Source of the DNA: a virus
Direction: 5' to 3' (one strand)
Length of the DNA stretch: 29,684 nucleotides
IMG/VR virus record: IMGVR_UViG_3300047557_000495
Span: 1-29,684 of that record
Of this stretch, positions 1 to 29,684 are shown piece after piece. The translations under genes and the position numbers were made by a program. The notes below the pieces were generated by a model. It did no database searches. It saw only the letters and a program-made list of their open reading frames with translations, and had not been told where the DNA came from. How positions within the stretch are numbered: the stretch's first letter is position 1; each line of letters begins with the position of its first letter.

Positions 1-1
1 C

Positions 2-256
2 TCTCCGCGATCAAACTCGCTATTGTATTATAAACGCCAATTTATGACAAACGCTGCACAATACGTCATGCTGAATTTTGGGCATCACACTTTGCGTTGG
101 CATCTCGCACAGATCCGCGCAAATCGCACAACCTGCGATCTGGTGGCCGCGCATTACGCCCATGACGATGACAACCCCGCTCGACGCACGATTGCCAAAG
201 GTTTGGCTGACTTGCTCAAAGCGAAATCCGAAGATCTTCCCGAAAGTCTGCGATGA
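2..256 (+). CDS. Unknown small protein, 5' end beyond the left edge
   Basis: The reading frame is open to the left edge of the window, so its true start is not shown here. Internal candidates are TTG at 23 and ATG at 44, but neither has a convincing ribosome binding site. If the window ends are joined, the frame continues back to an ATG at 29680 that has a strong TAGGAGG site, giving an 86-residue protein. The visible part is rich in His, Ala and Arg and has no transmembrane segment. Its stop overlaps the ATG of the small terminase gene (ATGA), so the two are probably translationally coupled. I do not recognise a family. Its place just before the terminase genes suggests a role in packaging or early late-gene expression, which is only inference. 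Confidence 0.6.
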   Translation, partial: SPRSNSLLYYKRQFMTNAAQYVMLNFGHHTLRWHLAQIRANRTTCDLVAAHYAHDDDNPARRTIAKGLADLLKAKSEDLPESLR

Positions 257-870
257 CTCAAAGCGAGTACGTCAAACATTCTGGCCTAACCAAAGGTCGC
301 GTTTCTCAGTTGGTTTCAAAGGGTATGCCTTTGGACTCAGCGGAAGCCGCAGATGCTTGGCGTGGGTCTTCAGCCCAACGTCGCAAAGCGGCTATCGAAG
401 CAAGCCACATTCGCTCAGAGCCTTTGGATGGACCGTACCGACCACCGGAAGCCGAAGAGAAAGTGGACCGCTCGCAGGTCGCCAACGACACGCCACAAGG
501 GGCGTATGAGCGGCAAAAGGAGATCGAACGCGCCGCTTATGGCCTAGCAGTTGAAAGCCTCAGAGCGCGGTCTCTGGACGCTGGCCGCATGGTCTCTGTG
601 CATTCGACCGCAGCCAAAAACCTGATTTCAGCCCGTCAAGACGTTCTCGACCTCGCAGAGCGTGAACGGAAGCTGGTCTCTGGAGATTGGGTCAAAAAGG
701 CGATGCTGGACCATGACGGGGCTGTCGCTCAGTTGCTCAAGAGTATGCCTAAGCAGTTGGCTGGTCGCATTGCACCGCATGACCCAGAACACGCTGAGAA
801 CGAGCTAGAGCGATGGGTGCAGGATGTATGCTTGAAGACGTTACACCAGACGGACCCATGGAAATCTTGA
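253..870 (+). CDS. Small terminase subunit, Nu1-like
   Basis: This 205-residue protein should recognise the packaging site and load the large terminase. Residues 1 to about 37 look like the MerR-type winged helix-turn-helix of lambda Nu1: a start like TQSEYVKHSGLTKGRVSQL, then KGMPLD and an AEAADAWR segment. Residues 90-120 are charged and probably helical, consistent with oligomerisation, and the C-terminal 60 residues probably contact the large subunit. The start is fixed by the ATGA overlap with the preceding gene. The large terminase follows after one intervening gene. The assignment rests on the N-terminal pattern and the position; terminase small subunits diverge strongly, so the family is likely but the specific subtype is not certain. 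Confidence 0.8.
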   Translation: MTQSEYVKHSGLTKGRVSQLVSKGMPLDSAEAADAWRGSSAQRRKAAIEASHIRSEPLDGPYRPPEAEEKVDRSQVANDTPQGAYERQKEIERAAYGLAVESLRARSLDAGRMVSVHSTAAKNLISARQDVLDLAERERKLVSGDWVKKAMLDHDGAVAQLLKSMPKQLAGRIAPHDPEHAENELERWVQDVCLKTLHQTDPWKS

Positions 871-1352
871 ACTGTCAAAAGCCGCGAGGGTTGGAGGCTC
901 TTCGTCAAAACAAGATCGCGCTGCGGACCATTGAGCGTGACACCGCTCTCCGGTTCCTGCCGATTGCAGACGACAAACCTTCACGAATCGACGGGTTCAT
1001 TTGGAACCAGAACACCGGCACGATAACCGGAATCTATGAGGTCAAATCTCGGAACTACGGGCTGGAGAAACTGGAATCGACCTACAGCAACGAGTGGATG
1101 ATTTCATGGTCTAAGCTTCAAGCGGCTCTTGATATCACCAAGCACACAAAGCTGCCGTTCTGGGGAGTGCTGCACTTGGAGCCTGACGGTCTGGTGCTGA
1201 TGGTTGAGATCTTCAATGAGAACGCGACGTGGGGTTGCAACGTGCAGTTACGCAACAAGCTATGGGATGGAGTGGAGGAACGTATGGCATTCTTGAACAT
1301 GAGTGAGGCTCGAAAGTACCGCATCGCAGACAATCAAACGGAGCTTTTCTGA
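858..1352 (+). CDS. Putative PD-(D/E)XK nuclease between the terminase genes
   Basis: The protein is 164 residues from ATG 858. ATG 813 and ATG 828 are alternative starts that would overlap the small terminase more deeply. None of the three has a strong ribosome site. Counting from ATG 858, an upstream Glu (IERD, about residue 26), an Asp in SRIDGF (about 45) and the E-V-K of YEVKSR (about 61-63) are arranged as in the PD-(D/E)XK nuclease fold, with a helix after the EVK strand. This is the pattern of Holliday-junction resolvase and VRR-type nucleases. The gene overlaps the large terminase by one base (TGATG), so it belongs to the packaging operon. A role in DNA maturation or junction trimming before packaging is plausible but inferred. 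A dedicated nuclease between TerS and TerL is not part of the standard lambda layout. Confidence 0.55.
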   Translation: MEILNCQKPRGLEALRQNKIALRTIERDTALRFLPIADDKPSRIDGFIWNQNTGTITGIYEVKSRNYGLEKLESTYSNEWMISWSKLQAALDITKHTKLPFWGVLHLEPDGLVLMVEIFNENATWGCNVQLRNKLWDGVEERMAFLNMSEARKYRIADNQTELF

Positions 1353-3202
1353 TGCGAGATCTTGAGCGTGAAATCCTAGAGTTCCGTCGTCAAATCTACC
1401 GTCCGTCTCCACGTCAGACTGTTGTGGAATGGTCAGAGTCGAACCTGACGTTGACTCAAAGGCAGACTGAACATCCCGGCCCATTTTCAACGGCAGTGAG
1501 GCCCTATTGCCGCGAACCGCTGGAGTGCTGGAAAGATCCGTCAGTGTCAGAGGTCACGTTGTGTTGGGGGTCTCAGACCTCCAAAACAACGACGCTCATG
1601 GCTGGACTCGCATGGGCCATCGACACTGAACCGAGTCCTGCACTGTGGTTGATGCCATCCGAGAATCTCGCTCGTAGTTTCTCGAAATCTCGTTGGCTTC
1701 CGATGCTTGAAGACTGTCCCGCGCTCGTGAAGCGATTTCCATCTGACAAAGATCAGATGACCAATTTAGAGCAGCAATTTGACCGCTGCACGTTGACCTT
1801 TGTGGGTTCCAACTCACCGGCAAATCTGGCATCTCGTCCCGTCCGAATTCTGGTCGCTGACGAAGTAGACAAGTTCGCTGAAGCCACCGCCAAAGAAGCC
1901 GATGCATTGGACCTCGCAGAGCAGCGACTCAAAGCGTTCTCAAGCTCAAAAGCCTTCTTCACCAGCACTCCGACAACCTCTGAGGGTCGAATCTGGCAGC
2001 GATTCCTGAGGGGCGATCAAAGACGGTATTACATCCCATGTCCGCATTGCTCCGAGTACATCAAGTTGGAATGGCGACAAGTCACTTGGGACAACGCCAA
2101 GACCGAAGACGGACGACCTGACTGGCAGAAGATCCGATCATCGGCTCATTACGTCTGCCAACTCTGTCAGGGAAAGATAAGTGACAGCCAGAAGGTTGCA
2201 GGGTTACGCAACGGTAAGTGGATTTCTGAGAATCAAGCGAGCCTTCCAAGCGTTCGCTCTTACCACCTGTCGAGCCTTTACAGTCCTGATCGCAAATGCA
2301 CTTGGGGTCACTTGGCGGTCTCGTTCTTGGAGGCCAAAGCGTCAATGATGGGGCTTCAGGGTTTCGTCAACGGTATGCTTGCCGAACCGTGGGAGAACCA
2401 AGAAAGCCAGCAAGAGAGGGTTGAAGTCGTCTCTGACTCTGGCCTACCAGAAGCTCGACGATACCTTACCGCTGACGTTCAAGCCGCTGCTCCGTTCCTG
2501 TGGTGGGTCTGCCGAGAGTGGAGCAAAGGAAACTCGCGTCTTGTCGCTGCTGGTCACGCAGACGACTTTGCCGCTCTGCGACGGGTTCAATTGCAATACA
2601 ACGTGCATGACATGGACGTTGGCATTGATTCGGGCTTCAACTCGCAAGCGGTGTACGATGCTTGCGCCGAGTTCTCGCAGACTTCCAGCAACCCTATAAC
2701 CTACCCATGCGGTCTCCGGTATCCACCAGAAGGTGGACTCCGAAAGCCGATGCTTATCGGTTGGCTCCCAATGAAAGGCCGAGAAACCGGAGCGCGATTC
2801 ACCAGCAAGACCGGAGCAATCCATCCGTTCGGTATCTCGACATCAACGTCAATGAGAACCGATGCGGTTCAACCTCTGCTGGTGTTCGACACTGAGCATA
2901 TGCGGGAAGTTCTCCAGCGGCTCCGTAAAGGCTCTGATTCCAACCAATGGACTGTCTGTAGCCTACCAGCACCGCTAGAGGCTGAAGGAGCATTTGCGGC
3001 TGATTCTGACACATACTGGAAGCATTTGGATTCTCACATTCTCAAGCCAACAGCTAACAGAGCGGGTCGAATCAAACATCTCTGGTTCAAGCGCAACACT
3101 CGCTGGCCCGATCACTTGCACGACTGCGAGCTTATGCAATTGGCAATGGTGATGCTGTGGAATGATCTGGCGTCTAGCACCGCTGAAATTTCTGGTAGTT
3201 GA
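1352..3202 (+). CDS. Large terminase subunit, lambda GpA family
   Basis: This 616-residue protein is the ATP-driven packaging motor and DNA-cutting nuclease. The Walker A-like loop is GSQTSKTT (residues 73-80), the Walker B is VRILVADEVD (164-173) with the catalytic acidic pair at 170-171, and STPTT (205-209) fits the coupling motif. A Cys4 zinc site follows (CPHC at 230-233, CQLC at 269-272), typical of the GpA family. The C-terminal half carries an acidic nuclease-type centre beginning at DVGIDSGF, with HDCE near the end. The length agrees with lambda GpA (641 residues). It starts on the last base of the upstream stop codon. GpA-type motors usually cut at cos sites, so a cos site is expected near the terminase genes. 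Confidence 0.95.
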   Translation: MRDLEREILEFRRQIYRPSPRQTVVEWSESNLTLTQRQTEHPGPFSTAVRPYCREPLECWKDPSVSEVTLCWGSQTSKTTTLMAGLAWAIDTEPSPALWLMPSENLARSFSKSRWLPMLEDCPALVKRFPSDKDQMTNLEQQFDRCTLTFVGSNSPANLASRPVRILVADEVDKFAEATAKEADALDLAEQRLKAFSSSKAFFTSTPTTSEGRIWQRFLRGDQRRYYIPCPHCSEYIKLEWRQVTWDNAKTEDGRPDWQKIRSSAHYVCQLCQGKISDSQKVAGLRNGKWISENQASLPSVRSYHLSSLYSPDRKCTWGHLAVSFLEAKASMMGLQGFVNGMLAEPWENQESQQERVEVVSDSGLPEARRYLTADVQAAAPFLWWVCREWSKGNSRLVAAGHADDFAALRRVQLQYNVHDMDVGIDSGFNSQAVYDACAEFSQTSSNPITYPCGLRYPPEGGLRKPMLIGWLPMKGRETGARFTSKTGAIHPFGISTSTSMRTDAVQPLLVFDTEHMREVLQRLRKGSDSNQWTVCSLPAPLEAEGAFAADSDTYWKHLDSHILKPTANRAGRIKHLWFKRNTRWPDHLHDCELMQLAMVMLWNDLASSTAEISGS

Positions 3203-3234
3203 CAGACTCACTGCTCTGTGGATAGTCCGCGCAA

Positions 3235-3636
3235 GTGTTCACTTACACAGTAGCGACTAAGCGAGCTTACTTGCGTACCACCTACGCGAGCAGAGGCTCT
3301 TTGACGCTGCTGGAAGCGTTGACCGCTAAGTTGACTGTCTCGGCTAACTCTCAAGAGTCAGGTCAAATTGTCAGACAGACCTCTAGCAGTGACGTTTCAG
3401 TGGAGTTCGCTGAACCCGGAAAGGGGACGGCGGCTCCGCTTGAGATGCTGGAAATGTGGGAATCTCTGTTGGGAGATTACGACTACGCTGTAACTTTGTT
3501 GTCTGGCGATGGAATCACCAGCCCGACTGATCTCCAGATCTACAACAAGATGCTTGGCGCAATCTTGATTGCGACCACTCGTTACTACGGAGACTTCACT
3601 CAGTTCCGCAGAGAGCCAACCGTCAGGATGTCTTAA
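3235..3636 (+). CDS. Unknown protein in the gpW position
   Basis: The frame opens after a TAG at 3223 and the first usable start is GTG at 3235. There is no clear Shine-Dalgarno sequence, and TTG 3268 is an alternative. The 133-residue product has no transmembrane segment and ends immediately before the portal ATG, with no gap. The C-terminal half is mostly helical with many aromatic residues, and the middle is rich in Ser, Thr and Gln. In lambda this slot, between large terminase and portal, is filled by the head-tail joining protein gpW, but gpW is only 68 residues and I see no convincing similarity. I therefore call it a hypothetical packaging or head protein. Confidence 0.7.
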   Translation: MFTYTVATKRAYLRTTYASRGSLTLLEALTAKLTVSANSQESGQIVRQTSSSDVSVEFAEPGKGTAAPLEMLEMWESLLGDYDYAVTLLSGDGITSPTDLQIYNKMLGAILIATTRYYGDFTQFRREPTVRMS

Positions 3637-5217
3637 ATGGGAATCCTAGCCACCATCCGAGAGAAGCTCTTTGCTGCTCCTGCTAACAAGTACGAAGGGG
3701 CAAGCCAGTCTTTGCGCCGTTCGTATCTGGATACGTCTTACACGTCTGCTCGTTTCGACGTTACCAGTTCGACCCGACAAGCCATTGTCCGTAAATCGCG
3801 TTTCTTTGAACAGAATAACGCGATAATGAACAGGTTGGGAGATCTGTTTGAGTCTTACACAGTTGGCTCTTCGTTCTCTGTTCAACCTGCTTCTAGCGAT
3901 CCCGCTTGGAATCTTAAGGCTAAGAAGTGGTTTGATATTTGGAGCCGATATCCCGACATCGGCTCCCGTCAGTCGTTCTCGACGCTCATGGGCCAAGCTG
4001 CCCGTGGGTGGTTCTATGACGGTGAGTCTTTCATTCTGCTTACCCGTGGAGAAAGCGGAAAACCGCGACTCCAGTTGATTGAGGCTCAATCCATCGCAAC
4101 TCCGGTGGGTATGGAGTCTGACCTGACCGTGTTTGACGGTATCCGGTTTGACCCGAAGACGGGACGTGCTGTTTCCTACTTCATTGGTTCCGAGAAAACG
4201 CAGGGAAATCTAGTCGATGTTCGCTCCATTCCTGCGGATTCGGTCGTTCACATTTACGAGCCAAATCGTCCCGGTCAACTCCGAGGTCTACCGTTCGTCA
4301 GTGCGGTTATCAATGATCTCCACGATCTCGACGACCTCCAGAAGCTGGAGATGGAAGCTTGCAAACTCGGAGCCTCAGTCGCTCAGATCGTCAAGACCGT
4401 AAGCGGTGAGATCCAAGCCTCTAGTCTCCGCGCTGGCATTGGAGCCAATGTTACGCCTAACACTGCCGAGACGTATTACGAGCAGGTTTTCGGTTCTTCA
4501 GTTAAAGTTCTTAAGAACGGAGACACTTTCGAGCAGTTCGCCACCGAGCGTCCCGGTGTCAATATGCGCGAGTATTGGCGGCAATTGACCGAGAAGGTCT
4601 GTGCTGGTGTTGGTATTCCTTACGTTTTGGTCTATCCCGAATCCATGCAGGGAACTGTCTATCGCGGAGCGTTAGACATGTCCGCTGTTTGGTTCCGCTC
4701 GCGCCATCAAGTGATGGCTTCTGCTGCTCGTCGTATTTACGAGTACGTCATGGAGTATGCGATCAAGAGCGATCCGACTCTGAATGACGCTCCGTCTGAC
4801 TGGTACGAAGTCTCCATCACTGCTCCGCGCTCGCCCAATGTTGACGTTGGACGTAACTCGGCGGCTCAACTTGCAGAACTTGAGGCCGGTGTTGTGACTT
4901 ACGATGAAGTCTACGGTGCGCGTGGACTTGATTGGCGTTCTGCTCTTGAGGCTAAGGCTCAACAAGCTTTATATATTAGAGAGCTTGCAAGCAAATACGG
5001 ACTCCGAGTGTCGGAAGTTTCTACTATACAAGAGGATCGGCCAGAGCGTATTAAGACCGAGCCGACAATTCCGCAGCCTCCAGAGCCAGATCCTAGCAAC
5101 AGCCCGAGTCCTGTTGCGGCACCTGATAGCGGTTCTGATTCTGAGGTTGTCGATGAAACGGTTGTGACCGCTTCAGTCAAAAAGCAACGTAAGCCGAGAG
5201 CCAAGAAAACCGAATGA
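3637..5217 (+). CDS. Portal protein, lambda gpB type
   Basis: The 526-residue protein should form the dodecameric ring at the capsid vertex through which DNA enters and leaves. The N-terminal half follows the lambda portal pattern: SLRRSYLDTSYTSARFDVTS, then an RKSRFFEQNNAIMNRLGDLF stretch and a YDGESFILL strand. The central part has the stem and clip-like segment, with NDLHDLDDLQKLEMEACKLG. The last 60 residues, after about residue 465, are rich in Pro, Ser and Glu and end in a basic KKQRKPRAKK tail, so they are probably disordered. The length matches lambda gpB (533 residues). It starts directly after the previous stop and overlaps the protease gene by four bases. Confidence 0.93.
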   Translation: MGILATIREKLFAAPANKYEGASQSLRRSYLDTSYTSARFDVTSSTRQAIVRKSRFFEQNNAIMNRLGDLFESYTVGSSFSVQPASSDPAWNLKAKKWFDIWSRYPDIGSRQSFSTLMGQAARGWFYDGESFILLTRGESGKPRLQLIEAQSIATPVGMESDLTVFDGIRFDPKTGRAVSYFIGSEKTQGNLVDVRSIPADSVVHIYEPNRPGQLRGLPFVSAVINDLHDLDDLQKLEMEACKLGASVAQIVKTVSGEIQASSLRAGIGANVTPNTAETYYEQVFGSSVKVLKNGDTFEQFATERPGVNMREYWRQLTEKVCAGVGIPYVLVYPESMQGTVYRGALDMSAVWFRSRHQVMASAARRIYEYVMEYAIKSDPTLNDAPSDWYEVSITAPRSPNVDVGRNSAAQLAELEAGVVTYDEVYGARGLDWRSALEAKAQQALYIRELASKYGLRVSEVSTIQEDRPERIKTEPTIPQPPEPDPSNSPSPVAAPDSGSDSEVVDETVVTASVKKQRKPRAKKTE

Positions 5218-7349
5218 GCTTCACCAAGAAATCAGATTGGCTCTATTACTCACCGGCAAATTCTGCTGGTGAGACTTCGACCATCCAGATCTTCGATCAG
5301 ATCGGTGAGGACTGGTTTGGTGGTGCTGGACTGTCTGCAAAGCAATTCTCTGACGTTCTTGCTGAAGTTGGAAATGGGCCGCTCTTGGTGGAGATCAACT
5401 CTCCCGGTGGCAACGTTTGGGACGGTCTCAGCATCTATAACCAGCTTCGCGGTCGCAAAGCTCCGGTGACGACCCGAGTGGTTGGCATCGCTGCTTCGAT
5501 TGCTTCCATCATTGCGCTTGCCGGTGATCGCGTTGAGATGGCCGATGCCGCTCTGATGATGATTCACGATCCGTCTGGAATGGCCGCTGGCACTTCCGAG
5601 GATATGCGGAAGATGGCTGATGCTCTTGATCAACACGCTGAAGTGCTGGTTGGAGTGTATGCCAAGAAGACCGGCAAGTCTCCTGAGTCTATCCGCGCTG
5701 CGATGAAGGCTGAGACTTGGTTCACCACCGCCGAAGCTTTGGCTTTCGGTCTGGTGGACAAGCCGATCAAACAGCTTGCGATGGCTGCGAAGTGGCATCC
5801 TCGCGCTGTTACTAAGACCGCTCCCGAGACGGTCAAAAACAATCTCCGCCGAGGTCTTGAGCAGTACGCTGAAGGTTTGGCTGGTGAAGGTCTGGAAAAG
5901 CAGACCGTTCTTGAGGCTGAGTCTCTGGTCGCTGGAGAGCAGCCAACCGAAGATAAAGTCGAGAAGGCTAATGCTTGGTGGGGTCGCAACGAGCGATTCT
6001 TGGCAGCAGAGCCTAACACTCCTGCCGATGTCGCTGCCAACCTTTGGGGTGGTGCGGCTGGACGCGACTGGTTCCGCGCTCTTTACGCTCAGTTGGAGCG
6101 TGAAGAACTGGAGGAAGATGATTCCCCAGATGATAAGATTTCGACCAACAGCACCAACGCTGAAGGCGAGGCTGGCGTGACCAACACGCCGCAACCAACA
6201 CACAACAACACCGACACAACCATGTCTGACACTACTACTGTGGCGGCTGCGGCTCCTGCTGCTTCCGTCGATCTTGCTTCCATTATGGCCAAGCTCTCCG
6301 CTCTGGAAGCTTCGTTGAAGTCTCCCGCCGCTGCTCCCGCTCCCGAGCCGGTGCGTCCTGTGATTGAGAACCTCGGCAACCCGCTGCTGGAGAAGCATCG
6401 CGGTCTCCGCGCTGGTGCCGAGCGTCGCAAGTTCCTTGTGGAGAACCACAGCGAGCTTCTGCGTCAGTCGCAGATTCACGCCCCGCAGAACGCTAACACG
6501 TTCACCTCGACGCTGGTTGTGGATTACCTCGCTGATGCTATCATCACCGTTGCTGCTACCAAGCTGGCGATGGTTGACGCTTTCAGCCGCAACGTGGGTC
6601 TCGACAACCTCCGCCCGAAGGCCACCGTTCGCGTCAAGAAGTTCACGACTGGCACCGCCGCTCAGGTCAATCCCACCAACTGGGAGACCAACAACGATTC
6701 GACGCTTGCCGCTACCTCGGTGACCGTTGACCAGATCAGCAAGAACTTCACGGTCACGCAGGAGGAACTGAATCAGGGCTTCGCTCTGGCTGACCTCGCT
6801 GCCGGTTCTGCTGACCTGTTTGCCTACGGCATCAGCGACAAGATCACTGCCGTGATGACCGCTGCCAACTACGGCACCGCGATCACGATCGGCACCGCTG
6901 CCAACTTCGACACCAGCGACCTCCCCGCGATTCTGGCTGCTGCCAAGAACTACCGCAGCAAGAACCTCGTTCTGGACGGTGGACACATTGCTCGTCTGTT
7001 GTTCTCGTCCGCCGCTAACACCTTCCCCGATGGCCGTCTGGCCGCGCTGGCGAACGGTCGTTTCGGCTTCGATGTCATCGCTGAGAACAACCGCTGGACT
7101 GGTGCTGAGACCAACACCGCTGGCTTCGTCTGCGGTCCCGACGCGATCGCCATTGCTGCCGGTCTGCCGGTTGGAATGGTTGCCGGTGAGTTCATTGAGC
7201 AGCGCACGGTCACGACCAACAACGGTCTGTCCTGCTTGCTCTCGGTCTGGTACTCCCGCGCTACCCGCTCGCACATGGCGTCTTACGACATCATGTTCGG
7301 TGCCGCTGCTGCGGACACCACTCAAGCCGAGGTTCTGATCACCGCTTAA
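5214..7349 (+). CDS. ClpP-like prohead protease fused to major capsid protein
   Basis: One uninterrupted 711-residue frame encodes two virion functions. Residues 1 to about 190 are an S14/ClpP-like maturation protease: NSPGG at 62-66, the nucleophile Ser95 in GIAASIAS, and His118 in MMIHDP. Residues 190-335 form a charged, probably helical scaffold-like linker that ends in a low-complexity Thr/Asn/Pro stretch. From Met337 the sequence is a HK97-fold-type capsid protein of about 375 residues, starting with an Ala-rich coiled delta-like segment. Codons from this point shift strongly towards C-ending forms, as expected for the most highly expressed virion protein. Lambda also couples protease and scaffold (gpC with nested Nu3), but its capsid gene E is separate. 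Proteolytic separation or internal initiation is needed to make free capsid protein. Confidence 0.9.
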   Translation: MSFTKKSDWLYYSPANSAGETSTIQIFDQIGEDWFGGAGLSAKQFSDVLAEVGNGPLLVEINSPGGNVWDGLSIYNQLRGRKAPVTTRVVGIAASIASIIALAGDRVEMADAALMMIHDPSGMAAGTSEDMRKMADALDQHAEVLVGVYAKKTGKSPESIRAAMKAETWFTTAEALAFGLVDKPIKQLAMAAKWHPRAVTKTAPETVKNNLRRGLEQYAEGLAGEGLEKQTVLEAESLVAGEQPTEDKVEKANAWWGRNERFLAAEPNTPADVAANLWGGAAGRDWFRALYAQLEREELEEDDSPDDKISTNSTNAEGEAGVTNTPQPTHNNTDTTMSDTTTVAAAAPAASVDLASIMAKLSALEASLKSPAAAPAPEPVRPVIENLGNPLLEKHRGLRAGAERRKFLVENHSELLRQSQIHAPQNANTFTSTLVVDYLADAIITVAATKLAMVDAFSRNVGLDNLRPKATVRVKKFTTGTAAQVNPTNWETNNDSTLAATSVTVDQISKNFTVTQEELNQGFALADLAAGSADLFAYGISDKITAVMTAANYGTAITIGTAANFDTSDLPAILAAAKNYRSKNLVLDGGHIARLLFSSAANTFPDGRLAALANGRFGFDVIAENNRWTGAETNTAGFVCGPDAIAIAAGLPVGMVAGEFIEQRTVTTNNGLSCLLSVWYSRATRSHMASYDIMFGAAAADTTQAEVLITA
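6193..6224 (+). promoter_or_regulatory. Candidate internal translation start for the capsid protein
   Basis: An in-frame ATG at 6222 is preceded by a C- and A-rich, almost G-free stretch (CAACAACACCGACACAACC just before it). This matches the leaders of several independent genes here, such as the CTAACACAAC before 13022. Read as protein, it gives the odd low-complexity run TNTPQPTHNNTDTT, which looks more like a translated leader than a folded linker. Initiation here would yield a 375-residue capsid protein beginning MSDTTTVAAAAP. No Shine-Dalgarno sequence is present, and direct proof is lacking. Confidence 0.5.
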
Positions 7350-7360
7350 TCCTAAAGGAT

Positions 7361-7537
7361 ATGCGTATTGCAACCACCATTGCAGTGGACAAGAACGGCA
7401 AGAGCAAAATCGTTTCTGGTCCCGATGTTGACGCGACTCTCCAGCGCGACAACTTCAACACTGCGAACGTCCCAGAAGGAGGCAAGCTTATCCTGTGGAT
7501 ACAGGGAGCCTTAGCACCGAAAGTCCGAAAAGGTTAA
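7361..7537 (+). CDS. Small unknown protein after the capsid gene
   Basis: This 58-residue frame starts MRIATTIAVDKNGKSKIV and ends with basic residues (KVRKG). An AAAGGA stretch lies just before the ATG, closer than usual but the only Shine-Dalgarno-like signal nearby. It begins 11 bases after the capsid stop and ends just before a strong hairpin, so it is probably co-transcribed with the capsid gene. Its codons resemble those of its neighbours. I do not recognise a family; a minor head protein is possible from position alone. Confidence 0.55.
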   Translation: MRIATTIAVDKNGKSKIVSGPDVDATLQRDNFNTANVPEGGKLILWIQGALAPKVRKG

Positions 7538-7545
7538 CCTAAAAT

Positions 7546-7582
7546 GAGGGGGGGCTGCTGGAAAGTTCCAGTGGTCCCCCTC
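7546..7582 (+). terminator. Long GC-rich hairpin downstream of the capsid block
   Basis: The arms CTGGAA (7558-7563) and TTCCAG (7566-7571) pair perfectly. The stem extends outwards through G-U pairs into a run of Gs opposite TCCCCC, giving about 15 continuous pairs with a tiny loop. No T-run follows, so it is not a classical factor-independent terminator. It sits 15 bases before the next start codon. Partial termination, an RNA processing site or a stabiliser of the abundant capsid transcript all fit. Confidence 0.5.
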
Positions 7583-7597
7583 TAACCAGATTTCAAA

Positions 7598-7867
7598 ATG
7601 TCCGCATACCAGACCGATGTAGCAACGCAGGATTCGATGGGTCATCAGGGTTTCACTCTGGTTACCGGAACGTCCGCTCAGACGAGCGGTTACATCGCAA
7701 TTCAGACCATCACCGCGACCGTGATTTCGTCCATTGCTGGCACTGGTATCACCGGAACGTGGAGTGGCACCACCATTCCCGCTGGCATCACCATCGTGGG
7801 TAAGATCAGCAGCTTTACGCTGACCTCTGGTGCGGTCATCGCTTACTTCGCTCGCGCCACCACCTGA
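7598..7867 (+). CDS. Small probable virion (decoration-type) protein
   Basis: The 89-residue protein is rich in Thr, Ser, Ile and Gly and has a beta-strand pattern throughout (GYIAIQTITATVISS, ITIVGKISSFTLTSGAVIAYFA). Short all-beta proteins ending in a pattern like SFTLTSGAVIAY commonly lie next to capsid genes in metagenomic phages and are thought to be virion surface or decoration proteins. That is from general memory of such loci, not a proven match. It has no Shine-Dalgarno site; an A-rich TTTCAAA precedes the ATG. The stop overlaps the next start (TGATG). Confidence 0.7.
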   Translation: MSAYQTDVATQDSMGHQGFTLVTGTSAQTSGYIAIQTITATVISSIAGTGITGTWSGTTIPAGITIVGKISSFTLTSGAVIAYFARATT

Positions 7868-8025
7868 TGACACTCGCGCTCTCACTGCAACTGTCCACGT
7901 CGGATGATGCGATCGAAGTCGCATATCCTGCGATGGACCGTTGGATGTTGCAGGAGGACGGCACGTCATTCGTTCTCCAAGAGGACGGCACTTCCAAAAT
8001 CGTTTTCTCACTCTCCACCGACTAA
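7867..8025 (+). CDS. 52-residue protein with duplicated LQEDGTS motif
   Basis: The frame starts on the last base of the preceding stop. Its C-terminal half contains two consecutive copies of LQEDGTS (about residues 28-34 and 37-43), each followed by a hydrophobic strand, then IVFSL. Such repeats are expected to form short beta-hairpins. A diverged version occurs in the connector-like protein beginning at 11289. I do not know the function. The coupling to the upstream gene and the place between capsid and fibre genes suggest a minor structural component. Confidence 0.6.
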   Translation: MTLALSLQLSTSDDAIEVAYPAMDRWMLQEDGTSFVLQEDGTSKIVFSLSTD

Positions 8026-8036
8026 CTTCCTGACCT

Positions 8037-9557
8037 ATGGCAGACTCTAAGATAACAGCCCTGACTAGCATCGGAGCTTCTACCGATCCCGCGAACGATC
8101 CGCTTGTGTTGGTGGACGTTTCCGATACGTCGATGGCCGCGACCGGAACGACAAAGAAGGTCACGCTCAATCAACTGCTTGGTGCAAGCGGCACCGCCAC
8201 CCTCGCCTCCGCCACCATCACCGGCGATCTGACGGTGGCTTCCAGTATTCTGAAGGTTAGCGGAGGCAATGTCGGTATCAACACCGCGAGTCCGACCAAT
8301 ACGGCAGGATACAAGACTCTGGAAATCGTTGGAACCGGAGTGAATACGGGCGGAATGATCCGCATGAAGTCGAGCGATGCGAGCGTCAGTTCGCTTGATT
8401 TTGTCGATAATAATGGCCGAGGGATTTTCGCTGTCAGCAATCACAACCTCCGCTTTGGTTGCAACGACATCGAGCAGTATCGGATTCAGCCGCTGGGTAT
8501 CTTCACTTGGTACGACGGCGCTGGCGGCACCCGAATGACCCTGAACTCCACGGGGCTGTTGGTTGGTACAACTGCGACTTCTTACGGTGCTGCTGGCCGT
8601 GGAGTGGTTGTCGCTGGAGGAAGCACTTCTTCGATACTCGGTCTTCGCGTTGGAAGCACCGACACCGGATATCTTTTTGCTGATACCACAAAGGTTGAGA
8701 TTGGAACCAACGGAGCGGTTCCGATTGTTCTGAATAACGGCGGAGTTCGTTTGACCGTGGACACCTCCGGCAACGTCGGCGTGGGGGTTACGCCGAGTGC
8801 GTGGTTCAGCACTTGGAAGGTTTTGCAGCTTGCTGGTGGAGCATTTGGTGGTCCGAGCGATAGGAGTTTCTCGCTCCAGAATGCGCTCGTAAACACCAGC
8901 GGCCAGTTCCAGTACATTTCCGCATCATCCACTCCCGCATCCGCCTATCGACAATTAGCCGGAGCGCACGACTGGTACACTGCTGCTGCTGGAACGTCTC
9001 CGAATCAAATCACCGACTTTGCAAGTCCCAAGATGACGCTCGACGCGAGTGGGAATCTGTTGGTGGGGACGACGAATACGAACCCAGCTTACAATTCAGT
9101 CAATGGAATTGCATTGCAGCCGACATTCCTGAGTGTTTCAAACACATCTGGAGTTGCTGGAGCTTTTAACAGAAATACAGACGGAATCGTTTTGTATTTC
9201 ACTCGCAGTGGAACTGCTGTTGGAAATGTTTCTGTCACCACAGGTGGCGCAACTTTCAACAGCACTTCCGACTACCGACTAAAAGAATCGGTTGCTCCGA
9301 TGTCTGGAGGTCTGGCTCGCGTCAATGCGCTCAAGCCTTCTGTCTACAAGTGGAAATCTGATGGCTCCAACGGAGAGGGCTTCATTGCCCACGAACTGGC
9401 CGAGGTTGTTCCCGCTGCGGTCAATGGCGAGAAGGACGCTGTGAACGAGGATGGAACGATAAAAGCTCAGTCGATTGATATGTCCCGCATCGTGCCGATC
9501 TTGGTTGCCGCCATCAAAGAACTGTCGGCTGAAGTCAACGCTCTGAAGAACGCCTAA
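8037..9557 (+). CDS. Tail fibre with C-terminal S74 chaperone domain
   Basis: This 506-residue protein begins with a short head of the type MADSKITALT followed by DDPLVLVDVSD-like residues, common at the virion-attachment end of phage fibres. The middle (about 60-400) is repetitive, Gly-, Thr- and Ser-rich beta structure with repeats like GNVGI, GNVGVGVTP and GNLLVGTTN. The last 96 residues are an intramolecular chaperone, peptidase family S74: TSDYRLKESVAPM, then GFIAHELAEVVP, a QSIDMSRIVPILVAAIKEL segment and a terminal coiled coil. Ser411 and Lys416 fit the cleavage dyad, so self-cleavage before Ser411 should release the chaperone after trimer folding. Its place just after the head genes, rather than behind the tail genes, is unusual. 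Confidence 0.9.
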   Translation: MADSKITALTSIGASTDPANDPLVLVDVSDTSMAATGTTKKVTLNQLLGASGTATLASATITGDLTVASSILKVSGGNVGINTASPTNTAGYKTLEIVGTGVNTGGMIRMKSSDASVSSLDFVDNNGRGIFAVSNHNLRFGCNDIEQYRIQPLGIFTWYDGAGGTRMTLNSTGLLVGTTATSYGAAGRGVVVAGGSTSSILGLRVGSTDTGYLFADTTKVEIGTNGAVPIVLNNGGVRLTVDTSGNVGVGVTPSAWFSTWKVLQLAGGAFGGPSDRSFSLQNALVNTSGQFQYISASSTPASAYRQLAGAHDWYTAAAGTSPNQITDFASPKMTLDASGNLLVGTTNTNPAYNSVNGIALQPTFLSVSNTSGVAGAFNRNTDGIVLYFTRSGTAVGNVSVTTGGATFNSTSDYRLKESVAPMSGGLARVNALKPSVYKWKSDGSNGEGFIAHELAEVVPAAVNGEKDAVNEDGTIKAQSIDMSRIVPILVAAIKELSAEVNALKNA

Positions 9558-9558
9558 T

Positions 9559-9978
9559 ATGAACATCTCCATCTCTTGGATCATCGAACGCCTTCTCGTT
9601 AAGCCGACCGAAGGCTCGCTCACCGATGTCGTCATCACCGCCGACTGGCGTTGCAACGGCACCGATGGCACCTACAGCGGCACCTGCTACGGCAGCGCGT
9701 CGTTCGCTCCTCCGAGTGGCAACTTCACTCCGTATCCTGATCTGACCGAAGCGCAGGTGCTGGGGTGGTGCTGGAGCAACGGCGTGGACAAGGTGGCCAT
9801 CGAAGCCAATGTCACGCAGCAGATCGAGAACCAGATCAACCCGCCGGTCATTGCTCCTCCGCTGCCGTGGGCGGCGCAGCCTTCATCGCCGCCGGTGATG
9901 ATCGTGCCTCCGATGCTGCCTCAGGTTGAGCCGGTTTTGGTTGCCAATGATTCGAGCGTCTCCGATGCTCAAGCTTGA
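9559..9978 (+). CDS. DUF7936-like phage protein
   Basis: The 139-residue protein has a compact N-terminal domain with DVVITADWRCNGTDGTYSG, FTPYPDLTEAQVLGW and a helical EANVTQQIENQINPPV segment. This resembles a conserved uncharacterised family next to fibre genes in many tailed phages (DUF7936 as I recall it). The last 40 residues are Pro- and Val-rich and probably flexible. It starts one base after the S74 fibre stop, so it is co-expressed with the fibre. A role as a fibre-associated or virion protein is inferred from neighbourhood only. Confidence 0.7.
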   Translation: MNISISWIIERLLVKPTEGSLTDVVITADWRCNGTDGTYSGTCYGSASFAPPSGNFTPYPDLTEAQVLGWCWSNGVDKVAIEANVTQQIENQINPPVIAPPLPWAAQPSSPPVMIVPPMLPQVEPVLVANDSSVSDAQA

Positions 9979-9979
9979 T

Positions 9980-10126
9980 ATGGAAATTACTATCAAGCTG
10001 AACGAAACCGAAGCCAATAACCTGATTGCTCTGATCGACATCGCGGTCAAAGCCGGTGGTCTTGCTAACGCTGCCGTCGCTCTGCCGCTGGTCGATAAGA
10101 TCAAGTCCGCTGCTCAACCTCAGTAA
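9980..10126 (+). CDS. 48-residue helical protein
   Basis: The most natural start is ATG 9980, one base after the preceding stop and in the same arrangement as the gene before it. ATG 9965 is an alternative. The product begins MEITIKLNETEANNLIALID and continues as an amphipathic to hydrophobic helix, AVKAGGLANAAVALPLVDKI. Small proteins with this plan (a beta strand, then two helices with NLIALID-like residues) occur beside fibre and lysis genes in many phages. No function is known to me. Confidence 0.65.
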   Translation: MEITIKLNETEANNLIALIDIAVKAGGLANAAVALPLVDKIKSAAQPQ

Positions 10127-10129
10127 CCC

Positions 10130-10303
10130 ATGCAAACAGACAGCACCAACACCGGAAGTGGAGTTGGAATCTCACTCGCAACTGCTGCCGCTGCTGGTGC
10201 GGTCTCGTTTCTCCCGCAGCTAACGCAGTGGTTCCAGCTTGGAGCCGCTGTGTTGGCTTTCATCGCTGCTGCAATTGGACTCTACAAAGCCATTAAAAAA
10301 TGA
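10130..10303 (+). CDS. Small membrane protein, holin-like
   Basis: The 57-residue product has a short polar N-terminus (MQTDSTNTGSG) and two hydrophobic stretches. The first is weak (about residues 13-31); the second is strong (about 36-53, LGAAVLAFIAAAIGLYKA). A basic KAIKK tail follows. Size, two membrane spans and a charged C-terminus fit a class II holin. It overlaps a second small membrane protein by ATGA, and a lipoprotein gene follows, supporting a lysis cassette. Holin function itself cannot be proven from sequence. Confidence 0.65.
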   Translation: MQTDSTNTGSGVGISLATAAAAGAVSFLPQLTQWFQLGAAVLAFIAAAIGLYKAIKK

Positions 10304-10482
10304 ACTGGAAAACGACTCTCGCTGGTGTTGGTGCGATCATGGTTGCCGTGGGTGGAGCTTTGAAGTCTCTCTTCGACGGTGATCCCGCGACGAATCTTGA
10401 TCTGACTGCGACCATTGCTGCTGTTACGGTTGGTTTCGGTCTGATCGCCGCAAAGGATGCGGACAAGAAGAAGACCGAGTGA
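10300..10482 (+). CDS. Second small membrane protein, holin-like
   Basis: The 60-residue protein has one hydrophobic segment at about 6-24 (TLAGVGAIMVAVGGALKSLF) and another at about 35-51 (TATIAAVTVGFGLIAA), with a short DGDP turn between them and a very basic or acidic tail (KDADKKKTE). Similar short proteins starting MNWKTTLAG are frequent in phage lysis regions. Two adjacent membrane peptides could be a holin and antiholin pair, or a holin and a pinholin. The order cannot be decided here. Start and stop overlap the neighbours by four bases each. Confidence 0.65.
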   Translation: MNWKTTLAGVGAIMVAVGGALKSLFDGDPATNLDLTATIAAVTVGFGLIAAKDADKKKTE

Positions 10483-10622
10483 ACATCATCGAACAGATCG
10501 TCACCGCTCTTCTGAAGTGGTTGACTGGTCTGGCGAAAACACCACCAACCGTTGAAGACGCGAAACCAGACAAAGAGCTTAAAGCAAAGCTTCTGGATCG
10601 CATTGACCGCTCTGGTGGGTAG
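10479..10622 (+). CDS. 47-residue amphipathic protein in the lysis cassette
   Basis: It starts with GTG in a GTGA overlap with the preceding stop. Residues 1-19 (MNIIEQIVTALLKWLTGLA) form a hydrophobic or amphipathic helix, followed by a Pro-rich hinge and a highly charged C-terminal helix (DKELKAKLLDRIDR). The 3' part overlaps the lipoprotein gene in another frame by about 70 bases, like Rz and Rz1. It might be a reduced inner-membrane spanin, but the N-terminal helix is short for a membrane anchor and the charged domain is far smaller than in known i-spanins. I regard the spanin reading as tentative. Confidence 0.5.
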   Translation: MNIIEQIVTALLKWLTGLAKTPPTVEDAKPDKELKAKLLDRIDRSGG

Positions 10623-10788
10623 TTGTGGCTGTGGCACTCGCGTTGTCATGGTGCCTCACGGTGAGCCGGTAAGGCTTGCTGAGAGCGTCCAAGCGCGAGT
10701 CTGGGTCAAAGGAGCGGACGGGGTTTCTGTGCGCTCCAGCAACCGAATTACGTTGTCCGAGGGTTGGTACGCATTGCCGAAAGATTGA
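10552..10788 (+). CDS. Rz1-like outer-membrane lipoprotein
   Basis: The frame begins with TTG at 10552. The first 23 residues form a lipoprotein signal: basic n-region (K2, R4, K8, K11), hydrophobic SFWIALTALVG, then Ser-Cys as the lipobox, followed by GCGTRVVMVPHG. The mature part is a small beta domain with EPVRLAESVQARVWVKGADG and ends EGWYALPKD, a pattern I have seen in lipoproteins beside phage holins. It overlaps the preceding small gene in a different frame. Outer-membrane disruption during lysis of a Gram-negative host is the likely role. Lipobox and overlap support this; the exact family is uncertain. Confidence 0.65.
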   Translation: MKTRNQTKSLKQSFWIALTALVGSCGCGTRVVMVPHGEPVRLAESVQARVWVKGADGVSVRSSNRITLSEGWYALPKD

Positions 10789-10791
10789 ACC

Positions 10792-11292
10792 ATGGCTCAA
10801 CAAGTCATCAACACGGGTACGACCGCCAACGACAACACCGGAGACACGCTCCGTGCGTCTTGGCAGAAGGCCAACGACAACTTCTCGGAGATCTATGCCG
10901 AGTTGCCGATGTTGGCTCCGTCAACGTGGACCCCTACGCTGACCGATTCTGGTGGTGGTCGCACGTTCTCGACGACGGTCAACACGGCTCGCCATACGTC
11001 CATTGGCTTTGTCTCCACGTTCACCGCTGACATCACCATCAACTCGGTGAGCGGTGCCGCGACTGGAAACCTTCGCTTGAGCCTTCCCGATCCCGCGACT
11101 TACGACGCTGCTGTGTCGATCTGGTTGGACAACGCGACGACTCAAGCCAAGACCGCTGTGATTGGTAAGATTGTCGGTGGCACTTCTTACTGCGAGTTGA
11201 GCCACTACGAAACCGGCGATATCTCCAGCTTGGCCGGTCAGCTTCAAGCCACTTCCCGAATCTTGGTTTCTGGCGTCTACTTCACGGCGTGA
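10792..11292 (+). CDS. Fibre-like virion protein
   Basis: The first 40 residues are characteristic of phage fibre attachment segments: QQVINTGTTANDNTGDTLR, then ASWQKANDNFSEIYAEL. The remaining 120 residues form a separate all-beta domain beginning WTPTLTDSGGGRTFS, with alternating Thr, Val and Ile patterns, possibly a short receptor-binding or knob domain. At 166 residues it is much shorter than a typical fibre, so it may be a truncated or accessory fibre or a tip protein. It follows the lipoprotein gene after three bases and overlaps the next gene by GTGA. No Shine-Dalgarno sequence; TTGAACC precedes the ATG. Confidence 0.7.
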   Translation: MAQQVINTGTTANDNTGDTLRASWQKANDNFSEIYAELPMLAPSTWTPTLTDSGGGRTFSTTVNTARHTSIGFVSTFTADITINSVSGAATGNLRLSLPDPATYDAAVSIWLDNATTQAKTAVIGKIVGGTSYCELSHYETGDISSLAGQLQATSRILVSGVYFTA

Positions 11293-11744
11293 ACCTGATC
11301 GCAACCAGTCTTCAGTTGGGAATGACGGTCCTACAGGGAGCGATGGGGAATCCGTCGTTCTTGTGGCAAGGATCTCTTGTCCGCTGCATTCCTGCTGCGA
11401 TCACTGACGCCAACAACGTCATCAACGGTGGGTTCCAAGACAACGTGCAGGTCCGTCTGCTGGTCAAATTGGCTGACTGGAGGCTGGCAGACTCGACGCT
11501 GGTGACGGTAGACGCGACCGTCTGGAGTGCTGACGTTGGATCGACCGCTGACCGGCTCTTGCAAGAGAGCGGAAGCTTGATCCTGCAAGAGAACACCGAC
11601 GCTCTCCAACTGACGTTCGGAAAGATGATTCCGGTGGTGGGTCGCACACTGACCTACGATGGTCGAACGCTTCGGATCATCTCCGCCAAGCGTGACGGTA
11701 CTGGTGCTTATTACGTTCTTGAACTGGGGGCCAAGACCAAATGA
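11289..11744 (+). CDS. Probable head-tail connector protein
   Basis: The 151-residue product starts with GTG, overlapping the previous stop. It is mostly beta, with a central segment RLLQESGSLILQENTDALQLTF that duplicates an LQE-type hairpin motif. The C-terminal TYDGRTLRIISAKRDGTGAYYVLEL resembles the strands of phage head-closure or stopper proteins. Its place directly before a tail-completion-like gene, a terminator-like gene and the major tail protein supports connector function. The assignment rests mainly on gene order. Confidence 0.6.
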   Translation: MNLIATSLQLGMTVLQGAMGNPSFLWQGSLVRCIPAAITDANNVINGGFQDNVQVRLLVKLADWRLADSTLVTVDATVWSADVGSTADRLLQESGSLILQENTDALQLTFGKMIPVVGRTLTYDGRTLRIISAKRDGTGAYYVLELGAKTK

Positions 11745-12523
11745 CGCCCACGGTCACAGTCGATACGTCTCGGTTCGATGCGGCTTGGAAAGAGTACTTG
11801 CCAAAGACCAAGCGGTCGCTTGCTGATGCGATCAACTCGCGCACATTCTTCTTGATGCTGCGGCTGTACTGCTTGCTGCCTCCAAAGTCTCCGCAAGCAG
11901 CGCGAAATAAGATTCTCGACTACTACAACCGGCCCGTTGGTTCTCCTGCCTTCGACAAGAAGACCGGAAAAAAGGTGGGCCGCTCTCGTCAGTTGCGTTT
12001 GGTTCACCTGATCGCTCAAGCGAAGAATGCGAAGGCTGGCAATGAGGGGCTTTACGGTCAGAAGATGAAAGACGCTGCTGCCAAATTGCGTCGTCGCGCT
12101 GCCGGTTCTGTTGGTTACCTCAAGTCATGCGTAACTAAGGGAATCAAGAAACTCTCTCCGTCGTTCCAGCAATTCGGCGGAACTCGACGATCCAAAAAGG
12201 GTTCCGCTCAAGTTCGATCTGTTGCTGCCAATCAAGCATTGGTCAATCTCGCCAACCAGTACGGTTTGCCTTACGAGAACGTCTCAATGCACCGTGGGTC
12301 TTCAGCCTACGCTTACAACGCGAAGGCTGGCTTCAACCCGCATTCGCACGTCAGAATGAACATTGGTCTTGCTGACGATCAGATCGGTAAGGTGGAGAGC
12401 ATTTACTCCAAAGCGATGCAACAAGCTTACGACGACGAAGCGCGTGAGCTTGAAATCCATATTGCCGCCAAGCTGGCCGAAGCATTTGACGGGTCCGAGT
12501 CGAAAGGAATTGTCGTCCAATGA
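11741..12523 (+). CDS. Putative tail completion or neck protein
   Basis: The 260-residue protein starts in an ATGA overlap. The N-terminal part (TVDTSRFDAAWKEYLPKTKRSLADAIN) resembles the opening of HK97 gp10-type tail-completion proteins. The middle is very basic, with KKTGKKVGRSRQLR, KLRRRAAG and TRRSKKGS, which could contact DNA or the acidic portal. The C-terminal third is helical and ends with AKLAEAFDGSESKG. It is longer than the usual 110-150 residues of gp10-like proteins, so either it carries an extra domain or it is a different neck protein. Gene order, between connector and terminator, is the strongest evidence. Confidence 0.6.
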   Translation: MTPTVTVDTSRFDAAWKEYLPKTKRSLADAINSRTFFLMLRLYCLLPPKSPQAARNKILDYYNRPVGSPAFDKKTGKKVGRSRQLRLVHLIAQAKNAKAGNEGLYGQKMKDAAAKLRRRAAGSVGYLKSCVTKGIKKLSPSFQQFGGTRRSKKGSAQVRSVAANQALVNLANQYGLPYENVSMHRGSSAYAYNAKAGFNPHSHVRMNIGLADDQIGKVESIYSKAMQQAYDDEARELEIHIAAKLAEAFDGSESKGIVVQ

Positions 12524-13008
12524 ATGGCGTCGCAATGCGTACCGAGCGAGCGTTGGCCGATTGGCTGGCTGCTCAAGACTGGTCAGCGTCTCCGCTTGGG
12601 ACTCCCGCTTGTCTGACTAGCTACGGAAACGGCGCGTTCAATGATCCTGACTTGGAGGATCGGATGCCAGACTTCCCGCGCATCGTGATCCGTTCTTCAA
12701 CTGCCGTTCCGGTCCATCCGATTGATCGGACTTGTGAGCTTGATGTCACCGCGACGCTTCAGTTATCCGCTGACGACACCTCGGAATCTGACGCTCTTCT
12801 GACCGTTGCAGCGTTTGAGAACATTCTTCAACCGCTGTTCGTCGATGACAACATCTCGGATCTGAACACCGGAGATGATGATCCCTCCGGTGGGTTCACT
12901 GCGTTCTTTGCAACTCCGACTGATTTCGGAGTGAACGACACCAGTGAAAGGGCTAGAACTTTCTCGCGGTCGATGACAATCTTTGCAGCAGCAAACGCAA
13001 ACACTTAA
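12520..13008 (+). CDS. Putative tail terminator protein
   Basis: The 162-residue protein begins with a helix typical of terminators (MRTERALADWLAAQDW) and then strands containing DFPRIVIRSSTAVPVHP, CELDVTATLQLSADD and a TFSRSMTIFAA end. This helix-then-sheet plan, with a small ligand-like charged loop, matches the lambda gpU class of tail terminators. It sits right before the major tail protein, the conserved terminator position. It overlaps the preceding gene by ATGA. No residue pattern is unique enough to settle it. Confidence 0.65.
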   Translation: MNGVAMRTERALADWLAAQDWSASPLGTPACLTSYGNGAFNDPDLEDRMPDFPRIVIRSSTAVPVHPIDRTCELDVTATLQLSADDTSESDALLTVAAFENILQPLFVDDNISDLNTGDDDPSGGFTAFFATPTDFGVNDTSERARTFSRSMTIFAAANANT

Positions 13009-13021
13009 CACCTAACACAAC

Positions 13022-13477
13022 ATGGCAGTTTCAAAAGGACTCGCGCTAGTCTATGGCGCAAAGGGAACCATAACGCTTTACACTCCTGCCGGCGTCGCTC
13101 TGACGACTGGAGCGATTAGCACCATTGAGAGCTACGACGCGACCCATGAGGCCGACGTTGAGCAGATCAAAAACTCTGCCGGTGAGGTTGTGGCTCAGGT
13201 GTCCGCCAATGAGCGCATTTCGCTCAACGTGACGTTTATTCCGTCCGCTTCGAGCTTTGCTCAAGCCAAGCTTGCCGCCGGTCTTCCTGCGGTGAATGGT
13301 TACGCTACTATCGCTGCGAGCGATGGCGTGACCGTGGGCGGTGTTTCCATTGATGGGGATTACGTCTATTCTGGCGGTGGAAGCGTCAAGTTCACCAGCA
13401 GCGGTAAGGCTATGGTCACTGTGACCGTGACCAAGTACCCGTCGCTGGCTGGTAACGCTTCGACGTTCACGCTGTAA
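13022..13477 (+). CDS. Major tail protein
   Basis: The 151-residue protein should form the tail tube. It is almost entirely beta structure with a helix after the middle (SSFAQAKLAAGLPAVNG). Its opening KGLALVYGAKGTITLYTP and the HEADVEQIKNSAGEVVAQV segment resemble small tail-tube proteins. It is preceded by a G-free leader CCTAACACAAC rather than a Shine-Dalgarno site, the kind of leader seen at other independently translated genes here. Length and location between terminator and tape measure fit. High expression is suggested by its frequent C-ending codons. Confidence 0.75.
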   Translation: MAVSKGLALVYGAKGTITLYTPAGVALTTGAISTIESYDATHEADVEQIKNSAGEVVAQVSANERISLNVTFIPSASSFAQAKLAAGLPAVNGYATIAASDGVTVGGVSIDGDYVYSGGGSVKFTSSGKAMVTVTVTKYPSLAGNASTFTL

Positions 13478-13480
13478 TCT

Positions 13481-14032
13481 GTGGCCGATCTTGCAAAGAT
13501 CCTGTCAGAGACTGGGCCTCAAGCACCTGTTGTGCTTGGGGTTCGACTTGTTCCCTACACAGTAGGACACGCCATCGTGCTGCAAAGGTTGCGCTCTCCG
13601 TTTGTCATGGGCGGAGAGATTGAACCAACCGATCTGGTGGAGGCTGTGACCGTTTGCTCACAGTCTCCGCTGGAATCCATCCGCTCCATCAAGTCTCGGT
13701 GGAGCGGTCTTGTTCTGTGGCTGTGGGGAAAGCGAATCGCAAAGCTCAATCTGTTGGCTGAGTCCGACAAGTTCCAGCTATGGTTGAAAGAGCAATCAAC
13801 CGCCCCCGAAGTGCTGATGGAGAGCGGAAGCAAGTCAAAGACTCCTGCAATGCCGTGGCCCGAAAGAGTCTTAGTTGGATGTCTCAACATCGGCATTGCT
13901 CCTGACGATGCGATCCAGATGCCTCTTGGCGATGCGGAGAGACTGATTCTAGCTCACGCCGAGATGATGGGTCAGGTCCAACTGTGGGACGATAGAAGCG
14001 AATCAATCTGGCAGAGCCAGCAAGAGGTATAA
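13481..14032 (+). CDS. Probable tail assembly chaperone
   Basis: It starts with GTG three bases after the tail-tube stop and gives 183 residues. The protein is mainly helical, with an SIKSRWSGLVLWLWGKRIAK stretch and an acidic C-terminal half. Its slot between major tail protein and tape measure is that of lambda gpG. A lambda-type slippery heptamer GGGAAAG occurs in frame at 13726-13732, but the -1 frame terminates within a dozen codons, so no long GT-like fusion is encoded. The function therefore rests on gene order. Confidence 0.6.
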   Translation: MADLAKILSETGPQAPVVLGVRLVPYTVGHAIVLQRLRSPFVMGGEIEPTDLVEAVTVCSQSPLESIRSIKSRWSGLVLWLWGKRIAKLNLLAESDKFQLWLKEQSTAPEVLMESGSKSKTPAMPWPERVLVGCLNIGIAPDDAIQMPLGDAERLILAHAEMMGQVQLWDDRSESIWQSQQEV

Positions 14033-14033
14033 A

Positions 14034-15110
14034 ATGGGCGTTCTCTCTCTACTTGTTAAGCTTGGCGTTGATTCCACTTCGTTTGAGATGGGGCTAAAAC
14101 GCGCCCAAGGACTTGGTGAGAAGTTTGGTAATAGCTTCAAGAATGCCGTCACAAGTAGACTGAGTGCGGCTCTGTCTGTTGCAGCAGTTACAAGCTTTGC
14201 CCATTCGGTGGCGCAAGCCGCTGATCGGGTTGGGGAGCTTGCAGAACAGTTGAACATCTCAACGGACGATGTTCAAAAACTGGAGATGGCAGCGAAGCTT
14301 TACGGCGTGAAGTTTGAAGCTGTAGCGAGCGCAATTGGCAGAATCAATGACGCGAGAACCGCTGCACTCTCAACAGATGGAGCGCAACGAGCGGCTTTCG
14401 AGAAGCTTGGGATGTCAGTCGCTTTACTTTCTGACAGATCTCTCGGAAGTGAGCAGGTCTTGATGAAACTTGGCGAGACTCTCAACGCCAACAAAAACAA
14501 TGCGGACATGATGGCCGCTGCGGCTGATCTGCTTGGTCTTAAGCTTACTAAAGCGGCAATGGCTGCTGGAACAGTCAAAGACCTAGGTCCAATTGATTTG
14601 TTCAATCCAGAGGACATTAAGAACATTGAGAAATTCAACGATCAGATGGATATGTTGATAAAGAAGACTCAAGTTCAATCAATAGAAGCAGCGAAGTCAT
14701 CTTACAACATTGCAGAACTTGCGTTTGGATTGTTCAAAATGACTGAGGCTGGAAAAGCAGCCGCATTTGCAGCAAAACTTCAAACTGCACCTGCTGCAAC
14801 AATCTTAGATATTGCTTCTGGATCTTCTCGGCTACTAGGTCAAAATGCTGCCGCAAAATCTTCGGCTGTATCAAGTGCAATTGGAAAAGCTGAAGATAGA
14901 TTCATACCTCCAGAGATGATTCTTGCTGCCATTAGAGGAGAAAAGTTTGCTCTCGGCGGAGCGCAAGACTCGCTTGCTCGCATTGGCGGGTTCACTGGAT
15001 TTCAAAGCCAGCAAGACACGGCTATCAAGCAAGCTGTCGAACAGACGTTGCAACTTAAGCTTATTGCCAAATCAACCGAGAAGACGGCTCAAGTAATATC
15101 CAGAGACTGA
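14034..15110 (+). CDS. Short tape measure protein
   Basis: The start is supported by AAGAGGT six bases upstream. The N-terminus SLLVKLGVDSTSFEMGLKRA is typical of tape measure proteins. Long helices follow, with an AADRVGELAEQLNISTDDVQKLEMAA element seen in many of them. At 358 residues it is short; the usual rule of about 0.15 nm per residue predicts a tail tube near 54 nm. The C-terminal half becomes noticeably more AT-rich than the head genes. No lysozyme or peptidase motif is visible. Alternatives are few, given order and sequence. Confidence 0.85.
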   Translation: MGVLSLLVKLGVDSTSFEMGLKRAQGLGEKFGNSFKNAVTSRLSAALSVAAVTSFAHSVAQAADRVGELAEQLNISTDDVQKLEMAAKLYGVKFEAVASAIGRINDARTAALSTDGAQRAAFEKLGMSVALLSDRSLGSEQVLMKLGETLNANKNNADMMAAAADLLGLKLTKAAMAAGTVKDLGPIDLFNPEDIKNIEKFNDQMDMLIKKTQVQSIEAAKSSYNIAELAFGLFKMTEAGKAAAFAAKLQTAPAATILDIASGSSRLLGQNAAAKSSAVSSAIGKAEDRFIPPEMILAAIRGEKFALGGAQDSLARIGGFTGFQSQQDTAIKQAVEQTLQLKLIAKSTEKTAQVISRD

Positions 15111-15111
15111 T

Positions 15112-16044
15112 ATGGCAACGATCAAAACAACGACTCTTACACCGGTTCGCATTGGTGCTCCAGCAGCAGAGCCGGTTTTCTATAGTTCGCTTGGTGGTCT
15201 TGCTTACATTGAGGTCTCTCGTCAATACAACAATGGCGACGGGACTGGTCGCTATATCACTTACAAGTATCGCGGAAGCAAAGATGCTCTCCGTGCTGCT
15301 TCTGCTGATTGGGTCGCTGCTGGTGGCAAATATCAGATTAACGAAGACGGACCGTACTCGGAAGCAACTGTCACGTTTGCTGGAAGCCAGATTGACCCAA
15401 ACGCTCCGCTTTCTCCGGTTGATCCGTTTCAAGAAGAGCCTACGACTCGGTTTGAGTTTCGAACCGAGTACATTGATGCATCGCTCTTTGCGCTTCCTTA
15501 TGTCAGGGCTGAAGCCAAGCGATGGGTTCAAACATACGCTTCAGTCAACATCACTGAGGCTGATTACTATGCAGCAATTAAGCTTGCAGGTGAAGATCCG
15601 AAGAACAACAAGCTTAACTCTGTAACGCTTAATGATATTACAACACCGGCAGAAATCTTTCCGGTGTCACAATTCCCGCTCGCCCATCAATTGGTTTTGA
15701 GGTTTTCGAGGGGTCAAGACAGCTTTCAAACGAGCCGAGTGTCTCTGACTCGCGTGTCGTCGTTCTCCGCTCGTAATGGGCTTCCTGCGACTCCGCCAAT
15801 CATCTCTTCAATCTACTCTGGAGAAGTGCTTGCGGCTCGTAATGGATTCCCTGATTCGGTGAAGACCATGATGCCGAAGCCGCCAGCGGACCCGAATCTA
15901 ACTCCAGATGGAACCGCTTGGTCTTGGTTGAAGACAAACGACTCAACTTCACTTATCATCAAGACCAACCAAGTTGAAAGGAACGAGACTTGGACCTTTG
16001 CCGCTTGGGATCTTTTCGCTTATCCTTACAACCCACCAACCTGA
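15112..16044 (+). CDS. Unknown tail protein
   Basis: The 310-residue product follows the tape measure stop by one base. It has mixed beta and loop content, aromatic-rich strands (VSRQYNNGDGTGRYITYKYRG, FRTEYIDASLFALPYVRAEAK) and a C-terminus rich in Pro and Trp. This is the slot of distal-tail or tail-tip proteins in siphoviruses, but I see none of the familiar lambda M, L or J patterns. I annotate it as a tail-tip candidate of unknown family. Confidence 0.7.
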   Translation: MATIKTTTLTPVRIGAPAAEPVFYSSLGGLAYIEVSRQYNNGDGTGRYITYKYRGSKDALRAASADWVAAGGKYQINEDGPYSEATVTFAGSQIDPNAPLSPVDPFQEEPTTRFEFRTEYIDASLFALPYVRAEAKRWVQTYASVNITEADYYAAIKLAGEDPKNNKLNSVTLNDITTPAEIFPVSQFPLAHQLVLRFSRGQDSFQTSRVSLTRVSSFSARNGLPATPPIISSIYSGEVLAARNGFPDSVKTMMPKPPADPNLTPDGTAWSWLKTNDSTSLIIKTNQVERNETWTFAAWDLFAYPYNPPT

Positions 16045-16053
16045 TAACATAAC

Positions 16054-16428
16054 ATGGCTGACGAAATTCAAATGACGGCTCGACTGTACGCTGCGAAAAA
16101 CGGAGCGTATCTCCCGAGTGTGACCTACACCAAGAGCGCGACGATGGTTGGTACCGACATGGGTTCGCAGACCCAATCCATCGGCACCAGTTCGTCCGAG
16201 ACGCTTGACGTTCCCGTTGATGTCTCCACTCCTTACAAGCTGCTGATCTCTAATCTGGATAACACCAATTACGTCGAGCTTTCGTTCACGAGTGGTTTTC
16301 TTGCCGGTGCTGGAACAATGCGGCTTCCTGCTGGTGAGACGATGTTGATTCCGTACATCAACACGAATCTCTATCTGATCGCCAACACCTCTGCCGTTAC
16401 GATTCAAGCGACGTTCTGCGAAGTCTAA
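16054..16428 (+). CDS. Unknown virion protein, paralogue A
   Basis: The 124-residue protein begins MADEIQMTARLYAAKNGA and ends LIANTSAVTIQATFCEV. It is nearly all beta with a central LLISNLDNTNYVEL strand and a PAGETMLIPYINTNLYL strand. It is clearly homologous to the next gene over its full length. The layout resembles a compact beta-sandwich, as in fibre knobs or tail-tip decoration proteins. A G-free leader (TAACATAAC) precedes the ATG. Function is unknown. Confidence 0.75.
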   Translation: MADEIQMTARLYAAKNGAYLPSVTYTKSATMVGTDMGSQTQSIGTSSSETLDVPVDVSTPYKLLISNLDNTNYVELSFTSGFLAGAGTMRLPAGETMLIPYINTNLYLIANTSAVTIQATFCEV

Positions 16429-16439
16429 CCTTCTGACCT

Positions 16440-16817
16440 ATGGCCGACGAAATCCAGATGTCAGCGAGATTGTATGCGTCTAAGAATGGCGCATCAATCA
16501 ACCCACAAACGTATACTGCGGTTGCGAACATGACTGGCACCGATATGGGCCAGCAGACTCAAGAGGTTGGTGCAGCTTCTGAGACGTTAGACATCACCGC
16601 TGACCTATCGCTTCCATACAAAGTCTTGATCTATAACATGGATCTGACGGCGTATCTGGGGGTTGGCGATGTTGGCTCCAATGTCAGCGGTGTTTGGTGG
16701 CTTCAAGTGCCTCCGCAACAATTCATCGTGCTGCCGTACGTCAATACGACCATGTACGTCAAATGCATGACTGCTGGATCTAGTTTGAAAATCTTCGCCC
16801 AATTCTGCGAAATCTAA
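16440..16817 (+). CDS. Unknown virion protein, paralogue B
   Basis: The 125-residue protein shares MADEIQMSARLYASKNGA at its start and a TFCEV/QFCEI-like end with the preceding gene, and both carry YTxxxxMxGTDMGxQTQ and LPYVNTTMY-like segments. The middle is more diverged (AYLGVGDVGSNVSGVWWLQV), so a tandem duplication has been followed by specialisation. Its leader CCTTCTGACCT matches that of the S74 fibre at 8037, which may indicate related expression. The stop overlaps the next ATG by one base. Confidence 0.75.
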   Translation: MADEIQMSARLYASKNGASINPQTYTAVANMTGTDMGQQTQEVGAASETLDITADLSLPYKVLIYNMDLTAYLGVGDVGSNVSGVWWLQVPPQQFIVLPYVNTTMYVKCMTAGSSLKIFAQFCEI

Positions 16818-17032
16818 TGGCTGTATCACTTCCAGCTAAGGTTGCAGAGCGTGGACTCAAGACAGAACACGCTCGCGCAATCAATCAGCTTATTGATGTT
16901 GTCCGCAAGATCCAGCTTGTGGCTGGACCCGATCAAGCGATTGAGCAGACGCCAAATGGGACTGTATTGAAGATCAAGCAGCCAATCGGGACGACGGTGG
17001 TGCAGACTTCAGAGGATTCTTGGTTCTATTGA
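16817..17032 (+). CDS. 71-residue protein between paralogues and large tail protein
   Basis: It begins MAVSLPAKVAERGLKTEHARAIN and then has a helix (QLIDVVRKIQLV) followed by beta strands with GTVLKIKQP and a C-terminal WFY. The TAATG start overlap and three-base gap to the next gene tie it to the tail-tip operon. The combination of a short helix and small beta domain resembles fibre linkers or adaptor proteins, but no family is recognised. Confidence 0.65.
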   Translation: MAVSLPAKVAERGLKTEHARAINQLIDVVRKIQLVAGPDQAIEQTPNGTVLKIKQPIGTTVVQTSEDSWFY

Positions 17033-17035
17033 TTT

Positions 17036-19780
17036 ATGCCGTTTGCGTTGGATAAGCGGGATCGGATGTTCAACGCTCGCAATCTAAATGGGCTGTATGC
17101 TCGTTTCGATCAGAAGTGCGCCAGAGTCTTGGACGGCAAGAGTCCGAAGGTAGCAAAGAAACCATACGACGAGCCGAGTCAGTTTGAGTTTGGATTAGAT
17201 GTCCCGTATGGCGTGACATACACATACACGCTGACGACTGAGGGGGCGTATCTTGAAAACTACGATCAAGCGCAAGCGTACGTTGAGCTTTCAAATCTAG
17301 AGAACGCTCACCTCGACACTGCTGGTGGTCAGATCTATGTGGACAAATACCCCATTACAGGAGAGTCGTTCACTTGCGACGTGAAGCAGATTCACTTCTC
17401 GTTTGAACTGCTTCGACGAGAAGTTGACGGGGTTCTCTATGATATCCATTTGGGATGGGACGAGAACGGAGCATTGAACTCATACGTCCGAGGAAGTCTT
17501 GGTGCTGATGCTCCAACACTGCCTCCCGGTCGCATTCACAAGCACAAAGTCGCTGTTGCGGAGATTGAGCTTAAAGGGCCGAGAGAATTCCGAATCTTCA
17601 ATACATACCAGCGGTTTGATTGTTGGCGTGTCCACAATCTGAGCGAGAACACCGCGACAGTCTTCTTGCAGAATCCAGACGGCTCCAGCCAGCGTGAGTC
17701 AGTTGGTCCGTATGGTTGCCGCTCATTTAGGCGCAAAGCCGATGGGGCGTGGGCTACGACTTGGCCGAGTGGATCTGAGTGTCAGTACTTCTTCCCGTTC
17801 TTTAGGGGCGATGTTCCGTACTTTGCCGGTGGTCCGCCGATGTACGATTGGCCGGTCACTCCATTTGTCGCCCATGAGCGATCAGAGCGAGCCAACAACG
17901 TCGCAAATCCGTTTGTTCTGACTCAATGGTTTCGAGCTTTGGGGGGATGGCACGACCCGTTCATACCGTTCGACATTCGGCAGACGTACCCAGACGTTTA
18001 CGGAGACCCAGAGAACGCTAACACGCCGATTGGAGACCTCATTTTCAGTTGGGGACGTGCTAGGGTTCAGGTCTACAACACGCTGACCAATGCGGTCATT
18101 GCGGACTACATGAAGGTTTTCCGCGACACCAATCTCTTCGTTGAAACACTGCGGTCGATTGGCGTTGAGGTTGAGCAGATCGGCGGTGCGTTGGGGCTGC
18201 GGACGGTTGAAGGAAACACCGCAATTAGGATCTATCCGGTGGACTGCAACGTGTTCTTCACTGACACGCTTCCGTATTGGGAGATCAGTCCAACGCTAGC
18301 TTACTTTTCGACTGTCTATCCGAAGCAGGTGTGGACTCAGAACCTATTGAATCCACTTTCCGCGACATCGTGGACCGCTGGAAACGAGCCAGATTGGTTT
18401 GAGACAATGCGGACGTTGCGCCGCCGTGTTGCCGTCGAAGAAGGCTTTCTTAACGCATACGACGACGAAGTGGACATCTCAGAAGAGAAGGTCTCGCGGG
18501 TTGCTTTGACGCCGCTTGGATTGATGGTCCGCGCTGCGACTGCTGTCGGCATCTTGTCATTCGATGCCAACGCCATGAGCGATCTGCCAAGCTACGAGCG
18601 AACGGCAAACAAGTTTGAGCTTTGGACTGAATCTCAAGCCGCCGGTTTCTCTCCTGCGATTGGATGGAGCGGAACACGGTACACGTCAGGTGTAAAGGTC
18701 TACTACCTCCAGACACCAGCGAGTTCCAGCGGCTGGTACAAGCACGTCTTCCCTAACTTGTCGGTTCCTGCTTCCGATTACTTCCCCGCAGTGGACTGTG
18801 GGTATGTTCCGGTGGGTGGACCGTGGGGATTCTCGTCGAGCGTCTATGACGCGAACCTTTCGCGGGTCTATTCCACGGACCCGAATGATCCCGTGATTGA
18901 GAACGTCCACGGGTCAGATTTCTGGATCAACAAGTGGGGCGGTGCAGGTGGTGTTGACGCTAAGGTGCGGATTTTGGGTCAACCGAATCAGACGCTTCAA
19001 TTGCCGGTTCAGACGACGACCGCAACGCCAGATCTGGTCGCTGATGACATCTTCAAAGATCTCAATGCGCCGACAATGGCTGGTCTGGCGCCATGGACCG
19101 GATCAATCACGGCAAACACCGGCTTTAATCAGTCGCATCTGGCCGAGATCCGTTGGCGGGATACCGATCAGTATTTCAACCTGCCATACGTCGTTCAATC
19201 TGACGCGATCAACTACACGCTCAACGGAGCTTTCTACCACAAGATCCCGAAGACTGCCTATCTGTGGAACCTGCTGGAGTGGACCGTCAGAGCATGGACG
19301 CGAGCGATTCCGTTGTGCTTGGGAGAAGTCGCTTGCCCCATCAATGGTTTCGATGGGAGCGGAAATCTTGAACCGTCGAGACTCGGAATCCAGATTCCGA
19401 AAGACCTGACAACCACCGGCATCGAAGGTGGACAAGCGGTATTCTATCTCAGCGAAGCACAACACAACGTCTGCTTGGCAAACGGCATCGTATCTCAGAC
19501 CGCAGACGATCCGTCTGGGATTCCCTACTGGTACGTCAGCCAGTCCGCGCTTGCTGGTTACTGCGGATCTAAGGGCTTCAACGCCTACAATTTTGACGCC
19601 ACCAACGCTCAACCCAACCTAGTCACGCCGATTGCCGCGACCGCATGGATTCCGCTGAGAGCCTATGGCGTTGGAGAGACCGTCGAGATTGCCAGCTATT
19701 ACGACGACATTTTGGGTCAGCAGTATTACCGAGCCGTTCGGTATGTCAGCTTACGCCTCCCCAACGAACTCTCCGCTTGA
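17036..19780 (+). CDS. Large unknown tail-tip protein
   Basis: This 914-residue protein is the largest product in the window. It is rich in Tyr, Trp and Phe and appears modular. Residues 1-230 are charged and beta-rich. The middle (about 240-520) is Trp-rich with WFRALGGWHDPF and YPVDCNVFF. The C-terminal third has repeated Gly, Thr and Asn strands with CLGEVACPINGFDG and several Cys. I see no transmembrane segment, signal peptide or clear enzymatic motif, and none of the lambda J signatures. Position after the tape measure and size argue for the tail tip or receptor-binding assembly. It is followed by an 18-bp dyad. Confidence 0.7.
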   Translation: MPFALDKRDRMFNARNLNGLYARFDQKCARVLDGKSPKVAKKPYDEPSQFEFGLDVPYGVTYTYTLTTEGAYLENYDQAQAYVELSNLENAHLDTAGGQIYVDKYPITGESFTCDVKQIHFSFELLRREVDGVLYDIHLGWDENGALNSYVRGSLGADAPTLPPGRIHKHKVAVAEIELKGPREFRIFNTYQRFDCWRVHNLSENTATVFLQNPDGSSQRESVGPYGCRSFRRKADGAWATTWPSGSECQYFFPFFRGDVPYFAGGPPMYDWPVTPFVAHERSERANNVANPFVLTQWFRALGGWHDPFIPFDIRQTYPDVYGDPENANTPIGDLIFSWGRARVQVYNTLTNAVIADYMKVFRDTNLFVETLRSIGVEVEQIGGALGLRTVEGNTAIRIYPVDCNVFFTDTLPYWEISPTLAYFSTVYPKQVWTQNLLNPLSATSWTAGNEPDWFETMRTLRRRVAVEEGFLNAYDDEVDISEEKVSRVALTPLGLMVRAATAVGILSFDANAMSDLPSYERTANKFELWTESQAAGFSPAIGWSGTRYTSGVKVYYLQTPASSSGWYKHVFPNLSVPASDYFPAVDCGYVPVGGPWGFSSSVYDANLSRVYSTDPNDPVIENVHGSDFWINKWGGAGGVDAKVRILGQPNQTLQLPVQTTTATPDLVADDIFKDLNAPTMAGLAPWTGSITANTGFNQSHLAEIRWRDTDQYFNLPYVVQSDAINYTLNGAFYHKIPKTAYLWNLLEWTVRAWTRAIPLCLGEVACPINGFDGSGNLEPSRLGIQIPKDLTTTGIEGGQAVFYLSEAQHNVCLANGIVSQTADDPSGIPYWYVSQSALAGYCGSKGFNAYNFDATNAQPNLVTPIAATAWIPLRAYGVGETVEIASYYDDILGQQYYRAVRYVSLRLPNELSA

Positions 19781-19783
19781 CGG

Positions 19784-19801
19784 AAACCCAGCGTTGGGTT
19801 T
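19784..19801 (+). promoter_or_regulatory. Perfect dyad after the tail operon
   Basis: AAACCCA and TGGGTTT flank a GCGT loop, giving a perfect 7-4-7 inverted repeat three bases after the stop of the 914-residue gene. No T-run follows. Its 16-bp core matches dyads at 23012 and 28558, so it may be an operator or an RNA hairpin that ends the structural transcript. Confidence 0.5.
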
Positions 19802-19817
19802 AGGTTGAGTCCAGCCG

Positions 19818-20045
19818 ATGAAATGTCCGTCTTGCAACTGCATTTTTGCCGTGAGTCTGCGTGATTTAGCGCGGGAGTTGGGTTCGGTCAGTTCACCGGC
19901 AAAGGCCAAAACTGCCCGTGCGAATGGAAAGCGCGGGGGGAGGCCAAAGAAGACCTATGAAACAAGAGTTGATCCCAAGTCAGAAACAGTCCGCGCTCGC
20001 GGTGATGGCGTCCAAGTTCTCGGTGGAGCCGACACGTCTGCTTGA
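19818..20045 (+). CDS. Small CxxC protein with GGRPKK basic motif
   Basis: The 75-residue frame begins MKCPSCNCIF (a CxxC knuckle) followed by a helix SLRDLARELGSV and a basic stretch SPAKAKTARANGKRGGRPKK at about 26-45. The latter occurs at the ends of many phage DNA-binding proteins and is AT-hook-like. The last 30 residues overlap the annealase gene in another frame and look like unselected read-through, so the functional protein may be the first 45-50 residues. Only one metal knuckle is present, so a full zinc ribbon is not formed. A small regulator at the head of the recombination operon is plausible. Confidence 0.55.
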   Translation: MKCPSCNCIFAVSLRDLARELGSVSSPAKAKTARANGKRGGRPKKTYETRVDPKSETVRARGDGVQVLGGADTSA

Positions 20046-20619
20046 TACACTCCGCACAACCCTGATGCCGAAAGCCACCAATGAGGAGCTTTTGGCGTTT
20101 GTGGTGGTCGCTAACCAGTACGATCTCAACCCGTTCACAAAAGAGATTTACGCATTCCCCGGTCGTTCTGGCGGAATCACTCCGGTCGTCTCTGTCGATG
20201 GCTGGATAAAGCTAATGAACCGGCATCCGCAGTTTGACGGAATTCTGTTCACCACCGACGAGAAAGACGGAAAGACCCACTCGGTCACCGCGACCATCTA
20301 TCTCAAAAATCGCACGCATCCGGTGGAGGTCACCGAGTACTTCAGCGAGTGCAGCCGCAACACCGAACCGTGGAAGGTCAACCCTCGTCGAATGCTGCGA
20401 CACAAAGCATTGATCCAATGCGCTCGCGTTGCGTTTGGGTTCTCTGGCATTGCTGACGACGAAGAAGCTGTCCCGCAAGTCGCACTCAACGTCACTCCGT
20501 CTCGGCCCATCTTCCGCAGCAAGCTTGAGCCGACGGTCGAGCCTCCGGTTGTGATCCCGAGTGTCAGTGTCGAGACCAACGCCCAACCCGTGACCGAGGA
20601 AGGAGCTACCAATGAGTGA
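19957..20619 (+). CDS. bet: Single-strand annealing protein, Bet/RecT family
   Basis: The start is placed at ATG 19957 (MKQELIPSQKQSALAVMASK); an upstream ATG at 19918 would add a non-conserved stretch. Residues 45-100 carry the family core, with ANQYDLNPFTKEIYAFP, then TPVVSVDGWIKLMNRHPQF, and residues 140-175 the NPRRMLRHKALIQCARVAFGF element. Bet-type proteins anneal complementary single strands during phage recombination and replication. The C-terminal 45 residues are acidic and Pro- and Val-rich, likely flexible. It overlaps the nuclease gene by eight bases, and annealase plus nuclease is the usual recombination pair. The length (220) is slightly below lambda Bet (261). Confidence 0.9.
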   Translation: MKQELIPSQKQSALAVMASKFSVEPTRLLDTLRTTLMPKATNEELLAFVVVANQYDLNPFTKEIYAFPGRSGGITPVVSVDGWIKLMNRHPQFDGILFTTDEKDGKTHSVTATIYLKNRTHPVEVTEYFSECSRNTEPWKVNPRRMLRHKALIQCARVAFGFSGIADDEEAVPQVALNVTPSRPIFRSKLEPTVEPPVVIPSVSVETNAQPVTEEGATNE

Positions 20620-21715
20620 CGAACGCTTAGGGTTGCCGTCCGCATCGTCTGCGAGCCGATACGCTGCTTGTCTCGGTAGCTGGCGGTTGGAGGAGCAAAT
20701 CGCAGAAGGTGCAGCAACGAATGACGCGACCATTGGAAACCGCATCCACGCCGCTCTTGCGCTGGAGCCGGTGGAGAATCTGACCTCAGACGAGACGTGG
20801 ACCATCGACCGTTGCCGAGAGCAGGAACTGGAGTTGGTCAAAGCGACGTTTCCAGAAGCCACCGAAGAGCCGAATGTGTGGCGAGAGAAACGTCTGTGGT
20901 CCATCGACGATCGTGGGGTCAAACTGTGGAGCGGTAAGCCAGACGTCATCTACGTTGTCGGCTCCGCTGGTCTGATCATCGACTACAAGTCCGGTCGCGG
21001 TGCAGTCGAGAATGCTGCCGAGAATCTCCAGTTGCGATGCTTGGTCGCTCTGCTCGACGAGAACTTCGGGTTCACCTTTGACCGCATCACGGTGGCAATT
21101 GTGCAGCCACTTGCAGGACTGCCGAGTGTCGCGGTCTACGAGTCAGCGGATATCCGAAATGCAATCGCTGAGTCTGCGGAACTGATGGAGCAGATCCAGA
21201 AGATCGGGCATCCGCGAACTCCATCCGAGTCCGCTTGCAAGTACTGCAAAGGAAAACCCTATTGCGCCGAAGCGCGAGAGTTGGCCGTTGCTGGTCCGCT
21301 CACAAACACTCCAGACGGCATAACGCCCGACGCTATAGCCGCCACACTGACCAACCAGACTCTTGCAGCGTTTCTTGACCGTGCAGCGCAAGCAGAAGCC
21401 GTTATTGAAGCTTGCCGCACTGAGGCCCGACGGAGGCTTGCAGAAGGGGACTCAATCGAAGGATGGACGCTGAAGGAAGGTGCAGTGCGTGAGACCATCA
21501 AAGACACCGAGACCGTTTATCTTCGATTCATCGAAAGTGGCGGAACTTATGAGGACATCATGCCAGCAATCACGATCAACAAAACGAAGCTCAAAGACGC
21601 GTTGAAAGTGGCAACCGAAACCAAAGGAAAGGAACTCGACGCGAAGCTGACCGCTCTGCTCGACGGATGTATTGAATCGAAAGCCTCTCAACCCACACTG
21701 ACCCGAATCAAATGA
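20612..21715 (+). CDS. RecB/Cas4-like PD-(D/E)XK nuclease with Fe-S cysteines
   Basis: This 367-residue protein is probably the exonuclease partner of the annealase. A strong site (GGAAGGAG) eight bases before the ATG sets the start. Motifs are GNRIH (42-46), the Asp of SGKPD (111), and the catalytic IIDYKSG (Asp124 and Lys126). Four Cys are placed as in Cas4 and AddB Fe-S nucleases: Cys20 near the N-terminus and Cys209-x2-Cys212-x5-Cys218 after the nuclease core. The C-terminal 140 residues are helical and of unknown role. Resection of double-strand ends to give single strands for Bet is the likely function, as for lambda Exo, but with a different fold. Confidence 0.85.
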   Translation: MSDERLGLPSASSASRYAACLGSWRLEEQIAEGAATNDATIGNRIHAALALEPVENLTSDETWTIDRCREQELELVKATFPEATEEPNVWREKRLWSIDDRGVKLWSGKPDVIYVVGSAGLIIDYKSGRGAVENAAENLQLRCLVALLDENFGFTFDRITVAIVQPLAGLPSVAVYESADIRNAIAESAELMEQIQKIGHPRTPSESACKYCKGKPYCAEARELAVAGPLTNTPDGITPDAIAATLTNQTLAAFLDRAAQAEAVIEACRTEARRRLAEGDSIEGWTLKEGAVRETIKDTETVYLRFIESGGTYEDIMPAITINKTKLKDALKVATETKGKELDAKLTALLDGCIESKASQPTLTRIK

Positions 21716-22146
21716 ACCAGACTCACCCAATGGAACTCGTCCGTGAGTTCATGCGGACATTCCAGCAGTACGTCCCATCATCGCCAGTCATGCCCGATCC
21801 GGTGACGCAAAATCTCCGGTATCGACTGATCGACGAGGAAGCCCAAGAACTCAACGAAGCCACCGATAAGGTTGAGTATCTCGACGCTGTTGGTGATCTG
21901 CTTTATGTCGTCTATGGAGCCGCGCTCGCTGCTGGATTCTCTCCGCATCAAGTCGATGCTGCCTTCTGCGAGATCCACCGCTCAAACATGAGCAAGTGTT
22001 GGTCTGACGACGAGATCGACTCCATACCCGCTGACTGCCGGTCAACTCGGGTTGGCGATAACCGCCATATTGTCCGTCGCAGTGACGGTAAGATCGTGAA
22101 GAGTCCGTCTTACTCACCGGCTCGACTGGAGGGATACACTCGATGA
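21712..22146 (+). CDS. MazG-like nucleotide pyrophosphohydrolase
   Basis: The 144-residue protein contains the all-alpha NTP-pyrophosphatase signature: EEAQE at about 42-46 and DAVGDLLY with Asp58 and Asp62, then a helix HQVDAAFCEIHRSNMSK. The acidic clusters bind magnesium and the nucleotide. Phage enzymes of this type remove dUTP, modified nucleotides or ppGpp-like signals. The basic C-terminal 45 residues (DGKIVKSPSYSPARLEG) match the substrate-region ending seen in phage MazG and HisE-like proteins. It overlaps both neighbours by four bases. Confidence 0.85.
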   Translation: MNQTHPMELVREFMRTFQQYVPSSPVMPDPVTQNLRYRLIDEEAQELNEATDKVEYLDAVGDLLYVVYGAALAAGFSPHQVDAAFCEIHRSNMSKCWSDDEIDSIPADCRSTRVGDNRHIVRRSDGKIVKSPSYSPARLEGYTR

Positions 22147-22463
22147 GGCATCTATGGGCTAGGGGTTTTGGAAAGCTTTACCGAGACGCTGAACTGATCA
22201 CCACCGACGACGGAAAGACGTTCCTGCTGGCCGTCATTGAGTTTGAACAGCGCACGTTGGGGAACGGCAAGCCGTACTCGCAACGGGTCCAGTTCAGGTC
22301 ATTTGACCGCGACGACATGGAGATCGTGGACCAGCTAGTCGCTGGCACCTACGTCATGTTTGATGGGGACTGCGATGCGACCGCTGACAAGTCGCCAACC
22401 GGATGGTGGTACGCTAACCCTCGGGTCACTGGAAGGATTCACGAAATCAGTCATGCATCTTGA
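22143..22463 (+). CDS. Single-stranded DNA-binding protein
   Basis: The 106-residue protein has an OB-fold pattern: KLYRDAELITTDDGKTFLLAV, then FEQRTLGNGKPYSQRVQFRSF and AGTYVMFDGDCDA, with a final GWWYANPRVTGRI strand. A GGAGG site precedes the ATG. The C-terminus ends EISHAS and lacks the acidic DDIPF tip of bacterial SSB, so it would not recruit partners through that tip. That tip is found on a different small protein at 28633. The gene is in the recombination block, consistent with protecting DNA during annealing. Confidence 0.8.
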   Translation: MRHLWARGFGKLYRDAELITTDDGKTFLLAVIEFEQRTLGNGKPYSQRVQFRSFDRDDMEIVDQLVAGTYVMFDGDCDATADKSPTGWWYANPRVTGRIHEISHAS

Positions 22464-22875
22464 TTTCCACGTTTCAGGAATCCCGAAGGCTCAACCCAGA
22501 GTCAAAGCGTTCCGCCGTGGTAATCACGCTGGAGTCTACACGCCAGATTCCGCCGATGCGTGGAAGCAAGCGGTGCGTCAGGAAGCCACCGCAAACGCTC
22601 CAGAATCGCTTATAACGGGTCCGGTTAGGTTGCAGCTAGACTTCTTCCTTCCGAGACCAAAAGCGCATCTGGACAAGCACGGCATCCCGAAGCCGAAATC
22701 TCCGGTCTGGCATCCCAAGAAGCCAGACTTGGACAACCTCATCAAAGCGGTGACCGATGCGATCACCGACACTCAGCGTGTCTGGCTCGACGACTCGCAG
22801 GTCTACCAGATCACAGCGACGAAGACTTACGCTCTCCAGCACTCTGGATGCAGCGTAAGGATCAACGCTGAATAG
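22453..22875 (+). CDS. rusA: RusA-type Holliday junction resolvase
   Basis: The 140-residue protein (start ATG 22453, overlapping the SSB end by 11 bases) matches the RusA family: FHVSGIPKAQPRVKAF at the N-terminus, VRLQLDFFLPRPK, then KKPDLDNLIKAVTDAI with Asp92 and Asp94, and WLDDSQV with Asp113 and Asp114. These acidic residues bind magnesium for cleavage at junctions. An upstream in-frame ATG at 22360 would run through the SSB gene and is not used. It closes the recombination operon and is followed by about 200 non-coding bases. Confidence 0.92.
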   Translation: MHLDFHVSGIPKAQPRVKAFRRGNHAGVYTPDSADAWKQAVRQEATANAPESLITGPVRLQLDFFLPRPKAHLDKHGIPKPKSPVWHPKKPDLDNLIKAVTDAITDTQRVWLDDSQVYQITATKTYALQHSGCSVRINAE

Positions 22876-23077
22876 CCTTCGGAAAGTGCGGCATGGTGCG
22901 CGGAGAGATTCCGCGACGGGTTGGGTTCACCTCAAGAAACACCGCATTTTCCCCAATGTTTACGGGCTTTTTTGGAAGAAGTGAAAAAAGTTGCATTTTT
23001 CTGTTGCAGAGAACCGAGCGTTGGGTTTAACTCTTTCCATCGACGGCGATCAAGCCGCGAGAAACGGAACGAATAAA
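22876..23077 (+). promoter_or_regulatory. Non-coding gap with hairpin, T-run and dyad
   Basis: This is the longest gap in the window. It holds a perfect 6-bp stem CGCGGA/TCCGCG with a five-base loop (22899-22915), a six-T run at 22968, a purine-rich then T-rich segment (22975-23005) with TTGCA repeated twice, and one imperfect 16-bp dyad. A weak T-run after a poor stem could end the recombination transcript. A promoter for the next operon is likely but no convincing -35/-10 pair is visible. In-frame TTG 22991 is not used because the first 29 residues would read through these elements. Confidence 0.5.
23012..23027 (+). promoter_or_regulatory. Imperfect member of the 16-bp dyad family
   Basis: AACCGA and TGGGTT flank a GCGT loop, with one mismatched pair. 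Thirteen-base similarity (GCGTTGGGTTTA plus one) links it to the perfect dyad at 19784. It lies 50 bases before the start of the small-gene operon, a sensible operator position. Confidence 0.4.
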
Positions 23078-23326
23078 ATGAACAACACCGAAAACACCGC
23101 CACCAAAATCAACGGAACCTCAGTCAAAGTTGGGGATCGCGTTCGCTACCGTTACAACTGCCTCTGGAACGTCGTTACCTGCGTTGGTAAGGTTGTTGTG
23201 GTCAAAGACAATCAGGTGGGTCTTCGCTTCAGCGGAGACGTGATGGCTCTCGCGGTGCCTCCCTGCTCAGAAGGCAAAATCCTGATGGTCAAGCGAGACG
23301 GTATCGAACGCTTCATTGTCCGCTAA
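23078..23326 (+). CDS. Small beta-rich protein (SH3-like)
   Basis: Start is ATG 23078 (AATAAA before it, no clear ribosome site). The 82-residue protein has an Asn/Thr-rich beginning (MNNTENTATKINGTSV) and then a beta barrel-like region: KVGDRVRYRYNCLWNVVTCVGKVVVV, then QVGLRFSGDV and KILMVKRDGIERFIV. VGDRV followed by strands is typical of small KOW or SH3-type domains binding DNA, RNA or protein. It begins the small-gene operon, and no specific family can be claimed. Confidence 0.65.
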   Translation: MNNTENTATKINGTSVKVGDRVRYRYNCLWNVVTCVGKVVVVKDNQVGLRFSGDVMALAVPPCSEGKILMVKRDGIERFIVR

Positions 23327-23357
23327 ATTTTCAAGAGGGGCGCGACTCTCCAACGCG

Positions 23358-23387
23358 CAACTCTAACTCATACCATCAAATACCATG
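23358..23387 (+). promoter_or_regulatory. G-free leader ending AATACC before ATG
   Basis: The region before the start at 23385 has no G for more than 25 bases, no Shine-Dalgarno sequence and ends CATCAAATACC. The 15-base sequence CCATCAAATACCATG occurs identically at 23664-23678 before another start. This looks like a conserved unstructured translation initiation leader. Confidence 0.5.
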
Positions 23388-23642
23388 ACTAAGGACACAA
23401 ACATTACGGTTCAACTCCCCACCGAAATTTCATATTGGGGATCAGATTGCCGCGAGCAAGATATTGATCGCATCTTGAGCAACCTCGAAACCATGATTGA
23501 AAGAGAGTTTTCGGAAACTCCTTATCGAATACTTTTTGAGCGCACAATGACACCGATTGGATCTGGGATTCACGGAGAATGCGAGACGGCGGTTCTTGAG
23601 GTTAGAGTTTTTATTGAGGAGAACTGGATGAACGCACTTTGA
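23385..23642 (+). CDS. 85-residue unknown protein
   Basis: The frame starts MTKDTNITVQLPTEISYWGSD, followed by a helix (REQDIDRILSNLETMIEREF), a strand (YRILFER) and a last AVLEVRVFIEENW strand. The alpha/beta pattern, small size and acid-rich content fit small phage inhibitors or anti-host factors, but I recognise no family. Its G-free leader suggests a start not relying on Shine-Dalgarno pairing. AT content is higher than in the structural genes. Confidence 0.6.
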   Translation: MTKDTNITVQLPTEISYWGSDCREQDIDRILSNLETMIEREFSETPYRILFERTMTPIGSGIHGECETAVLEVRVFIEENWMNAL

Positions 23643-23678
23643 ACAATCAACACCCATCAACACCCATCAAATACCATG
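23642..23678 (+). promoter_or_regulatory. G-free leader with tandem decamer
   Basis: A 36-base G-free leader holds two exact tandem copies of CACCCATCAA (23651-23660 and 23661-23670) and ends AATACCATG at the next gene start. The end is identical to the leader at 23373-23387. A recent short duplication or a functional unstructured element would both explain this. Confidence 0.5.
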
Positions 23679-23870
23679 AAGTACCATTGCAAAGACAAAG
23701 ACAATAAGACGCTTTCGATACATCGAAGCATTGAAGAAGCGCACCGTGCGCTCAACGTATGGAATCATACCCGAGAGCTTGTTTGGATCGCAGATCAGAC
23801 CGGAAGACTGCTGACAGCCGACGAAGTGTTTCAATCCATTGCCGCCGTTTGGCTGAAAGGTCTCCGATGA
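23676..23870 (+). CDS. 64-residue unknown protein
   Basis: It begins MKYHCKDKDNKTLSIHRSIEEA and continues as helices with HRALNVWNHTRELVWIADQTG and LLTADEVFQSIAAVWLKG. Trp-rich small proteins of this style are seen in phage early regions, with unknown purpose. Its stop overlaps the endolysin ATG (ATGA) and supplies that gene's AAAGG ribosome site, so the two are coupled. Confidence 0.6.
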   Translation: MKYHCKDKDNKTLSIHRSIEEAHRALNVWNHTRELVWIADQTGRLLTADEVFQSIAAVWLKGLR

Positions 23871-24193
23871 ATCTTGGGCCTTTGATCGCGGCTCTGATCA
23901 CTGTGGAGTCCAACGGCAATGACATGGCAATCGGAGATGGTGGGCGAGCGATTGGCGCGTTGCAGATCCACAAGAGCGTTGTGATCGACGCTAACCGCAT
24001 CGCTGGCACCAGCTACACCCACCAGCAGATGACCAATCGCGTTGCTGCTCGTCGAGTTTGCGAGATCTATCTGAGCCGATACGCTGCGGGAAAGACCAAT
24101 GAAGAAGCGGCTAGAATTTGGAACGGTGGCCCGACTGGTCACCGGAAGTCAGCGACCACTACCTATTGGAACAAAGTCAAAAAGCACCTGTGA
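23867..24193 (+). CDS. Endolysin, lytic transglycosylase-like
   Basis: The 108-residue protein has the compact lysozyme-like plan of phage endolysins: Glu14 in ITVESNGND as the probable catalytic acid, GDGGRAIGALQIHKSVV, then a helix ending YLSRYA and IWNGGPTG. No signal peptide or long membrane segment is present, so release depends on a holin. The candidate holins are far away at 10130-10482, so the lysis genes are split. ATGA overlap with the upstream gene and an AAAGGT site support the start. An alternative longer frame from 23759 would run through the previous gene and is unlikely. Confidence 0.8.
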   Translation: MNLGPLIAALITVESNGNDMAIGDGGRAIGALQIHKSVVIDANRIAGTSYTHQQMTNRVAARRVCEIYLSRYAAGKTNEEAARIWNGGPTGHRKSATTTYWNKVKKHL

Positions 24194-24327
24194 AATCAAA
24201 GACCGTATTCATCACTGAGACAACGCACGTTCGATTGAAAGAATTGTGCAAACGAGAAGGACTCAAAATGAACCATGCAATTGACCGAATCATCCGCGAG
24301 TGGATGGACAAGAAGGAGTCGAAATGA
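24190..24327 (+). CDS. Ribbon-helix-helix protein
   Basis: GTG 24190 overlaps the endolysin stop (GTGA), giving 45 residues. KSKTVFITETTHVRLKELCKREGLKMNHAIDRIIREW has a beta strand followed by two helices, the plan of CopG/Arc-type DNA-binding dimers. It is very short, as are many phage RHH repressors. It could control this small-gene operon or a host promoter. A longer reading from 24118 would overlap the endolysin and is less likely. Confidence 0.65.
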   Translation: MKSKTVFITETTHVRLKELCKREGLKMNHAIDRIIREWMDKKESK

Positions 24328-24539
24328 GCGATACACCACGCATGAAAGCAGCGCAGATGGCTGCAATGGAGCATATGACTGGAGACGTTTACCGTGTCGG
24401 TTGCGACATCGAACGCAAACTCAACGCGGCCAACGAGCGCATCAATCGGCTGGAGGAGGCGTGTCGCGATATGGTGTCAGAAGAAGACACCTACATACGT
24501 CTGCAAACGTGGATTAAAGCCAAGGAGGCCAAGCCGTGA
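24324..24539 (+). CDS. Coiled-coil small protein
   Basis: AAGGAG six bases upstream of ATG 24324 fixes the start. The 71-residue protein has a long helix with heptad-like pattern (CDIERKLNAANERINRLEEACRDM) and an acid-base tail. Short helical proteins of this type are common in phage early operons, often as partners of neighbours. Overlaps of four bases at both ends tie it to the same operon. No family is recognised. Confidence 0.65.
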   Translation: MSDTPRMKAAQMAAMEHMTGDVYRVGCDIERKLNAANERINRLEEACRDMVSEEDTYIRLQTWIKAKEAKP

Positions 24540-24730
24540 GTCTCGAAGAACAACTACGAAATGACGCTCAGTCACTTCGAGAAGTGGGGTGGTTCAACCG
24601 CGCAATAATGATGGACGCAGCAGCTAACGAGATTCAGAAACTGAACAACCGCATCACCCAACTAGAGCGAGAGAACGACGCCATGCGAGCCGATCTGCTG
24701 CTGTGGGAAAAGGAGGATGTAAAGCCATGA
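24536..24730 (+). CDS. Second coiled-coil small protein
   Basis: It starts with GTG after an AAGGAGG site. The 64-residue sequence has two helices: EEQLRNDAQSLREVGW and a strongly heptad-like QKLNNRITQLERENDAMRADLL. Its first half (LRNDAQSLREVGWFNRAIMMDAAANEIQKL) resembles small phage proteins with unknown function found near coiled-coil neighbours. It may pair with the preceding protein. Confidence 0.65.
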   Translation: MSLEEQLRNDAQSLREVGWFNRAIMMDAAANEIQKLNNRITQLERENDAMRADLLLWEKEDVKP

Positions 24731-24912
24731 ACCAGAAAGTTAATACCTCGTTTGAGCTAGATTATAAGACTCTAACACTATTGCAGAAAGAAGCAGAGAA
24801 ACTCGGCTTCAAATCTTGGGGAGCATATCTCCGACACGTCCTAGATTTCCACGTCCTAACATTCCATCCAGAACTATTCAATGAGCATACTGAAAACACT
24901 CGGACTCACTAA
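24727..24912 (+). CDS. Probable ribbon-helix-helix protein
   Basis: ATG 24727 overlaps the previous stop; AAGGAGG lies 11 bases upstream. The 61-residue sequence SFELDYKTLTLLQKEAEKLGFKSWGAYLRHVLDFH has a strand and two helices in the spacing of RHH regulators, although it is less clear than the protein at 24190. It overlaps the next gene by 32 bases in another frame. A DNA-binding role is inferred. Confidence 0.55.
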   Translation: MNQKVNTSFELDYKTLTLLQKEAEKLGFKSWGAYLRHVLDFHVLTFHPELFNEHTENTRTH

Positions 24913-25159
24913 AGACGCCATTGCTAGACTCTTAGGAGTCCACAAGACCGTCCAAACGCAACCCGTTCTTACATCCAGACCGACTAAGCCAAAAAAGCGT
25001 CAGCGTGGGCGTCCAGTTGGGCGTAGAATCGACCAGTCAATTGTGGAGGCTGTCAGGTCAGCCCATGAGACATTCACAGTACGAGAATTGTCCAAGAAGT
25101 ATGGAGTCTCGCCTTACTGGGTAATGATGGTCCGCAAAGGTAAGTTGCGGAAAGATTAA
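24881..25159 (+). CDS. HTH protein with basic linker
   Basis: The 92-residue protein has an N-terminal helix (ILKTLGLTKDAIARLLGV), a basic Arg/Lys/Pro linker with KKRQRGRPVGRR that is AT-hook-like, and a C-terminal helix-turn-helix (FTVRELSKKYGVSPYWVMMVRKGK). This resembles resolvase- and transposase-type HTH ends. The start is in-frame at ATG 24881 within the preceding gene. It is the last gene before a short non-coding gap, so it may regulate the next unit. Confidence 0.65.
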   Translation: MSILKTLGLTKDAIARLLGVHKTVQTQPVLTSRPTKPKKRQRGRPVGRRIDQSIVEAVRSAHETFTVRELSKKYGVSPYWVMMVRKGKLRKD

Positions 25160-25181
25160 CACTGCACCGAGCGAGTGTGTC

Positions 25182-25211
25182 TTGATTGAGCGTTACGCTT
25201 ATGCTTATTAA
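25182..25211 (+). promoter_or_regulatory. Possible sigma70-type promoter
   Basis: TTGATT is followed after 18 bases by TATTAA, in a short gap just before the phosphoesterase GTG. The match is modest and the downstream distance to the start codon is very short, leaving almost no leader. I list it because the adjacent gene has no other visible signal. Confidence 0.3.
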
Positions 25212-25216
25212 CCATT

Positions 25217-25966
25217 GTGAACATCACACAGCGCCGCCGCCGAGTCATGGCGGTTGGTTGCAGCCATGGGAACCGAGCCAATCAAGATGCGCTCGCTGCG
25301 GTCTTGCTCTTCCGAGAGAGATTCAAACCAGACGAGTTGATTCATCTGGGAGACGCCTATGATCTTGCATCGTTGCGGTCCGGTTCACTCCGCGACCCTC
25401 AAGACTCGGACCAAGCCGATGACTATCTCGACGATATCCAAGAGGGGGCCAAGTTCCTAGACGAACTTCGACCAACGGTGTTCACGATTGGGAACCATGA
25501 CGAGCGAGCCAAGAAGTATCTGAACCATCACAACGCTGTTGTGCGCGGATTCGCAGAGGCTGTATGGGAACGAATGATAAAACCAATTGAGAAACACTGC
25601 CACACATTCATCAAACACAATGACTGCCATGACAGATCGTTTTACAAGTTGGGCGGATTTCGATGGGGACATGGAGTCCTGTTTGGTGAGAACTTCCTTC
25701 GTGACTCCGCTGAGACTTTTGGCAACTGCGTTGTGGCTCATGCTCACAGAGCAGGTCAAGCGACTGGTCGAACGATGGGAAATCCGATGGGCTTTTGCTG
25801 CGGTACTTTGGCAGATGTTCCTGCAATGGATTACTCGGGGAAACGACGATCAACCCTAGCATGGTCCCACGGGATCGTGTTTGGTGAATACACCGACGAC
25901 GACGCTCAACTCTACCTCCACCAATGGCCTCAGAACGAACAGAATTGGCACCTGCCGAGCTTCTAA
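25217..25966 (+). CDS. Calcineurin-like metallophosphoesterase
   Basis: The 249-residue protein has the five motifs of this hydrolase superfamily: GCSHGN (14-19), HLGDAYD (43-49, GDxxD-like), IGNHDE (91-96), WGHG (150-153) and VVAHAHR (172-178, standing for GHxH). The first motif normally reads DxH; here Cys15 replaces the Asp. Substrates of phage members include DNA 3' or 5' ends, cyclic nucleotides and phosphoproteins. The C-terminus is Trp-rich. Start at GTG 25217; ATG 25247 is an alternative that removes the first 10 residues. It overlaps the next gene by 43 bases. Confidence 0.85.
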   Translation: MNITQRRRRVMAVGCSHGNRANQDALAAVLLFRERFKPDELIHLGDAYDLASLRSGSLRDPQDSDQADDYLDDIQEGAKFLDELRPTVFTIGNHDERAKKYLNHHNAVVRGFAEAVWERMIKPIEKHCHTFIKHNDCHDRSFYKLGGFRWGHGVLFGENFLRDSAETFGNCVVAHAHRAGQATGRTMGNPMGFCCGTLADVPAMDYSGKRRSTLAWSHGIVFGEYTDDDAQLYLHQWPQNEQNWHLPSF

Positions 25967-26184
25967 AGCGGCTTAGGCTCGCCATAGCGAACCAACCAGA
26001 AGAAGTCCCAGACGGCTGGCATACCGCCAACCAATGGGCCGAGATCTGGAACATCACGCCAAATGCTGCTGGAATCGTTCTCTCTCGGTCAGTCCGCATC
26101 GGAGAGATGGAGTCCAAGAAGTTCCGAGTCATCTGTGGAAACCGTGGAGCTTACCCGACAACACATTACCGACAAACCCAATGA
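25924..26184 (+). CDS. Winged-HTH-like small protein
   Basis: The 86-residue sequence has a helix (PAELLKRLRLAIANQ), then GWHTANQWAEIWNITPNAAGIVLSR (a helix-turn-helix), and a beta wing KKFRVICGNRGAYPTTHY. This resembles small phage winged-HTH regulators. It overlaps the phosphoesterase end and meets the next gene by ATGA. A regulatory role at the replication operon is possible. Confidence 0.65.
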   Translation: MASERTELAPAELLKRLRLAIANQPEEVPDGWHTANQWAEIWNITPNAAGIVLSRSVRIGEMESKKFRVICGNRGAYPTTHYRQTQ

Positions 26185-26363
26185 GATTCAGATCTAAAGC
26201 CAACCAAAACGTCATCGTGGAGTTCATCTCCGAGGCCCAACTCCGCATCGGTGAGACCAAGCGGCTCTGTATCGTCTACGAGCGTGAGGGATACTTCTAC
26301 GTTCGACCGAAAGCCGAGTTCTACGACAAGTTTTGTCTGGACGAAGGACCGAAGCCGAGTTAG
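26181..26363 (+). CDS. 60-residue unknown protein
   Basis: ATGA overlap sets the start. The protein has strands (NVIVEFISEAQLRIG, TKRLCIVYEREGYFYVRPKAEF) and an acidic end. The segment resembling VYEREGYFYVRPKAEF is weakly like the DUF1653 pattern, where a Tyr-Val-Arg-Pro motif follows similar strands, but the family assignment is not firm. It sits just upstream of the initiator region. Confidence 0.55.
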   Translation: MRFRSKANQNVIVEFISEAQLRIGETKRLCIVYEREGYFYVRPKAEFYDKFCLDEGPKPS

Positions 26364-26421
26364 CAGTAAGGAGTCAGCGCGAGCCGTAGGAAGCGAGCGA
26401 GGACAAACCATACCACAAGCC

Positions 26422-26532
26422 ATGTTCAACCAATTTATCCCCATCCTTTCCGTGTACGTCGCGTTGCTTGTGCGCGAGTTCCTACCACGGACTGGATGGG
26501 GTTTCTGTTTGTTACATGATCGTAGAAACTGA
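26422..26532 (+). CDS. Possible 36-residue membrane peptide
   Basis: The frame from ATG 26422 gives MFNQFIPILSVYVALLVREF, then a short tail. One hydrophobic span is predicted at about residues 5-18. Its leader ACCACAAGCC resembles other leaders here. It overlaps the beginning of the initiator gene. No family is known, so I keep it as tentative. Confidence 0.3.
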   Translation: MFNQFIPILSVYVALLVREFLPRTGWGFCLLHDRRN

Positions 26533-27265
26533 CTTCTTAGACCATTGGAAGACGCGACTTCTAACACGTCTTCTCAACACCGAAACAGCACCAATCCACG
26601 TTCTAAGGCTCTGGTCACATTGCCAGACCCGAAAGACGAGCCGATTCCCAGAATGGAACGCTGAGATCTTGTCCGCTGTCTGCAAGTGGAACGGTGACGC
26701 CAGCACATTCTGGAACGCCATGCTCCAGACATATTGCAAGGTGGAAGACGGATGTCTGGTGGCTCACCAATGGGACGAGGTTAACGCAAGCCTCATTGCC
26801 TCTTGGTCAAATGGAGGTAAAGGAGGAAGACCAAAGAAACCCAGAGATAACCCACGGGTTAACCCAGATGACGATCAGGTTATCCCACGGGTAACCCACG
26901 GGGTAACCGATAGAGAAGAGAAGATAGATAAGATAGAAAAGACAGAGAAGACGAAGGCTCCGAAGTCGCCATGGGAGGTTGCTTTCGGTCTTGAGATGCC
27001 AGACTCGCTGAAGAATGAGGACTGCCATCAGGCAGCCCTCCTTTGGCTTCAGTACAAGTCCGAGATGCGTCAGGGATACAAGAAGACGGGACTTAGCGCA
27101 TCGCTGACCAAATGGGCTAATGAGTTCTCACCACAAGAGTTTCCGGTGATCGTTCAGCACTCAATCGCTTCTGGGTGGAAAGGTCTATTCAGACCCAAAA
27201 GCCAGCTTGAGCTTCAACCGCAATCGCAACGCACTAAGGAACTCGACTGGAGGGACAGCCTGTGA
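26516..27265 (+). CDS. Replication initiator, lambda O-like plan
   Basis: Start ATG 26516 (MIVETDFLDHWKTRLLTRLL); an upstream TTG-type frame from 26468 looks unnatural. The 249-residue protein has an N-terminal domain (1-100), helical and Trp-rich, with AEILSAVCKWNGDASTFWNAM as a probable winged-HTH core. A basic GGKGGRPKK linker follows, then a disordered region encoded by iteron-like repeats (about 111-131) and a KIEK-rich segment. The C-terminal domain (160-225) carries ALLWLQYKSEMRQGYKK and SLTKWANEF. DNA-binding N-terminus, repeat-encoding linker, C-terminus and a DnaB gene downstream is the arrangement of lambda O with its origin. It overlaps the helicase by GTGA. Confidence 0.75.
   Translation: MIVETDFLDHWKTRLLTRLLNTETAPIHVLRLWSHCQTRKTSRFPEWNAEILSAVCKWNGDASTFWNAMLQTYCKVEDGCLVAHQWDEVNASLIASWSNGGKGGRPKKPRDNPRVNPDDDQVIPRVTHGVTDREEKIDKIEKTEKTKAPKSPWEVAFGLEMPDSLKNEDCHQAALLWLQYKSEMRQGYKKTGLSASLTKWANEFSPQEFPVIVQHSIASGWKGLFRPKSQLELQPQSQRTKELDWRDSL
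26846..26908 (+). repeat. Iteron-like repeats, candidate replication origin
   Basis: Three CCCACGGG cores start at 26851, 26884 and 26895, with flanks like ATAACCC before and GTTAACCC or GTAACCC after. The first is followed by a perfect palindrome GGGTTAACCC (26856-26865). Spacings of 33 and 11 bases put the cores on the same DNA face. A purine-rich A-rich tract follows (26911-26945), which could unwind. In lambda, four iterons lie inside gene O and are followed by an AT-rich region. The repeats are inside the initiator gene and in frame, so coding repeats alone remain a possible explanation. Confidence 0.55.
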
Positions 27266-28557
27266 GCAACCCTTACTTCGCTGAAGACGACGAGTTTGGT
27301 CTGATTGGGGCTTGTCTGACTGGAACCATCGACACTTGCGCTGATGCGCTCGCTGAAGTCCGAGTCGATTGGATAGAAACCCAATCGCTGAAAGACACTT
27401 ACGAGGTCATCAAGTCGATGGCTCAACAGAACCGCGCTCCTAGCCTTCCTGAGCTTGGGAAGGAATGGAAGAAGCTGAACGGCAATCAGCCCATCCCTTT
27501 CGAAGACTGGAATCGCGCAATGGAAGTCTGCCCATCACCGGCAAACCTTCCATACTACGTCAAAGGCATTACAGAAGCCGCTCACCGTCGCCAACTGCGG
27601 CTCGCAGGAGACCGACTGATACGCGAGTCCGCTGTCCTGACCCTCCAGCCAGATCAAATCGTCTCTAATGCCGAAGCAGGACTCAGCATTGAGGTCTCTA
27701 AGGAGACGCTCTCAACCTCAAAACAGGTCGCGGGGTCATTCATCGACTCAATGCAGGAGCGATTCAGTCGAAAAGGTACGCTCTCAGGAGTGACCACTGG
27801 CTTCCATTGGCTCGACGACAAGACCGATGGCCTCCAGCATGGCGAGCTTGCGATAATTGCGGCTCGTCCATCTATAGGCAAAACAGCAATCGCAATCGCC
27901 ATCGCAGAAGCAGCAGCAGTCAAAGCCAAGATCCCGACGCTGTTCATTTCGCTTGAGATGTCGAAGGAGGCCATCTTCAGAAGATCCGTCGCTTCGTTAG
28001 GCAAAGTACCGATGCAGAACCTTAAGAGCGGCAACCTTTCAGAAGGCGATATGCGCTCTATGACTCAAGCGTCTGGAAAGCTGGCGTCTAGTCCGCTCTG
28101 GTTCTTGGATGGCTCAAGCTCTCAAAGCATCGCCAGCATCACCGCCAACATCCGTCGAGCGGTTCGTAAGCACAAAGTGCGGCTCGTCATTATCGACTAC
28201 CTCCAGAAGGTCAAAGCAGCGGAGAAGTCCGAGAAGCGCACCTATGAGGTCGCAGAGGTCAGCGGTAAGCTCAAAGACATTGCCGTGCAAACAGGAGTGG
28301 CTTTGCTGTCACTTGCACAGTTGAACCGCGAGAATGAGAAAGACAAAGGCCGACAACCTCGGCTGACTGATCTCGCAGATTCCGGTCAGATCGAACGAGA
28401 CGCTGACCTAGTAATGCTCTTAGACCGAGACCGCAAAGAAGCCAAAGGCGAAGCATCAATCGTCATTGCAAAGCAACGAGACGGAGAATGTGGCCTCGTT
28501 AAGCTCTGGTACGATGGACAGTATTGCCGCTTTGGAGAGATCGCTCCAGATACCTAA
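27262..28557 (+). CDS. dnaB: Replicative DNA helicase, DnaB family
   Basis: The 431-residue protein should unwind DNA as a hexamer. The N-terminal domain (1-150) has the DnaB-N helical pattern, ending in a linker (STSKQVAGSFIDSM). The RecA-like core has Walker A ARPSIGKTA (201-209), Walker B VIIDYL (309-314), AQLNRE (352-357), a LADSGQIERDADLVMLL stretch and KQRDGE (404-409), all in the DnaB order. GTG start in a GTGA overlap with the initiator and a GGAGG site upstream support the start. The slightly short length compared with E. coli DnaB (471) is normal for phage. It is followed by a perfect 6-4-6 dyad. Confidence 0.95.
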   Translation: MSNPYFAEDDEFGLIGACLTGTIDTCADALAEVRVDWIETQSLKDTYEVIKSMAQQNRAPSLPELGKEWKKLNGNQPIPFEDWNRAMEVCPSPANLPYYVKGITEAAHRRQLRLAGDRLIRESAVLTLQPDQIVSNAEAGLSIEVSKETLSTSKQVAGSFIDSMQERFSRKGTLSGVTTGFHWLDDKTDGLQHGELAIIAARPSIGKTAIAIAIAEAAAVKAKIPTLFISLEMSKEAIFRRSVASLGKVPMQNLKSGNLSEGDMRSMTQASGKLASSPLWFLDGSSSQSIASITANIRRAVRKHKVRLVIIDYLQKVKAAEKSEKRTYEVAEVSGKLKDIAVQTGVALLSLAQLNRENEKDKGRQPRLTDLADSGQIERDADLVMLLDRDRKEAKGEASIVIAKQRDGECGLVKLWYDGQYCRFGEIAPDT

Positions 28558-28573
28558 AACCCAACGATGGGTT
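28558..28573 (+). promoter_or_regulatory. Dyad overlapping a -35 hexamer
   Basis: AACCCA and TGGGTT with loop ACGA form a perfect 6-4-6 repeat right after the helicase stop. The right arm supplies the first two bases of TTGACA. This fits an operator that would block the following promoter. Related dyads occur at 19784 and 23012. Confidence 0.45.
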
Positions 28574-28599
28574 GACACCATAAACCAAGTCTGTAAACT
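28572..28599 (+). promoter_or_regulatory. Sigma70-type promoter candidate
   Basis: TTGACA is followed after 16 bases by TAAACT, with four of six bases of the -10 consensus. It drives the gene at 28633, which starts about 34 bases later with a G-free ACAAACACC leader. The consensus -35 is the best promoter-like element I found in the window. Confidence 0.5.
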
Positions 28600-28632
28600 G
28601 ACCCGCGACGGTACAAATCCCCCACAAACACC

Positions 28633-28920
28633 ATGCATATCGGCAAGATTGACGTTACGAAGATCGACAAGTCGTTTCTGTTTCGAGGCAAGTCTGGAAC
28701 TTATCTCGACGTTGCGCTTATCCCAAACAAGTCTGGCCGTGATCAATACGGCAATGATGGAATGATCGTTCAATCAGTGAGCAAGCAAGCCAGACAAGAA
28801 GGAAAGAAAGGTCCTATCCTTGGTAATTATGTTGATATGGACCAACGACACAGTGAGCCAAAGCAAAAGACAGTTAGTGCTAGAGATCCTATTTGTCCCG
28901 AAGATGACATTCCATTTTGA
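28633..28920 (+). CDS. ssDNA-binding-like protein with SSB acidic tip
   Basis: The 95-residue protein has an OB-like beta pattern (HIGKIDVTKIDKSFLFRGKSG, then TYLDVALIPNKSG) and an amphipathic middle (VSKQARQEGKKG). Its C-terminal octapeptide PEDDIPF is the tip that bacterial SSB uses to recruit helicases, primases and nucleases. The conserved small-phage family with this start and tail is, to my memory, uncharacterised but widespread. Proximity to DnaB suggests that it coats the unwound strand and recruits host proteins. This is inferred; the tip itself is seen directly. Confidence 0.7.
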   Translation: MHIGKIDVTKIDKSFLFRGKSGTYLDVALIPNKSGRDQYGNDGMIVQSVSKQARQEGKKGPILGNYVDMDQRHSEPKQKTVSARDPICPEDDIPF

Positions 28921-28942
28921 TATACAATAACCATTTAATACC

Positions 28943-29149
28943 ATGACTAACACCGAGACGTTCTGGGAAGACCCAGAGACCGACACTCCGCGCTGCGACC
29001 AAGAGCTTCGACGTATTGAGAAGCAATATCCAGAGTCACTTGTCTTCTTGGTTATGCACTTTGCTCGTAAGTTAGAGCGCGAGACCAACGTTCAGCGTCG
29101 TCGTATCTATGAGCTTGAGGAAGAACTGGAACGTCTCACTGGCTGCTAA
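28943..29149 (+). CDS. 68-residue coiled-coil protein
   Basis: MTNTETFWEDPETDTPRCDQE is an acidic beginning, followed by helices (LRRIEKQYPESLVFLVMHFARKLE, TNVQRRRIYELEEELERL). The last is a clear coiled coil. The start uses a G-free leader ending TTTAATACC and no Shine-Dalgarno. It lies one base before the next gene. Function is unknown. Confidence 0.65.
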   Translation: MTNTETFWEDPETDTPRCDQELRRIEKQYPESLVFLVMHFARKLERETNVQRRRIYELEEELERLTGC

Positions 29150-29150
29150 C

Positions 29151-29588
29151 ATGGCTTCAAAGCATTATCTATGTAGAAAGGTGCAAGATGGAGAGATCAC
29201 TAAGGCTGACATCTTAGAGACTCAAGCTCGCATCACGCTTCTCAATCAAGCCCCGAAGATCGTGACCGATGCGGTCGCTAAGGGTTGGATCTCGTATCCC
29301 GCCAACGCTTATGTCCAGCGCGATGAAGAAGACCTCAGCGAATGGCTCAAGAAGTACGACTGCGAGCTAGCTTATCAACGACGACAGGAAGGCATGACGT
29401 ATCGCGCCATCGCAAAGCTGATGAAGGTTGGCATTGCTCGCATCACTCATATCTTACACAGAGGAGAAGAAATTGTGCTACAACGTAAGCTCAAAGAGCT
29501 AGATATTAAGCCTATTGATCTTCCAAGCAAAGCGACTGTTCGTAAGCATACGACAGTAACCAAGAGGACAAATCGTGCAAAATCCTAA
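29151..29588 (+). CDS. HTH-containing protein, possible late regulator
   Basis: The 145-residue protein (ATG 29151; a longer frame from 29109 is unlikely because it crosses the previous gene) starts MASKHYLCRKVQDGEITKAD. Residues 80-120 include the helix-turn-helix MTYRAIAKLMKVGIARITHIL, a sigma- or resolvase-like pattern. The tail is basic (KATVRKHTTVTKRTNRAKS). Being the last gene before the presumed late promoter region, it might activate the terminase and structural operon. That is inference from position. Confidence 0.65.
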   Translation: MASKHYLCRKVQDGEITKADILETQARITLLNQAPKIVTDAVAKGWISYPANAYVQRDEEDLSEWLKKYDCELAYQRRQEGMTYRAIAKLMKVGIARITHILHRGEEIVLQRKLKELDIKPIDLPSKATVRKHTTVTKRTNRAKS

Positions 29589-29679
29589 TGTTTTCGCGTG
29601 TTTTTGTCTCACTAACACTAGTGATAATGCATTACCTAATCGTATCGCGTATTGCAATTACGTTAGGAGGCTCCCGCCT
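29589..29679 (+). promoter_or_regulatory. Presumed late control region, cos candidate
   Basis: About 90 non-coding bases separate the HTH gene from the last start. They contain a perfect 6-4-6 dyad, the palindrome AATGCATT (29626-29633), the palindrome ATTGCAAT (29651-29658) and GGAG/CTCC arms around a central G (29666-29674). A GATAAT hexamer overlaps the dyad. Because GpA terminases cut at cos sites lying upstream of the small terminase, this is a natural place for cos or a late promoter. I cannot identify either with confidence. Confidence 0.4.
29609..29624 (+). promoter_or_regulatory. Perfect 16-bp dyad upstream of the terminase-side gene
   Basis: TCACTA, loop ACAC and TAGTGA form a perfect inverted repeat. 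It has the same 6-4-6 geometry as the AACCCA dyads but a different sequence, so it may be the site of a different dimeric regulator. GATAAT (29623-29628) overlaps its end as a possible -10, though no well-spaced -35 is visible. Confidence 0.4.
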
Positions 29680-29684
29680 ATGTC
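29680..29684 (+). CDS. Start of a gene cut by the right edge
   Basis: ATG plus two bases lie nine bases after a perfect TAGGAGG ribosome binding site. Only the first codon is visible. Joining base 29684 to base 1 keeps this frame open into the gene ending at 256, giving MSSPRSNSLLYYKRQF as the start of an 86-residue protein. Confidence 0.55.

Follow-up and report, generated by a model that had tools for sequence, protein, structure and literature searches.

A conserved internal start between the protease and capsid parts of a fused phage gene suggests a dual-start organization

How does a tailed phage obtain its capsid protein from a gene in which the head protease and the capsid protein share one reading frame? 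Equimolar amounts of protease and capsid protein are unusual in phages, which counts against a polyprotein as the only product of such a gene. The question is raised by an open reading frame (ORF) in a 29,684-base virus contig (the whole stretch of DNA that was analyzed, hereafter the window) from a freshwater phage of an abundant lineage, where the fused ORF follows terminase, a small gene and portal in a siphovirus-like head gene order. Judged from its sequence and that of its relatives, the ORF is very probably a dual-start gene that yields a fusion protein from position 5214 and a capsid protein from position 6222. The features of the locus are the following:

5214–7349, plus strand: fused protease-capsid ORF, 711 aa/codons in a single open frame that stays open in all near relatives
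5373–5765, plus strand: ClpP-type serine protease domain, residues 54–184, with S95, H118, and D182 invariant
5766–6083, plus strand: WW-containing conserved region, approximately residues 185–290, lying after the ClpP domain and before the linker; present in the recombinant L271 as well
6084–6221, plus strand: variable linker, residues 291–336, with the lowest conservation within the protein
6173–6191, plus strand: covarying RNA stem-loop UGGCGUG-ACCAA-CACGCCG, ending 30 nt upstream of the internal ATG
6192–6221, plus strand: C/A leader, nearly G-free and T-free, with the top synonymous conservation in the ORF
6222–6224, plus strand: putative internal start ATG (Met337), invariant in 124 out of 124 unique relatives
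6222–6464, plus strand: predicted delta-like N-terminal region of the capsid product, Ala/Pro-rich and helical, with an approximate boundary
6465–7346, plus strand: HK97-fold major capsid protein, based on a weak PHROG match and structure-model matches

The ATG of the fused ORF overlaps the stop codon of the portal gene (ATGA, 5214–5217); this overlap is kept partly because the second codon begins with A, and no conserved coupling of the 5214 start to the portal gene is claimed. On the minus strand, a 707-codon open frame (5250–7373) lies antisense to the whole fusion gene and is likely a by-product of codon bias, not a gene. Downstream of the ORF, the window contains a strong intergenic stem at 7545–7582 (GGGGCTGCTGGA / TCCAGTGGTCCC), 19 nt upstream of a small gene at 7598.

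The initial annotation described a single frame that joins a ClpP-like protease to the capsid protein, and matches on both sides of the junction bear this out. The Pfam family PF00574 (ClpP) matches residues 54–184 (E = 1e-32) and the catalytic triad S95/H118/D182 is intact in 124 out of 124 sequences. The capsid part gave only weak sequence matches, to the PHROG "major head protein" family phrog_283, and no match to annotated phages or to PDB sequences. Foldseek matches of a first AlphaFold model (pLDDT 52.6) were HK97-fold capsid proteins, and a model of residues 413–711 (pLDDT 55.0) aligned with the P22 procapsid (VIA-align Z = 14.9 over 253 residues) ahead of encapsulins and other phage capsids; both models are of low confidence and were used for the fold class only. 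On these models, the C-terminal part is an HK97-fold capsid protein, and with the N-terminal triad intact and the capsid domain in the same unbroken frame the gene is a ClpP protease-HK97 capsid fusion. It falls outside the phrog_133/Phage_capsid_4 (MD8-type) fusion family: a phrog_133 match is confined to residues 11–215, Phage_capsid_4 does not match the fused protein, and the C-terminal capsid part matches neither. A product started at Met337 would comprise 375 aa and run through the HK97-fold domain to 7349, with a helix at 18–33 and helices at 54–86 predicted with low confidence by AlphaFold.

The fusion gene matches over 500 stretches in IMG/VR. The fused frame is stop-free in 123 unique full-length relatives, which are mostly >75% identical so that counts among them are of non-independent events, and indels within the linker preserve the frame. 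The unbroken frame together with the invariant catalytic triad makes the long form look functional, and the fused product appears to be kept by selection as well. ATG337 is retained in all 124 unique full-length relatives although the surrounding segment is where the protein varies most (mean majority frequency 0.69 for linker residues 291–336 vs. 0.93 and 0.87).

The 30 nt upstream of this ATG contain one G, 15 A, 14 C, and no T. The initial annotation had likened this leader to those of independent genes, and the comparison holds within the window: of the 131 other in-frame ATGs inside the window genes (mean 8.3 G), not one has two or fewer G in the upstream 30 nt, as opposed to 5 out of 33 presumed gene starts, including those at 13022 and 16054. 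Within the window, a 30-mer with at most one G and no T occurs at 6192–6193 only. The leaders of genes 13022 and 16054 (12992–13021 and 16024–16053) are C/A-rich with one G per 30 nt and resemble the internal capsid leader. Gene 13022 has no family match and possibly encodes the major tail protein, based on gene order; C/A-rich, G-poor leaders may mark the genes of abundant virion proteins. Shine–Dalgarno (SD) sequences are sparse in this phage (5 out of 33 starts), and the phage's own gene starts suggest non-SD initiation in the host. As to the host itself, a scan of bacterial genomes with the capsid alignment found no prophage relatives, and the protease alignment retrieved distant ClpP genes only, which are usable in the SD test described below and name no host.

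Synonymous sites within the leader are frozen to a degree seen nowhere else in the ORF. Codon identity given the same amino acid is 0.96 in the ten scorable columns upstream of ATG337 and 0.67 in amino-acid-matched columns elsewhere, a level that none of 20,000 amino-acid-matched draws reached, and when all 13-column windows of the alignment are ranked, the top twelve begin at residues 315–326. The leader prefers codons that are otherwise rare in the gene, the G-free CAA and ACA among them: glutamine is encoded by CAA in 155 out of 155 cases (35% of Gln codons across the whole ORF), ACA accounts for 62% (7% in the whole ORF) and GAC for 66 out of 68 (42% in the whole ORF). This freezing looks like a constraint on the mRNA rather than on the protein.

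Codon usage also switches at the junction. The more C-ending codons that the initial annotation had reported downstream are confirmed, with C/(C+T) at third positions increasing from 0.43 in the protease part to 0.63 in the capsid part (p = 5e-5). Sharper than this rise is the drop in A-ending codons, from approximately 15% to 3% across the junction; by block, the 124 relatives have 7–22% in the protease part and 2–5% in the capsid part. The best single change point for A-ending codons is at residue 316/338, in a fit that left out residues 318–336. Such a switch is expected where a far more highly translated product begins.

RNA folding revealed a feature that was absent from the initial annotation, a stem-loop at 6173–6191 that ends where the nearly G-free leader starts. 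A stem of 5–8 bp forms in all 35 distinct versions of this stretch, with three main stem types (GGCGTG/CACGCC, GGCAAA/TTTGCC, and GGCATG/CATGCC). Among 12 distinct versions, 97.9% of cells are paired (83.8% in shuffles) and 17 are doubly changed (7.4 in shuffles, reached in 0 out of 500), a covariation that depends on the three main stem types; pairing falls to 35–56% when the partner is shifted by 1–3 columns. A scan of all short-loop stems of at least 5 bp in the 2,133-nt ORF identified four conserved stems, two of which are overlapping versions of 6173–6191, the sole conserved stem that covaries (99.6% of cells paired, three doubly changed pairs). The compensatory changes alter amino acids (Val..Thr, Lys..Leu, Met..Met), indicating that the protein follows the RNA. 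Rfam contains no significant family at the hairpin. The hairpin was not found upstream of other starts in the window; a role as a general start signal of the phage was dropped for this reason, and the same absence assigns the hairpin to the internal start at 6222. Our preferred guess is that the hairpin keeps the leader free and gives ribosomes a landing site.

The main alternative for the hairpin is mRNA processing. More broadly, the junction might carry a transcript feature (an RNA processing site, a 5′ stabilizer or an internal promoter) that produces a capsid mRNA from approximately 6190, on which 6222 is a normal start. The order of the two elements, stem-loop first and C/A leader next, could indeed mark a processed or protected 5′ end. 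A scan of 5900–7620, which covered sigma-70-type promoters, found neither such a promoter nor an intrinsic terminator; the covariation of the stem would fit processing too, which makes this explanation a variant of the same two-product outcome and not its opposite. We regard it as unlikely, yet as the strongest of the alternatives. It is a good deal more doubtful that the hairpin, strongly conserved and placed at a domain junction, mainly stalls or drops off ribosomes arriving from the protease part and so limits the fused product, as ribosomes usually open a 7-bp stem and stalling leaves both the conserved G-poor leader and the ATG unexplained.

Relatives with separate genes offer a comparison that the initial annotation had proposed, and a natural recombinant (L271) provides it. 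Its protease region is near-identical to that of the window and the WW region is kept, with a switch at approximately residue 300, after which the fused part is replaced by a different scaffold-like tail that ends in TAA; the capsid gene is separate. This gene, which has a weak capsid-profile match, starts 12 bases past the stop (TAA-CAACACACACAA-ATG) and its leader reads AACAACACACACAA-ATG. A genuine separate start in this lineage is thus preceded by the type of leader that precedes the internal ATG of the window. Within the recombinant locus (L271:786–3074), the scaffold part likewise opens with an ATG in frame (gagaacaaaATGGAAAAC), which may be an internal start like that of C/Nu3. The Akkermansia phage Moulinsart, whose terminase is related and whose ClpP and probable capsid proteins are encoded separately, was considered and set aside, as its candidate capsid has no family match and homology is unsupported.

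Diverged fusions were taken from IMG/VR, bacterial genomes and phages, giving 36 dereplicated proteobacterial ORFs, of which half carry ClpP and the other half a different N-terminal part. ATGs preceded by an SD sequence are strongly enriched at the junction (35 out of 134 vs. 6 out of 558 elsewhere, p = 3e-21; 36 ORFs), and non-Met junction codons are preceded by an SD in 175 out of 4366 cases. A junction ATG with an SD is present in 30 out of 36 ORFs; the junction window was set by the analyst and individual ORFs vary, so that the claim is one of collective enrichment and not of each case. A second scorer found a junction ATG with an SD of at least 5 nt in 29 out of 36 ORFs, where 200 synonymous shuffles gave a mean of 11.5 and a maximum of 16 ORFs; a strong junction SD is missing in 6–7 of the 36. 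The junctions read AAAGGAGcctcac-ATG in L149, AAAGGAGGaacgacc-ATG in L153, AAGGAGGcaacc-ATG in L272, and AGGAGttcgcccac-ATG in JBD68 (L359), a Pseudomonas phage whose fusion has AGGAG upstream of a junction ATG.

Among non-SD relatives, the junction leaders of L229 and L267 contain one and zero G per 30 nt, each the lowest among all in-frame ATGs of its ORF; the junction ATGs of L211 and L257 have no strong leader (5–6 G). A clear hairpin was not found in these four distant fusions, and L234 has a 5–6 bp version of it. Overall, the ATG between protease and capsid in diverged fusions appears to bear the initiation signal expected of the host. Half of the phrog_133-type capsid ORFs, a subset within L310–L355, have an N-terminal part that the profile does not recognize as ClpP, yet their junctions show the SD-ATG pattern too. 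Capsid fragments of phrog_133 that occur unfused in genomes (L320, L326, and L356) were uninformative.

That a 711-aa polyprotein is the only product, from which the protease cuts itself off co- or post-translationally, the linker being an ordinary low-complexity spacer, would agree with the frame being unbroken in all near relatives and with the description of MD8 gp5 as one gene in a section of PMC8508860 that leaves a second start unmentioned, but is very improbable because a spacer requires no invariant Met, frozen synonymous sites, compensating stem or codon switch and because SD sequences occur at the same junction in diverged fusions.

The internal start proposed in the initial annotation is therefore largely supported, by the invariant ATG, the frozen leader, the codon switch, the hairpin, L271, and the junction SDs. 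In the proposed dual-start gene, initiation at ATG 5214 would give a ClpP protease-linker-delta-capsid fusion and initiation at ATG 6222 a 375-aa delta-capsid protein, helped by the stem-loop at 6173–6191 and the unstructured, nearly G-free leader at 6192–6221. The internally started form would be the bulk capsid protein. The fused form, present in smaller numbers, would co-assemble by way of its capsid part and bring the protease into the prohead in cis, and the protease would then remove linker and delta. What the sequences themselves show is an unbroken fused frame with a conserved internal start, constraint at the RNA level, a hairpin, and a change in codon usage; initiation at 6222, a majority of internally started product, and protease delivery by the fused form are what these features suggest. 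The Thr/Asn/Pro run encoded by the leader may be a former intergenic leader, as the initial annotation supposed. The N-terminal delta region of HK97-type capsid proteins is usually removed, which makes internal initiation compatible with a mature N-terminus downstream of Met337.

If this reading is true, a fused gene can still yield hundreds of capsid subunits with few proteases, and the genes for protease, scaffold, and capsid could become joined or separated with their stoichiometry intact. The locus would also be a natural, strongly conserved case of SD-free bacterial initiation with a directly testable RNA element. In many phage genomes a single "head maturation protease" or "major capsid and protease fusion" is annotated and a separate capsid gene is lacking; such annotations probably hide the real capsid start.

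Nested starts are known in protease-scaffold genes, in lambda C/Nu3 (cited in PMC8508860) and in Mu and the Mu-like phage PaMx73 (PMC4378225). In lambda C/Nu3 and Mu I/Z, as proposed here, a start lying in frame within the head protease gene gives a second protein of head assembly in larger amounts, and the long form bears both domains. The locus has the sequence signature of such a nested in-frame gene, a conserved internal start with an initiation signal at the domain junction, and the parallel to C/Nu3 drawn in the initial annotation stands as a mechanism. It does not extend to the product: in lambda and Mu this is a scaffold, with a separate capsid gene, whereas here it is the delta region plus capsid and not a scaffold devoid of a capsid domain. 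The lambda and Mu starts also use an SD sequence, in place of which a hairpin and a nearly G-free leader are found here.

Fused genes are known as well. In Pseudomonas phage MD8, protease, scaffold, and capsid have been attributed to the single gene gp5, in a gene section of PMC8508860 that mentions no internal start. MD8 gp5 and other phrog_133/phrog_4523 ClpP-Phage_capsid_4 fusions share with the present gene a protease, a scaffold-like part, and an HK97-fold capsid in approximately 700 aa, but their capsid part is of another family and their host uses Shine–Dalgarno sequences. For the Arthrobacter phage fusions Circum 12 and Maggie 7, likened here by description, protease and capsid functions are likewise reported to share one gene, and the passages of PMC5513430 that describe them discuss no internal start. 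HK97 gp5 has a helical N-terminal region before the shell domain, as is predicted for the present product, and here too no separate scaffold gene was seen; the HK97 protease is encoded by a separate gene, whereas here it is fused and the delta-like region may be cleaved off. In the open-access literature searched, no paper was found that states an internal capsid start within a fusion gene, which subscription literature could hold, or that describes the conserved internal start with its hairpin. It is somewhat more likely than not that in tailed phages a protease-capsid fusion gene is generally dual-start, with a previously undescribed SD-free combination of stem-loop, nearly G-free C/A leader, and AUG inside coding sequence in this lineage. 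Fused genes and nested protease-scaffold starts were thus already known; new here are a nested product that would be the capsid protein itself and a start marked by a hairpin and a nearly G-free leader.

Follow-up and report, generated by a model that had tools for sequence, protein, structure and literature searches.

Replication origins located inside initiator genes have long been known, and so has the arrangement in which DnaB replaces the helicase loader, as with the initiator gene 18 and the DnaB gene 12 of phage P22. For pSK41 Rep, PMC5703833 describes an N-terminal domain that binds four boxes placed centrally in rep, a linker encoded by the origin that can be deleted if the origin is supplied, and a C-terminal domain that is genus-specific. 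For PLE RepA of Vibrio satellites, PMC7145576 places the iterons in a non-coding region. Most environmental phages have no known origin. Here we compare these systems with a locus of the IMG/VR virus record IMGVR_UViG_3300047557_000495, analysed as a window of 29,684 nucleotides (the whole stretch of DNA under study), within which a sequence-only reading had placed a candidate replication origin inside an initiator gene.

Layout of the locus

The initiator gene starts at an ATG at 26516, which agrees with the conserved MIVE/MIIE start of its relatives. The features of the locus are as follows:

26516..27265, + strand: initiator gene, 249 aa, of which residues 4-149 match phrog_9474 'replication initiation protein' (E 7e-8)
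26516..26815, + strand: N-terminal domain, predicted winged helix (AlphaFold2 model and VIA), presumed iteron-binding part
26838..26910, + strand: iteron array with AACCCA-type cores (linker DNA, synonymous diversity and repeat statistics)
26851..26858, + strand: CCCACGGG, copy 1
26884..26891, + strand: CCCACGGG, copy 2
26895..26902, + strand: CCCACGGG, copy 3
26856..26865: perfect palindrome GGGTTAACCC, overlapping the inverted repeat AACCC-AC-GGGTT (26849-26860)
26909..26955, + strand: tract rich in purines and in A+T, containing GATAGA/AGAGAAGA repeats of 9 bp and proposed as unwinding element
26960..27262, + strand: C-terminal domain, swapped among relatives directly 3' of the tract, of at least three kinds
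27262..28557, + strand: dnaB, phage replicative helicase (DnaB_C, E=2e-75)
28558..28573: second AACCCA palindrome, AACCCAACGATGGGTT, an inverted repeat formed by the iteron core, directly behind the stop codon of dnaB

The order of N-terminal domain, iterons, AT/purine-rich tract, C-terminal domain and helicase gene bears out the lambda-like layout that the sequence-only reading had proposed. The array occupies codons 108-132 of 249, which places the putative binding boxes centrally in the initiator gene. The sequence-only reading had noted that DnaB follows, encoded by the phage in place of a loader, and its gene does lie directly next, the GTG start overlapping the stop codon of the initiator. 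All 42 relatives checked have a long reading frame at the position of dnaB that either adjoins the initiator or overlaps it. Before the replication genes (19876-22872), the window carries a recombination module made up of a RecT-family annealing protein, a PD-(D/E)XK exonuclease and a RusA resolvase.

The phrog_9474 profile also matches several homologs. The C-terminal half of the window initiator has a weak match to phrog_678 'O-like' (E=9e-5). At E<=0.1 the window initiator matches no Pfam family, RepA_N (PF06970), DUF1376 and DUF6291 included, and a search for close homologs of it in annotated phage genomes gave a single weak C-terminal match.

The iteron array and the adjoining tract

The three CCCACGGG cores originally described were confirmed at the exact positions 26851, 26884 and 26895 of the + strand, at intervals of 33 and 11 bp; the repeat unit, however, had to be revised, since the true unit is an 11-bp tandem with the core AACCCA. 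Within the window the cores start at 26838, 26849, 26861, 26882 (ATCCCA), 26893 and 26905 (AACCGA), with core-to-core spacings of 11, 12, 21, 11 and 12 bp, and the spacing order 11-12-21-11 is common to several relatives (e.g. L325). Two further CCCACGGG are found in the window, at 25866 (+) and 4001 (-), each isolated. Over the whole 29.7 kb, CCCACGGG and AGAGAAGA, the latter at 26912, are the only 8-mers present three times within 60 bp, and both fall in this stretch. A Markov-1 null yields 0.14 such cases per window, with any case at all in 10 of 100 runs, and 5,000 protein-preserving synonymous shuffles never attained three CCCACGGG in the gene (mean 0.15).

The perfect palindrome reported for the first repeat is present, and so is the purine-rich tract after the repeats: positions 26900-26959 are 82% purine and 62% A+T, against about 48% A+T in the surroundings. 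The GC skew, which had been put forward as an indicator, speaks neither for nor against an origin, as its raw maximum lies near 25886 with a small amplitude and the detrended extremes lie elsewhere; over the whole window, neither GC nor AT skew has a clear extremum at the array.

Selection on the DNA rather than on the protein

Synonymous diversity was computed on 43 distinct genes of the window's clade. It averages 0.50 over the N-terminal domain, 0.056 over the array (codons 111-132) and 0.097 over the purine tract (codons 133-147), a drop with a Mann-Whitney P of about 1e-10, and the constrained stretch spans about 26837 to 26941. Aligned related initiator genes therefore have nearly frozen synonymous sites over both array and tract, a constraint at the level of the DNA, and free variation of the repeats with the protein kept is not the case in these relatives. 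This comparison, which the sequence-only reading had itself named as a possible refutation, came out in favour of an origin.

The linker DNA of relatives, of which 57 were fetched for comparison, carries the same 11-bp tandem with core AACCCA; a relative whose protein is 38% identical (L055) has seven units 11 bp apart, in most of which the CCCA core is exact. As 11 cannot be divided by 3, the frame rotates from one unit to the next (NPxx, THGx, PTGx). Inserts of 33 bp, equal to three units, occur in relatives such as L016. In L032, around 4270-4330, at least four units at 12-bp spacing remain in a single frame and read NPRDNPRDNPRDNPRD, whereas the usual array has an 11-bp spacing and rotates the frame.

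We have also analysed a motif-blind set of homologs, fetched by N-terminal-domain alignments alone with queries that exclude the linker, and thinned to 21 window-family genes (window included) and 59 DUF1376 genes. In this set, in which the seed sequences of the alignments originated in the motif scan, AACCCA is counted 87 times against 23.1 +/- 4.0 in synonymous shuffles of the window family and 141 times against 51.8 +/- 5.9 in those of the DUF1376 genes, and helically phased AACCCA pairs number 95 against 4.5 +/- 2.4 and 107 against 7.6 +/- 3.4, respectively. With no motif supplied, the hexamer most often repeated at 11 and at 22 bp is again AACCCA, in both families. Of seven relatives between 29 and 42 kb in length, six contain the pair AACCCAN6AACCCA exactly once, and the seventh has none at that spacing.

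Arrays outside the gene

Homologs that consist of the N-terminal domain only provide a natural experiment in which selection at the DNA level can be told apart from selection at the protein level. At least eight non-coding (AACCCA N5)x3 loci are found among the matches listed, placed behind a shortened N-terminal-domain homolog and before dnaB; in one of the eight (L137) the contig ends there. We compared 59 distinct homologs that end right after the N-terminal domain (117-121 aa where listed), and 52 of them have at least two AACCCA between the stop codon and the next gene. In these non-coding arrays the spacing is exactly 11 bp in 167 of 173 cases, the hexamer is observed 228 times against 9.5 in shuffled DNA, and the 5-bp spacers vary. 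The gene after the array is dnaB by Pfam (DnaB, DnaB_C) in the cases tested, and a GATAGATAGA-type tract is found 3' of the array in these homologs too. Since the array is kept between stop codon and next gene, it persists where it is untranslated, outside coding sequence and beside the same domain and dnaB. Two domain-only homologs, L517 and L530, have AACCTA instead of AACCCA in their non-coding arrays.

The AACCCA iteron across initiator families

The (AACCCA N5)x3 scan was run on IMG/VR, and among 80 loci examined of the matches listed, 55 are coding and carry the GG-type linker motif of initiators; further matches belong to other initiator-type clusters. A scan with a 10-bp period, intended as negative control, gave 45 of 80 loci with the initiator linker motif among the matches listed, many of the remaining ones being (AACCC)n runs. 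As initiator linkers also appear in this second scan, it cannot prove the 11-bp specificity, which rests on the synonymous-shuffle test of the motif-blind genes. Profiles were run on 76 proteins picked, among the matches listed, from the 11-bp and the 10-bp AACCCA scan: 29 match DUF6291 and 27 match DUF1376, two models that may overlap on the same proteins, 14 match phrog_9474 and some match DnaD-like families. Comparison of the window-family and DUF1376 N-terminal-domain profiles detected no homology (hhalign probability under 1%).

Genes without AACCCA mostly have another short repeat at the corresponding position, often of 11 bp (ACCGGCCGGTT, AACCGACCGAT, CAACGCCCGTT, CCCCCCTATAG). The type of iteron goes with the tree of the N-terminal domain: its clustering on the DUF1376 tree is strong, with 7 changes against 13.6 when shuffled, which is expected if domain and iteron evolve together; the relatives with other iterons possibly represent altered specificities, and could serve to map the recognition residues. 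Other short iterons, such as ACCGnCCGG, AACGnnCGT and CCCCCCTATA, were noted in L367, L368, L360; L376, L416, L434; and L402, L443, L447. The DUF1376 linkers often have AACCAnn heptads (peptide LTTNHKPLTTNHK) 3' of the iterons (L060, L066, L131, L371-L450), and these heptads are perhaps the unwinding element of such genes. An annotated CRISPR spacer match falls at 2861-2890 of L452 (Vibrio phage 1.183.O), in the repeat-bearing linker of its DUF1376 gene.

We consider it rather likely that AACCCA, repeated with every turn of the helix (at 11 bp, with variants of 10 and 12 bp), constitutes a common 'origin code' of several phage initiator N-terminal-domain families that have no detectable sequence homology (phrog_9474-like, DUF1376/DUF6291 and DnaD-like), written for the most part in the codons of the linker and at times directly beyond the gene. 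If this is true, a simple pattern could locate the origins of thousands of uncultivated phages, and the NPxxTQxxPxx linkers of annotated 'primosomal proteins' would be origin DNA read as protein. The occurrence of one core in such families also raises the question of common ancestry of the winged-helix domains or convergence. A limited search of the literature on phage initiator-gene iterons and DUF1376 replication did not find the 11-bp AACCCA iteron, nor was it met in the passages searched of PMC7466680, PMC5703833 and PMC7145576, which is weak evidence that an iteron common to several initiator families is apparently undescribed in the searchable literature.

Domains of the initiator

A first full-length AlphaFold model of the initiator was poor (pLDDT 65), and a domain-only model was used in its place: AlphaFold2 run on 33 relatives models the N-terminal domain as a winged helix, with a mean pLDDT of 90.7. 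Residues 88-146 have a pLDDT under 50, and this low-confidence stretch is probably a disordered linker. Searches by sequence returned no solved structure for the window protein, the N-terminal-domain profile or the DUF1376 domain. Using VIA, the model gives Z 6.1 to the MCM8 winged helix and Z 5.1-5.5 over 78-79 residues to the RepA_N N-terminal domains 4pql, 5kbj and 4pt7; these values are modest and insufficient alone for kinship, those to RepA_N being within the range of common arrangements. Foldseek alone gave no match at E<=0.001, the RepA_N domains ranking high in VIA only. Both 4pql and 5kbj are RepA_N initiators, the latter in a Rep-DNA complex. PMC7145576 describes 4pt7 as a RepA_N initiator. 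The N-terminal domain is thus a predicted winged helix with a modest resemblance in fold to RepA_N initiators. The earlier description of an unrelated initiator is too strong in view of the weak phrog_678 match and of this resemblance in fold.

Comparison of L009 with L027 shows that the N-terminal domain, the array, the C-terminal tail and the junction to the next gene are nearly identical, while the C-terminal domain between them differs; this is an internal domain exchange. The kind of C-terminal domain has no clear coupling to DnaB identity (A-A 0.64, A-B 0.64). A joint exchange of DnaB and C-terminal domain was considered and dropped, the two being uncoupled, and a contact between this domain and the helicase is left without support from co-variation.

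The palindrome AACCCAACGATGGGTT extends into the -35 of a promoter-like site at 28572-28599 (TTGACA-16-TAAACT), and similar variants recur in relatives possessing the corresponding gap. It is a possible operator of the initiator, outside the origin, and its position after dnaB at a promoter-like site suggests, as a lead only, that the initiator may also regulate transcription.

Proposed origin and alternative explanations

The frozen synonymous sites and the lambda-like layout support the candidate origin inside the initiator gene, and the repeats are very probably the site at which the phage starts copying its genome. Taken as a whole, the locus is, with high probability, best explained as an intragenic theta-type replication origin. 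By analogy with lambda and RepA_N systems, the predicted winged-helix N-terminal domain would bind the AACCCA iterons, which lie on one side of the helix, and the complex so formed would strain the adjoining AT/purine-rich GATAGA tract until it melts. The C-terminal domain would then recruit the phage DnaB, the product of the following gene, to the opened strand or position it there.

Conserved repeats near an initiator could also serve autoregulation, and iteron proteins often regulate their own synthesis. An array acting mainly as operator, through which the initiator represses or tunes its own gene and dnaB while replication starts elsewhere, would be in line with the AACCCA palindrome at 28558-28573 that runs into a promoter-like site, with its variants in relatives, and with a protein that may also regulate. 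We nevertheless regard it as unlikely, since the array is located 320 bp into the gene and away from the sole sigma-70-like promoter in 25900-28900 (28572-28599), the adjoining melting-type tract is under similar constraint, and the parallels with lambda and pSK41 speak against it. The swapping of C-terminal domains directly 3' of the tract could be accounted for by a conserved recombination site, frequent homogenisation lowering synonymous diversity; this is very improbable, as 11-bp phasing and the AACCCA core persist in protein families without detectable homology, and also in non-coding copies with varying 5-bp spacers.

Selection on the peptide, as a flexible linker of repetitive sequence (NPxx/THGx/PTGx), would fit the low-confidence, probably disordered stretch at residues 88-146, but an 11-bp period rotates the frame so that the units encode different peptides, the codons are frozen across the array, and the untranslated copies refute this explanation, to which we attach hardly any probability. 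Short repeats are common in low-complexity DNA, yet the notion that a linker of biased composition became repetitive by chance is refuted by the synonymous shuffles, the synonymous diversity, the Markov-1 null and the non-coding arrays, and its probability is negligible. An origin recognisable in sequence alone (an 11-bp AACCCA array in the linker, an AT-rich tract and, in the window's family, dnaB) would allow testable origin assignments in many uncultivated phages and prophages.

Comparison with known systems

In lambda, the iterons of ori lambda lie in the middle of gene O, between the N- and C-terminal domains (about codon 103-145), and an AT-rich tract directly 3' of them is followed by a gene of helicase function, all of which is like the window. 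In a repeat test with synonymous shuffles, lambda O, a positive control with an established origin, gave 29 repeat pairs against 6.6 +/- 3.2, densest at codon 103, and the window initiator gave 28 against 9.0 +/- 3.6, densest at codon 106. The two differ in that the iterons of lambda, four in number, are 18 bp long and spaced by 20-24 bp, whereas the window has 11-bp units with core AACCCA, and in the next gene, which is the helicase loader P in lambda and DnaB itself in the window. The latter succession, initiator then phage-encoded DnaB, is also that of P22.

The layout of the window gene is also that of pSK41 Rep, a RepA_N protein which has a winged-helix N-terminal domain (predicted as such in the window), central boxes and an exchangeable C-terminal domain (PMC5703833), and the non-coding iterons of PLE RepA (PMC7145576) resemble the arrays of the domain-only homologs. 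With respect to RepA_N initiators, the window gene differs in having no RepA_N Pfam match, another iteron and an adjoining phage dnaB. The DUF1376/DUF6291 'primosomal protein' genes share with the window the linker position and the 11-bp AACCCA iteron, often with an AT-rich repeat tract after the iterons; unlike the window, they have an N-terminal domain without detectable homology to that of its initiator, a 3' tract often made of AACCAnn heptads, and, in the DUF1376 genes, a rarer dnaB (4 of 59 within the fetched stretch). The locus is best read as an intragenic iteron origin resembling those of lambda and RepA_N initiators, for which the phage encodes its own DnaB.
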